From Tomocerus qinae (taxonomy: Eukaryota; Arthropoda; Collembola; Entomobryomorpha; Tomoceridae): 64,000 nt of DNA. Under the pieces are notes generated by a model. That model did no database searches and had not been told where the DNA came from. It saw only the letters and a program-made list of their open reading frames with translations. Shown in pieces: positions 1 through 64,000 of the stretch. Numbering within the stretch: position 1 is the first letter of the stretch; the number at the start of each line of letters is the position of its first letter. A program made the translations under genes and the position numbers. The DNA lies in the NCBI GenBank assembly GCA_020055645.1, contig CM034546.1, forward strand, positions 61,690,001 to 61,754,000. Direction: 5' to 3'.

Positions 1-330
1 ACCTTATTTTCCGGATTCATTCCCGTCGTGTGTTGTTTGAGGCGGTTTAAGGTAACCCCTAAAGTTAAATTCGGACAATTTAACAAGACGGATACCAAAG
101 CATGGGTAGCGCAACTGTTAGGTACCATCTGAAATTATTACAATTTTTTATTTATATATTATCATTACATGGTTTCAGCATAATATATTGCACCCTATAA
201 AAACCCCGGCCAAATACCCCAAATTAGGATTTCAGTATAAACCGTCTAACAAAGGAATGGTGCCCCTTTTTACGTTGTTTACATTTAAAAAATCAGGAGA
301 CGATTTTTGACTTAGCTAGCTAATGGATTT

Positions 331-440
331 AGTTCCCCATATCGCAATAATTCCCCAGTTGGGGAACTAAATGAATAAATTTGGGAAAATATTATGGCTC
401 TCCAAATGTTTAGTTCCCCATATCGAAATAGTTCCCCACC
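331..440. repeat. TTCCCC palindrome repeat, copy 1
   Basis: Contains two AGTTCCCCATATCG motifs, a 7-bp inverted repeat around TTCCCCAGTTGGGGAA, and the spacer phrase CTCCAAATG. The same ordered motifs recur at 1251-1341, so this is a dispersed or locally duplicated short element. No target-site duplication was identified. Confidence 0.6.
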
Positions 441-1077
441 CTAAAACCCTAAATTAAAGGACTTAGCCAGTGCATCTGTACCTAGTAAGTGCATATGTGC
501 CAACCACTGTACAAAATACCATTTGCCATTGGTAAGTGGTTTTTAATGGTATTTAATGTTATTTACTATCACCTAAAAATTGTTGGTAAATGGCATAATT
601 GATAAGAAATGGTAAAAATAGTTTTATTTAAATTTCGTACAGAATTTTGAATAAAAGTCGCCGCTAGTACATAAAATACTTTTGCAGCTGAAGATTGTTG
701 TCTCAAATTGACTGCCCAACTTAATGTGTTTTAATATTGATAATTAATCCAAGAAGGGGTCAACTAATTGGGACACAATCATCCTTACTAACTTATTGAA
801 TAATTAATTTTAATTAAATAAGAACTTTTTCTAAGTAAATGAAAGTTGGCTGTATACCAAGCAAATAATGTCGTTTAAATGACTGCTTCATTACTTCAGT
901 GAACATTCAAATATAATTAGAAATATTTTAGAGAAAATAGAGCATAAAACTTATTTTAATGTGTCGTTTGTGTATCTTTGGTAAGTATTCACTATAATTT
1001 ACCATTTTTATCATTTAACGCATTTTTACCACTGTGAAGGTAAAAAAGGCTAAAAAGTGGTATACTTTGTAAAGTAG

Positions 1078-1164
1078 AATGACGATGATGACGAAGAAAT
1101 GGATGTTGATTTAACCCAACCTATGGGCGGATCTCTATTCTCTGACGACGGCGTTGAAATCTAA
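1078..1164 (+). CDS. Possible terminal exon with an acidic C-terminus
   Basis: After a possible splice acceptor (TAG at 1075-1077), an open frame of 28 codons runs to TAA at 1162-1164. It encodes an acidic tail beginning NDDDDEEMDVD and ending FSDDGVEI. The composition looks protein-like, but no family was recognised. An in-frame upstream exon ending at the AAG|GTAACC donor near position 51 would join in phase 0. It lies opposite the intron of the minus-strand BAP1 gene, so it may equally be a chance frame. Confidence 0.25.
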   Translation, partial: NDDDDEEMDVDLTQPMGGSLFSDDGVEI

Positions 1165-1250
1165 ATTCCTACTAATAACCTCATTCACTATATTTACAAT
1201 TTAATTTTGCTTTGAAGTAATATAAAAATTTGACATGAAAATGTTTTAAT

Positions 1251-1341
1251 TTGCCATATCATAATAATTCCCCATGTGGGGAACTATAACAATATTTTTG
1301 ATTAAAAAATGGTCTCCAAATGAGAGTTCCCCGGGGAACTA
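1251..1341. repeat. TTCCCC palindrome repeat, copy 2
   Basis: Same order of motifs as the copy at 331-440: CCATATC, AATAATTCCCCA, a hairpin TTCCCCA-TG-TGGGGAA, then TCTCCAAATG. It ends in the perfect 16-bp palindrome AGTTCCCCGGGGAACT. Confidence 0.6.
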
Positions 1342-1638
1342 AATCGATTAATACGGTAGCTATGTATACTACTTTTGTTTCATTTTTATGACATTCAGAC
1401 GGTCTTTTTCTTCTTCACTAAATTAAATTCAGAAATAGCATAATATCAGAAATTATCATAATCATAAAATGGCATAAAAATTAGGCAATTTAGAATAATT
1501 TTTGCTATTTCGATTAGCATCTTATTAAGGTTGTCTTTATATTATTTGTAAACGTTCTTTTTAATGAATATTTTAAGTATGGGAATTTTAAAGACTTTTC
1601 AATACTTTAATATTACTTGTATTTATTCTAAGACCAAC

Positions 1639-2097
1639 CTGCTGAGCAAAAAATATGGTATTCACTACGCTTTCGTCACGAACAAGAAAATCGTTATCTT
1701 CAATGATTTTCCTTCTGGATCGGCGCTCTTCAATCCAACGAAAAAGAAAAATAAAACCATACACAGGGCCGTCAATTGGTTTTTGTAAATCGTATATTTC
1801 CTCTACTTGAACCCCTTCAACTCCAAAGTCTTCCAAGAGCAGTGTGAACAAACCTGTTGATGAACAAAATTAAATGGTATGTCAGGGTTTGCAATTTCTT
1901 TCCCATTACTATGAGGGACTATTGACTATGGATTAATCATTTAATGATCAATGGAATACTGGGATACTATATATATATTTTTAAATTATATTTTATCAAT
2001 TTTAATTTCATACATAGAATGAAAACAATTTTAACTAACCAGGATCACTCTCCAACTCCAACCACCCTTCCGTCAAATTTTGTATTTCAGTAGGCAT
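1639..2097 (-). CDS. BAP1: BAP1/calypso-type ubiquitin C-terminal hydrolase, 5' part
   Basis: Two minus-strand exons: 2040-2097 (ATG start, 58 nt, phase 1) and 1639-1853. Both follow GT-AG rules, and the joined frame stays open. The protein begins [20 protein letters not shown]. It continues with the UCH N-terminal motifs [17 protein letters not shown] and [20 protein letters not shown] and ends at IFFAQQ. This order and spacing match the nuclear deubiquitinase BAP1 (Drosophila Calypso). Calypso removes ubiquitin from histone H2A within the PR-DUB complex with Asx. Only about 91 residues are present. The catalytic Cys/His exons and the C-terminal ULD lie beyond the left edge or are absent. 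Identification is firm; intactness cannot be judged. Confidence 0.9.
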
Positions 2098-3223
2098 TTT
2101 TTAAATTAAAATAAATGCGTGAAAAGTGGAAATATTAATTACGTGACTAATTATTATCTATTGAATTATTAATAGCTTTTTCAAGTCTTTATGACAACAA
2201 TCAACGAAGGTGCCATACAAATTAGTCACATTTTACATTTACATTTATGACTACCTATGACATGACTATGACCTATGCCCTATGCAATAAAAATTCGATA
2301 AATATCAAAATTAAGATTAGCAATCAACAGCAATGTAAAACTTGTGATATTCAAAGTTTGCCGCCTGAAGCAATATTGGGCAAATGACAGTCTTTTTGCT
2401 TACGGCGGAAGGGTTAAGAAAATTACCCTTCGCAGTTTGTAGTTGTATGAATGTGGAGTTTATGGAGATCATTTTTATGAGGCAAGTTGAGATGAAAAGT
2501 TGGAAAGCCAACAATAACAATTTAAGCAAGCAAGCGATAGCAAAGCTAAACATGAGATTACGGAGAAGAGAAAGCAGAGAGGAAAGTTGCAGTACAGAAT
2601 CCTCTCTCTCTCCCGTCTCTCACAAGAAGTGTCTCAAGTTTTACCAGTCAAAGCATCAGTATCACTCATTGCATTGTTCAGCCTACATCTCACCGTCTCA
2701 CCTCACCTCACAACATTATTTTACTTACATCTCACATCAAATCATAGATACAGTACAAGGACGTATTGAGGGATGAGTTTTACTACGGGCTGAAGCCCCC
2801 ACCCCGAATATAAAATTTCTTTGCCATTTTTAACTCATTTCCGTCAAAAAATGCCAAACATTTTAATATAATCAGATTATCTATTGGAAATCTTAGCGCC
2901 CCCCACCCAAAACTCAGTTCTGTATATGTACGTGCTTGGAACAAAAGTGTCACTTGCAGGCTCAAAGTGTTAAATCACCTTTTAACCCGAAAATTTCAAA
3001 GTTGTTCTCAACTTTCTAATATAAACTTATTTAGATAAATATAATTTGGAAAAGATTGCCACTAAGCCGAAAGATCTAAATCATTTAACAGATTAGGGGA
3101 TTGCTAAAACAACTTCTTGCATATATCGTACATCCCGATCGCGAAATAGCAACACCTTTTTTTTCAGAACACTGTAGACAAAATTAGTAATTAGGCTTTT
3201 CAACACTTTGTCATCTTGCCACA
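2098..3223. other. Region upstream of BAP1, no supported gene
   Basis: Probably the BAP1 promoter and 5' UTR, followed by intergenic DNA. A 130-codon frame at 2384-2776 has biased, low-complexity content (CTCTCT and TCTCA runs) and no recognisable domain. A degraded terminal-repeat element lies at 2756-2938. Confidence 0.4.
2756..2938. mobile_element. Degraded CAAG..CGTATT/CGTGCTTG terminal-repeat element
   Basis: Starts CAAGGACGTATTGAGG and ends GTACGTGCTTG, next to C-rich runs. These ends resemble the elements at 3232-3349, 44791-44943 and 63363-63591. No target-site duplication is visible, so the borders are approximate. Confidence 0.35.
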
Positions 3224-3231
3224 TCCGTAGT

Positions 3232-3349
3232 CAGGCACGTATCAAGAAATTGGTCAAGGGGGGCGGAACCAAAAATTATAAGTTTTGCCTGTTTTGGGAA
3301 AGGGGGAGCCCCCCCCCCCCCGCTCCCTACTCTACTGGATACGTGCTTA
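3232..3349. mobile_element. hAT-like MITE, CARGCACGTATC family
   Basis: A 118-bp element with inverted ends CAGGCACGTATC and GGATACGTGCTTA and internal poly-G and poly-C tracts. It is flanked by a perfect 8-bp duplication TCCGTAGT (3224-3231 and 3350-3357). An 8-bp TSD is typical of the hAT superfamily. It is non-autonomous, with no transposase. Confidence 0.85.
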
Positions 3350-3449
3350 TCCGTAGTCCATCTCGTATCATTTTAGTTCGACGCTTTGTCAAAATTTGAA
3401 TATCGAAACTAATCGTAACAGCCACAGATAATAATCATGTTTTACCAAA

Positions 3450-3649
3450 CCTAATTAACATATTCCATAGGACAGGTTCAACGTCCAATGTCCAGGTTAC
3501 TAAAACTTGATCCTTTAGCATATTCCATGGAGGTCCAATGTCCAGGCTACTAAAACTTAATTAGCATATTCCATAGGGTTCCAAGGTCCAACATTCAAAC
3601 TATTAAAACTTAATTAGCATATTCAAAAGAGGTTCAAGGTCCAATATGC
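3450..3649. repeat. Degenerate tandem repeat, about four copies
   Basis: About four imperfect units of 46-63 bp share CTAAAACTTAATTAGCATATTCCATAGG, in two blocks, and GGTCCAATGTCCAGG. They lie about 400 bp upstream of the zinc-finger gene start. No open frame is conserved across units, so this is noncoding minisatellite DNA. Confidence 0.75.
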
Positions 3650-4035
3650 AAGAATTCTACGCAAACTCAGATGAGATAGGTTACGCTTGTCACCAACAAT
3701 TATCTCCTTTGTCTCCAGACTTCATTCCTCATTCTTGCCACAGTCGTTGTCTTGACCACAAGTGCCTATTTGACTGCTCTTAAAAACTACCAATTCGACT
3801 GCTCTGTGAAAATCGATTTTTGGCTTCAGACAGACTTCATTTAATTTTCTTCCTTTGTGGCGACGTTCGTTTGGATTTTGTGGTAAGGTTTTCCAACAGC
3901 ATTCATTTCTCTCAAGTTTTAGTTGTAAACTTGTTACTACAATATTTGAACTTTGTGAATTGTGAATAGCTATTCATAAAATTTAAACTCAATAAAATGT
4001 AATATATTGATTTTCGTTTGATTAAAATCTAGAAA

Positions 4036-5845
4036 ATGAATTGTCAGCCACTCGACCAAACTACAATTATCGGATCAAGGGGCACTGGGGGAATCGATTC
4101 TGAAGCAACCTCAGAAACTCAGATGACCATTCACAAAGACACGATTGACAGTTCGGACTTACCGAAGTTCATCACCATATCTCAGCCTTCGCAGAAAGCT
4201 GGATTTTATCCGCCGATTCAGTGTGGTAATTTATGATATTATATTTAACAGCACTTCCAAAAAATATAGAATTTACATTAATATCATATATGAGTTAAAT
4301 TTAATTGGAGATATAAATACGATCATTTTTATAATATTTCAGGCCAAACCACCATAAACGTTGCAAACGCTCCATTTTCTTCAATCAATACCCAATCTTC
4401 TTCGTTAAATTCTGGTTTTCTTGAGCCGATTTCCTATGGTAATTTCATATATAACATTTAGCAATAATTAAGAACAGTAAATTTAAATAATAAGGTTTAT
4501 TAATTTGACATTTTAGCGGAATAATTCATTCATGATACTTATTGATGTTCTTTTGTCATTATTTCAGACAATGCTAATGTAAATGTTGTCAATGATGCTC
4601 CTGCGTCTTCAATCAACACTCAATTGCAGACTTATCTTAATTCTGGTTTTCTTGTGCCGATTTCCTATGGTAATTTAAAATTTAATATATCACACATGAA
4701 GCAATAACTAAGAACATTAGTAACAAGGTTAATCAATATGATATTTATGAATCATTTATTAATGGTACTTATTATGCTCATTTGTTATTATTTCAGACGG
4801 TGCTGACGTAAATGTTGTAAATGCTCTTGCTTCTTCAACCAATTCCCAATCGCAGCCTTCTTCGTTAAATTTTTTGCTTCTTGTGCCGATTTCCCATGGT
4901 AGTTTAAATACTATATCACATTTAGCAATAGCTAAGAACAGTAAACTTTAGTAATAACAACAATAAGGTTTATCAATATGATATTTTAAAAGAATAATTT
5001 ATTCATGATACTTAATATGCTCATTTGTTATTATTTCAGGCGATGATAACGTAAATGTTGTTAACGCTCCTGCTTCTTCAACCAACACTCAATTACAATT
5101 ACAGCCTTCTCTTAATTCCTTTACTGCTAATTGGGACCACACTAATGCAAAGGCCATGCCCGAATCCAGAGATGAGAATACAACTGAATTGCCTCAGCCA
5201 GCCATGAATTTGGAAAGAGAAGAAAGCACTGGAAATGTATTCGAAAATGATCCCATCGCCGAGTTTTTTCAAAGCGAAGGCATAAATTTGGACGAATTTT
5301 TCGAAACCCCAGAACAGGAGCGTGATGATTCCAATATCAATAACCAAGTTGGAATCGAAGAACTAGAAAACACCATCAAGAAAATTGAAGAGAAGAGACG
5401 CCGTGTAAAAGAAAAGAAAGTTTCGTCAAATTCCGACTTCACCCCAAATCGTTTCTCTTGCAGAAAAACATTCAGCGGCGGATTAAACGAAAATGACAAA
5501 TCCTTCCGGCCTAATACATTCAGAGATGGAATATTAATCCCCGAAGTAAATTCTGAATTTTACACAAAATTGGAAGCCTGGAAAACGTTTAAGCCCGAAA
5601 GGATTTCGCCGGAGGATGTTCAACAACCAAGAGCTCGAGTTCCATCTAAAATCAAAGGATCCGAAAAATCGTACATCTGCGAATATTGTTTACGGGAATT
5701 TGAAGCTCGCTACAAATTGAACCTGCATGCCCGCATTCACCAAGGCCCAACACTTTTCAGATGCAATTGCGACAAATGTGGAGTCCCATTTCGTGATGAT
5801 CGCACCATGAGCAAATATCACCGCCAAGCATCCGAGAGAAACTGA
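4036..5845 (+). CDS. C2H2 zinc-finger protein with tandemly duplicated N-terminal exons
   Basis: Five exons: 4036-4225, 4343-4438, 4568-4669, 4797-4898 and 5040-5845. All introns are phase 1 with GT and TTTCAG borders, and the model encodes 431 residues. Exons 2, 3, 4 and the start of exon 5 encode one repeated 32-34-residue segment, consensus NVNVVNAPASSTNTQ...PISYG. An acidic, charged linker follows, including a lysine/arginine-rich stretch (KKIEEKRRRVKEKKV). Near the C-terminus is one good C2H2 finger (CEYC...HARIH) and a degenerate second one (CDKC...YH) that lacks its last histidine. The start ATG follows a possible acceptor, so a 5' UTR intron is likely. It is presumably a nuclear nucleic-acid-binding protein; targets are unknown. 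Poly(A) signals lie near 6150-6165. Confidence 0.8.
4343..5039 (+). repeat. Tandem exon-intron duplication, units of 225-243 bp
   Basis: Three full units (4343-4567, 4568-4796, 4797-5039) plus the start of exon 5 each begin at a splice acceptor. The introns share blocks too: GTAATTT, AGCAATA, AAGAACA, ATAATTCATTCATGATACTTA and CATTTGTTATTATTTCAG, each in most units. The units are symmetric phase-1 exons, so each can be added or skipped without a frameshift. Confidence 0.85.
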
Positions 5846-7081
5846 AGATCACCGCAATTTTCTTCAACACCTCACATTTCTAATAATCGATTCTTGTTAA
5901 CCTAATCTAATTATGTATATTTATTTTATAATCAATTTTCCACTACTTTGTAGTTTTAAAGTCTCTCAAGTTATTACCTCATCCCAATGAATTTTGATAC
6001 AGTTGATTTATATATTTATTCCATTTCAACAATGTTGATATTTTTGATACTCAGTATTACTACACTGATTTTATAATGAATTGCAAACGTTGTTGCATTA
6101 ATTTTTAATGAATTGTGATTTTAATGAATAATCAATGAATTGGAAGTTCAATAAATTCTCGCCGAATAAAAAATATTTTATCATAACAAAGTCATTTTTA
6201 TTTAAAAAATACTGTTTTGCATTGATTCCAGCTTTTCATTAGCTTTAACATTATATTTGGTTATCATATTACAAAAATGGATATTACTTTTAGTTCACAT
6301 TTAGGCCGGTCTTTTGAAAAATGCTATTTCCTAATTTGATGAACGCTCTAGATTAGAACAACGACTGTTAAAATTTTTATCATGAAAGATCTGTCAGGAC
6401 TAATAATATTTCTCATCACTGTTAGAATACTAATTTTCCAGATTCATTGTCAGTTTTTATTATGCAATATATAATCTTGGCTATCTATGGTAACCGAAAA
6501 ATAGTGAACCGTCCAATGGGTTAGAAAACTGTAGGGACTAATCAGTACCTACTTTAAAAAATATTATCACCACTACTAATTTAAAGAATGGCCAATTGCA
6601 AAGCCATGAGAAAAAAGAATACAAATGCCATCCACAATATGAATTCGAGGAATGAATTCTTGATCATTTTTCTTAGCGTATGATAAAATTGCGACCACCA
6701 AACTAAACTTTATTTTTGCGTTAATCCAATCTCAATACATTACTAATATATAAGACCAATAAGCCATATACTATTACTATATTATACAAAAATAAAATGA
6801 GAACAGTCATATTCTTGTCAATGCCTTTTAGTTGCCTAATGGTTGGAAAATATTGCATCCATCCATATGAGGTCTGTCAACGCAATATGGGATAATTTTT
6901 ACTTGGTCTAGAAATTGAGAGGTGCATATTAGGTTAGGTTATCATTAATAGCATAATATATATTATCCGACAAAATATATTAATTTGATATCCATGAGGA
7001 TTTTTCATATTGGAAAGCTAATGGTTTTAAGTTGGTTTAGCTTGCTCTGCTTGTCTATTCTAGTCCCCCAGCCCAGGTTAG
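5846..7081. other. 3' UTR and intergenic region
   Basis: It begins with the 3' UTR of the zinc-finger gene, including AATAAA-type signals around 6150-6165. The rest is AT-rich, and I see no gene in it. Confidence 0.4.
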
Positions 7082-7243
7082 TTGTTAGAAAGATATGTCG
7101 ATGTCGAAGCCCAACTTTATGCTATAAACGGCGATACTGAGTACCTTCAAAACTGGTTTGCCAAATCCGAATTCTCACTCTGTTTTGACTATATCGATCC
7201 AAAAATCTCATTGAAGGATTTCTTACTTCATACATACTTCTAA
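7082..7243 (+). CDS. Orphan terminal exon of an unrecognised protein
   Basis: An open frame of 53 codons ends at TAA 7241-7243. A pyrimidine-rich acceptor (CTAGTCCCCCAGCCCAGGTTAG) immediately precedes it. The peptide runs from LLERYVDVEAQLY through LQNWFAKSEFSLCFDYIDP to FLLHTYF. Its balanced composition and aromatic/acidic pattern look like a real C-terminus. No upstream exon could be found between 5850 and 7080, so it may be a gene fragment left by rearrangement. Family unknown. Confidence 0.4.
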   Translation: MLERYVDVEAQLYAINGDTEYLQNWFAKSEFSLCFDYIDPKISLKDFLLHTYF

Positions 7244-7879
7244 AGTTTCTCTTTAAAACCATGTCATAAATTAAAGTTAAATATATAAATTAACATACTT
7301 TGGATTGGAAGCCTGTGTACATTAAAAATAAACGAAATTGGAAATTTGGAAACCGAATAAATTATGACATACACAATGACATATTATTATACTAACATTA
7401 AGGTAATCAATACATTTTAAGCATTAATCTATGCACTAGCATTAATCTAACATTTCATATTAATAATTTTAGTGAAACAAAAGGTTAAAAATATTTTGTA
7501 TTTATATTCAATTGGCAGCTCAGCTCGATAAAGTCGTTCCCGTCTTCATTTGCTAACTGAATTGAATTGTTTGAATATTTTCATTGGGACTAAACAGACG
7601 GTACCACAACTAAATGAAAATTTATAGTAGTACCACCGACAGGTGACAGGAGCAATTAACTTACCATGATAATTACTAAATACTTTTTTGATTACTAAAT
7701 AATTGTAATTAAATACAATCACATCACTTCTGCATTTTCCAAGCATAAATTCAGGTAATTAACTTAAAAACTAAAATAAATGTTCTCACGTCTCAAATTG
7801 ACAGGAATTAGTTTCTTAATAACATAAATACAGCATTTATACTAACGTCCGTTTAAATAATATATTGTTTTAGATAACA
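7244..7879. other. Intergenic region before the HEPN-TPR gene
   Basis: AT-rich, with no gene seen. A TTTTAG acceptor just before the ATG at 7880 suggests that a 5' UTR intron of the next gene ends here. Confidence 0.4.
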
Positions 7880-9724
7880 ATGCAGACTGAAGAGATTCAG
7901 AATTACCTCAAGTTCCACCTTTTACTCGTGGACACTATACCAAGTCACCTGCGTAAAATATTCCAAGATACGTGGCTTACTTTTAGTAGAAATCCATGGG
8001 GAAATACCCCAACAGACGGAAAGGAACTTGTTGGTAGACTTGGAAAAAAATTTTACAGCAAAGAAATGAAGATTCAAAAGCAGTATTTGCAATCAGGAGA
8101 CATAAACAAATGGGATTTTCCATTTTTGGCGAAAGTTATTAATCAGTTAGCTAGTCAAGATCCGTCTTTAACACCTGAAAATATAGCTAAACTCCAGGCT
8201 CTAAGCACGTTGGTACAAATCAGGAATAAATTTGGTCACATTGGAACTCCTTTTCTGTCAGCTGATGACTATAATTCAAATTGGACTGATGTAGTGGAAG
8301 TTCTGGAACAATTTGGAATAACCGAGGAAGAATTGGAAACGTCTTCAACTTCACAGATAGTTGGCGTAACCCAAGTAAGCCACAAAAATACGAACGAAGC
8401 AAAGAAAATTAAAGAAATTGGAAATAAATTGCTAGGTAATGGAGATATTACAACGGCTATTGTCCGTTATTCAGAAGCTCTTCTTTTGACAAATATTCAT
8501 CCAGATGAGCAAGCTATTATTTACTCCAATCGGTCGAAAGCGTATCTTGATTTGGAGGTGACTGACACTGATCATGCAATCGAAGATGCCGAGCAAGCGA
8601 TTAATCTTCATCCTCGGTGGTGGAAATGCTATTTTCGGTCAGCCACTGCCTACGAAGCAGTTGAAAATTTTCAAAAAGCAATTAAATTCTTCAGTATTGC
8701 ACTGGCATTAAACCCGGGTGGAACTGAAATTGAAAAACGAGTGGGATTTTGCAGATTCAGAAAATCATTGAGCGAAATCGAGTCAAAAGATTTGTATAGA
8801 AGTGTGAAAGAATGTGCGGAAACGTATTTGAATGAAAAGGAATCTAAGAATGAGAAGATTAGTGATAAAATGATTGAGGAGGCAAAGGAAAAATTAAAAA
8901 CAGAAAATTCCTATTTGGGATTAATAGTCAAAGGCCATGAGAACCGAGAATCGAAAAAATTCCAAGAAGCTTACGAATCTTTTCAACAAGCAGAAACTAT
9001 GGGTAGTAATGGGAAGAATGCAGAAGCTTTATATAATTTAGCAATGCTGAAAATGAACGAAAGACTGAAAAATGGGACTATTACTGAAAATATTCAATCC
9101 CTTGAAAAAGCTGCGATGCAAGATACTAGTGGGAATATCGGAGTTGCAGAATCTCAATTTATTCTTGGACTTTATTTCCAAATGACTACACAGAGTTTTG
9201 AAAAAGTACTTTTATGGTACAAAAAATCTGCAAAGAATCTAAATGGTTTGGCTGCTAATCAACTTGGAATGTTGTATGATGAAGGAGTTTTATTTGCAAT
9301 GAACAAAAATATGGCAGTTGAATTCTGGAATAAAGCAGCGGATTCAAAACAAAAGGTTCTTCCAGCCATGGAGTCATTATCTAGACATTTTCTCGAAACT
9401 TTCGAATTCGAATTGGCAATTAAATGGCACACAACTGCTGTTGAAAATGGAAGTAAAGTTTTATCAGTAGGAAAAGATAATTTTAAAGCTGATGTTAATG
9501 AATTAGAGACTTATTATACGGATTGGAAGATGACTAAGACGTTAGAAGAAAGATACAAGTCACCCGAGGATATTGAAACGGCAAAGGGGTTGAAAATCAG
9601 AGTTGATGTGAAAATCAAAAATATTCTTCAAGATCATTTCAAATATCATCCTCGAAATAAAAGTTCACCGTTGACTTTAACTGCCGTTACCAAGAAATTT
9701 TCAATTTTCTTCCAAACAAGATAA
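7880..9724 (+). CDS. HEPN (DZIP3-type), TPR and Sel1-like repeat protein
   Basis: A single 614-residue exon. Residues 1 to about 150 resemble the DZIP3/hRUL138-type HEPN domain: a helical start, then the signature RNKFGH at 115-120, which fits the catalytic R-x4-H motif of HEPN ribonucleases. Residues about 173-290 form TPRs (GNKLLGNGDITTAIVRYSEA, IYSNRSKAYLDLE, LHPRWWKCYFRSATAY). Residues about 375-530 contain Sel1-like units (AEALYNLAMLK, AESQFILGLYFQ, AANQLGMLYDEG). In animals this HEPN type accompanies immune and NTPase-containing proteins; an RNA-cleaving or adaptor role is an inference. The CARD-NB-ARC gene lies 3.4 kb downstream on the same strand. The stop is clean and no truncation is visible. 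Confidence 0.8.
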   Translation: MQTEEIQNYLKFHLLLVDTIPSHLRKIFQDTWLTFSRNPWGNTPTDGKELVGRLGKKFYSKEMKIQKQYLQSGDINKWDFPFLAKVINQLASQDPSLTPENIAKLQALSTLVQIRNKFGHIGTPFLSADDYNSNWTDVVEVLEQFGITEEELETSSTSQIVGVTQVSHKNTNEAKKIKEIGNKLLGNGDITTAIVRYSEALLLTNIHPDEQAIIYSNRSKAYLDLEVTDTDHAIEDAEQAINLHPRWWKCYFRSATAYEAVENFQKAIKFFSIALALNPGGTEIEKRVGFCRFRKSLSEIESKDLYRSVKECAETYLNEKESKNEKISDKMIEEAKEKLKTENSYLGLIVKGHENRESKKFQEAYESFQQAETMGSNGKNAEALYNLAMLKMNERLKNGTITENIQSLEKAAMQDTSGNIGVAESQFILGLYFQMTTQSFEKVLLWYKKSAKNLNGLAANQLGMLYDEGVLFAMNKNMAVEFWNKAADSKQKVLPAMESLSRHFLETFEFELAIKWHTTAVENGSKVLSVGKDNFKADVNELETYYTDWKMTKTLEERYKSPEDIETAKGLKIRVDVKIKNILQDHFKYHPRNKSSPLTLTAVTKKFSIFFQTR

Positions 9725-10265
9725 AAGGAACATGCTGAAAAATATACAGTGCTGTTAACACTACAACGTAGATAAATTACTATAGTACATTAAATTTTAA
9801 TGAAATTATGTGTGATATTTGTTACTGCCAAAGACTGATTTGCTGTTATTTTGTTATTGATATTATTTTCAAATTCTATTATTGGTCTCATTTTGAAAAA
9901 TATATCCCGAAGCCACTAGTACAATAGAACTGCAGTTATGCGACTCAAAACATAATTTCAACTGAAAATACACAAAGATATTAAAAGATGATGGCCTACA
10001 ATGTAAAACTTACAACTTAAAATATTTATTATATAAACCCGTATATCAAAACTTGAAAATTGGAAAGTCGAAGGTTTTTTAAGTTTTATTTATTTTTTTA
10101 TTTACTGAGTGAAATTAGTCAAAAATTGTATGTACAAGTATAATATTATGAATTATGAATGTACAATTAAAATTAAATCCATAAATATGTTGTTTTTCCT
10201 TGCTTGGAATTTATTATTCCTCAGGTCAGACTCAAAAAATAGTAGTAAATTGTAATTGTAAATTC
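9725..10265. other. Convergent intergenic region
   Basis: Lies between the 3' ends of the HEPN-TPR gene (plus) and the F-box gene (minus). AT-rich, with nothing else recognised. Confidence 0.4.
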
Positions 10266-11930
10266 CTACTTAGGAATATGATAATTTTCAATGGCGTTTC
10301 CTTTTAGATTTTCGAAGACATAATAGTCTGCCATTTTGTCAACTTTCTGAGCTAGCTGACTAGAGCTGAAACGAGCCTCACTCCAGGCGAAAGGCCCAAG
10401 ATAAACTTTTTCCACAGACAAATTATTCTGAAGGAAGCTTAGAGCATCGTCATCAAGCTCAAACATTTTCATCCAGTTGATAACTAATTGGCTGGTTGGC
10501 TTGATATTTTCTAGGATTCTTTGGCTATCAGCAAGAGTATAATGTTCCAAAATCAGATTTTCAACATTCAGAAAGGAATTGCCTATGATATTTCGAATTC
10601 CTTGCATTTTGATTTTCCTAACACTTTTAGGTATCCAGTCTGAGTCAATTGTGTTATCGTTTGCTTCATAACCATATGTTCTAGTTAAATTGAGGTTGAC
10701 TAAACTTTCACAGTTTAAAAAGTGATGAAGCACAACGAAGCCATCTCCACTGCTGAGAGACAAGGTATTCAAGTTCTGAAGGAAAATTGGTCTACTGCAA
10801 AGTATATCTGATGTTATAAAGCCACATTCAAAAGAAATTTCTTGTATTCCTTGTGGTAGAATAGCCAAATCTATTGAAGCATTCTTAAAATACAATTTTT
10901 TGATTTGCATTCTTGTATTTTGCAAGATAGGCATTACTTGGTTTATTCGCAAGCTGTTTACATTACACTTTGAAATATCCCAATTCTTGAGTCCGGTCAA
11001 ATTCAAAGATAATTCATCAATTTCTTTAAAACTTTTGTCTCCTAAATCCAAAAATAAAGCTGAACGTGCACTTGAATGGGAACAACTCAAAGATATTTCT
11101 TTGGCATTTTCTACATTAAAATAATCATTGACACGAACCCTAGGAAGGACGTTGGCACCCTGACAAAATAGTACTGATGCCAAAGTTAAGCGGGTAGGAG
11201 AAATTCGAATTCCGTCTCGAACTTTAACTTCACATCCTATTAACTCCAAACTTTTGACCAAGTTCAACTGATGCAGAGACACTGAAAGGAAAGGATAACC
11301 CTTGCCTTTTAAATTTATACTCAAGGTAGAAATACAGTAGTGGGATATTAAAACACTAATGTCGTAAAAAACCGATTTTTCAAAACGCAATTCTTGTAGA
11401 TACAATTCTTTTATATTTCTTCTATTGCTATGCATAAAATCTTGGAATTCTGAAATCTGCATATTCATTCCAGTGAATCGAAATGATGGAAATGGTAAAT
11501 TGCTTTGGCTGTTATTGAATGTTTCAGTGAAATCCAAAAGGCTGCCCAAAAAGTTGACAGAAGGTTGTGATCGAAATGTAATTACTGACCGCCGTCTCAG
11601 AAAAGGCTCAGCAATATCATTCCAAGTGAGACATACGGAACGACAAGTTTTAATATCACGCAGGTTGAGGTACCGAAATAAGCATTTAATTACCTGTAAA
11701 ATGGTTTAAAATTAATATTTTCCTCTATAAATAATTACACAGCACAGCCGACTAAACAGTAATGATGTGATTGATAAAGTACACATACATTATCAATTAT
11801 TATCTCTAATCATGCCAATTATTTTACAAAATCTTACAACCTCATGAACCAACAAGGGATTAGTTTGATTTTCTAAGGTCGCTGAAGTTGAAATCTCATT
11901 ACTTGTTTCCATGTTGATTTTATCATCCAT
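10266..11930 (-). CDS. F-box protein with an LRR-like C-terminal module
   Basis: Two minus-strand exons: 11841-11930 (ATG, 30 codons) and 10266-11693. They join in phase 0 with a GT donor and a TTTTACAG acceptor and give 505 residues. Residues about 24-66 are an F-box (NPLLVHEVIKCLFRYL, NLRDIKTCRSVCLTWNDIA). F-boxes bind Skp1 and place the protein in an SCF ubiquitin ligase. The remaining 430 residues are LRR-like, with repeated short hydrophobic strands. They are clearly related to the C-terminus of the neighbouring CARD-NB-ARC protein: LFLDLGDK versus LSLDLGEP, and DYYVFENLKGNAIE (486-499) at the end. It is divergent from that gene, with 1.23 kb between the start codons. The long frame beginning at 11549 omits the F-box and is not the full protein. 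Confidence 0.85.
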
Positions 11931-13159
11931 TTAATCTTCAAAACTTAGAAAAGTGACAAACAAATACAAAATACCAAGTCACCAACCACGCCAACCAGGA
12001 AAAGTTGAACTACTATAAAGACAAAAACACACATATGAACTATTGAATAATGTAACAATATGACCAGAAATAAAAAAATAAAGAAAAATTAGTATGGTAA
12101 TTAATGGTAAATATAAATAATATATTATTCAGACCTTTCACCTAAATTTACCCTGATTTCAAAATTAATACTATATTTTATAGCAAAAATAAATCTCCGC
12201 CAATTTGGAAGGCTCAGTTTTAAAAGACGCGCACAATCGAGTGCGTTTTAAGAATGCAATATTTATCCTTATGTATGCAATTTCACTTGGCCCCAACAAA
12301 TCTATTTCATAGTTAATTTAAACGTCCAATTAGATCATTACATCAACAGACCTGATAAATATCCATATCCTAGATTATGGTCGCCAAAAATTTATTCTTA
12401 AATATGGTGAGAAAAATGGACCAAACCAGGCAGTACAGAGTACAGTGCATTATTGCTACATTCGAGGAGAAGTACTATACTAAAGTTAAAAATATTCAAC
12501 TTACCTATAACTTATTATAGTTTAGTTAATCTAAAGTTATGGCTACTATCTATGGCATTATAATATTATGATTATGACACTGCCGGTTATAAAGTTATTC
12601 CTAATATATCTTCACATATTTATTATAGTGGCAATAGTTAGTATCAAATTATATAACGGAAACAATGGAATATGTTAGTTAGGGTCTAGGGTAGTCACAA
12701 CAAAATTTAGATTTATTTGCTATAGACATTTTTTGGAGATTAATTAATTAATGTGGATATTAGTTCTTTTCCTTCTGCTTTAAACATTATGGAACCTGTC
12801 GGTGTCTGTATAAATTAACTTTTATATTACTGTTCTTTGATTTGACAGTATTATATCGTAATAGCAAAAAGATGAACAAAAAATACAACTCCATATAGCA
12901 CAAACCATTATACTACTCCAATTCCGAAACACTGTGCCATTCCCTTAACACAGATAAGATAAATTACTCCAAAGCCACAATATCTTTACCATTCTTACTC
13001 TTAGCAATCGTAGACATAGCCTGACGTACACATAAGTATGCTTATTTATTTGCATTGGAATACTTAACAATTCGTCATTGAGTTTATGATATCTCATGCA
13101 CTACCAGAGTAATTTTTTAAAAACAAATTTGTTTCGGTATCCGCCCTGCCATTTTTACA
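11931..13159. promoter_or_regulatory. Shared intergenic region between divergent F-box and NLR-like genes
   Basis: 1.23 kb between two divergent ATGs. By position it should hold both promoters and 5' UTRs, so co-regulation is possible. I cannot point to a specific core element, and no coding sequence was seen. Confidence 0.4.
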
Positions 13160-16100
13160 ATGGCTGAAGAAATACGAAATAATTTGGTATTTCTTACCGA
13201 AAATTTAACTAATCTGCAAAAGGTTTTAATCCTTTGCGTACAACATTCAATAATCTCCACTGACGAATGGGAAAGAATTGTAAGTTAATTATTTACAGAC
13301 AGCAATAAAACCATTTGTCAAAATGTACGTTCACTTCATTATTTACACATAATTATTTTGCAGATGGCAGGTGAAACGTCTTTAGACCGAAATGTTCGTT
13401 TTTTTAACCTGTTAGTGAGAAAAGATTGGGAAGAAATCAAAATAACGATTGTTAAAGTTTTGCGAGACACTCTGAATGCCCACTGTGCGGACAAAATAGA
13501 ATATTTTGAAAAATCCCAAGCAGTTGACCACCCAAAAGAAAACCTGCAAAGTATTCAACTCAAACCTAAAATATTTGACTCTAAATGGTGGCCAGAAGAA
13601 AAACGTCTTCCAATGGCATTTCAAGAAAGAAAATCGGATGACAACAAATTGGTTGATATTTTGAAAGAGAAACTGACTAAGAGTAAAAATGGGTCAACCG
13701 TTATAAACCAAGAAGCTGCTGTATCTGGAATGGGCGGTGTAGGGAAAACCACAGCTGCAAAATGGTTTGCCCGTGATTACCAAGATTCTTACGATCACAT
13801 AATTTGGATTGACTGTGGAGAAGGAAATCTTATGAGTTCCTTCATAGAATTGGCTAAAGAATTAAAGATTGACGGAAATCTTCGTCTGAATTTATTAGCA
13901 CGAAAGTGTTTTTCAAAGCTGGATGGTCTGAAATGTTTATGGATCTTTGATAATGCAGAATGCTACCAAGGTCATCAAGGGATACGAGAAGTGCTTCCTA
14001 AGAACGACAATTTTCATTCACTAATTACATCAAGGACTAAAGAATGGGGAAGCGACTCAGGAGATGGGGAAATTCCAGAACTTCATCTGACTGCGTTTTC
14101 CCAATTTGACAGTATAGAATTCTTGACGAAGAATTTGAAAGATGATTTGTATACATTAGATCAATCAGAGGAATTGAGCGATCTGCTAGGAAATCTGCCA
14201 CTAGCTTTACAAATAGCTGTGACGACAATCAACAGCAAGAAATTAAGTCTGGCCAGTTACATCGAAAGAATAAAGCAAACAGATCACATCATCAACCAAA
14301 ACTTTGATGACTATGAAAAAACTATCAATAAAACAATGAAGATATCTTTGGACATTATAAAAAATCATGAATCAGATCCCAAACAGACGGCCCATAAAAT
14401 TCTCCTCATTTTAGGCTACATCAAACCTGATTATGTCGATTTTAAATTATTTGAAAGCATTGGAAATCTATCAACGTTTGAAGTGGCAGAAGCAATGGAA
14501 TTGCTAGAAAAATATTCTTTGGTGACAACGCATGTCAATCGATACTGCAATATTCATCGGTTGTTACAACAAGTAATCCGTCACAATGGAAAGGAAGACG
14601 AAGAAAACACTCTCAAAATGATTTTAACTGCTGAAGGATTTCTTGAGTACAAGTTACTTCCTTATTTGTATGCTAGCCCAGAGGTTCAAATTCAATTTCC
14701 CAAAATTCGCGCTCAATTGATTGATCAAAGAAAACTGAATGATTTCATGGAACAACGAAGATTTAGCGAAGCAGTGGAATTATCCCGAATGATCAAAGAT
14801 ATAATAATGACACCTACAGCAATGTACAACTATGCGGTATGCCTAGAAAAAATGAACGAATTGTCAGAAGCTGTCAAGGTTCTTGAAAAACTCCATGAAG
14901 ACATCAAAGGTGTCCCAAACTCAAAAATGCTCCAGTTGGACAATAATTATAACACGGTTAGCCCCGATATAAATAGAATAACTTTCAGGACAGACGGAAA
15001 TGGAATTTTACAATTGAGTCTAGAAATGAAATCCGAATTGATTGGTGGATTATTATTTCTAGTTTATACTCGCCTGGCAATGTTTGACGAAGCCAATAGA
15101 ATTGCAGAAGAAGAAAGGATGCTGATCATTTTCAAAACCACGACCTCCTTGAACTGTGTGATAAAACTTTTGAGAGATCATTCTGCAATTGGTAACTACC
15201 ATGTAAACAATTCCCAAAAATTTATATCATTGACCTTGGAAAGAGAAAATTATGGGAAAAAAATTTCCCTCCAAAATTGTTGCCTCAGCGAAGATTTCCC
15301 AAAAGATTTGGATCATTTGTTGCTAAATTTCGTGGATATGCTCAACGCTGATTTACAACCTGAAAAGCACTATAATTTAACAATTTCAAAAAAGCTTAAA
15401 AAACTGGAAATTGAATGTAGTGATCATTCAACAAGGTTTTCCATCCAGATAAATGACGATCTTCTGTCTTGCAATATCATCACTTTGAAAAGTTGTACCA
15501 TTCTGTTGAACCATGGATGTCGTTTAATTCCAAGGACAATAAAATTGGACGACATATTATTCATCCGAGATGGCGACGAAATAGAAACTGTTTCTGTTAA
15601 CGAATTCGTTGATTTTCAAAACACGAATCAATCATCCCTTTACGGAAAAAACTTATCGTTGGATTTAGGAGAACCATTCAGCGTGGAAAATGTCTTTCTC
15701 TATGGATTTAAATCCTGTTTAAATTGGGGTCAATTTAATTGGACAATCGATGAGCTTACTTTAATGAGCATGGACGTCCCTTTGGTTGAAAATGATGTCA
15801 CTTTGAATTTAAGTACCCTTCATTTGAGGTATTGCTCTATTCACTTGACTTCTTTATTCTTTCTGTCCAAGAATGTGAAAAATGTGATACTTTTCAATGT
15901 CGAATTGGAGTTTGATCAAACTAGAAATCAAGTACTAGTTGCCACCGACAAAATCAAGTTAACAGATATAGAACTCATTCAAAATTCAGTTAATGTCATC
16001 GGAAATATTTCCTTGGGCAAGATTTTTGATTTGGCCAAAATCAAAGAACTTTCGGTGAATTGGTCAGAAGAAAATTCATCGACACCAATATTGGACCTGC

Positions 16101-17335
16101 AGGAAAATATTTCTGCTGCTTTGTATCTGGAACGAGTAAAAATAATTAATTGGGACAAATCCAATGGGGAGATTGAGGATCTAACCCTTAAATACGTCGA
16201 AATTCAAGACGTATTACATTCACAGTTCAGAATCACTGATAAATTAACGATCTTAGATTCTGTTATCGATTTAGCGTCTCTCAACACTATCTCTTCCGCT
16301 ACCAAAGCATTGGATCTGTACAGAACAACAATTAAATTGACTAACCAGGGTGAATCATTGTCAAAATCCTTCCATTTGAATGGTCAAGTTGAATATCTTG
16401 ACTTCCATGAAATGACCGTTCTTAACGAAGGAGAAAAAGTTGACACTATTGTAATTAATCAATTAGTAAATATCTCCAAACTTAACATTATGAAGTTGTA
16501 TTGTCCTGAGGGGGAAAAGAATCAAATTGTCCTGGATATGGCAGACGAAAATATTTCTTTTGACACTCTTTCATTATCAAATGTCAAGATCCTCAATTGG
16601 GAGAAGGGAAATGGGAAAATTGAAGAATTATCAATGTTCAATAGTCCCTTTCTGAAGAAAAATCAAGTAAAAATTAATTCCTTGAATTTTGGAAGCTCTT
16701 TAATTGACCTGTTGTGCTTGCCGGACAATATTCAACGAATTTCATTATTTGGAAACAGCACAGTCACATGCAAGGGAAAATTAGTACTTAACGGTTTAAC
16801 ATACGTTCACCTGAGCCGTGATCACTCAGTATTGAAATACTTTTTCAACTGCAGAAATTTGTCTAAAGTCGAATTGGGTCCTTACAACGGTAAAATCGTT
16901 CTTGATTTACAGATGATACCTAAAGGGGTTAAAGTAATGAAGCTTTATCAACACCCCTTTCCTAGTTTACCATCTGGGACTTTATTTGAGGCATTGGGCA
17001 TCGGGAAACATTCACTGAACACAATCATATTTGTTAACTTCCCTTTGGCTGATATTGAATTTGCTTTGACAAGATTCGAGACCGAAAATATAATTATTAA
17101 AAATATGAACATAAGACTCAACAAAATGTCGGCCAATTCTACTCCCATTACGTTGATCACGTCTTACCAAATGAAAACGTTGGCAATCGGTCGATTTAAT
17201 TGGGAGACTGATGAGGAATATGAAAACTCATGTTTGACTCAATTTCTTGAAGAGAGGGGAAATTATTACATTTTTAAAAAACAAAGGGGATCAGTCATTC
17301 ATGAACCAGAATTTGATAAACTTGCGGTCCTTTAA
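13160..17335 (+). CDS. CARD / NB-ARC / TPR / LRR-like NLR-type receptor
   Basis: Two exons, 13160-13279 and 13364-17335, join in phase 0 (ATT|GTAAGT; TTTTGCAG|ATG) and give 1,363 residues. Residues about 5-88 read as a CARD: NLVFLTENLTNLQKVL, then DEWERI, MAGETSLDRNVRFFNLLVRK and VLRDTLNAHCADKI. The NB-ARC follows: P-loop GMGGVGKTT (162-170), Walker B LWIFD (232-236), sensor-like SLITSR (259-264), GLPL-like LGNLPLAL (315-322) and an MHD-position IHRLLQ (437-442). A TPR-like pair lies near 500-560. From about 655 to the end is an LRR-like region with three modules of about 145 residues marked by LNWGQFNW (826), INWDKSNG (968) and LNWEKGNG (1117). NB-ARC proteins are nucleotide-switched oligomerising receptors, and CARDs recruit caspases or adaptors. 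The LRR label is by eye; no canonical LxxLxLxxN ladder is obvious. Confidence 0.88.
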
Positions 17336-18645
17336 ATCATTTACGAAAAATAATAATTTATGCCTAGATAGATGTGTTTATCACGAATTATTATTTTCAT
17401 GTAAATACTATAATTACAATGTACATCGTTATTTATCGTAATAATTATTATACAATTCCTCACCTACTATGTATATTTTACACTCAAAGGGAATGAATTA
17501 TAAAAGACAGTAACTAGGCATATTTAATTTAATATCGTTAAATGAAATAATTATGCAACATTATAGTTTCCTAATCAGCCTAGCATAATATCTGACGTAA
17601 CCGCAGTACACTGCTATTTTATTTCAGTTCTTTTTAGGACGATGAAAATAAATGTAGAGTATTCAATATAGGTATTATCAGTGAGTGATAATATAGCTAA
17701 ATAGCTATATGTCAAATATGTCGCATAATTTGCATTTATGTAATGTCTGTCTCTCTCTCTCAAATCTCAAGTTCAGGTCTGGTTACTCAACCTCAACTTG
17801 AGACGAGAGAGTAATGCAGTATTGTAATTGTAGATACTAGATAGTGTATATAGTGTAGTAGTCGTGTATATAGTATATAGTAATATACGTGTATAATGTA
17901 GTAAGTTAAGTTATGATTAATTATAATGTGTGTATGTGTGTCGTTTGTATGTAATGTAATGTAGTGTTTAGTGGACATGTCTCACAATCACAATAATAGT
18001 TTTGGAGTTGAGACTTGAGACTGAAAGCGAAACTGAATGACAGTTTGAGAGTGAAATGAAAATGAAAGTGAGCCAATAATATGTTAGACTAAAATCTGGG
18101 ACTAATATACACACATAGTTTTGCTTCCGCTCTCTCTATAATATTTATTTCGAATCGAATGAAATAAAACTGAAAAGTGGAGTTTACTACTGACTACTGG
18201 GCTGTTAGTTGTGTATTTTTAATTTTCTTATTTCCATTGAATTATATTTGAGTCATATTTGATAGACGTTCCACATTTTTGAAACTATTGACTGTAGTTT
18301 GTTAGGAAAATGGACAGACATAAATCAGCTGCATTTTTGATATTTGTACCTGTAAGTTTAAACACTTTGTGTATCATTACTGTTAAATACCTTACCGCTG
18401 ACTGATGAGTTAACGTCAGCAAACTTAACTTTTAAATATGTTGATTTAAAACGTTACTTGCCAATATTTTAAAGGTAAGTGGGTTTGATTTGTTATTATT
18501 CATTGAATCCATTCATCCTTATCAGCCATGAAAGAAGGTAAAATGCTATTAAGTTATAAATAATGTTGAATGTTTAAATGTTTTGATAGGATCCGTCATA
18601 GCCAAACAAATCAATTAGTCGTGTCAAAAGTCACAAAAGGGTACG
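17336..18645. other. Intergenic, low-complexity stretch
   Basis: 17740-18130 is rich in TGTATATAGT and GAGAG-type simple sequence. A CTCTCTC...CTCAAGTT / AACTTGAG...GAGAGAG hairpin lies at about 17751-17812. A short ATG frame at 18310-18351 ends at a CCT|GTAAGT donor and could be a 5' leader exon of the next gene. Confidence 0.4.
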
Positions 18646-21600
18646 ATGGAGACAGAACTAATCTCAGTTGCGAATATGGAGAAGAGTCCAAATAAAAATG
18701 TTACATTGGAATTGGAAGTAGAAGTAAATTGTCTAAAAAGCGAGTTTTGGAAATTAACAAATCGTGTTTGTCTTCTAGAGGATTTTATTCGAGCACAATT
18801 TGGTAATTCAATTATCAGTTATAAATTTATAATTTACGATTTATAATTTAATTTTATAAGTACCATAAAAATTACATACTCATATTACATAAAATATAAA
18901 TAGTTTTATTTTCCTTTTACAACACCAGCAACTAATTGTAACTATAACATAACCAAATCAAGGCTAGTCCTACGGTCAATAGTGAACAGAAAACATAATA
19001 GAAGTTTCTCACAATTGGTGACCGGTCACCAAATTAACATAAATAGGTATTGAAATGTCGCTAATACCTGTCTGTGTAATCCTTGAGTTGTGAGAAACGT
19101 CTATTACATCGTAATTCTGTCCCAAAAAATACAGAAGTAATTATATTTAGTTATTTTTAAAAACAGTATTTGTGCATTCATTACAGTCCCCAAATTATTA
19201 AGTTTCAAAGTTTATTAAAGTAAATTGTTCAATTATACAAGTCAAATTGGATAATGGATAATCGTAATAAATATATAGTGGCCTAAACCTATATAACCTA
19301 AAATTAAAGACAATGTAAAAAAACTAAAATTTATTAATAGTCTTCCTTAACTAAACTAATCCTCTTCTTAGCTGTCCACAATCAATTTGCATTAGTCATT
19401 GTGATAAAATCTCAACTGAAGCAAGAGTTTTTCTTTAATGCTAAGCCCCCATCAATTCCGTGAATTTTGAAAGATTTTTATGTTACCATGGAGCAGTGAC
19501 ATTATTTTTTTTGCGATGCGTCCAAGCAAACATACGTGAATATAAAGACATATAGCAATACTCTTAAATAATTGATGGTAATTGTCAAATTATGTTGTAT
19601 TTTTTGTAGGTCAAGTACTTGGATCTACTGCTCCTCAAAATGTGACACCTGTTCAGCCATGTTCAACTCAACCCAATCATTCCTCTTCTGATGAAATTGC
19701 CACAAAAACATTTGAAGTCATAATCGAACCTCCTAGCAATAGTATCTCGTCTCTAACTCATGGTAGAAGGAAAAGTATGTTTAAAGTTTTAATTTACATT
19801 TCATTACTGATTTGGTGACACTCTGTCAGAATTTCGATAATACCTTGTAATGTTATAATTGTAGATATATATACAATATACATACGCTTATATACATACC
19901 ATACAATCATAACTATATAGCGCTTCTATATTATTCTAAAAGGAAAAACTCCTGCCAGTAGCCCATCAGAAGACAAATATAAGAAAAATAAAGTAAAGAA
20001 AAGCACAAAAATAAGGAAAACTACCGAATCTAATCCAATGAGGGCAACAGATGTCGAATATATCCAAACTATTGAAGATGTAGATTCGTATGATATTGAT
20101 GATAGTGAAAACGACGTATTAGTTTTGATCCCCAGTAAGTAAATATAGTTGATTTCGTATATTTAATGATATAATATGTGGAAGAAGATGTCTGTTTGTA
20201 TTGAATACAAACTAGTCAAAGGTGATATTCAAAATTTTTCAAATGCGTTAAGAGCTGTCAAAATATTATTCAAATGTTTAAATAAGACAATTTTCTGATA
20301 AGCTTTTGTGTAAAACCTAAATGAGCACACTCCTAATATATTAAATGGCTAGACCGAATTTAATATCACTAAAAATTAAACATTGAAGCCATTTAAGACA
20401 AAAAACTTTTGAAACGGCAAGACATAAGTCTTCCGTATTATATTAGTATTATCAAATCTGTCAAAAAATGCATTATTTGACCATATTAATAAAATTTTGG
20501 CAGTTTTTAATGCATTGGGAAAGTTTGAGAACGCCCTAGTTTGTATTTTTCATCAACACAACAATCACAATCATCTTTAACTGCAACCATACAAAGTCTA
20601 TTATAAAGTGAAAGTGTACTAAAATAGACCATCAGAAGCAGTAAGCGAGCTTTTATTAGCAAATCTGTAATATTGAAGTACGCAATGCTAAAAGGCTACA
20701 AAATATATTAATGTAGAATTGTAAAGATAAATATTCAATTTAGGTATCTGTTTGTCCATTTTATTAAAGAAATAGAGTCTGAAGAGATTTGTACTTCTGC
20801 CGAAGCTGTTCAAGTTAAAACAGAAGATATGAATGAAGAAGAGGATTCATTTCAATCAAATTTTATTTGGGATACTGAATCTCACTATGCTGAGGAGAAT
20901 GAAATCAATTCAATTGACGAAAATGATTTTATTGTTTTTATTCCCAGTAATATTTTAAAGGGCAATTTTTAACTTGTTCCGATGATGAAAATTATTGTCA
21001 TGATTTAGTGGAAAAATTATAATTTTTTGCCTTTAGAAAAAACGACAGATGACATTGAACAAAGAATTGAGAATGAATATGGTACAAATATCGATATCCC
21101 TGTTGGAACCGTAGAGGAAGAAGCGTATTTTGTGGTTCCTAAAGTAGTCAAAGTAGTCGATCGACCCCGACAAAAGAGAAGGGGTAGCAAAAAGAAAGTT
21201 GACGTTGACGGTAAGACTGAAGAATTTGATTTATTTTTCAAATTGTTGAGTTTTTACATGTTTTTCAATTTTGAACCGCTTTAAATTTTTGTTTTATTTA
21301 TTTGGTGTTAAATATTCGTGTTAAAATGATAATATTATATTTAAAGTTTTCTGACTGCTGTGTGGCATGCATTATTGTATCTGTAATACGCATGTTAAAT
21401 ACTTTTAGACGGAGGATCCTCTTCTGGGAGAAAACATAGTATTAGAAAACGAGGGGAGGGATTAAAATGGACGTTAGAAGAAACATTTGAGGATGAAAAT
21501 AGTGCTACGGAAAGTTTGTTGAGAAATGATTGGGATTTGCGAGTTGATTTTACTAAACTGGCTCCCGGGGGTAAAAAAGTATTTTATAAATGCCAAAATT

Positions 21601-21977
21601 CCTGTAATGCGAAAGCATACTTGCTAATTCCCAAAGATAAAACACAGCAGATTTCTTTATTTACGAACAACGTTCCTCATAGTGTCCATCTAAAATCTCG
21701 TGGAATAAACAAATTTGTACGACTGAGAATAAGGAAACTTATTGAAAAAGGAGTTCTACTTATAAAGGATATTCAAACACAGTTAAGCCAAGAAAATATT
21801 CCTCTACCTGAACGGAAAAAGCTGAAGAAGTTTTTAGAACACTACAGAGCAAAGAAAGGAAATGTATCTGAATCTGCAACATTAAATGTTGAATTAACAA
21901 ATTCTGATTCAACTTTTGCTGAAGAGCAACAGTTACAGTTACCACTAGATTCAGCACCCATTGTAATTTACCAATAA
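18646..21977 (+). CDS. Six-exon protein with a C-terminal FLYWCH/MULE-like zinc domain
   Basis: Exons 18646-18802, 19610-19774, 19943-20134, 20776-20946, 21037-21210 and 21409-21977 make 475 residues. Every intron is phase 1. Exon 1 encodes a short coiled coil. Exons 2-5 are acidic and Ser/Lys-rich, presumably disordered. Exons 3, 4 and 5 end in the similar hydrophobic motifs DVLVLIP, DFIVFIP and AYFVVP. The last exon holds a compact domain, WDLRVDF...YKCQNSCNAKAYLLI...VPHSVH. It has a C-x3-C/H-x2-H arrangement like FLYWCH or MULE-transposase N-terminal zinc fingers, followed by a basic helical segment. DNA binding and possible domestication of a transposase finger are inferred. The exon 4 acceptor (AAATAG at 20770-20775) is the only choice that avoids a stop. 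A poly(A) signal AATAAA lies near 22243. Confidence 0.7.
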
Positions 21978-22913
21978 AGCGCTTAGTATTTCAACAACTC
22001 ACTCGAAGGCGAAAGTCCCTTTCATCTATACGATCTCTGAGACCATTCTCACTTAATATTATAACACTCTAGTTGGATTATTGTTACAAGGATTTATTTT
22101 ATCTTTTCATTAGTACATTGTTTTAAACGATGGTTACATTTTACAGGATTGAATCCTTACACACAATAGTCTTTTACATTACAATTAGAAGTTTTCATGC
22201 TAAAATACGTTATAATTAAATGTTTGTTAATTATTTATAGTTCAATAAAGAATTTAACATTATTATCGAGTTCACATTAAAACCGTATACCAGCTATTGC
22301 ACAGGCAGAGAGATGAAAGTTTAGTCGAAGTCGAAGAAAGTAGGAATGAAAGTGCTCTATCCATGGACAATACTGAACGAGGTCGTGCGTTCTTAGTTCT
22401 TGCACTACACAATGAGATGAAAACTTTATCATCTTTATTGGCGCAATTCACTCTAGAAGTTCAAATAAAATTCAAACTGAACATGAATCTTCTGTCTGTA
22501 AGAAATTAACGAAGGATGAAGGATCATTCTTAAACTTCACTCTCACTTCAACTTCAAATGTTTTTCTTGACTGTTTGTCTTTCAATAATTTCAAATCGCT
22601 TCTGCATATAAAGGTAAGTACCTTATTATATCTTTACCAGTAGTAGCTTTACCACTCAAACAAACGAACACAAGTAATTGATGATTGAATCTAAAATCTA
22701 ATGAACAAGAAGTACAACTCAATTTTAAAAATGAAAACAAAATGTTTTTTATTGTTGTTCTTTTGAATCATAAGTAATTTAAGTAAATATATACCGGAAT
22801 TATGATGTATCACTTATCATTTGGTTGTAGCTCAATGATTCTTGTTTACAAATTGATAGAGTCGACTATTCCAAGGTTCCAGACAATAATAAGAAGTCGA
22901 AAATTAGCTAAAG
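21978..22913. other. Intergenic region with one doubtful exon
   Basis: Contains the 3' UTR of the previous gene. A frame at about 22305-22509 follows a CACAG acceptor-like site. It encodes an acidic stretch including SMDNTERGRAFLVLAL and TLSSLLAQFTLE. No domain or partner exon was recognised, so I leave it as a low-confidence exon candidate. Confidence 0.3.
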
Positions 22914-25610
22914 ATGCCAAAGAAGAAGGCAAATGTAGAAAGAAAACGTAGAAAATGGGATTGCTTGTTTTGTTTCAAGAACGCTGAAGTTGACAAGTCC
23001 AATGGAGAATGTACAGAAAGTATGTTCAACAGTTGCTTCAGACATTTGTCATCCGATGTCATTGATTTACCAAAGACATTTGAAGAGTTTCAAAGCAACC
23101 ATGGCCCATTCTGTGTCATTTGCTTTCAGGCTGCTCAGCAGTTGTCTAAAAAAAATGAATTTTTGGCAACAGTTGAGAAGGAAATCAAACATTTCGTTAC
23201 AAGCCTTACTGACTCCATTTTACAAAATCGTAATTCCTCGGTCAACACTCCTTTTGAGTTCCAATCAAGTGTCATTGTAATAGAAGAGGAATGCAATTAT
23301 TCGGTGGAAGTAGTCGAAGCAAATAGTCCTGGCCCAGTTGATGAAGTTCAATGCTACATGGAAGTACAAGAAGTTGAAACCGAAGAACAAATTGAGTGAG
23401 TGACTAATGACTATAATACATTTTGAAAATATCATAAACATTTGTTTATGATATTCATGTCAAAAATTGTCAAAAATGTTCTTTTAAGTATATTCTTCCC
23501 TTTTCGGAAAAGATTTTTAATTTTCTTTAAATCCAGGTGTATTTTTCACCAAATAAAATGCTGTAAAATTAACGACGACTATTACTAGCCAATGTAAATG
23601 CAAAAATCAAGGACAAAATCAAATATTTTTTTTTTATTTCGGCACAAATAGCATTTTTGTGCCAAAGTGAATATGCTAGTAAACCAATGGGGAATTTTAA
23701 TTGATTTGCCCTGACAACCTGATCCCAGTCTCATCTCAATAACAACTCCTAGGTAATTATCTGGAGTTTAAGGGGTGGTATCAGTAAAATTGATTAAAAA
23801 ATTTGTCATTTAGTTTGCAAATTGGTATTAATAATATAATATATTATGTAACATGTATCCTAATCCTAACTATTCTATTACAGTCACGCTGATTCTAGTA
23901 ATAATGATGCTGAACATCTAAATTGTGAAAGTGAAAGCCCAGTCACTGCCAGCAAGGCTTCTTCTCAGGATACTAAAAATGAACCTATTATGAGAAAGAT
24001 TGTGATGCAAAAAAATGACGACGGGAGTAAGTTTTTAATATATCTGAGCCTGAGCATTCATAAAAATAACATAATGTGGGTATAATCTATGACCTACCAG
24101 AGTTATTATTTACATATACATGTGAAAACATTTGAATATACGTAGAAAAGCTTTTAAAGTATTATAGCAAAAAATCTAGAAAGATCTCTAACTTTCAATC
24201 CAAAAGTGCAAAATAAAAAACAAAAATACTATGGTGCCAAGTAATTCTATTGAATTTGGAACAGTAAATAGTCAAAAAGAAATACATTTTTCTTAAAAAT
24301 ATTTTCACAAATTCAGGCTTCATCAAATTCATCATTTGATTTGGGAACGGGAAAGAAAAAAAGGGGTTTTAAGTTTGGGTGGGTGTTCTAAAGGTTACCA
24401 GTTGAACATAATGTTAGTAAATTTAAATAATTAATTTAAACTGACGTTATAAAATAAAATCCTTTTTTTAATTTCAGAAATTGTAATGACAATTCCATGT
24501 GATTGTGGCTTGTCGTTCGACAATGCTGAGGAACTGAAAGATCACACATTTTCGTGTAGTGCTAGTAAGATTGAAAACGATGCAGATGCATCTCAATTTT
24601 CTGTCAAATACCGTTGTGGAGTGTGTGGATTCTTGGCAGAAACAATGCCAGATCTGAAGAAACATAAAATACGACACATTAAGAAATACCCTTGTAAGGA
24701 ATGTGATGAAAAGTTTCGAAGAAAGTATCAGTTAGAAGAGCACATCATAGCAGTTCACAGAGAACCTAAATTCACGTGCCAAGTGTGTGATAGGCTATTT
24801 AAAACAAGAAAATCCCTTAAATTGCATAAAAAAGCCATGCATAAAGCTGAACCGGACAAAATTGAAGACAAAGACTGTTTGGAGGAGGAACAAGTGAAGC
24901 GTATAAAGCTAAAACATGAAGAACGGCAATGCGATCTTTGTGGAGTAGTTTTCAGATCAAAAACTCATTTAAATTACCACGTTATCATCAAACACACCGA
25001 CGAAACGCCTTACGAATGCAAACATTGTGACAGAAAGTTCAAAATTCGCCGTTTTCTTAATACCCATATGCAAACTCATAAGAAGGTCAAAGATTATTTG
25101 TGTGCGGAAGACGGCTGCGGAAAATCTTTTCCTAGTCTTTTACATCTTAAAAAACATACACGACTGGAACACAGTGACGATCATTTCAAATGTGAATATT
25201 GTGGTCATAAGACGCTGAATGAAAAACGTATGAACGTTCACAAAGCTCATTTTCACGATCTCAACAAAAAGTTTGCTTGTGACATTTGCGGAATTCGTGT
25301 TTCTGCATTGAGTACTCTTCGTAACCACGAAAGAATTCACACAGGAGAAAAACCGTTTAAGTGCAACATTTGTGGAGAAAGTTTTCGAACGACTGTTTAC
25401 TTGAATATCCATAATAACCGGATGCACTCCGATGGGAAATTTAAATGTCCCCAATGTGATTATGTAGCTGGATCGAATTATATGCTAAGTACTCATTCCT
25501 TAGTTCATTCGGATCACAAACCCTTTAGTTGTGAGTACTGTGGCAAAAGATATAAAACAAAATTTGCTGTGCTCGAACATCATATAGAATCATGCAAAAT
25601 GCAAAATTAA
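22914..25610 (+). CDS. ZAD-like C2H2 zinc-finger protein A
   Basis: Exons 22914-23395, 23884-24026 and 24478-25610, with phases 2 and 1, encode 585 residues. The N-terminus has a four-cysteine ZAD-like module: WDCLFC, CTESMFNSC and FCVIC, then a helix. An acidic linker follows, then about ten or eleven C2H2 fingers (for example YRCGVC...HKIRH and FACDICG...HERIH with the TGEKP linker). The first finger is non-canonical (CDCG, Cys-x-Cys) and the last ends H-x4-C. In insects ZAD domains dimerise transcription factors, and a nuclear DNA-binding role follows from the finger array. It is clearly paralogous to the gene at 38476-40722, finger by finger and with the same intron phases. Confidence 0.88.
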
Positions 25611-28600
25611 ACCGTGCTGAGTTGGCTTGGACAGTGCAGTGACAAAGCAAAAGTGGTCATAGGATTTGACATTCAGAAATTGAAATTAAAAGGCATTTTA
25701 TTTCTCAGTTAGTACCTTTTTAATGTAAATGGTTTAAAATTATTTCATATTTTATTATTTTTTGCTCTGAGAAATTATTACAGGGAAATGGCTCATTCGT
25801 GAAATTTCCACATAATCTACGAAATAATTAAAATTGAAGTGTCATAGGATATTATATTCAACATTTTCTTACTATACTCGAATTCTGCTTCCTCTTCTTC
25901 GTTAACCGATAAAATACAATTATTTTCATACTTTTAATAAAAACCTTAGGCATTAAATTTGTTAATTAGTTATCTTTCCATAAACAACTTAAAATTACAA
26001 TTATTGCCACAGTATTCCATTTCTATCTACAATAAACTACCATTAATGCGCTTTACTTAAGCTATTTAAATGACTGATTTTTTTGCAACGTTATCGAAGT
26101 CAGTAAAATAGATAGGATGAAAACCTACATAAAAGTATCGCAAAAGAATGAGTATACAAACTAAATCGCGGTGTTTTAAAGTCTGAGCAGTGGAAGAAAG
26201 TAATAATTTATATGCATTAACTTGTTTGCACTAATCTATTTGAGCTGATAGTGTGTTTAATAATTTTATGTATTAAAATAAACATGGACTAATCATTTGA
26301 AATACATTGGTTTAACTTTCTGCTGCGGAATACGAAGTTCTAGCCGACAAATTGGCGACGAACGTGTAAATAATTTAGTTTGAAAAACAACACCATAATA
26401 TTAGGACTTTGAATTAACTAATTGATTAGATATATAATGTATGTTTGCTTGTCTGATGAACCGAGGAACATAAAAGGACCTTTTTTGGTTTTTTACAAAA
26501 AAGTGCAAAATTATAAAAACGGTTACCTTTTGGTTTTTTTAGATTTCTAAAAGTTCCAATAAAAAATAAATAAAATGTCTTGTTTTGTAGTCCGATATTT
26601 CTAGATTTATGCATAGATAAAAAAGTAAAAAGGCACCTTTTTTATTGTGTAAAATAGGTATATTGCTTTTTTGTTCCTTGTGTTGTACAAGTTATCGCTA
26701 TATTATATTTATTTATTCGAGGCAGACAATAATATATCTATACAAAGGGAATCTCACGAACAGAAAGACCGTGGGTTAACGTAGCTTAGAATCTCCACCT
26801 CGTACTGGTTTACTATCAGTCGAAATAACTATCATAACATGCATATGCTTTTTAACTTTGATTACATATATTACATATTACATATATTCGGACTGTCACC
26901 TTTTATTTAATGTTTGATTTCCTGTGTTCTATACAATGGACACGAGTCTAATACTGTATGCAAACCTAACTTACTTTAACATCTCGAGGAATAAGGCCAT
27001 GAGTCTAGCCGACAAATTGGTGTATGGTTTCAAAAACAACACAATATTATTAGTATGTATGTAATGTCTTCGCTTTTTCTTTTGTTAATTCAAGTAGTAT
27101 GAAACTGAAACCCGAATAGCCGAATATTATGCTCCTGATATTTTATGTGGTAGAATGTTGCATTATATTATATTTATTTATTCGTTCTTTGAATTAATGC
27201 GAACAATAGCTAAAAAATGTATCATTATTTTCGAGAAGTTTTACATTTTTACAGTGATATTCAACTGTCTATTTTATTTATTATTTATATTTTGCTTATA
27301 GTACTGTGTTTAAATACAATCTTGTATAATTTGGGCTTATTCGACTATATACTACTACAGGGTGTGCCAAGTTGTTGGCTTTCTAGCCTAAATGATTTTT
27401 TTACTGTGTTATTATTATAATATATTATTATTGTAAGCAATTAATAATTGAAATAGGCTGTAGTTCATACAAGGAATTTTTTAAAGAAAATTCTAATGTA
27501 TTTAAATGAAAACCCACCATAAATTATGCTTAATGGACAGAAATGGATTTCGGATATTGTTAACCTCTATGGGATGTCTAAGGTCAAAAACCTTCTAATG
27601 GCGAAAAATACTGATGAGGTATCATCCGAAAGCTACGGATGAGCCAAATTCCAAAAATATATTACTTTTGTATATAATGACCTTGGGTGAGGTCAGAGGT
27701 CATGTTTCTGAAAACTTCAATGTCTGATATCAGGTTATGAAGTTTTAGTTGCCGATGTACGCCGAATTTGGCCAATCAAGTTAGGCCAAAAAGGAACACA
27801 CATTTAAGCCACACCAGAAACTCTGAAAACCCACTTAAGCCAATAAGAAAGTGGACGCTTAGACCAAAACTTTATTTAGCAGATACATATTTTTGGCACA
27901 CAAATGGGAGGTCCATTATGTCAAATACTCTCCTTATTATGTATAAACAATAAGTTATTACTTAGAAGTTGACAATATCGCGAGAAAAGAAAAATGCCAA
28001 AGCCACCGTCACGCAAATAAATACTAACAAATACTAAGAACCCCCATCCCCATCATAAATAATAATTCGACTTAAGTATATGGCGAGCTGAATTGAAACC
28101 AGATGAAATGGATACTTGGCTTACAATTCATAAGTTATCATTTGCTGGGTCTTAAATACGAATTCGAGCAGGTACAAAATCTATGAAGTAAATAAGTTTA
28201 GATTAGCCAAGGTTGCACGCTATGCTTTGGCCAGGGTATATCATTCTACAGTTAGCCTTAAATGAGATTAAATGGCACACATCCATTATGGAAAGTTGAA
28301 ATTTATATTTCATGGATATAAATAAATAGTATTAGCAAGGAGCAGTCGAATAGAAAGTAAGCTGTAGTTTTTTGCCCACAATTTCAATTACTTAACCTAT
28401 GTATTATTGATACAAATATTGTATAGCATATAATATACTTGATAGTGTGCTGAACAATGTGAAAACAAAATTCGCGGAAACTTTCATATTATTACTAGGT
28501 CCCCAGTAGTGATATCGAAAATCTAAAAGTACTATTTAGATCAATATATGGTTACTTAATTTCGAAAAAGCTAAAACCAGAAGTGCGTTTTAATGTTTCG

Positions 28601-29975
28601 TATGCAATTATGTGTATATCAAGTACAGAGGTCCTAGTGTATTCTGGCGATATTAAATATATTATGTATTTCGCGATGTCCGGAGACAAAATGCGTATGC
28701 ACAAACAAAATGTGACGACAAAAACACAAAATTTATTGCAAAAGTTAAAGGCGGCAGACTATGCCGAAATTTATTCAAGCCAACTGGCAGAAATAGGCAA
28801 ATGAGCCTAAGCAAGAAAATAATTGAAACTACGAGCTACACTCAAAAAGTGAAGAAAAATGTCTCGCCACAGGAGCGAAGAATTGTCTACAATCCAAGAG
28901 TTGACCAAAGAGTCCTGAGCCCAAGTTTACTCGCATAGGAAATCGCCAAGATTTTCTATGCTCTTATAATATATATATTGTCATGTCATGCATAGTGATA
29001 CGGGTCAATTCGTGCATGCATCCAGGTTTTTCCTGGTAATTTGTTGTGGTGGGTGGGGCAAAAATGGAACCAACCGTGTGCAATCCAATGGGATTGCGAC
29101 AACTGAAGGAAAAGGAAAACTGAAACGACCGTTTACTACACTAGTTGTCTTTGCATATATCTGACAGTATTTTTCATACAACTGTTAAATCATAATTTAT
29201 CACGAAATTTTTTGAGAATTTTCAGAAGATTTGGCTTTCTTATGGTTTCTGTACTAAAAGGCTAATGCTACATAATAATTTTTACCATTGCATCAATTCA
29301 TAATTTTATAATTATTATTCTGGTATACTTTTATCATACCGGTTGTAATATTATTTTTGGTTATCGTTGTTTACGTTAAGTTTTTCAAAAAAGTACTGTC
29401 CTAAAAATGTCACCATCAATTGATAGCTGTACTAAATATCTTCTTAGAGCTTTATCTCATTATACTCATGAAAATATTTATAGATATAGGATTATTTTAT
29501 TGTCTCAACATCGACTTATGTCTGGGATATTGCGTGGACAATATAATTATGTACTTTTAAGTACATTTAATTCAATCACTGTAATCTGGCTAATATAAGC
29601 TTAGTCAACTAGTCAAAATAATTATGTTTGATATCGACTTTAGCCGCACTAGAACTATTTCGACGTAGCACAAGAAAATATCCGTTAGCAACAATTTGTG
29701 TATGCTACTATTTGGTTTGAAAGCAAGAAGATTTAGAAACCATGAAATAATGGGCATAAATAATTTTGTGTACATTTTGAATACCAATCACAGCACTGTA
29801 ATTCAAATTTTGGAACCTGACTTTGTCCAAAAATTCTAGTAAAAGATTTCAATTGAAAATGCCTTACAAATCTTCTAAATTAGTAACTGTATCAGTATAA
29901 TAGATTATCATAGTTCTTTGTGGTGAAGTATCTAATAATTTAAAAAAGTGGTTTTTGACACGCTAATACACCAGA
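25611..29975. other. Long intergenic region
   Basis: AT-rich with no supported gene. It holds a MITE at 26462-26680. Phrases such as CTAGCCGACAAATTGG near 26341 recur near 27003, as do ATTATATTTATTTATTCG near 26701 and 27166, so a segment was probably duplicated. Frames at 27217-27420, 27768-27953 and 28583-28804 show no domain. Confidence 0.4.
26462..26680. mobile_element. hAT-like MITE, GGAACA...AAAAGG family
   Basis: Inverted ends CGAGGAACATAAAAGG and CTTTTTTGTTCCTTG enclose AAAAAGG/CCTTTTTT-rich sequence. The flanking octamers TGATGAAC and TGTTGTAC match at 6 of 8 positions, as expected for an old 8-bp duplication. The element at 59931-60155 has similar ends. Confidence 0.6.
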
Positions 29976-32357
29976 ATGGATCGTGATAAAATAATTAAAT
30001 CAACGATGCAAATATTAATTATAGTTTTCGTACTGATAACCAAAACATCATGTGCCACAACTCAGACATCCAATTCTGAACAAGTTATTTCCAAGTTCCT
30101 AAATGTGTATCGTGAATGCGCTGTGCACATCTTTTTCTTTGACACAGCAAATGCCAAAGAAATTTCCCTACACGAAATAAAAACTCCTGTGACAATATCA
30201 AACAGTGACATCAAAACTATACGCAACAATTCAAATTTATACAAAATGATAACCAATCCTTACAGCTTAGACGTGTTAAGCTTCGAATATGGATTTAACC
30301 ATTATGACTATTCAGGAGTTCCTAATATATATATTCTATCATCTTACAGGGAAGACCTTCTCAAAGACGATAAAAAGTATTTGAAAATTAAACGTCACAA
30401 ATACCTTCGATGTCTCTCACACATATTCATTCATCCTCATGACCAGAAAGAAAAATACACAGACTTTCAATATTTCTATGCGTACTACAAAATGTTCATG
30501 GAATGGCAACTGCCCCCAACGTTTTTGAATTCTCCTCAGAAAACTAATATTAGCACAAATATTTTAACTACTCTTCTGTTGAAAACGAGGACATTTGACG
30601 ATGGCAGAATACTGAAAAACCATCACCAACCAAATACTTACGTAACTATTGTAACAGAAAAGTCAAAGCATGATCTGGCTTTTCTTTTTAGATTGGTAGC
30701 CCGACTTGAAGAAAACGCCCTGCCCGAGAAAACCTTTTTCTATTTCACTCCCTCAAATACACTTTTAGGGCTGTGCAAATATTGCAATGCCTTCGGAAAA
30801 GAAGGAATCCCTGTCACTTTTGAATTTAATGAGAATGATGGAATATTCAACCATTTCCCATTCGATAGCCGGAATCCGAAAGAACTCGTCATGCAGCACA
30901 TGTTCTTGCCTGTAGATGTCAATTTGCACCAATTGGATCTACAGTTCCTAAACAAATGGAAAACGGAATCAATTTGGAAATTGAATTTTTGGAATTTTGC
31001 TCGTTTTATGTCACGTGATAATAAATTTTGTTCTGGGTTATGCTCTCCCTTGAAATTTAAAGATATCTCAATGACTAAAGAGTATGATGAGGAGTTTATT
31101 CTTTGGGCACGTCTCTCGTCATTTTTTGAAAATTTAGAAAACATTACAATGTTTTCCACGACAAAGTTTAAATATCTGAATCCTAGAATTCATAAATATC
31201 TACCAAATGGTATCGACGTGAAGTATAAAGACCAAATTGAAAAACACGTCAACTATTTGCTAATTGACGAGGGGAGCAATGTTGGATTGACATTCGTTAC
31301 GTGCATCACTTCCGAAGATGGATTTAATTTCTATGCATTCTACAATCCTTTTCAACAAAATCTTTGGATTGGACTTTCGATATTCTTTCCGGTTTACATT
31401 CTTGTTTCATCTTATCTTTGTGATCCGGAAGTCTTGACATCGGGTGGAATCAACATTAAGATTATATCAAATTTTTCATTTAATATATTAATCTCTCTTT
31501 TTGAACAAGGAATGTCATTCTCATCAAAATTCCAAACCCAATTTAGATTTAAGATTTTATTTTCCTGTTACTTGCTTGCTCTTATTGTTTTGATCAATGC
31601 CTACAAAGGAATTGCGATAACTGACATCACAGCACCAAAACCATTTACAAAATTGAAAACATACAAGGACATTTTGAAGAAGGAAGACATTAAAATTCAT
31701 TTTGAATTTCCATACACTCGTATGTCTTTAAACGAGTCGGTGATGGTTTTCAAAAATTTAAAGGAACATTTTGACACAGTCATGGATGAAAACTTATATA
31801 AAGTGGTTGTTAAGGCTACCTTACCTCCAAAAAACCAAACCATTCAAATGAGCATTGCCAATTGTAAAGATACAGTTTATACAAATTTTGCTACGGACCA
31901 GTTTTATGCCAAAGAATCGTGGGAATTTCTATTCGGCACAGGTCGTCAACTTAAAAGACCACTTTATGAAATTAAATCTCAAGTAGCAATTCGAAATCAA
32001 TTTATTTTGCTAAGTAACTTTCATTTGCCAGAGTTTTTTAATCTAAGGCTTCAGATCTTACAACATTCAGGACTGGCACGTGGTTTGGAAATTCTATTTT
32101 TTTCGCGTTACTATTGTCACCAATGTAAGCAAAAATTATTTGCTTATGATCGAGTAGGTCGTGCAACGGCTGTTAACATTCATAGCAACATTATCGTTGT
32201 CTTTATTACATTTGGTTTTGCAATTGCAGTTTGTTTGATTGGCTTTGGTCTCGAATTTCTGAGGCCATACGTTAAATATATCTGGTGGAAGTTGTTGAAT
32301 ATAATATCATTATGTAAGCTAAGGTTAAATTTTAACACAATTTATAAAAAAATGTAA
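29976..32357 (+). CDS. Divergent ionotropic receptor (IR), intronless
   Basis: A single 793-residue frame. It starts with a signal-like segment (ILIIVFVLITKTSC). Hydrophobic segments follow the iGluR/IR pattern: M1 about 463-484 (IGLSIFFPVYILVSSYL), a pore-loop region with SLFEQG (about 500-512), a second helix about 525-546 ending INAYKGI, and the last helix about 737-760 (FITFGFAIAVCLIGFGLEFL). IRs are chemosensory ligand-gated cation channels in arthropod sensory neurons. The extracellular part is long and poorly conserved. The usual SYTANLAAF gate motif is replaced by AYKGI, as in the gene at 54774-56936. A tuning IR or gustatory role is plausible; the ligand is unknown. Confidence 0.78.
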   Translation: MDRDKIIKSTMQILIIVFVLITKTSCATTQTSNSEQVISKFLNVYRECAVHIFFFDTANAKEISLHEIKTPVTISNSDIKTIRNNSNLYKMITNPYSLDVLSFEYGFNHYDYSGVPNIYILSSYREDLLKDDKKYLKIKRHKYLRCLSHIFIHPHDQKEKYTDFQYFYAYYKMFMEWQLPPTFLNSPQKTNISTNILTTLLLKTRTFDDGRILKNHHQPNTYVTIVTEKSKHDLAFLFRLVARLEENALPEKTFFYFTPSNTLLGLCKYCNAFGKEGIPVTFEFNENDGIFNHFPFDSRNPKELVMQHMFLPVDVNLHQLDLQFLNKWKTESIWKLNFWNFARFMSRDNKFCSGLCSPLKFKDISMTKEYDEEFILWARLSSFFENLENITMFSTTKFKYLNPRIHKYLPNGIDVKYKDQIEKHVNYLLIDEGSNVGLTFVTCITSEDGFNFYAFYNPFQQNLWIGLSIFFPVYILVSSYLCDPEVLTSGGINIKIISNFSFNILISLFEQGMSFSSKFQTQFRFKILFSCYLLALIVLINAYKGIAITDITAPKPFTKLKTYKDILKKEDIKIHFEFPYTRMSLNESVMVFKNLKEHFDTVMDENLYKVVVKATLPPKNQTIQMSIANCKDTVYTNFATDQFYAKESWEFLFGTGRQLKRPLYEIKSQVAIRNQFILLSNFHLPEFFNLRLQILQHSGLARGLEILFFSRYYCHQCKQKLFAYDRVGRATAVNIHSNIIVVFITFGFAIAVCLIGFGLEFLRPYVKYIWWKLLNIISLCKLRLNFNTIYKKM

Positions 32358-33636
32358 ATTTAAACGTAACACTGCTTCATTAGCCTTGTAACTTTTTGAA
32401 GTGTTTACCATAATCATGGCCTATATATTGATCAATTTAGTAAATAGAATAAATGTTGAAGCATTCATCTCCCTTGTAGAGCAAAACTGTTTTTGTATCA
32501 TTACCGAATAAATAATAATACCAAAATTGCCCTGCCGGGCAGCCAATATCTACTTTAGTGAATAAAATATGTCGGTACATCATACATAATCACTTCATAG
32601 TTTTACATGGTTTAGCAAAGTATAGTAAAGTTTTTCGACGTATTTTCTCTTGTAATTTTACCTTTTGCCCACATCTGGGTTTAACCTGAACTTGTTACAA
32701 GGAATTAATGTTTTCAATAATGTACCCCAACGCGTACCTTCATGTGCTAAATTTAGTACATAGAAGTATGCGTTGGGGTACATTATCGAAAACGTTAATT
32801 AACTTTTGAATGGGTTATCCTTATAAACAAACGGCAAAAGTCTAATTCCGTAGGTTTGTTTGTACTTCTGAGTGTTGATTTGTCGTAATTCTAAAACCCA
32901 GCCAAGCACACAATAACGCACATAGTGAGGCAAAATCCAACACGTCCGAAGCAGAACAACTTCCTGCCAGTGAGGAATTATACACTGCGCTCTCTATAGT
33001 CTCATACGACTTACAAAGGCACAAATATTTTCATAACAGAAACAATGCATGCATTCTGTATGCAAATTTTTCCAGCTTTCAGTGGGCTCAAGTTTTCTAT
33101 TATTTCATTTGCGGGAAAATTCAATTTGGCCTTTTACCTTGACGTTTTTAGTTGTTTTAAAAATATAAGATTCCTAAAAAAAGAATCAGTTTTACTCCCA
33201 CTGGTGATGGCAATATGTATAATATTATTAAGGTAATTCAAAGTATCCGAGTCAAAAATGTAATCATGGTGGGTGACCGGAGTAATTTGCTATATTAGCC
33301 ACAATTCTATTTCTAAACAAAATGTTGACAAAAGGGGTAGTTTTGGAATATTTTATTTAATTTATCTGAAATACATTCTACCCTCGTACAATATTGCCCC
33401 CGGAATACAAACTAGCTTTATTTATAACAGGGCCTAGGTCCGGTGACCGGCTAGTTTCCTATAACGTTCTATTGGGTAGAACTTTAGTTTCATATCATTT
33501 ACGTTTTTGAACCATACCAGGACTCCTAACTCAGGAGATATCTGAACTAACCCATTACTTTTTATCCTTAGATTATGTACAGAGTACAGAGGGAAAGTTT
33601 GAACTGATTATCTTCAACAGTCCTTAAGTTAGAGGC
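32358..33636. other. Intergenic region
   Basis: No gene seen. A long hairpin sits at 32702-32802, and the foldback element begins immediately to the right. Confidence 0.4.
32702..32802. repeat. Long imperfect hairpin, about 44-bp arms
   Basis: GAATTAATGTTTTCAATAATGTACCCCAACGC, in two blocks, is mirrored by GCGTTGGGGTACATTATCGAAAACGTTAA after an 11-bp loop. It is probably a palindromic MITE. No clear target duplication. Confidence 0.75.
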
Positions 33637-33645
33637 TTATATGCG

Positions 33646-35486
33646 GGCTCATCCTATGTACCCGACAGCCAACTACCGGACACCCGATACCCTCCCACCC
33701 GACGCCCGACAGGGGCCAAATACTTCCCGTCCGACACCCGACAGCAATCTACACGACACGCGATGCCTTCCCACCACACGCCCGACAGCTAACTACCCAA
33801 CACCCGATGCCCAAACAACTGACACCCGACGCCTTCCCACGACGACAACTGACGCCCTTTTACCCGACATTTACATTTTTTTAACTTAAAATTTTATCAT
33901 GTAAATTATTTTGTTTATGACAGTAGCTATGAAACTATGTCTGCCTGGGTGTTTCCCATATTTCTTGGAGGCCTAAATCTAAACTTGAGTTGGGAAATCG
34001 GATTGTAAGAAACCTTAGAGTAAGTTTCAATATATGACATTGAAAAATTTTGGAAATTAAAGTTGGTCCTAGACCCCTCAACCGACCAAGTTTCGGGCTC
34101 TGCATTCTCCAAACGATTTTTTAAGATTGGTATAACACTCCCTTAGCGAACCGTATGGCCATAAATTGAGTTGCAATATATGACATTGAAAAAGTTCAAA
34201 ATTAAAGTTGGTCCTAGACCCCTCAACCGACCCAGTTTTAGGCTCTGGATTCTTCAAACGATTTTTTAAGATTGGTATGACACTCCCTTATCGACCCGTA
34301 TGCCCATAAATTGTATTGCAATATATGACATTGAAAAATTTTGGATATTAAAGTTGGTCCTAGATCCCTTAAACGACCCAGTTTTGGGCTCTGCATTCTC
34401 CAATCGATTTTTTAAGATAGTTATGACACTCCCTTAGCGAACCGTATGGCCAATAATTGAGTTGCAATATATGACATTGAAAAAGTTTCAAAATTAAAGT
34501 TGGTCCTAGACCCCTCAACCGACCCAGTTTTGCAGTCTGCATTCTGCAAACGATTTTTTAAGATTGGTATGACGCTCCCTTACCGAACCGTATTGCCAAA
34601 AATTAAAGTGGAATGTATGCCAATTATTTACATTTCACCTAAATCTTTGGGAACACGGTTCGCTAAGGGAGTGTCATACATATCTTAAAAAATCGTTTAG
34701 AGAATGCGGAGCCCAAAACTGGGTCGGTTGAGGGGTGTAGGACCAACTTTAATTTTTAAACTTTTTCAATGTCATATATTGCAACTCAATTTATGGCCAT
34801 ACGGTTCGCTAAGGGAGTGTCATACCAATTATAAAAAATCGTTTGGAGAATGCAGAGCCGAAAACTGGGTCGGTTGGGGGGTCTAGGACCAACTTTAATT
34901 TCCAAAATTTGTAAATGTCATATATTGCAACTCAATTTATGGCAATACGGTTCGCTAAGAGAGTGTTATACCAATTACAAAAAATCGTTTGGAGAATGCA
35001 GACCCCAAAACTGGGTCGGTTGAGGGGTCTAGGACCAACTTTAATTTCCAAACTTTTTCAATGTCATATATTGAAACTCACTCTAAGGTTTCTGACAATC
35101 CAATTTCCTAACTCAAGTTTAGATTTAGGCCTCCAAGAAATGTGGGAAACACTTAGGCAGACATAGTTTCAAAGCTACTGTTATAAACAAAATAATTTAC
35201 ATGATAAAATTTTAAGTTAAAAAATTCTAAATGTCGGGTAAAAGGGCGTCAGTTGTCGGGTGGGAAGGCGTCGGGTGTCAGTTGGTTGAGCATCGGGTGT
35301 TGGGTAGTTAGCTGTCGGGTGTGGGGTGGGAAGGATTTGGCCACTGTCGGGCGTCTGGTGGGAAGGCATCGGGTGTCGGGTAGATTGCTGTCGGGTGTCA
35401 GGCGGGAAGTATTTGCCCCCTGTCGGGCGTCGGGTGGGAGGGTATCGGGTGTCCGGTAGTTGGCTGTCGGGTAGATATTATGAGCC
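33646..35486. mobile_element. 1.84-kb foldback transposon with 9-bp target-site duplication
   Basis: The ends GGCTCAT and ATGAGCC are exact inverted repeats, flanked by the perfect 9-bp duplication TTATATGCG (33637-33645 and 35487-35495). The outer arms (about 250 bp each) are made of irregular CCCGACAGC / CACCCGAYRCC units. The inner arms carry a 146-bp repeat in opposite orientations, so nearly the whole element can fold back. A 9-bp TSD with long inverted repeats fits Mutator-like/foldback elements. There is no transposase, and open frames inside are by-products of the repeats. Confidence 0.9.
34032..35080. repeat. Inverted arrays of a 146-bp repeat inside the foldback element
   Basis: Units begin ATATGACATTGAAAAA and contain AAAGTTGGTCCTAGACCCCT, CGATTTTTTAAGAT and CTCCCTTAGCGAACCGTATG. 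Starts lie near 34032, 34177, 34322 and 34468. After a centre at about 34630 the same unit is read in reverse about three times. Confidence 0.85.
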
Positions 35487-35993
35487 TTATATGCGGACAT
35501 GTAGACAGTTTGGACATAAATATATTCACTTTCATCCAAATGGGATAGTTACGTTACGGTAAGGTGATTTTAACGATTATCGATGAGTGGGATTAAAATG
35601 GGGATTTTAGTGAATTTTTATTTTAAATAATACTACGGGATGAGCTTAGAGTATCCCTATAGGCAATAGGGCTGGCTATATGTTGTTCATTGTAGTTCGC
35701 TTGGGTTCACTCCATGTCCAGAAGGCCTTCTGATTGCCAACTTTTCAACATTTACTTTTTATTTATCCTTTCTAAAGACTCCCGTCGAAAAGTGAAATAT
35801 TTTTCATATCAAAAATGCTATATTATCTTTGACCTTTAGAGGTCAGAAATGTAAAATTTTAGAAACGTGAGACCCTCCAAAATATCCTACCTTCATAGTC
35901 CTTATACTACCAAATTGACCGAGTTATCTGAAAATGTGAAGGCAATGTTGTTGCCCACTACCTATACCCTATACCTATACGCCTACCCCAGCA

Positions 35994-36684
35994 CAGTGTT
36001 CCATTAGCCACGAGGTTTTGGCATTCTGTATATTTTTAGATTAAAAACATGAAATGAATTTTTAACATTTTCAAATTAGAAGCTGTTGTAGACATCGCCA
36101 GCAAAATTTTGTGGGCACAAAAAAAAATTTTTGTGACCGTTATACCAGTATATATGTGCATATATTATCATCTGATTACTATGGACTCTTATGGAAACTG
36201 GATAAGTTCCTATAATTATTGTTCTCCCCACTTCTCCCCTTTCATTCTAGTATCGAAAATTTTCTAATTTTATGAAGAATTTTTTGAAATTATTTCCAGC
36301 TGCACATAGCTATACCATTTTTAGATACAGCTTACCCGAAAAAACAAACTTATAAAACTGGTCTTATACGGTCTTATAACGATAGCTCTCGAACTCATTG
36401 ACGGATTTTGACTAAACTTTACAAAAATGTTGTTTATAAACCATTGACGAAACTCAGTGATTCTGGATTAAATCGGTTCGCCGGCTATTGAGTTTATGCG
36501 GCCCCAATACTTGGGCGGGCTTCTGTAACTACTTAAAAAGTGAGGTTTTGGATGATGGTGAAAATATGCTTTCAAACCTCAAGCCAACTAGTTTGCAAAA
36601 CTACTTGGTTAATTAAACTGGTTTTTAAAACGAATAAAAGCATATTAGACAAATTGCCAAAACCTCATGGCAAATGGAACACTG
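35994..36684. mobile_element. Non-autonomous DNA transposon, CAGTGTTCCATT ends
   Basis: 691 bp bounded by CAGTGTTCCATTAGCCACGAGGTTTTGGCA, in two blocks, and its inverted copy near the right end (about 30 bp with a few mismatches). CAGTG termini suggest hAT, but no clean 8-bp duplication was found. No coding capacity. Confidence 0.75.
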
Positions 36685-37077
36685 TGCCCAGTCTACACTA
36701 ACCGTATAGACAAACTAAAGAAATTCCATAATATTTAAATACTTAAACGAATATTATGAAAAAAATAAGCGATGTGAACTATTTAGAAGCTGACAGTTAG
36801 TGGTCAAGCCACGGAATTAGACTATTATTAGTAGGTTAAACTGGAAGAATAATGCTATAGGAATTAAAGTGACAGAATGGAGTAGAGCCCTCTAAAGGTA
36901 AGCGATTTAACTACCGTGTTAAAGTAATGCGACGGACCTGGAACAGCAGCGTCTCTGTAGATAAGCTAATTCAACTACGTCAAACTACAATGGACAATTG
37001 CTGTTCTATTAGTCCATAAGATTTAACTATACTTTCCAGTGGGTTGGGTCAAGCATATTTATAGGCGTCATAAAGCG

Positions 37078-37811
37078 CAGTGTTCGATTTTATCCGGCTA
37101 AAAAGCTTTTTGACCAACCAGCCTGCTAAAATGGTTAAAATGGCTAAAATGGTAAAAATGGCTAAAAATGTCCATATCCTTGAAACCTCCTTGATTTTGC
37201 AGCACAGGAGTTCAAACTTCAAGCCACAGCGCAGCGTCCAACAAATGAATAAAAATAGACTGGCGCCATTTTGCTCTGTGTACTCTACATTTTTAACATT
37301 TAACTACATTTTAGTTACGATATCAAATACTGTTACATTTCTATCCGATTTTACATAGTTTTCGCAGATAATGTCATCAAAGCAAAAAACGAAACGAAGA
37401 ACCCCGGCACGACGACGCTCTGCTGCAACCGCGTCACGTTTTAGTGCCCCTGCTTCAGCAACACTTCCTGACCGTACTAATTCGCCAAGAAACAAGACTG
37501 ACAAGGTTTAGCGTAGTCTTATGTCTTCACAACGGTTAGTTGGAAGAATTGTGACCAGAAGATTGATTTGTAGATTGCAAGTATGTAGGCCATTCTTAAA
37601 CAAAATTAGTTTAAACTTTGGTGTAGATCAAGGATAGGCTAATCTAGGCAGAATAGGGTTTTACTTTGCCCCATTTTACGTATATTTTATTTTTGACCAT
37701 TTTAACCAATTTAGCCATTTTATCCGCCAGCTAACAAGGGTATTTTGCCAGCCGGCTAGCCATTTTAACCTGACCATTATAGCCGGCTAACCGGCTGGTC
37801 ATCGAACACTG
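37078..37811. mobile_element. hAT element (non-autonomous), CAGTGTTCGAT ends
   Basis: 734 bp with inverted ends CAGTGTTCGAT and ATCGAACACTG, and a perfect 8-bp duplication ATAAAGCG (37070-37077 and 37812-37819). Near both ends are degenerate AAAATGGCTAAAATGG-type and CCGGCTA motifs. An internal short frame is annotated separately. Confidence 0.9.
37371..37511 (+). CDS. Small basic ORF inside the hAT element
   Basis: 46 codons from ATG after a TTTTCGCAG acceptor-like site. The peptide is rich in Lys/Arg/Ser/Thr (MSSKQKTKRRTPARRRSAAT). Its GC-richer codons differ from the surrounding element. It may be a leftover transposase N-terminus or a captured host exon, probably not functional alone. 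Confidence 0.35.
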   Translation: MSSKQKTKRRTPARRRSAATASRFSAPASATLPDRTNSPRNKTDKV

Positions 37812-38475
37812 ATAAAGCGGCTAGGCTATTATAGTTATGTTTTGTTGTTAGTTTGTGTTTTGTATCTTTTTTGGGGCTAATATTATAGAGGTAACTTCTG
37901 CGTACTGTGAGTCTTGGCGCCACCACTAAATTTGAATTAAAATTCATTCTGTATCTAATTTTGAACATAAATACAAAAATACTCGGCTCAAGTTTTTGTT
38001 ATTTATTTAGAATATTTATAATATCTAAAACGGTGGATGAAACTCTTTTCCACAGAAGTTTTAATTTTAAAAACTTTGAAAGTTAATGGGGTAAGTTTAG
38101 TTTAAGAAATGACGATATTACTATCGAAACTTCAGAACAGAAAGGTGGGCGATTTGTTGAATTCGTCGGTTAACAGTTAATAAGGATTGAAAAATTGCAT
38201 TCATTTTGAGTCAATCAACAAATCTGCCAGATGTAATTTGCCTGAAGTGGACAGTAGTAGTATTTATGATTGTCTCTTTGGGGACGCTGCGCCCCCCTCC
38301 CCTACTGGATACGTGCTAGATTATATTATTAATTATTATATAGTATTTAATATTGGAAGAACAGATCACATGTTTTATAGCTTATGGGTAACAAACATAT
38401 CATTTAAATTAATAAATAATAATAATAAATAATAATAAATTTAATAAAATGTTTTCAACAGACTTCCAACATCCA

Positions 38476-40722
38476 ATGGCCTCACCAAAAGCAAAGAAAC
38501 CCCCGCGGGAAAAAGCCGTGAAGAAATTGGAGTGTTTATTTTGTTTGAAGAAAGTTGGGAAAGATAGAATGAGTAGAGAATGTACCGAAAGTTTATTCAA
38601 CAGCTGTTTCCGCCGTTTGCCTTCAGATATCATTAAGAAAACTTCTCTGGACGAATTTCTAAATAACAATGGCCCTTTCTGTGGAATTTGCTTCAATGCC
38701 GCTCAACAATTGTCCAGTAAAAATGATCTATTTGCGATTGTGGAAAAAGAAATCAACGATTTTGTTTCAAGTCTTACCTTTTCAATTTTACAAAATCGGG
38801 ACTCTTCCCTAAATACTCCCTTTGAGTACGATTCAAATATTCACATTGAGATTCACCACAGAGTACAAATTTGTGACACACTGACTGTGACAGCAGATGA
38901 CATTGTCAGTACAATTGGAGAAGAGTTTGACTGTTTCGAAGTGGAAGTTCAAGAAACGGATTCTACTCTCCCTGGTACTAATGAGATGTAGGTATTTAAT
39001 TACATAATGTTTTATTTTACGGTGAAAACAAAATACTACATGAGCCATGATGCTAGCTTTGGCAGAGAACTTTGTAATCTTCCAACATTTACTTTTACAA
39101 AATTATTTGAATTCCAGAAATTTTTCCACAAATCACGTTAATAAAGATAATCATTTTAAAAATGTCATTATAATCGATTGTTTATACAGTCCTGATGAAG
39201 TATCTGTTCCTGTTGTGGGCAATGCTGATGTAACCGAAGAAAAACAAGATAATGAGGCCAACAATGTTAAAAAGCCTATTTTGAAGAAAATTATTTTGCA
39301 GCGGAATGCTGTTGGGCGTAAGCATTTATTATTAAATAAAGCTAGTTAGTTTTTATGACGCAATTTTATTTTTTTATTATATAAAGCTGTTTTTATGACG
39401 CTTTTATTTTGTATTATATAAAGCTGTTTTTATGACGCTTTTATTTTTTATTATATAAAGCTAGATAGTTTTTATGACGCTTTTATGTGCATAAAATTAC
39501 AAATGGTAATTATATCTACTATTCAATCACAAATAGTTTGTATAACTTATTATTTTTGTTAATACTTTCAGAAAAACCTGATTTAGTATCATGTGAATGC
39601 GGTTTGTCATTTGAAAACGAGGCTAAATTAATAGAGCATGGTATTTTATGTCCGAAAAATGATTCGTATTTAAATGAGGCAGAGAAAAGTGAAGCAACGA
39701 GCATCCGATACCGTTGTGGGAATTGTGGTTTTCTAGCGAAGAGCCTTGAAGGACTAGACGAGCATAAAAAACGGCACTTTAAGAAATATAGCTGTAAAAT
39801 ATGTGGGGAAAAGTTTATTAAATTAAGATTATTAAAAATTCACAAGCGACACCACAGAGAATCTCGTCACACATGCCCCACATGTGGCAAAAAGTTTCTA
39901 TCTCAAAGATTACTGTACCTGCACGAAATTAAGCATACAGATGGTAACGATGAAGTAGTGGAGGAAGTCATAACGCCATCTGACCTTTGGAAAAATCCAA
40001 AAACCCCTAAACGACCTCCAGAAAGGACGTGTCCAACTTGTGGTGAGGTTTGTCGTTCGCAAGTTCACTATAATTACCACAAAGCGTCAAAACATCCTAA
40101 TAGAGAGCCTTATGAGTGCACAATTTGTCATCGGAAGTTCAAATTGCAAAAATTTCTTAAAAATCACATGCATCAAGTTCACATTGCAGTAAAAGATTAT
40201 CTCTGTGCGGAAGAGAAATGTGGAAAGTCTTTTATTTCTCTTTTGCTGCTGAAGAAGCATACCCAACTGGAGCACTCTGACGACAATTTCAAATGCGAAC
40301 TCTGTGGATTCAAGACTTTAATTCAGAAAACAATGGAAAATCACAAAGCACATTATCATAACCCTAAGAAGAAATTCGAATGTATTGTGTGCGGAGTTAG
40401 AGTCTCGGCGCTAAGCAGTCTTCAAAATCATGAACGAATTCACACGGGAGAAAAACCTCATGAATGCAGTTTGTGCGATGAGCGATTTCGAACGAAGAGT
40501 CTTTTAAAAATTCATACAAACCAAAAACACATGCCAGGGAATTATAAATGTCCTAGTTGTGATTATATAGCTGGAACTTTAACTCTCCTTAAGACTCATT
40601 CTATATGCCATTCGGAAGACAAACCTTTTGATTGTGACAAATGTGGCAGGAGATTCAAAGCCAAAGCCACTATGATGAAACACCAACGGATCTCATGCAA
40701 ATCAAATAAAACTATGGAATAA
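38476..40722 (+). CDS. ZAD-like C2H2 zinc-finger protein B
   Basis: Exons 38476-38987, 39190-39317 and 39572-40722, with phases 2 and 1, encode 596 residues. I chose ATGGCC at 38476 because a TTTTCAACAG acceptor lies between it and the in-frame ATG at 38449. The domain order matches the gene at 22914: ECLFC / CTESLFNSC / FCGIC ZAD-like module, acidic linker, CxC-type first finger (CECG), about ten C2H2 fingers (for example YRCGNC...HKKRH and FECIVCG...HERIH, TGEKP), and a last finger ending in Cys. Finger-by-finger similarity shows a duplication separated by 15 kb that contains an IR. A nuclear DNA-binding role is inferred from the fingers. Confidence 0.88.
39332..39486. repeat. Intronic tandem repeat
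   Basis: Within intron 2 of zinc-finger gene B, three to four units of about 37-46 bp share ATATAAAGCTGTTTTTATGACG and CTTTTATTTT. Confidence 0.8.
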
Positions 40723-40848
40723 AATATAGCATTAAAGCTACATAAATTGTCCAATAAAGTACTTTTATTGTATTTTATTAATTAAACTTGAAAATGTAGT
40801 TTTATTACGCTAATTAAATACTGTTTAGTAATTTTTTGCGTTGTTAAT

Positions 40849-42265
40849 TTAGTTGTGGGTTTCTGCAAAATGCTCCCTGAGAACATTTCGGGAGGGGAAT
40901 GGTTTGTTACAGATAAGACAGAGGGTGGGTTCTTTAATGTGAGATTCACGATGTTCCTTGTACTCTCTTCCAGAACGGAATTGCATTCCGCAATTAATAC
41001 ATTTGTGATGGCGGGCGTGCAGAGTCTGTTGATGATGCTGTAGTCCGACTTTAGATCGAAAATTCTGGAAACAAATAGTGCAGTCATAACCTTTTTTACA
41101 ATTGTGAGAACCCAAACTCTCGTTACATGGAAATATCTCCATACAAACTTGACATTGGAAGGGTAGAGGCATCTGCATCTCAATGTTGTGGGATTCTTGA
41201 TGTTTTTCTAAATTCGCCACGTTAAAAAATGACATTTCACACATGCCACACTTTTGTAATACCATTTGGTCGCCTTGCAAATTCTGACGATTTAAATGTT
41301 CTAATTGATGTTTTTGTAATGCTTCAGCATTGAAAAAACCATCACCACAAGCATCACATGAAAACATTTTCACACTCCCTACGTGTTCACTGAAATGCAC
41401 TTGTAATTCGTAATTGCTCTGAAATACTCTATTGCACGCTTCACACCCGAATACCCGGGATTCCACTCGTTTTTCAATGGGTACTGACCTGTTAACAAGT
41501 TCATATTATATTTATATCTTAGAAAATCGTTACAGTTATTTTTGAAACAGGTTTATCGCATAAAATTCAACACCATGGATCATAATTGTTAATTACAATG
41601 TTTTGAATGTTTAAAACGAAAAATAAAAGGTGCAAATTGTTAGACAATGGTCTAAAATTAAACCTGTCTAACAGCTTGCATTTTTTTCTGAAGAAATTAT
41701 TTGAAATTAACGGTAATTAAAAAATTCAGTATTAAATAAATAAATAATAATGTTATGCATACTTTGATGTAGAAGTTTGTGGCGTGTTGGATTCAGTTGT
41801 GTCCGGAACAGATTCACTTCTGGTTTCGTACTTAATTTCTATATCATCTGCAGTGATTAGCGAAGGGCCAAGGTCCATCTCAAGAATTACCTCGCTATTA
41901 CTTGTACTGTCATCATTGGTAGTTAATGGTGTTCCTGGAGAAGGATTTGGATCTGCTGGAGACGTGCCTAGTGTTTGTCGTACTTTTAAGGCTGAAGAAA
42001 CATAGCACTGAACAAAATCTTTGATTTCTTTTTTCATTTCCTCCAATTGCTCATGCATCTGGAACAACTGCTCCCCAAAATGAAAGCAAACTGGACAGAA
42101 AGGGAAGTTCCCATTCTCCACTTGCTTAGAAAAATCTTTGATAACTTCCCCGTTCAAATATCCACAACAGTTATTAAAAATTTTCGTAGAATAAGGTGAC
42201 GGTAAAATCTTGCCGTTTAAAGAGTTGTGACATAGCAGACAGTTTTCCTTAACCGCTGATTCCAT
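40849..42265 (-). CDS. ZAD-like C2H2 zinc-finger protein C
   Basis: Minus-strand exons 41763-42265 and 40849-41488 join in phase 2 (AA|GTATGC; TTAACAG) and give 380 residues. N-terminal ZAD-like cysteines: NCLLCH, FNNCCG and FCPVCF. A Ser/Thr/Asp-rich linker follows, then about seven C2H2 fingers, including FGCEACNRVF...HFSEH, FSCDACGDGF and HKCINCGMQF. The first intron has the same phase as in genes A and B, so this is a divergent relative with a shorter finger array. It is convergent with gene B: the two stop codons are 127 bp apart, so the 3' UTRs probably overlap. Confidence 0.85.
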
Positions 42266-43318
42266 TCTCAGTCTATGTTCTTCGATATACTTTTTGATGT
42301 TTTCAGTCAGTCTGTTTAGAATATATATTCAAACGAGACTTCTACGGTAGGAGACTGATATTTAATATCCGTTCAATTCTTTTCCACTACTAGAAACTAT
42401 ACACAAAAACAAATCAGTTTATATCCTTACAGCTGACAATTTTATTTTACAAATTCAAAATATGATCAAGGAACCCCGAGACGGCAATTTGGCCGTTTTT
42501 GTGTTGGAATTAAGAGTATTGAGGACAGTCTACGTTATTTACACGTAATTTATTCCAATCTTATATTTTCGCAGTTTTAAATTGATGTTGAATTTGAATT
42601 GAATACATTTACCTATTCTATATCTTATGATTCTTATCTATGATCTTAATCTTACCTTGATGGTTGCTACTAGTGGCTTCTCTATTTGATTGAAATGGTT
42701 AATTAGATCATTTTAATTTCCAATTAAGAAGTGATACTTTTCGTCAGAAGACACTGACCAGTACTAATTATCTCTGGCTGTTGTCTTCTACGTAAAAATC
42801 ATTCCCAAAAGCAAACTGAAAGTTTTATTTTTGCACACACCAGCAGTTGAATTTCGTAACTTGCGGTTGGCGCCCTTCGCAGTTTTCCCTTGGAACAAAT
42901 ATGAAACGAGGGTTTAAAAATCGACGTCACACTTGGCGTTGGGGTATTGTTATACATTCCGATTATATTATTCATTCTATCCTATCATTCATAATGAGAA
43001 TGAATGATTGACATTCCCAATGTTGTATTAAATTGTTTGCAATTTTTAGGCGCCATTGTTGACTCATTTACCCACGTTCTACCCGCAAATATATATAATA
43101 TTATATATATATTTTAGATATCCATAGCCCCCCTGAAACCCAGTTCTGTATACGTGCTTGTATAATATTATGAGCTGCGCTGTAAATATACAGTTATAAA
43201 GCAATACTAGTGCATATTATATAAAACCGAATAAAACCGCTAATTGAATTATCTACGATGAAAAATGCATATCTCAGATGAACTTCGCGTTACCACACAA
43301 GGGGAGCTTTGTTAACTT
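42266..43318. other. Intergenic region
   Basis: Upstream of zinc-finger gene C; no gene seen. The phrase CCCAGTTCTGTATACGTGCTTG near 43131-43152 is a tail of the CARGCACGTATC-type repeats. Confidence 0.4.
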
Positions 43319-43714
43319 CGGCTAACTGCAGTTATCCGACCAGGTTTCCCCAGCACCTTGAAAATGTTTCAGATTTTGAAAAAAACTCTCAAAATCTATT
43401 TTTTCCAAATCTGAAATGTTTTGAAAGTGGATGTCTATATTTTCATTTAGGTTAAATCAGTATATAAAACGGAAGTGAGATTAGCTTTGATACACTGAGT
43501 CTGCACCCTTTCACCCCAGCACCTTTGCACCCAAGCTACCCTGCACCCCATTACCCCTGCACCTTGAAAATATTTCAGATTATCTGAAATATTTTCAAAG
43601 TGGATGTCTTTATTTTCATTTAGGTTAGCGGCAGGAGTGCACGTTGTAGGGGTGCAGGGTTGCTGTGGTGCAGGGGTACAAGGAAAACCTGGCCAGATAA
43701 CTGCAGTTTAGCCG
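43319..43714. mobile_element. Terminal-inverted-repeat MITE with CGGCTAA(A)CTGCAG ends
   Basis: Left CGGCTAACTGCAGTTATCC and right inverted CGGCTAAACTGCAGTTATC continue into CCAGGTTT on both sides. Flanks GTTAACTT and GTAACTTT look like an 8-bp duplication with one indel. Internally, a block of about 45 bp ending AAAGTGGATGTCTATATTTTC is repeated directly. Confidence 0.7.
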
Positions 43715-43733
43715 GTAACTTTTTACTTCTTGG

Positions 43734-43861
43734 CAGGGCCGCAGCCAGAAAAAAATTCAAGGGGGGCACCGCCGATTTTTTGCGTTTTTAGACAAAAATT
43801 TCTTTGTTTTTGTGGATTTCGGGGGGGAACGTGCCCCAGTGCCCCCCTCGCTGCGGTCTTG
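43734..43861. mobile_element. Short hAT-like MITE, CAGGGCCGCAGC ends
   Basis: 128 bp with ends CAGGGCCGCAGCCAG and CTCGCTGCGGTCTTG and internal GGGGGG/CCCCCC tracts. The flanking octamers CTTCTTGG and CTTCTATA share their first five bases. Related in style to 48954-49189 and 63363-63591. Confidence 0.65.
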
Positions 43862-44414
43862 CTTCTATAACATTAATTAATATAAGTTTTCATAATGTCT
43901 GTGGAAATTATGTTTTCTTCCCAGAATCCAAAATTTTACCAAAATCCTTCCCGGTTTTGAGGCATTTTTTCCTAAACGTAGTGGAACCAAGCATAGTTTT
44001 ACTAAAAGTCGTATTCTGGCAATTTTTGGGGAAATGATTTGCCGAAAAATGATTGAAAATTATTCTTTTCAGATTTGTGGGCCGCCAGTCCCTCCCAGCC
44101 TCCCTTTGCAAACATAATTGAATTTCGTTTAGGGTTAACATTTTATACAGGGATTTTGCTATATCAATTCGCGCGTAGAGCGATAATGTTTGGCTTTTTT
44201 TTTAAATTAAGTCAAATATGATCTAAAATATATAGGTATACAAAAATAAATATGATCTCTTCCCTATTTGTTTGTTCTTCTTTTCCCTTCTCTTCCATAT
44301 TTTTTCTTCCCTTCCTTCTTTTTTCTTTAATTCCCTCTTCCTTATTATTTTTCCTTAGTATCCGGTGCGGCTTAGCCTACGACGAAGCCGAAAATTTCCC
44401 AGTATCTAGGATAT

Positions 44415-44623
44415 CTAGGATATGATACCATCGATCACGATACTGCACAATTTCCACCAGCGTGTCATGATGAAAACAAGGCGAACACCGTGCCCAGTAA
44501 GGAATGCCTCTCCGTCATCTTTACCATTTCTCCTTTTACCCGACCACAAGAATCGTATAAATATAATGAAGCTCGCAGCAGCCAGGGCAATACCGACAGC
44601 GTAGATATTATCATAAGGATTTT
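44415..44623 (-). CDS. Possible terminal exon with one membrane segment
   Basis: On the minus strand, 68 codons are open from a GTAAG-type acceptor at 44624-44625 to TAG at 44415-44417. The peptide starts NPYDNIYAVGIALAAASFII, continues with a basic stretch (RFLWSGKRRNGKDD) and ends VIDGIIS. The Ala/Ile-rich helix followed by basic residues is a convincing transmembrane/cytosolic junction. Codon use is GC-richer than its surroundings. No upstream exon was found on the minus strand, so it may be an isolated fragment. Family unknown. Confidence 0.35.
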
Positions 44624-44790
44624 CTTACTCTCGGGGGTCAAACGGGACATAGAGGATGAGAAGAGGAATTTAACACGACACTTAGGAAAAACCAATAAGA
44701 TCCAATTAAGTCTCTTTCATTGATATGCGATAATATTATGGTGAAGTCGTGTACACAGCAAAAATATTAGAGCCAGCGAATATCAAGGTT

Positions 44791-44943
44791 CAAGCACGTA
44801 TCCAGAGTGTGGTCCCTTTAAGTTTCCAGGAAAAGACGATTTTTTTGTCATAAAAGATTAAAATTCAAAAAATTTATTATGCCATAATTTTACTAATATA
44901 TTTTGGTGAGTCCCCCTACGTCAAATTCCTGGATACGTGCTTG
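44791..44943. mobile_element. hAT-like MITE, CARGCACGTATC family
   Basis: 153 bp with perfect inverted ends CAAGCACGTATCCA and TGGATACGTGCTTG. The flanks TCAAGGTT and CCAAGGTT match at 7 of 8 positions. It is the best-preserved member; the copy at 3232-3349 shares its ends. Confidence 0.85.
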
Positions 44944-44945
44944 CC

Positions 44946-45283
44946 AAGGTTGGTCGATATGGTAACACACTCTAGGTACTAGGTAGATCATACTTGTTTG
45001 AAATATCATCCAAAACCACTTATGAGGGTCAAAGGAGGGCAGCCAAAGATTTTATCTCTATGGTATGACTCTCAGGGCATGAAAAACCATGGGTTTTTGG
45101 TTTTTTGCCAAAAAACAGGGTTTTTGCTGTTTGCTAACCAAAAACCCTGGTTTTTGGGCTTTTCATGCCTTGGTGTCTGTTCGTTTCCCCCATTAGTGGC
45201 TTTGGATGATATTTAGTATCTAGACTAGATATGCTGGTTCTATACTATAGGGGAAGAGTGTGTTACCATATTAACCAACCTTA
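44946..45283. repeat. Large palindromic element, partly nested
   Basis: The left arm AAGGTTGGTCGATATGGTAACACACTCT, in two blocks, and AAATATCATCCAAAACCACTTATG return inverted on the right, ending ACCATATTAACCAACCTT. The MITE at 45073-45172 sits in its centre, and the one at 44791-44943 is inserted at its left end. Confidence 0.75.
45073..45172. mobile_element. 100-bp MITE, CAGGGCATGAAAAA ends
   Basis: Inverted ends CAGGGCATGAAAA and TTTTCATGCCTTG; internal TTTTTGG/CCAAAAA repeats. The flanking octamers ATGACTCT and GTGTCTGT match at 5 of 8. Same family as 45742-46038. Confidence 0.6.
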
Positions 45284-45594
45284 ACGGACGCTGCCTCCAA
45301 AACATTCAAAATACATACTTTGGGTACAGTACAGCAGTCACTGCTTCACAGTTTCCCATTTTGATTTCTGTTTATCCCAGCAACGTTTCAACGACCAAAA
45401 CCTAATAAAACCTATGGTAGAATCTTTTGAACTTCGTAAAATATCTCAATAGATAATTGACTTAGGTAAAATGTAGTTTAATTACAAATTCCTGAAAACT
45501 CGAAGATCTCCAGAAAATGAAAGTGACACCTGGCCTACAAAAATGTTATAAAATGTGGCAATGGCCTAGTGGTAATAGACCGTAAATTACAAAA

Positions 45595-46217
45595 ATGAAA
45601 ATACCAAATAAAAAAAATTCAAGTAATGAATATCATACAAGACCAATTTATCTATTACTTGCTAGACGAGTATTTTTTTCGGATACATACACTAATTTGA
45701 TTGATACATTTAAACATATTAAAAAGAAGAAAGAATTGGAACAAGGCATGAAAAAGGTTGCCTTTTGTTAACTTTTTGCCTTATTGTGCCTTTTTCCTAT
45801 GACATTCACTACATAAATAATTAAACTTGAGGTTGTTACAAACCTACTATTCACATGACAGAAGTAATATTGTCATTTTCTATAACTTTTATAACGTAAA
45901 ACATAGAAATTGTAATTTATTTCATATAATTTAAAGTAACCAAAAAGGCAAATAGGTTATTTTTTTTGCTAATTTTGCTAAGGCAAAAAGGGAACCAAAA
46001 AGGCAAAAAGGTAACCCTTTTGCCTTTTTCATGCCCTGAATTGGAAGCACAGAGAGTATTGATACAAATTCCGGGAGAATATGCAATTTTCGATTCAGAG
46101 GAAAATCTGGATTACTTTTACAAATATATAAAAAAATATAACCCTGATACTACATTCGTTTTAGCAAATTATTCACAGGCCTTTTGCCATCTGTTCACAG
46201 GTCATTTACCAAATTGA
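45595..46217 (+). pseudogene. Reading frame interrupted by a hAT MITE
   Basis: From ATG 45595 an open frame runs to position 45741 (MKIPNKKNSS ... FKHIKKKKELE). A 297-bp MITE interrupts it. Coding-like sequence resumes after the second target copy at 46047 and continues (AQRVLIQIPGEYAIFDSEEN, then LDYFYKYIKKYNPDTTFVLA) to TGA 46215-46217. The MITE plus one 8-bp target copy adds 305 bp, so the reading frame is shifted. Both halves share one frame when the insert and one target copy are discounted, a direct sign that a formerly continuous frame of about 105 codons was broken. No family was recognised; it may have been a host gene exon or an older repeat's gene. Confidence 0.6.
45742..46038. mobile_element. 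hAT-like MITE inserted in a reading frame
   Basis: 297 bp with ends CAAGGCATGAAAAAGG and CCTTTTTCATGCCCTG, and a perfect 8-bp duplication AATTGGAA (45734-45741 and 46039-46046). The sub-terminal sequence is rich in AAAAAGGCAAAAAGG. Confidence 0.9.
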
Positions 46218-47208
46218 CTTTTGCCAAATTGACGGGCATCTCAGATGCATGTAGTGTCAAGAACCAGTCAAGCCATCCAGCTGAGATCTTGAGGCTTTGA
46301 GACACGGACAGATTCTTATTCTTATAAGGGTTCTTCGTCCCTAATACCAAAATGTTCTCCTTGTTTTCAATCAAGGGGCTTCAGCAACTCAACATGTAAA
46401 GTTAAAGCACCTAAATTCTCAGTACGATGCTTTATGACTTGCATTTGACTACCTATTTAGAAGATATTGCAATTGTGAAGTTAAAAGGAAGTAGGAAATG
46501 TGAAATGGATTTTTAATGACATTAGTGATGCAATACGATAATAGACTGTAACGTTCTTTCATAACTCAGTGAAGTTATACGCTAATATTTTATTTTTTAA
46601 TGAAAATAATGTTTTTAATCGCGATCAAAATCGGAACGATTCTGCTAAAAACGGGACGAATGTTAGCCTTAGCCAACATTGACTGAGAAACTGAGGACGA
46701 ACATTTGCTAATTTTAGCTTTACCATTTACGTGGCCATTGGACTGCTTGATGAAGTGATTATTAACCCAATAAAGGATATAGCTTCAGCAATAATTACCG
46801 ACAACGATTATGATGGCTTTAAGAATTAATTGTTTTGAATAGTTTTCAATTGAATGAATACCCTGCACACACTGCACAGTAGTATAGAGAAATATATATG
46901 AAGGAACAGTTACGTCAACTTCTTTCTCTATAATAGTTTAATACCTGTACAATAATCTAGCACTTGTATAATATATCTTCATTGTCTTGCTTTTATCAAG
47001 AATAAGTTTTGTCATTTCAAGGTTACTATAATCTTTAAAATGAAATTACTGGTGTTATAATTAAAACGACGTATTAAACTTTCATACAGTAGGTATATAC
47101 ATCTGCTATTGATTAAATATATGCATTTGATTTGGGATTATTTCGATACAGCGAATTATTTATTTGGAAGTCTGGTTTTGGGGAAAATACTCATATAATT
47201 CATTAACT
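46218..47208. other. Intergenic region
   Basis: AT-rich, with no gene or clear repeat recognised before the minisatellite. Confidence 0.4.
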
Positions 47209-47741
47209 GGTGAATTAACTGAACTATTTCGATTAGGTGAACTGAACTATTTCGATAAGGTGAACTGAACTATTTCGATTAGGTGAACTGAACTATTTCG
47301 ATAAGGTGAACTGAACTATTTCGATTAGGTGAACTGAACTATTTCGATTAGGTGAACTGAACTATTTCGATAAGGTGAACTGAACTATTTCGATTAGGTG
47401 AACTGAACTATTTCAATTAGGTGAACTGAACTATTTCGATAAGGTGAACTGAACTATTTCGATTAGGTGAACTGAACTATTTCGATAAGGTGAACTGAAC
47501 TATTTCGATAAGGTGAACTTAACTATTTCGATTAGGTGGACTGAACTATTTCGATAAGGTGAACTTAACTATTTCGATAAGGTGAACTTAACTATTTCGA
47601 TTAGGTGAACTGAACTATTTCGATTAGATGAACTGAACTATTTCGATTAGGTGAACTGAACTATTTCGATAAGGTGAACTTAACTATTTCGATAAGGTGA
47701 ACTGAACTATTTCGATAGGGTGAACTCAACTATTTCGATTA
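47209..47741. repeat. 23-bp minisatellite, about 23 copies
   Basis: The tandem unit is GAACTATTTCGATTAGGTGAACT. The main variant position alternates GATTAGG and GATAAGG, and a second variant has TTAACT for TGAACT. There are no spacers and no conserved frame. Confidence 0.95.
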
Positions 47742-48953
47742 ATAAGTTTTTTGAATTAGGCTAATTTTTTGCACTAAGTGCTAGAATAACGCTAAAATAT
47801 AAATTTCTAGCGGTTGCACATTGTCCCGAAATTCATCGACAGACCGATGGTTATCAACATCTTAAAAGTTACTCTGCATATATTCCCTGCACCTGCGTAC
47901 TAACACGATTACAATTTATAGCTGTTTTAAAACAAGACGTATAAAGCATTTATTAGTGCGATCTGGAATTTCAATTATGGCTTTTATATTGAAAACAAAC
48001 TTTTACATGTTGTAGGATAACTAATAGTTGCCACCATTTTTAGTTATTTTAATTTCTGAATTCTTCCCCCACACAGGGGGTGTCACTAACTGTGCCCATT
48101 TACGAACGTGGCCTCCATATTTACCTGTAAATTGTACCCTGAAAATTTGAACAGTCTAGCTCAATTTGAGCGAGACTGTTTAAATTTTCAACTGTTTGAC
48201 GTGCTCAAACGGCTCGAAAGTTATCGTGAACAGGGATTCCCAAACAAACAGAAGAAGTAAAACTATATATATATATACAATCAGATAAATTGTTTTGAAA
48301 AATCCTAACATATAATATGATCAGGGACCTATTACACCGTTATTTTACACTTTGCAAAATTTTTGTCCAGATTAATTTTTGAAGCGCATTTTCAAATTTT
48401 TATTAAAACCTTCTCTAGAGTATGAAGGGACATAATTTTTAAAAAAAGTTTCATCCAAATCGGTCGATAGGTTTTCTGGCTAGAAATTATTCGGATTTTG
48501 CTCTTTGTGGCACCCCTACCCCTGACGGGTAAAAATGATTTTTTTTCCTGAAAGTTGTTTTCTCCTAATATTATGGGCTACCAAAATACACATTCCATTT
48601 TTCCCACCGTTCCACAAATTTTTTGACTTTCCGATATTAAATAATATCTGTCAACATACAAACATCCGTACATACCAAATTCCGATTACGTTTATATTAT
48701 TGTCATAAAAGATTCACAGCCAATGTGTTGTGTTTGCTGTCCAAGTCCAAGTATGCATGTCTTAGCCAATATTATTTTTTATGTCGCTACTTACGAAAGC
48801 TTATAGGTCGTACTTTGTACTAAGTACAAGTAGGTAATTTACAGTTACGATAATGTTTCCATAATACCTAGTAAGAATCCATAAAGGTTTTAATTAATTG
48901 CCTATTAGTATCAACCAAACACATTAAAGTATAAAACACCATTTCCCTCAATT
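47742..48953. other. Intergenic region
   Basis: No gene seen. It contains the hairpin at 48141-48189 and an AT dinucleotide run near 48266. Confidence 0.4.
48141..48189. repeat. Compact hairpin, 23-bp arms and 3-nt loop
   Basis: GAAAATTTGAACAGTCTAGC plus TCA is mirrored by TGAGCGAGACTGTTTAAATTTTC with two mismatches. It could be a small palindromic element or an RNA hairpin. There is no evidence of transcription. Confidence 0.7.
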
Positions 48954-49189
48954 CAGTACCGTAATTAGAACTCAATTTCGGAGGGGGCAAGAATTGAAGA
49001 TTTCGGACATCATATAACGATAAGTGGTGCGCATATTCGCGCAGAGCGCGATAAATTATGGCTTATTTTGTGAAAAATGAGTATGAGCCTAAAATGGCCT
49101 AAAAATCCCAGCGCGAAATTATTTGGTACTTTGAGAATTTTTTTTTCTTGTAGCATTTGCCCCCAATGCCCCCCCTCAGTACAGCCTTG
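48954..49189. mobile_element. hAT-like MITE, CAGTACCGTA/CAAGGCTGTACTGAG family (reverse copy)
   Basis: 236 bp. Read in reverse it begins CAAGGCTGTACTGAGGGGGG, and it shares its internal order with 63363-63591, including GGCATTGGGGGCAAATGC, TTTTTAGGC and a GCGCGAATATG-like block. Flanks CCTCAATT and CCCTCATT look like an 8-bp duplication with one indel. Confidence 0.8.
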
Positions 49190-49595
49190 CCCTCATTGCA
49201 GAATCGAAAAGGCTCCTAAAGCTATTGCTACTATAGTCATCCATAAATAATTTTCTCTGTTCCCTCACTTCTTATAAGAAATTCTTGTTTCTATTTTTGG
49301 CGAGAATTGTACACCCACGACACCCAGATCCAATTCTGACTTCATTACTATCATTACCAATATTCCTACATCCATATTAATTGACAGTGCTAAAAAGCAA
49401 TATTATACTATAATCTAAAAGAGACGGAAAATTCTGCTCTAGTTATTGAATAGTTTTCGACGCGAACGTCTTTTAATCAAACAGAAATTCAGAAACATTA
49501 AGAGAATCGAAAGAAAGGACCAACTAGTAGATTTCAATACCCATAACGTGAGCTTTTCAAGGTTTGTGGAAAAATTAATTTCCATTCTTTTAGAA

Positions 49596-51626
49596 ATGCA
49601 GTTGGGTGAGATAAATCTTCGAGTGCAAAGTAGGTCAATCATAATTCTCTTTCTATTAGCAAATGTTACACATCTTGCATCCCCAAGTGCATCGTCTCAA
49701 TATTTTCCTATACTCAGTGAAATGGAGTCTATATCTAAGTTCTCAGCCGCAATTGTGAAAAAGTACTTTTCGCAATGTGACTTATTTTTCATCAGCCAAG
49801 AAGATCATAAGGACGAAAAGACAAAAATCATAAGAAGGACGGAAATAGCAGAAAAAATTATGTCGGCAACAAAAAGAGATTCTTTCGTCGTGGCAATTTC
49901 TAATAAAATAAAATTGCAACACTCAAGTTTCGATTTAAATTCTCTGTCTCGAAGGATTGGAAACAGGATGCACTGTTCTGTTATCATCACTCATTCATTC
50001 ATGCTTACTCCGTTGTTTTCAAATAAATTTTTGTCCCTTCTGACCAGTCATGTTAATTCAGTTACGAAAAAAGACGAAGATCACTACATATTTATTACAA
50101 GCGAAGGTGACCAGAGAAATATTTTGTTGTCTGAATTTGCAAGGCATTTCCGTTACAAACTAATTTTGTACCAGGATAGAAAAACTCGACAAATGATCGG
50201 GAAAAGTGTCTGTTTTTACTGCTTATCGGGAATACACGCTATATTCAATGTCAATACTGAAAACGCATTGCAAAGCCAAACGGAACTGTTCCCAGACTTT
50301 ACTTTAAATGCCTACGGACACAATCTCGTTATATCTATCTCCACAAGAGTAACATTCTCGACGGAAATCGAAGAAATTAATGGGAGGTGGTTGTTCAAAA
50401 GGGGATATGTTAGATATGTTGTCGAGGAAATGGTCGGCATGTTCAATTACACGTACAAAATCATAGCATCGACTGGGAGAGGCACAGGGGCCAGATTGCC
50501 AAACGGAACTTGGGTAGGCTCAGTTGGGGACGTATTAAGTGGAACGGCTGATTTGGGAGTACCGGTCGGTCTTAATTTGGCCCGATTTCTAGCCGTAGGG
50601 CTTACAAATTCCTTTTTTGATGACAGCTGCATAGTTTTCATAGTGGGGCTACCCAAACAGTATTACACTTGGAAATCCATTTATCTGCCATTTAAAACTA
50701 CTTTATGGATTTTTATTGTTCTTTCGATTATTCTGGTCACCTTAGAGTTTTGTTTGATTCAAAAGTTTGAGTTTGTGCTTGTTGGAAAATTCTTCAGACA
50801 TAAATTTTTACATGTAATTTCAGTATTGTTGGAACAGAACGTAGAATTTCCTACCAAGATGTCCCCGAGGGTACTTTGCATCATTTGGATGCTGATGTCA
50901 GTAATCATAACCACTCTGTACCGATCAAAGCTTGTGGGGCTGATGACCTTTCCAGTTTTAGCGACCACTCCGTCGACATTTACCGAACTGTCAAAATCCA
51001 AACACTTTGAGTGGGGAATGGACATCTCTGTCGTAGCTGGCTCAGCAATCCCCTACTTTAAAAATGGAGGAAGTACACTAAAAAATATTTATTACGGGAG
51101 GAAAATCGGCTGGGAATCCGACTGCATTCTGAAAACAATGACAAATAAATTCGCTTGCATTTCTTGGAAGGAAAAAGCCGAGTACTTTCTGTTTAAGAAC
51201 TTCAGTTCAAATTCTGGCAGACTGCCGCTTGTATTTTCGAAGGACTCAATTGCTCCCACTGTATCTGTATTTGTTATGCAGCACAGAGAAATATTTCACA
51301 ATAACTTCAATCGAGTAATTAGCGCTATAAAAGACTCTGGATTAATTTTAAAGTGGCATTCGCTAGATAGAGCTTCAGTAAGGAAAAATCATTTGCAATG
51401 GACGAAGGAGAATAATGTGACTTCTGTTCATGAGCGTGAAGGACCTGCAAAGCTTATTTTTGCTGAAGTGCAGGGGCATTTTTATTTACTATTCGTCGGC
51501 AGTATCATTTCAGTGTCTATATTGCTATTAGAAATCGCTTCTGTGAAATTGCGGATGCTCCACTATTTCATTAAAAGTTTCTGCGGCATTGAAAGGCCAT
51601 CTGGTTATTTGTGTCCTGATTACTAA
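49596..51626 (+). CDS. Ionotropic receptor, intronless coding region
   Basis: 676 residues from the ATG at 49596, which follows a strong CCATTCTTTTAG acceptor; the frame upstream is 5' UTR or intron. Signal-like segment SIIILFLLANVTHLASP. A recognisable ligand-binding S1 half: GRWLFKRGYVRYVVEEMV, then GTWVGSVGDVLSGTADLGV. M1 about 367-388 (LWIFIVLSIILVTLEFCLI), a pore region with LLEQNVEFP, the next helix about 425-445 (LCIIWMLMSVIITTLYRSKL), and the last helix about 628-650 (FVGSIISVSILLLEIASV). An arthropod chemosensory cation channel by family. It is the most IR-typical of the three intronless copies. Confidence 0.85.
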   Translation: MQLGEINLRVQSRSIIILFLLANVTHLASPSASSQYFPILSEMESISKFSAAIVKKYFSQCDLFFISQEDHKDEKTKIIRRTEIAEKIMSATKRDSFVVAISNKIKLQHSSFDLNSLSRRIGNRMHCSVIITHSFMLTPLFSNKFLSLLTSHVNSVTKKDEDHYIFITSEGDQRNILLSEFARHFRYKLILYQDRKTRQMIGKSVCFYCLSGIHAIFNVNTENALQSQTELFPDFTLNAYGHNLVISISTRVTFSTEIEEINGRWLFKRGYVRYVVEEMVGMFNYTYKIIASTGRGTGARLPNGTWVGSVGDVLSGTADLGVPVGLNLARFLAVGLTNSFFDDSCIVFIVGLPKQYYTWKSIYLPFKTTLWIFIVLSIILVTLEFCLIQKFEFVLVGKFFRHKFLHVISVLLEQNVEFPTKMSPRVLCIIWMLMSVIITTLYRSKLVGLMTFPVLATTPSTFTELSKSKHFEWGMDISVVAGSAIPYFKNGGSTLKNIYYGRKIGWESDCILKTMTNKFACISWKEKAEYFLFKNFSSNSGRLPLVFSKDSIAPTVSVFVMQHREIFHNNFNRVISAIKDSGLILKWHSLDRASVRKNHLQWTKENNVTSVHEREGPAKLIFAEVQGHFYLLFVGSIISVSILLLEIASVKLRMLHYFIKSFCGIERPSGYLCPDY

Positions 51627-53164
51627 AATATTATGACTTATATAACCACCGTTTTAGATAGAGCAATAAATTTACCTGCCTATAATATATCTATGCATGC
51701 AACTATGTGGGGTAGGGTAGAAAGCAGGAACAAATAAATATTTGTAATTTCGAAACATATAAATATTCGTATGTCTAATACGCATGATTATTGCATACCT
51801 TTCAAAATTAAGTCATGCACTTCACTGGGGGCTACTAGTTGTAAATATACTAAATATTTTGTTATTTATTGGAGCATTACTTTACAAAACACCCAAAATA
51901 TAATCAAAATGAAGATATCTGGTCACTCCAATTTCCTGATTCCTGTGATTACTAGAAATATTATTAGTAATTAACGTTCTGCAAACAAACTTTAGCCGAT
52001 AAACGCCCACCCACTGCGATTCCTGGCTTATCGCGGCAGCAGCCACAGCCTTATCAAATCTAATCCTATGTAGTCTGCATGCACGATCATTGATCTGTAT
52101 TACCCGGTAAAGTATGCTTATTATTATTCAGGTGGTCATATTTGACGGTGATATTTTTTATTGGAATAGTTATTTGCACAAAATCAGAGTTCCTATGATT
52201 TAGTGTGAAAGTATAAATACTACCTTGAAAGTTGAACTTAACGTTAAACTAAAAGTTTGTACTGTTAGTTCCCTGATAAAATAGTGATAAATTAAGCCGA
52301 CACGGTCATTTACACGAACTGATTACACATTGACATTGCAGACGCCCAAAGTTAATTGTTGCCTGAATCATCTGAGTCACACATAATGAAAACCTTTATG
52401 CAGTGTAATTGATTTGTGATATACATAGTTTCTCGATTAGATAAAAAAAATTCTGATAACTCTGTACAAATTAAACTACAAATAAATAAATATTAAGCAA
52501 ACATTTTGCTCATGCAGGCATCAAAAATTTGTACTAACTAGGTTGGTTGTTATAAAAATATGGACCGAACAACATGATTACACTGCAACTATGTGGATCA
52601 AAAGTTTAAAAATAATTTATAAATGCAGGGATTACAGATTCATTTTATAGTATGTAAACTTGGTTAATGTTGGAAATTCCAGGAAAAGTGTTTAAAATTT
52701 CGGGCGAAAGTTGGAAATTTCTGAAAAAATTGCATAATTTTTGGAATTTTTTAGAAGATGTTGAATTCAATTAGGAGGCGGGGCCTGTATCCTTAGGGAT
52801 TAATGTATTTTCGATACCTGCATGATTTTATGTCTAGACACAACTTATATGGACTATAGTTTAGCCGACCTCTATTTAATTTACAAACAGTTGTCTTCAC
52901 TCCCATTATTCTGATAACATTAATCGGATGGTATTATTTGTACTTGTAATAATAATGTAACTTTCCTGCCCTTCACTATATAAACAAAATATTTTGTCAG
53001 AGCATCTGTCATTGAAAGTTGTGGGTTTGCTTCTTCTGCAAGTATTCAATCAAAGTAGGCAACTTGTTTTCCTTTTCAACAGATTTTGGCATTTGGAACG
53101 GATTTCAAAACAGAAAATTAATTTCGAATTATCTACTTTATTTTTCAGACTTTCGTATTTGATC
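51627..53164. other. Intergenic region
   Basis: No gene seen. It ends with a TTTATTTTTCAG acceptor at 53137-53148, just before the DM9 start, indicating a 5' UTR intron. Confidence 0.4.
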
Positions 53165-53953
53165 ATGCAGTGGGTTAGGAAGAGTGGAGGGGACTACACC
53201 AGAGTGGGCCATGTCGGAGGAGTTCTTGCGGGATTGGACTCTGGCCAGGAGCTGTACGTTGCAAGAGCCCATTACCAAGGAGCTATCGTGCCTGGAAAAC
53301 TTCACGTCACACACAAAACTGCATATATTCCCTACAACATGAAGGAGGTTAGTCCCTTAACCTTTTCTAAAACTATAAACGGAATTTGATCTTTAAATAA
53401 TTGTATAAATTTACCATCGTTAATTATTTGACTTTTTATAGGTCCCGATGACTGATTATGAGGTAAATACACTTAAGAAGGCAAACGTTTTTGGTATTTC
53501 TGTTAGCGTGACTTGTTTTGCCATGAGAGTAATATCCGTTCTTCGCAACATGTTTGGAGATATTATCAAACTGCGAAGCGAGATTACCTTATCTGTGTAC
53601 GATTATAGGTGCTTATTGCCCCTGCTGCTAGTTTAAGCTGGGTGGAGTGCCATGGAGGTCAAGTTCCACACAACGCTGTCGTTGGAGGTCAGGAAACCAA
53701 TGGAGAAAGATTGTACATTGGCCGTGTGATTCATGGGAGAACTGTCACAGTTGGAAAAGTTCATCCCAGTCATAATACTTGCTACTATCCTTATGGTAAA
53801 TGGTAAATTAATACTATTTAAATTATATATATTAAATTACTGCTATAATAATTATAATATTCCATTTCTCCCTTTACAGACGGAAAGGAGTTAAATTCCG
53901 CCAAATACGAAGTGTTGGTCAAGAACTGCTTCGGCGTGATGTTGGGAGTTTGA
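53165..53953 (+). CDS. Two-repeat DM9 domain protein
   Basis: Exons 53165-53347, 53442-53462 (21 nt), 53609-53795 and 53880-53953; 154 residues. Both DM9 repeats are visible. The first is GGVLAGLDSGQELYVARAHY, then GAIVPGKLHVTHKTAYIPY. The second is NAVVGGQETNGERLYIGRV, then GKVHPSHNTCYYPY, ending KYEVLVKNCFGVML. DM9 (DUF3421) proteins in arthropods and molluscs are small cytosolic or secreted proteins. Several bind mannose or respond to infection. There is no signal peptide, so a cytosolic form is likely. The tiny second exon, VPMTDYE, links the two repeats and restores the EVLIAP strand. Confidence 0.9.
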
Positions 53954-54773
53954 TCGAGTCCAATCCGGCAGGAAAGATCTTATTCAGTGGTTTCTTCAAA
54001 TGCACTTATAATGTTAATATTTTTAATTGGTCATTATTTAAAGCGAAAATACATTTTAATTTAATTTAAAATTATCGTGACTCACAAGTTACTAAAAAAT
54101 AAATTGGTTGTCTATACTGTTCAGAAATTTATGATTAAAAACGCTACTTTACGCTACGTTACAAACTGAATACACATTTTATGTCTGCGCTAGAGTTTTG
54201 TGTTCCATTAATTACTTTAGGTACCGTGGAATTTTGATATCTCTTGAATTTACCGATAGTTTTTGTTATTTAATACGCTGTCATTCCTTAATCTACGAGT
54301 ATTGTTATTTAAGTTACACTTTAAATTAGGCAACAAGTGACGCAGGCGGGTTTCGTTGTTTAGCATATTATTACCAAAGGCGAAGAGAGAATTTGTTTTT
54401 TTGCTTGATAAAAGATTTGACACAATTATGAAATCGATTGCATTGAACCTTGCGCTTTCATCACCACTGATGGAACAACTTAATTTTCTTAATTAATTGC
54501 ATGGTGTTCATTGAAAACGTGGTTGTCCTTCTATTCCTGATCAAAGTTATGAATAATTGATTCTTACCCAATCATTAGTTTTCGTTTTTATGTGGCAGCC
54601 ATTGCCACTATCGCAAATTACATTCTCAATCTCAATTACCCTAAATGATGTTTAATTCTTAATATATTCTATATTTATTATTGTCTGGGCATCGAGAAAG
54701 TCAGTTTAACTTAAAAAAGTGAGTCTAGGATCACATTTACTTGTTCTTGTTGGTCTGTAGACATTGAATTAAA
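53954..54773. other. Intergenic region
   Basis: 3' UTR of the DM9 gene, then AT-rich sequence up to the next IR gene. Nothing else seen. Confidence 0.4.
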
Positions 54774-56936
54774 ATGAAAAATGTATTTTATTACCACAAA
54801 ACGAACTGCAGTTTTTTTCTTGGTGTTTTCTTAATTTATTTGCTTAAAAGTGCTCTCTATTATTCTGACGCCCAATCGAAACATTTGATTACTAAATACT
54901 TCCAGAGTTGTTCTTACTTACATTTCATTTCGACACAAAGTACAGAAAAAGAACGGAATTCGTTTATAAATATTTTTGAACTGCTCCACGAAAATTATCA
55001 ATCTTTAGCATTTACAGTGCCTGAAGATTCGAATTTTGCACGTGCAAATACATCATCAGCTATCATTCCTTTTCAGGAAATTGAATTTAGAAGGTTTAAA
55101 CGATGCTCGGTGCAAATTTTTGTAATTTCTGAAAACTTACGACATGCACATGCTAATTATTACTTGTTAAAACTTGTGCAGAAAAATATTGACCCCGATT
55201 TAATTGTTTTTGCTTTGGATGAAACATTTTCTATTTCTTCTGAAGCATTCGGAAAAAATGAGTTTTATAGTAACTTGTACAAATATTCACTGACATCTCA
55301 ATTTTTATTATTCACTCTTGAAAGAATTAATTACGCATTCCATTACATTTGCCCACATCGTCAAAGAATTAGCAACGCGAATAATTTGGAAATGATTTCT
55401 AAATTAAAATCGGAATGCATCAACAACCTGCACGGAATTCCCATAAAATTGGAAGCGTCGGCGGGGACAAGAGTAGAGAGATTTAAACAATTTCAGCGGA
55501 TTGAATCTTGTGGCTTAGCTTACGACAAAAAGGTAAATGTTGTCGGATCTTGTGCTCTACGGACGTTGGCCACGAAACTTAATTTTACATTGACACTGAA
55601 TGAAAACGATTCTTCAGCTGTTTACAATTCATTCACTTATAGCTACGGTTTTGGTGGCACTTTGATAAATCTATTTTTTTCTCCACATTTGAAAAACTAC
55701 AGCGTGAAATACGAGTGGCTGCCGGGCTGTGAGAAAGCAGAAGGATTTACATACATTGTGGTCATGGATCGGCGATCTGCCATGAAGGGATCCTCCGCTC
55801 TCGTAAATTCATTCGATACGGCTACGTGGACTTTCATCTTCCTTTGCATCGTCGCCAGTTGTGTGGCTCAATGCCCCACCAAAAGAAGTGTTTTGAATAT
55901 AACTTCCTTGTCAGTTGCCAACGTCTTCGAACAAGGCCATCCTCAATTTACAGCCAGAAAATTATCCAACCACACCTTAATATTTTTCATCCATTTCATC
56001 CTAGTGTTGATAGTGCTAAGTGGGGCATACAAGGGAATCTATTTCTCACTGCTCACTAAAATACTTTCCCCGGATATTCCTCAGAATTATGAAGAATTGG
56101 CATATAGCAAACTCCCTTTATTGACCACCTCTTTCTTTTACAGTGGAAAGAATTCGTCTTCCAAAGAATCCAGTTTAGTTGATGAATTTAGGAATTTGTT
56201 AGCAGGGACGCCAGGTGTTGATTACCCTGTATATTACAAGATGTTAAACGATTCTATTTTATTTGTCGACTTGAACAAAATGGATTTCGTTCTGAAATTG
56301 AAAAATCTTTCTTTATTCTCAACCAACCAAGGCACATTGAAGTTACCCAACAAATTCGCAATTATCGAATGGACTAACGATGCAAAATTATTCGCAGAGC
56401 ACGTGACAATATTAACCCCACAGAACTACATTTACAAAGGACCCAGACTACTTGCACTGCTAACAAGGATACCCTGGATAGTCATTAAGAACTATTTGTG
56501 CGAATCTTTGCTGGCTAAGCTGTCTGCTCTCCACTCGGCAGGAATTTATTCCAGATGGGTCCAGCAGAGCAAGGAGTTGTTTCCTCTCAGATTGGACCCC
56601 AGCATTCTGCAGACCTATAAGAATGACGTAGGCACAATGAAGAGTCTCACCAATTTTTTCCATATCAACTCTAAAAGCCATTTACGTGAAGACGAGCTGG
56701 ACAATGAGCCCCACCCTCTCTCACTGCACAACCTTTTAGACTTCTTTCATCTTTACAGTTTACTGCTAGCCGCATGTTTCGCCATTTTCATACTGGAACT
56801 GTCCAGTTATCAAATTATATGGAATAAGACTCGGAAATATGCCCATTTAATATATAAACACATTGTAAATGAATTCTATTTTACTTATTATAAATATACA
56901 AACTCTATTAAAAGTAAAATAAAGGGAAATCATTAA
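54774..56936 (+). CDS. Divergent ionotropic receptor (IR), intronless
   Basis: A single 720-residue frame starting in good context (TTAAAATGAAA). N-terminal hydrophobic segment FFLGVFLIYLLKSAL. M1 about 350-367 (ATWTFIFLCIVASCVAQC), pore region VANVFEQG, next helix about 400-422 (LIFFIHFILVLIVLSGAYKGI), last helix about 660-683 (SLLLAACFAIFILELSSYQII). The AYKGI and FEQG motifs are shared with the IR at 29976-32357, so these two are paralogues of one divergent lineage. The ligand-binding region is weakly conserved, and glutamate-type ligand contacts cannot be traced. Confidence 0.78.
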   Translation: MKNVFYYHKTNCSFFLGVFLIYLLKSALYYSDAQSKHLITKYFQSCSYLHFISTQSTEKERNSFINIFELLHENYQSLAFTVPEDSNFARANTSSAIIPFQEIEFRRFKRCSVQIFVISENLRHAHANYYLLKLVQKNIDPDLIVFALDETFSISSEAFGKNEFYSNLYKYSLTSQFLLFTLERINYAFHYICPHRQRISNANNLEMISKLKSECINNLHGIPIKLEASAGTRVERFKQFQRIESCGLAYDKKVNVVGSCALRTLATKLNFTLTLNENDSSAVYNSFTYSYGFGGTLINLFFSPHLKNYSVKYEWLPGCEKAEGFTYIVVMDRRSAMKGSSALVNSFDTATWTFIFLCIVASCVAQCPTKRSVLNITSLSVANVFEQGHPQFTARKLSNHTLIFFIHFILVLIVLSGAYKGIYFSLLTKILSPDIPQNYEELAYSKLPLLTTSFFYSGKNSSSKESSLVDEFRNLLAGTPGVDYPVYYKMLNDSILFVDLNKMDFVLKLKNLSLFSTNQGTLKLPNKFAIIEWTNDAKLFAEHVTILTPQNYIYKGPRLLALLTRIPWIVIKNYLCESLLAKLSALHSAGIYSRWVQQSKELFPLRLDPSILQTYKNDVGTMKSLTNFFHINSKSHLREDELDNEPHPLSLHNLLDFFHLYSLLLAACFAIFILELSSYQIIWNKTRKYAHLIYKHIVNEFYFTYYKYTNSIKSKIKGNH

Positions 56937-57617
56937 ACATCAAACTTCCCTTCCCTGTCGATTCGATTTGCCACGATTCCTTATTCACAGCTCACTGCTT
57001 CGGCAGTCATAAACAAAAAACCAATTAATGGGTTAAAAATGAGCTGGAAAGGATCGCTGACGATAGTAATATATTGTGACTTGGGATTAATAGATTACTA
57101 AAGTAAACTACATACTAAGAAATAATATGAAGCTTTGTAGGAATAGAAGTGTTTATTATATAAACCTAGATGAATAATTTGATTGTCAAATTGGAGTGCC
57201 TAATTGTTAATTTTCTTGATTACTAGGGAATGTACACAAGATACATGAAGTACAAATATTTATAAATACTTTAGTTTACGAATTTATATACTTGCCCATA
57301 ATATTTTCATCACCCGACAGACTAGAATAAATCAATTTTTGGTATGATTCCACTATATGCTATATCTTTAACCTCTTATTCAGGCTTTATGAATAGTAGC
57401 AGAAACCTCAACTAATTATTTAAGTTCACCGCAAATTAATTTCATTCACAAGCAACACTTAAAATAAAAAACTCCAAAATATAATTTCGACATTTGTCAG
57501 TCTGCAAAGGCTGACTCTGTTGGATAACAATTTCTGGAAGACTATGCGACATATTCCACAGTACCTACAGCAAAAAACGACCCCATAAAATAGCATTTTA
57601 ACGAAAGTCCAATTTAA
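56937..57617. other. Intergenic region
   Basis: AT-rich; no gene or repeat recognised. Confidence 0.4.
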
Positions 57618-57953
57618 ATGTCAGCGAATGCCATGCATAAGGAAGATAATAGAAATGTATTAAGGCTCCTGTTCCTTTCCAACTGGTTTAGTATCCCCAT
57701 TGATGATTTGAGGGTCGACCGCACTGAATTTCTGAATTACAGTCAAATCACTACTCTCAACAGGCGTCATGCAATTCTCTTTGCCGGGTTTCTGGACGTC
57801 TCTCCTAGTTTCCTTAGATGTAGTAGGTCACTCATATATATGAGACTTACAGTGGAAGAATGGGCCTTGAGACATTTTGACGTTGCTGTTGGCAGGAAAC
57901 CGGGGCTGAAATATCCCAACTCGTTCTGCCTACATTATGGCAATCTAAAATGA
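57618..57953 (+). CDS. Hypothetical 111-residue protein
   Basis: An open frame from ATG to TGA whose codons are clearly GC-richer than the flanks (CTC, GTC, GAC, AAC and TTC are frequent). Stretches such as RVDRTEFLNYSQITTLNRRH and LTVEEWALRHFDVAVG look protein-like. No signal peptide, membrane segment or known domain was recognised. Splice sites to neighbouring exons are not evident, so it may be a single-exon gene or a retained exon. Confidence 0.4.
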   Translation: MSANAMHKEDNRNVLRLLFLSNWFSIPIDDLRVDRTEFLNYSQITTLNRRHAILFAGFLDVSPSFLRCSRSLIYMRLTVEEWALRHFDVAVGRKPGLKYPNSFCLHYGNLK

Positions 57954-58249
57954 ACATTTAAATTAGCAACATGTGGACATGCACTGAATAGCGACCTAAC
58001 TTTTTAACCTAAGAATCAATCTTTTACAATAATTCTAAGAAAATTGGGCTAATTCCTAGTATAATGGCGCACTGTGGAATGGACCGATATAATATATAGC
58101 TCATGAATTCGAAAGAATTCGTCGAATACGTAACGAATATGGTATTTATTTTTGGGGCAACCCCCAAAATAAGAAAGTTATGGTCGATCAAAGTTGAAAA
58201 TATGACTATTTCGATACACACATTTTCAGAAAAGGAAGAGTTACAAGTT

Positions 58250-58715
58250 CTTTAGAACATCGTTATTTTGCTTTTCATGTTGAATTTACTTGTAACTATG
58301 GCAACGTAGCAATAACAACATGTAGGCTTGGTCTTGTAAAATTCTAAATTGCACTAACTTCTAACTTCTATTTTATTTCAATATTTTTGAATATATTTTA
58401 GGTAACTATGGCAAGGGTAAGTGCCATGTTCAATTTTCATCAATTTTAATTAGGTTAGGTTTAAAAAATGGAAATTGTGACCACGTGCCATGTTCAATTT
58501 CCATGAATTTTAATTGGGTTAGGTCTAAAAAGTGGAAATTGTGACCAGGTGCCATTTTAAAATTGATGAAAATTGAAAATGGCACGTGGGAACAATTTCC
58601 TTTGCAACAACATTTCCAATTTTTAAGACCAAGCCTACCTGTTGTTATTAGCTCCGTTGCCATAGTTACAAGTTAAATTCAACATTAAAAGCAAAATATC
58701 GATGCTTTAAAAACT
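58250..58715. mobile_element. Long-TIR MITE with internal duplication
   Basis: Arms of about 85-90 bp are inverted copies (CTTTTCATGTTGAATTTACT on the left; GTAACTATGGCAACG and TAGGCTTGGTCTT on both sides). The centre has a block of about 70 bp twice in direct order (GTGCCATGTTCAATTT...GGAAATTGTGACCA), then a partial inverted copy ending TGGCACGTGG. No clear TSD. Confidence 0.75.
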
Positions 58716-58954
58716 AGTGGCTCTCTCAGGAAGATACAGCATTGTCAATCTACCTAACCTTATTCCTATTGCCTATATCTATTACCTAAGAAGAGTACAA
58801 CTTTGAGAAAAACTTAAATCCTTTAATTCAATAATATATAAAATTAATGTATGCTATGTCAATTACATTTCCAAAAATCCGAAAACCATTCAAATAAACA
58901 ATTTAAGTACAAAAAAGTGATTATGTATATCCATTTACAGTAATTGAATATAAA

Positions 58955-61900
58955 TTAAGCATAAATATGATGTCCCATGTCATTAGGCGATGAGTGGCAG
59001 AAAAGAAATTCAAAAATTAGTAATCCGAGGGAGGAAACGAGTCCACCTAGAATAATAATGTAAGCAGTGAACACATCATGGTTCTTCACGGGGTCCAATT
59101 TAGTAGTTCGGCCTCCTCTGTCCACATTGCAAATAACTCCATTTCTGTTGTCATAGTCTTTCATGTATTTCCGATTCAGTCCTCTCTCCTTCAACATCAT
59201 TATTCTGACAATAATCACAATTCACCATCAAAATTACATTAGTCTCTCTCACTTAGAATTAATGGAGTGCAAACAACATTTGACTACGCACTTGTGGCTA
59301 AACATCTCCACGTAGGGCGATCCTTTCTTCATGAACATCCCACTTCCAAGAGGAACTGGATTGACAGTTATGACCGAGACATGACTACACAAAAATTTCT
59401 CGTCATATTTCAGGCTGTAAGCTGTTGAGTAGAAAATGTCAGGGAACGAGAGAAATGCCTTTGGTCGCCCAATAAAGTGTTCTACTTCCGATACCGTGTC
59501 TGTCGTCTCAATTTTTTGTCGAAGTGAGTACCGATCGATAAGACCCTTAAAAATAGTAAACACAAAATTACAACCTTTAAAATCATTTTATACTTTCGGC
59601 TAGGTATTTGGCATTTCAATAATACAAAATGATCCTCATAGTGAAAAAAACGATTCTTATATCCAAATATCTGGAAAATTATTCTGCTTAGCTTATTACA
59701 ACTCTAAATTGGCCCTTTAGATAATATTAAGTAACTCTGCTATAAATTTTGCATTATGATGACAACAAATACCCTATTTTTACTTGCAAAACTTGATTGA
59801 TTATAATTATGTTTCATTTACAGATATTAAAATACTCATGCTACTGCTTTAAACACATCTGTATGTTGTATGGCTATGTAAAACTGATTTTTATGTATAT
59901 CAAGTTGCTCCTTTGGGAATGTAGCAATTATAGGGAACAAAAAATGTACTCCTTTTTTAGAAAAGAGGTAAAAAGTAATACTTTTTCTAAAAACCAGTCC
60001 TTTTAACTTTTTTACCTTATTTACATGTAAAGTGGAAGTAAATAGGGCAAAGCTGCTACATCAAAAAAGGCAAAAAGGACTGCATTTTTAAAATCTTACT
60101 CCTACCTTTTTTATAAAAAAGGTAGAAGGCAAAAAAGGCCCATTTTTGTTCCCTGGGGTCAGTTGCACCATCAACTTTTGCTTTTTACTTTACACTTTTG
60201 TAAGCCATTTTGCAAAATTGTCATTGCACCAACATTGGAATAATAGGAAAAAGTGGATTTACTTTTTACTTTGCATTTTTTACAAAATGAAAAGCAAAAG
60301 TGACAAGTGAAAAGGTTAGCCATGGTGCAATTGGCCCCTGGTAGTTATGTTCCTAATTTTAGACAATTATACTAACATTTAAAAGTAGCATAACATAAAT
60401 GACACAATTAACTTTCTTTTCATAGAAAGTATTTTCTAGACTTTTGACTGTTAACTACTACTACCATGTTAGATTCATTATAATCAATCAGATATAAATA
60501 AAAATGATGGAAATTGCCTTTAAAAAGTCCTTCATAGGCCTACTTTCGTTATGTACAGTCATAACATAGCCAAAGCGTAGTAAATCTGATACGGTGTGGA
60601 TAGGAATGATAGTGATGGCCAGAGAGGAGACGATGGCAGCAGAATAAGCAACGAAAGTGACAAGACCGCATATATAGCCAATGAGAAAAACTGACTTTGT
60701 AGAGAAAGAAAACGGACTTGTGTGCCAGGCTGAAATACAAATTGATTATTTTCTCTTTTAGCTCTCCAGTTTCTAGAATTTAGGTTTGATAAATATGACA
60801 ATACATTTTTGGCAGGTTGCAGCTATTGCCCACATTGTAGCTTCACTTCCGAAGTTTTCGTCTACGCAGTGCAGTTGATGGAATTTCCACTTGATAAACG
60901 AAAAAGTCTTTAGAGTAATAATTGTGAGGATCCAAGTGATTAGTAGAGCAACCCAAAGTGATGTTTGAAAAGGGGCTGAAATGACATTGTGAAGAGTGCT
61001 GCTGTCTGGCTGAGTGAAAAAGGCTTTAATTCTGAAACTCATCAACACGCAATTAATTATTTAACAGAAAATGTGAATCGATCAGGCAATGACATGAAAG
61101 CTTTTTATTTACAATGAATAGTAAGTGGGTTGAAGGAAAGATAGCTCCTTGGCACGAAATTCCGTTATTGATGCTTGAATCACAGACAAGTCTGCTTCCT
61201 CTTTATTTAATTGAGAAGCAGTTAAAGACCCCACCCAATCCCCAATCACTACCTTTTCTCTATATTTGAAACGAATTATACTTGTCAAAACTAATTAATG
61301 TTATAGTCTCTTATGAATTAAAACCAAAAAATCATCATCAATATAAATACATTAGTACTAATTAAAAGTAAAAAATACGATGAATAATTTTCTTACGTAA
61401 AATTAAGCATTTTCATGAAATCATTAAAAATTTGAACTGAAAATCCACTTTCAAATTGCACCGTGCCGTTTTCCGTGGGCTTCACTTTGACCCAGAGTTC
61501 GTATGATGTGTCATTCTAAATAATTAAAATAATCATGGCAATTTCAAGTAAAAAATTACGATAAGACTAAATTATAAATTTAATAAATAAGTTAAAAAGC
61601 ATGTATAATATCGCAGTAATTATAAATAGCTTACAAATGTTGTAGCCACAAACTGCAATCCCATGAAATCTTCCCTTCGACTTAATTTACTGTTGTTTAT
61701 AGAAACATTCTTATTTTCTATGCTTACAACTTTCCGAAATATCTTCATTTCCTTCAACCAATAAAGTTCCCAAAAGAAAATGCGGTCGCTTTGTTGATAG
61801 AAAACTGTATAGAAATTGCTGTTGAGTAAAAATTTGTGGAATGGAATACTTTTGAGACTATTTTCCATCTCAAGTTCATTTTGAATTAATGTTGGCCACA

Positions 61901-62434
61901 GAAGAATAAAATGCATTTTCCAAAAGCCGCTGACTTTGGTTTCAAGAAATGTTATCTGCTTTATAACATTGTTGTTATTTATAAAGATATTTTTGAATTG
62001 TGCTTAAGTAAAAATTCTATAAATCTGATTAAAGAACTTACCTTTTCGAAAATTGAACCAACATTCTCATTTTCCTCCAGAATGTAAATAAAAGCGCTTC
62101 TGTTTCGTTCATTTATGAATGTAAATTCAAAACTATCGTTAATGTAAAATTCGGCCAGGGAATACAAAATTGCTGACTTTCCAAAAGTTATATCTGTCAA
62201 AGAATGTAGAAAAAATATTTTAATTTATACCATTTGAAATAAATTATCTGATGATAAATGAGGAAACGTACCTTCAATTTGAGAATTGGCACACATTATA
62301 ATAATCTCGGAACAATGAAGCTCCTCTTCTGTAACTTGGACTACTTTTTCCAGAACTGTTTTTAAAACAGAGATTTCTCCAGTAGTGAAAACGAGGAAGA
62401 AAGGAAGACAAAAGATACAGGGAAATGTTATCAT
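58955..62434 (-). CDS. Nine-exon ionotropic receptor
   Basis: Minus-strand exons 62272-62434, 62042-62193, 61635-61955, 61397-61515, 61113-61259, 60805-61031, 60544-60729, 59292-59574 and 58955-59204 give 615 residues. All borders are GT-AG with matching phases. Signal-like start FPCIFCLPFFLVFTTG. The ligand-binding region includes GTVQFESGFSVQIFNDFMKM and VVIGDWVGSLTASQ. M1 about 326-350 (SLWVALLITWILTIITL), pore region MWAIAATCQKSW, the gate helix about 389-411 with VTFVAYSAAIVSSL (close to the family's SYTANLAAF), and the last helix about 578-601. C-terminal S2 motifs: GSPYVEMFSHK and LKERGLNRKYMKDY. A canonical arthropod IR, unlike the three intronless neighbours. The long intron between exons 7 and 8 holds two MITEs. 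Confidence 0.87.
59931..60155. mobile_element. hAT-like MITE in IR intron, GGGAACAAAAA ends
   Basis: Left TAGGGAACAAAAAATG and right CATTTTTGTTCCCTG are inverted. The interior is AAAAGG/CCTTTTT-rich like 26462-26680. The right flank is occupied by the next element, so the TSD cannot be read. Confidence 0.6.
60155..60338. mobile_element. MITE with GGGGYCARTTGCACCA ends
   Basis: Left GGGGTCAGTTGCACCA and right TGGTGCAATTGGCCCC are inverted repeats. The interior is rich in ACTTTT and its complement. It directly abuts the preceding element in the IR intron. Confidence 0.75.
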
Positions 62435-62798
62435 TGTCGAGAGGTATCCCTTACAGTGTAGTACATTTTAAACAGATATAAATCGCTTTGCTACAGACGA
62501 CTAAAAGAAATTCAGAACATTTCCCAAAGACTCTAACATAAAATAGGCACACGTTTTCATAGGAATTTGTATTGATTCTTTGTCCCTCTACCACTTTAAA
62601 TTAATGATTGACAGTCAATTTAGTGGTCGAACGAATGCCTACTCTGAAAGTTTGTAAATAAGAATGTAAACTGCGTGACAAAGTTAGTATTGGATTAGCG
62701 GAGCATATCTAGTTCATCACCAAACATTATATTATGAATAAAAGTAGGTAAATAAAGTAACACGCAGTCAAAGGATGGAAACTTGCGTTATTTACATC
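62435..62798. other. Upstream region of the nine-exon IR
   Basis: Should contain the IR promoter and 5' UTR on the minus strand. Nothing specific was recognised. The 8-bp TSD of the hAT element ends it. Confidence 0.4.
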
Positions 62799-63172
62799 CA
62801 GGGCCGTCCCGAGGCATGTGCCACCCGTGCACCCGCACTGGGCGGCAAATTTTAGAGGGCGGCAAAATTTTCGTTTTAGACTATATAATTTGGCACTTTA
62901 TTGAAATTAGAAAAGTTAAAATATTGGACAGAAATAGAATATTATAATCTGAATAGGAATTAGAGAAATATTTTAGTCGCAAGAAATCCTTGATCTTCTG
63001 TTAGTTACATCAAACCAAAATAAGGTGATGATTGATTACTGTGATGAAACATGAGCGCAAAAACAAAAGACTGAGTTAGATTAATTGAATTTAAAAATTA
63101 CAAATAAAGAACAAGAGCATTTAAGTCTTTAATATAAATGTTTTTAGAAGTAAACTGTTATATATAATTTTG

Positions 63173-63352
63173 ATGTCACTAAAGAAACGGTCAGATAAAT
63201 TGTCTAGGGCCGAGTATAGGCGGAAAAGACAGCATGAAGAAGATTTACTGGGCAGTTTGAAAAATTCGTTGGATAAGTTTTTGATAAAAGTTCCAAAAAA
63301 TGACAGTAATGAGAAAGCCCTGAAAACTCTGAACAAAAATAATCTGCTTTAG
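63173..63352 (+). pseudogene. Remnant of hAT transposase N-terminus
   Basis: 59 codons from ATG to TAG inside the hAT element. The start is KKRSDKLSRAEYRRKRQHEE, with SLDKFLIKVPK following. This matches the basic KR..SGAEYRKRR...LDKFL pattern seen at the N-terminus of many hAT transposases of the ZMYM/KIAA type. The BED finger, catalytic core and dimerisation region are missing. Confidence 0.6.
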
Positions 63353-63362
63353 ATGTCAACAC

Positions 63363-63591
63363 CAAGGCCGTATTGAGGGGGGGCATTGGGGGCAAATGCA
63401 CCCCCCGAAATCCAAGGAAAAAGGAAATTTTTTCTCAAAATACCAAAAAAAATTTTATGTGATTTTTAGGCTATTTTTTACTCATTTTAGACATATTAAG
63501 CCAAAATTTCTCGCACCTCGCGCAAATATGCCTAATATATAGTCTTATCATATCATTGTCCCCTCCGAAATCGACTTCTAATATGGTACTG
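63363..63591. mobile_element. Nested hAT-like MITE inside the hAT element
   Basis: 229 bp from CAAGGCCGTATTGAGG to CTAATATGGTACTG, with a perfect 8-bp duplication GTCAACAC (63355-63362 and 63592-63599). It is the forward copy of the family at 48954-49189. Being inside the hAT element, it is the younger insertion. Confidence 0.92.
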
Positions 63592-64000
63592 GTCAACACA
63601 CCATCCGTATCCGAAATTGGGCCAACAAACGACATGAGAAAGGACAAAAGAAATTGCTGATGTTATTGGGAATTCAAATGCCGATATGTTTGTAAAAGCA
63701 TTTTTGTGGTTTTTTGTGTCTCTTTAGTTACCATTGTAAACAGAAATAAACAGTGTCCCTTTTTAGGGAAAAGAGAGAGGTGGCATTATTGCATTATAAT
63801 TAATTTCAAGTTCAATTAGTTTTAAAATGTATATTACTACTATATGTGACCCAGAAATAAAACTGCTGGCCACAAATGAAATTGCTGACCAGAAATAAAA
63901 TTTTTATTAAGGGCGGCATTTTCTATTTTGCACTGGGCGGCATTTAACCTAGGGACGGCCCTGTTTACATCACACCTACACACAATGACAATAGTAATCC

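Follow-up and report, generated by a model that had tools for sequence, protein, structure and literature searches.

A large family of predicted CARD-NB-ARC receptors with an LRR-like C-terminus in the springtail Tomocerus qinae

The gene described here, located in a 64,000-nucleotide stretch of the Tomocerus qinae genome (the window), probably encodes an intracellular NLR-type receptor with an immune role, as judged from its sequence and from that of its paralogs. The predicted protein features a CARD, an NB-ARC ATPase domain with its winged helix, a TPR-like stretch and a long LRR-like repeat region. The gene is not isolated: it is a member of a large, partly tandem family. The localization of the features is reported in Table 1.

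Table 1. Features of the predicted receptor gene in the window; positions are those of the window, residues (aa) those of the spliced protein
Feature	Position	Strand	Evidence
Exon 1 (CARD first half, 40 aa, start codon at 13160)	13160..13279	+	paralogs share the exon and its phase-0 donor; median dN/dS 0.235
Phase-0 intron, 84 bp (donor GTAAGT, acceptor TTTTGCAG)	13280..13363	+	same position in modelled paralogs
Exon 2 (1,323 codons and stop)	13364..17335	+	
CARD second half (aa 41-86)	13364..13501	+	Pfam CARD, PDB CARDs
NB-ARC ATPase domain (aa 135-370)	13646..14353	+	PF00931, 3.4e-9 in the whole protein; 22/22 members
P-loop GMGGVGKTT (aa 162)	13727..13753	+	columns fully or almost fully invariant across 22 rows
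Winged-helix region, DUF7779-like (aa 383-448), including IHRLLQ (14552-14569)	14390..14587	+	PF25000
TPR-like stretch (aa 499-563)	14738..14932	+	TPR models; ANAPC3; TPR_19 in paralogs
LRR-like repeat region (aa 620-1363), 25 strong hxxhxh motifs	15101..17332	+	motif excess, offset pattern, PDB profile match, selection

Results

Gene structure and family members

The two-exon model, as earlier described, encodes a protein of 1,363 residues with no internal stop. Of 25 paralog loci chosen for modelling, among them several tandem copies, 21 have a homologous exon 1 with an identical splice site. When the first 20 paralog loci were searched automatically, 13 showed the homologous exon, of 40-42 residues and followed by a GTAAG donor; this search gave none for L010, L013, L014, L021, L025, L027 and L028, where L021 is an incomplete stretch and L027 yielded its exon 1 in the later modelling of the 25 loci. 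With the window protein as tblastn query, the exon-1 stretch, where listed alone, was matched at E values from 5.4e-6 to 2.1e-11. When the 120-base exons were compared in 210 pairs, dN/dS was defined for 139, and was below 1 in all 139. On this comparison exon 1 is more than a chance reading frame and appears to be under purifying selection; the 13279/13364 junction is likewise supported by comparison with the paralogs.

Genome-wide, 126 NB-ARC places were scored, 116 of them on a single contig (C1, 140 Mb), which carries 8 places at 10.4-10.6 Mb and 46 at 27.9-39 Mb. The whole window protein generates 44 match rows in the genome, several of which can correspond to one gene. A pseudogene is ruled out by the intact frame and by dN/dS, which stays below 1 for both exon 1 and NB-ARC; contamination is ruled out by the concentration of NB-ARC places on the 140-Mb contig and by the presence of the intron in the genes.

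The CARD-like N-terminus

All 19 spliced N-termini tested match the Pfam CARD model at E up to 1, including three (L030, L031, L036) that had been picked by CARD search. For the window member, the CARD region scores 24.5 bits, just above the Pfam cut-off of 23.9, while the uncut protein scores 18.9 bits, below it. The CARD profile, compared with the PDB, matches the CARD of CARD8 (3.6e-8) and MDA5 (3.2e-7), further APAF1 (1.7e-4), ASC (2.8e-4) and NOD1 (0.0011), and, more weakly, CED-3 (0.0035) and CED-4 (0.022). An alignment intended for a CARD model, with the intron treated as a loop, placed paralog exon 2 on exon 1 and was discarded. The profile match extends over the whole domain, and the N-terminus may be classed as a CARD at the sequence level. 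The original prediction of a CARD-like start, supplied by a short first exon, is borne out by the 19 N-termini, by the PDB matches and by the homologous exon of the paralogs.

NB-ARC and winged helix

An NB-ARC with intact motifs had also been proposed, and all of them are found: besides the P-loop, Walker B (LWIFDNAE, aa 232, position 13937), a GLPL-like motif (GNLPLAL, aa 316, position 14189) and IHRLLQ (aa 437, position 14552). This combination of P-loop, Walker B, GLPL and winged-helix histidine motif, together with the PF00931 match in every member analyzed, indicates a STAND/NB-ARC ATPase. With an E limit of 0.1, the winged-helix model PF25000 matches 20 of the 22 members, the best at 1e-5; the window member, at 0.0067, is below the cut-off. 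A NACHT domain, by which animal NLRs in the strict sense (NACHT-LRR) are defined, does not appear to be present: in the window protein NACHT scores an E of 0.07, below cut-off, against 3.4e-9 for NB-ARC.

NB-ARC and winged helix resemble the bacterial FxSxx/TPR class (NF040586), which is matched at 5.5e-39 by the window member and at 1.1e-44 by the best of 22. The match spans model positions 14-337 of 830, and its score of 134.3 bits, for a query consisting of the 479-residue front part of exon 2 only, is below the curated cut-off of 300. Among eukaryotic entries of the PDB, those that the NB-ARC profile matches best are plant proteins (Roq1, 6.3e-5). In PADLOC, the window member has no match, and single members match few models, at E values of 0.00095 or weaker.

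Two NB-ARC trees were built from 14 of 22 family sequences, 75 of 80 prokaryotic ones (spanning more than 230 model positions), AfsR, Roq1 and the springtail's own APAF1, five long rows being left out of the second. In both trees, which contain prokaryotes and at most three outgroups besides the family, the family adjoins Rickettsiella. The nearest prokaryotic NB-ARCs found belong to large Rickettsiella/Coxiellaceae proteins (L048-L054), with 30-34% identity.

TPR-like stretch and repeat region

Between NB-ARC and the repeats lies a TPR-like stretch, which the original prediction had overlooked. In the window protein TPR models score E values of 0.013-0.14, below their cut-offs; ANAPC3 matches 11 of 16 members (best 1e-4), and TPR_19 reaches 8.4e-13 in paralog L028 and 1.1e-7 in L025.

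The C-terminal region contains 25 strong hxxhxh motifs, against 6.3 +/- 2.3 in shuffled sequences (maximum 15 in 2000 shuffles); in the NB-ARC part 3 are found against 3.8. Five thresholds between 2.2 and 2.7 all show the excess, and 17 of the 24 gaps between motifs measure 18-31 residues. At a loose threshold of 1.6 the excess is no longer clear, with 49 motifs in the region and 41.5 +/- 3.3 in 1000 shuffles, of which the highest has 51. The repeat alignment was made from 11 of 13 extracted stretches, leaving out L023 and L043, and a further alignment of 20 rows was reduced to 16 by removing L009, L013, L025 and L017. The profile of aa 1076-1250 has two matches in the PDB at E up to 10, 3goz (0.0029) and FBXL2 (6o60, 0.14); both are LRR proteins, and in neither match is any single stretch significant alone. 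None of the Pfam LRR models passes in the window protein (LRR_1, E 8.8), and FNIP matches 2 of 16 members. The profile of the whole C-terminus gave a single PDB match, to bL9, which at E 1.9 is attributable to chance.

These results support a degenerate LRR-like repeat, for which the motif pattern, the remote PDB match and the selection results suggest a solenoid fold. Of the LRR-like C-terminus originally proposed, the repeat character thus stands, through the strong-motif excess, the two LRR proteins matched and the selection pattern, while the Pfam LRR models fail and the TPR-like stretch had been missed.

Selection in tandem paralogs

In ten pairs of cluster paralogs, dN/dS of NB-ARC is 0.24-0.29 in nine, the tenth (L017/L019) being protein-identical there; in the LRR-like region it ranges from 0.69 to 1.22, with 2 of the 10 pairs below 1. 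By motif offset, pN is 0.061, 0.082 and 0.074 at core offsets 0, 3 and 5, and 0.337 at offset 6. The selection test covers four to five paralogs from a single cluster, which shows signs of gene conversion. For the predicted exposed set 1,2,4,6,7, pN/pS is 1.49, the highest of 17 register shifts, and pN exceeds pS in all 6 pairs. In two pairs that share no member the ratio is 1.69 (one-sided Fisher p 0.021), and when the exposed set is compared with the silent rate across the region as a whole, p is 3.5e-5; for set 1,2,4,7 the comparison of N with S is not significant (p 0.29). One sign of gene conversion is that L017 and L019 are identical from NB-ARC through TPR. Raised dN/dS is also seen outside the repeats, in the second CARD half (0.40-1.10) and in the linker (0.22-5.27, over 46-48 codons). 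Predicted surface positions thus seem to be replaced faster than silent sites, as in recognition surfaces, while the ATPase is conserved.

Discussion

Proposed mechanism and alternatives

In such a receptor, the NB-ARC/winged-helix module would rest in a closed, ADP-bound state. The LRR-like solenoid would meet a ligand of microbial origin, a danger ligand or a host protein that has been disturbed, the TPR segment serving as a hinge or as a second interaction surface. ADP would then be exchanged for ATP, and the protein would oligomerise into a wheel, whose clustered CARDs may recruit a CARD-bearing partner (a caspase or an adaptor), leading to cell death or to an antimicrobial response.

The adjacency of CARD and NB-ARC, and the matches of the CARD profile to the APAF1 and CED-4 CARDs in the PDB, would also suit lineage-specific paralogs of the Apaf-1/CED-4 apoptosome, which would relay an internal death signal to a caspase-9-like protease with no sensing of pathogens. 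We consider this very improbable. The same genome holds a separate APAF1-like gene in which a CARD-like region, an NB-ARC with P-loop GMAGSGKS and WD40 pieces are recognised by eye, which suggests that the family is not its Apaf-1. In the tree this gene, the sole animal APAF1 included, lies far from the family, though its row was pieced together and is very long. The family NB-ARC groups with the FxSxx/TPR class, and APAF1 and CED-4 are absent among the 10 PDB matches of its profile at E up to 1. No WD40 match is listed for the window protein or its C-terminus, so that the C-terminal WD40 repeats expected of an Apaf-1 seem to be lacking, and a rapidly changing repeat surface is unexpected in a core apoptosome component.

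The repeats might instead form another beta-rich solenoid, or a superhelix of TPRs only, with a scaffold role. Pfam recognises TPRs here and not LRRs, FNIP is limited to 2 of 16 members and the motif excess is lost at the loose threshold; against this stand the strong hxxhxh excess with its 18-31 residue spacing in 17 of 24 gaps, the identity of both PDB matches as LRR proteins and the replacement pattern at surface positions. This alternative is unlikely, and is partly compatible with an NLR-type receptor, because the latter needs a sensor, not strictly an LRR. Somewhat less likely still is a family for self/non-self recognition or genome conflict, killing cells or gametes with a foreign allele instead of sensing microbes; fungal heterokaryon-incompatibility NLRs are its kin in logic. 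An equal logic of architecture, the signs of rapid turnover and the concentration of 116 of 126 NB-ARC places on one contig agree with it. No pointer to a mating or drive role was found here, and sequence cannot separate it from an immune role.

As to the origin of the NLR-type receptor, we tentatively suggest, as a possibility, that a bacterial-type NB-ARC-TPR unit was exchanged, in either direction, with Rickettsiella-like intracellular bacteria and combined with a CARD of animal type and an LRR-like sensor; the resulting gene would have multiplied into a large family whose recognition surface diversifies, giving the arthropod lineage an NLR system of its own.

Comparison with known systems

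Among the open-licence literature entries listed, no paper on springtail or collembolan NB-ARC proteins was found, and none describes the family in its title or the start of its abstract; it may be published elsewhere. To our knowledge, arthropod immunity is usually described as having few or no NLRs. That view, adopted in the original prediction, is disputed: PMC9334734 cites an NLRP3-like protein of arthropods as having an immune function. Nor do CARD-NB-ARC proteins end only in WD40 repeats or in nothing, as had been stated: for the placozoan Trichoplax sp. H2, PMC6321704 reports 39 NB-ARC genes, whose effectors are mostly of CARD or death-like type and whose repeats are WD40 or TPR. By this description, placozoan proteins resemble the present family in NB-ARC core, effectors and expanded numbers; they differ in that the same paper reports no LRRs in them, whereas in the springtail family the TPR-like stretch is followed by about 740 residues of LRR-like sequence.

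The bacterial FxSxx-COOH TPR protein (NF040586) has NB-ARC and winged helix in common with the family, which in addition features a CARD before them, an LRR-like end after them and a gene with an intron. The Rickettsiella/Coxiellaceae proteins are sister to the family NB-ARC in both trees, but in the four loci with frames listed the flanks of NB-ARC look unrelated by eye. Vertebrate NOD1 and NOD2 would work alike, combining CARD signal, STAND ATPase and LRR sensor, with NACHT in place of NB-ARC and without the TPR stretch. The NB-ARC core is shared with plant Roq1, ADR2 and MLA13, which the profile matches best among eukaryotic proteins in the PDB. Plant NB-ARC-LRR resistance proteins also feature a diversifying LRR surface; they start with TIR or CC where the family has a CARD, and have no TPR stretch. 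If the reading proposed here is true, the family would represent a second way in which animals arrived at a receptor resembling plant NB-ARC-LRR proteins, here with an animal-type signalling domain, and would make testable which partner the CARD recruits, whether the repeat surface senses microbes, and whether the ATPase came from bacteria or went to them.

Gene structure and CARD

The window gene is modelled as two exons, encoding a protein of 1,363 aa. Sequence comparison with paralogs supports the short first exon: a homolog ending in a phase-0 GTAAG donor is found in 21 of 25 chosen loci (none was modelled in L034, L039, L045 and L047), and is 120 bases long in all but L024, where it reaches 126. 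For the 210 pairs of 120-base exons, median dN/dS is 0.235, with all 139 defined values below 1; changes are most frequent at the third codon position (4107, vs 2522 and 1824 at the other two). Removal of three repeated peptides left 18 paralogs, along with the window gene; in 6 of these 19 the modelled exon 2 has no initial methionine.

The CARD, originally called by eye, is recovered by Pfam in all 19 spliced N-termini, with E of 1 or less and 5.8e-15 as the lowest value; 16 of the 19 were chosen independently of the CARD search, and three (L030, L031, L036) through it. The spliced N-terminus of the window gene scores just over the cut-off (2.8e-5; 24.5 vs 23.9 bits). PDB matches of the family CARD profile include CARD8 (3.6e-8), MDA5 (3.2e-7), APAF1 (1.7e-4), ASC, NOD1, CED-3 and CED-4 (0.022).

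Genome-wide, at least 83 CARD places are present at E up to 1, most of them weak, 16 exceeding the cut-off. As predicted by a family-wide intron within the CARD, 77 of the 83 listed end no later than model position 45, or start no earlier than 38. Twenty-five precede a listed same-strand NB-ARC place by 5 kb or less, vs a mean of 0.14 and a maximum of 2 in 500 random placements on the 140-Mb contig; none of the 83 lies downstream of one at that distance. For the other 58, the NB-ARC list has no entry that close, both lists being lower bounds. A strong CARD exon at locus L029 could encode a CARD adaptor or a caspase partner.

The NB-ARC domain and its relatives

The NB-ARC assignment of the original prediction is borne out by profile matches in 22 of 22 family members; a DUF7779 winged helix is present in 20 of them at E up to 0.1. 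For all 22, the bacterial FxSxx-COOH TPR protein comes out top in NCBIfam: the window member scores 5.5e-39 and, at 134 bits, stays far short of the cut-off of 300, which refers to the whole protein, the query being the front part of exon 2. PDB matches of the NB-ARC profile include Roq1 (6.3e-5), ADR2 (0.0012), AfsR (0.0014) and MLA13 (0.016); neither APAF1 nor CED-4 is among the 10 listed.

A scan of prokaryotic genomes produced at least 590 pattern matches and at least 284 relatives, of which 80 were kept; the best seven of these 80 belong to Rickettsiella or other Coxiellaceae (30–34% identity). In four Rickettsiella/Coxiellaceae loci (L048, L050, L051, L054) large NB-ARC proteins carry long additional parts. 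The 92-row tree groups the 14 family rows that it includes in a single clade (SH-aLRT 100), which lies among prokaryotic rows and has the seven Coxiellaceae ones as its neighbors (support 90); the rows of Roq1 and of the genome's own APAF1 are long and meet, so that the root is unsure. When five long rows are dropped, family and Coxiellaceae rows share one side of a branch with support 99.8. Many rows, including family ones, were flagged by the program for unusual letter composition, and the tree is silent on transfer and its direction, since Roq1 and the own APAF1 are the only other eukaryotes in it.

Family size and genomic surroundings

At least 126 NB-ARC places were scored in the genome, all over the cut-off and one within the APAF1-like gene; they are domain matches, some of which may lie outside this family. 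A search with the whole window protein, which scored 34 of 899 first-look candidates, gives at least 44 match rows. The 140-Mb contig, holding 42% of the genome, carries 116 of the 126 places (binomial p 2e-32, ignoring tandem duplication). In one relative, L014, a DZIP3-like HEPN domain precedes the NB-ARC, and the effector end of the family may therefore be modular.

Features of the window and of related loci are reported in the table. The window contains a C2H2 zinc-finger gene and a gene for an ionotropic-receptor-type ligand-gated ion channel; together with the APAF1-like gene elsewhere in the genome, they identify the source as an animal. The LRR-like ORF just upstream of the window gene, whose frame includes no NB-ARC, may be either a stand-alone sensor or a fragment. 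The neighboring TPR protein features, at aa 115, an RNKFGH motif, which we take to resemble the HEPN nuclease motif; Pfam HEPN does not match this protein at E up to 0.01.

Coordinates of the window, the window gene, neighboring ORFs and related loci
Feature	Location	Strand	Remarks
Window	61690001-61754000 of the 140-Mb contig		assembly total 334.4 Mb, 115 contigs
Window gene, exon 1	13160-13279	+	
Window gene, intron	13280-13363	+	
Window gene, exon 2	13364-17335	+	
TPR protein, 614 aa	7880-9724	+	TPR_2 8e-9
LRR-like ORF, 427 aa	10266-11549	-	homolog of the family's LRR-like end; L011 is the best match (6e-21) of 14 family proteins compared
Ionotropic-receptor-like long ORF	29976-32357	+	by appearance
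Ionotropic-receptor-like long ORF	49446-51626	+	by appearance; Pfam Lig_chan 2.8e-11, only in this one of the three
Ionotropic-receptor-like long ORF	54774-56936	+	by appearance
Strong CARD exon	L029 1492-1776	-	1.3e-8; no listed NB-ARC place nearby
DZIP3-like HEPN + NB-ARC relative	L014 2657-6007	-	HEPN 2.6e-5, below cut-off
Pieces of own APAF1-like gene (L001)	140-Mb contig, 106752064-106755492		visual inspection: CARD-like, NB-ARC and WD40 parts

The C-terminal half

The TPR-like stretch matches ANAPC3 in 11 of 16 members, with E down to 1e-4, and, in paralogs, TPR_19 (L028 8.4e-13; L025 1.1e-7); for the window protein, E is no better than 0.013–0.14 with TPR models.

For the LRR-like call, also made by eye, the results give support but not proof. 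Beyond aa 620, 25 occurrences of the conserved hydrophobic motif hxxhxh exceed a threshold of 2.5, vs 6.3 +/- 2.3 (maximum 15) in 2000 shuffles, with a spacing of 18–31 in 17 of 24 gaps; the NB-ARC part shows no excess (3 vs 3.8), and at the loose threshold of 1.6 a clear excess is absent. Built from 11 genes, the window gene and 10 paralogs, a profile of aa 1076–1250 has two PDB matches with E no higher than 10; both are LRR proteins (3goz 0.0029; FBXL2 0.14), each matched by the sum of several weak stretches. Two of 16 members match Pfam FNIP, and none of the Pfam LRR models exceeds the cut-off in the window protein.

Selection in tandem paralogs

Selection was evaluated on ten pairs of tandem paralogs at 10.4–10.6 Mb (L012, L017, L019, L022, L043), the window gene being too divergent to be included; the pairs are not strictly independent, as they come from a gene-converting cluster. 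L017 and L019 encode the same protein from NB-ARC through TPR, with divergent ends, a pattern which suggests gene conversion. NB-ARC dN/dS is 0.24–0.29 in nine of the ten pairs, L017/L019 being identical there, and 0.69–1.22 in the LRR-like part across all ten. Raised values are also found outside the repeats, in the second CARD half (0.40–1.10) and in the linker (0.22–5.27), on 46–48 codons.

By position relative to the motif, dN/dS exceeds 1 at exposed offsets 1, 2, 4 and 7 in 8 of 10 pairs, and at core offsets in 2. Four genes, compared in six pairs, show low replacement rates at offsets 0, 3 and 5 (0.061, 0.082, 0.074) and higher ones at 1, 2, 4, 6 and 7 (0.150, 0.157, 0.187, 0.337, 0.215), as well as at -1 (0.155); the silent rate is 0.117 at offset 6 and 0.217 at offset 7, where it matches the replacement rate. 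Motif picking selected offsets 1, 2 and 4 as polar and did not use 6 and 7; pN/pS is 0.60 at 314 polar positions located elsewhere in the region. For offsets 1, 2, 4, 6 and 7, pN/pS is 1.49, which ranks first among 17 register shifts, and 1.69 in two pairs without shared members (one-sided p 0.021; p 3.5e-5 when the silent rate is taken from the whole region). Offsets 1, 2, 4 and 7 give no significant difference between N and S (p 0.29).

Proposed mechanism and known systems

The observed architecture and selection pattern are best read as those of an NLR-type receptor, whose fold, ligand, oligomerisation, partner and immune role we infer. The LRR-like part would act as sensor, the TPR part as hinge, the NB-ARC as switch and the CARD as signal. 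Its mode of action would resemble that of NOD1/2 or plant NB-LRR proteins; unlike them, the family has neither the NACHT of the former nor the TIR/CC start of the latter. For Entomobrya proxima, the genome report (PMC10432511) names the LRR domain superfamily as one of those that have expanded. The nearest animal design found is that of placozoan NB-ARC proteins, which are reported to combine CARD or death-like effectors with TPR or WD40 repeats and to be devoid of LRRs (PMC6321704).
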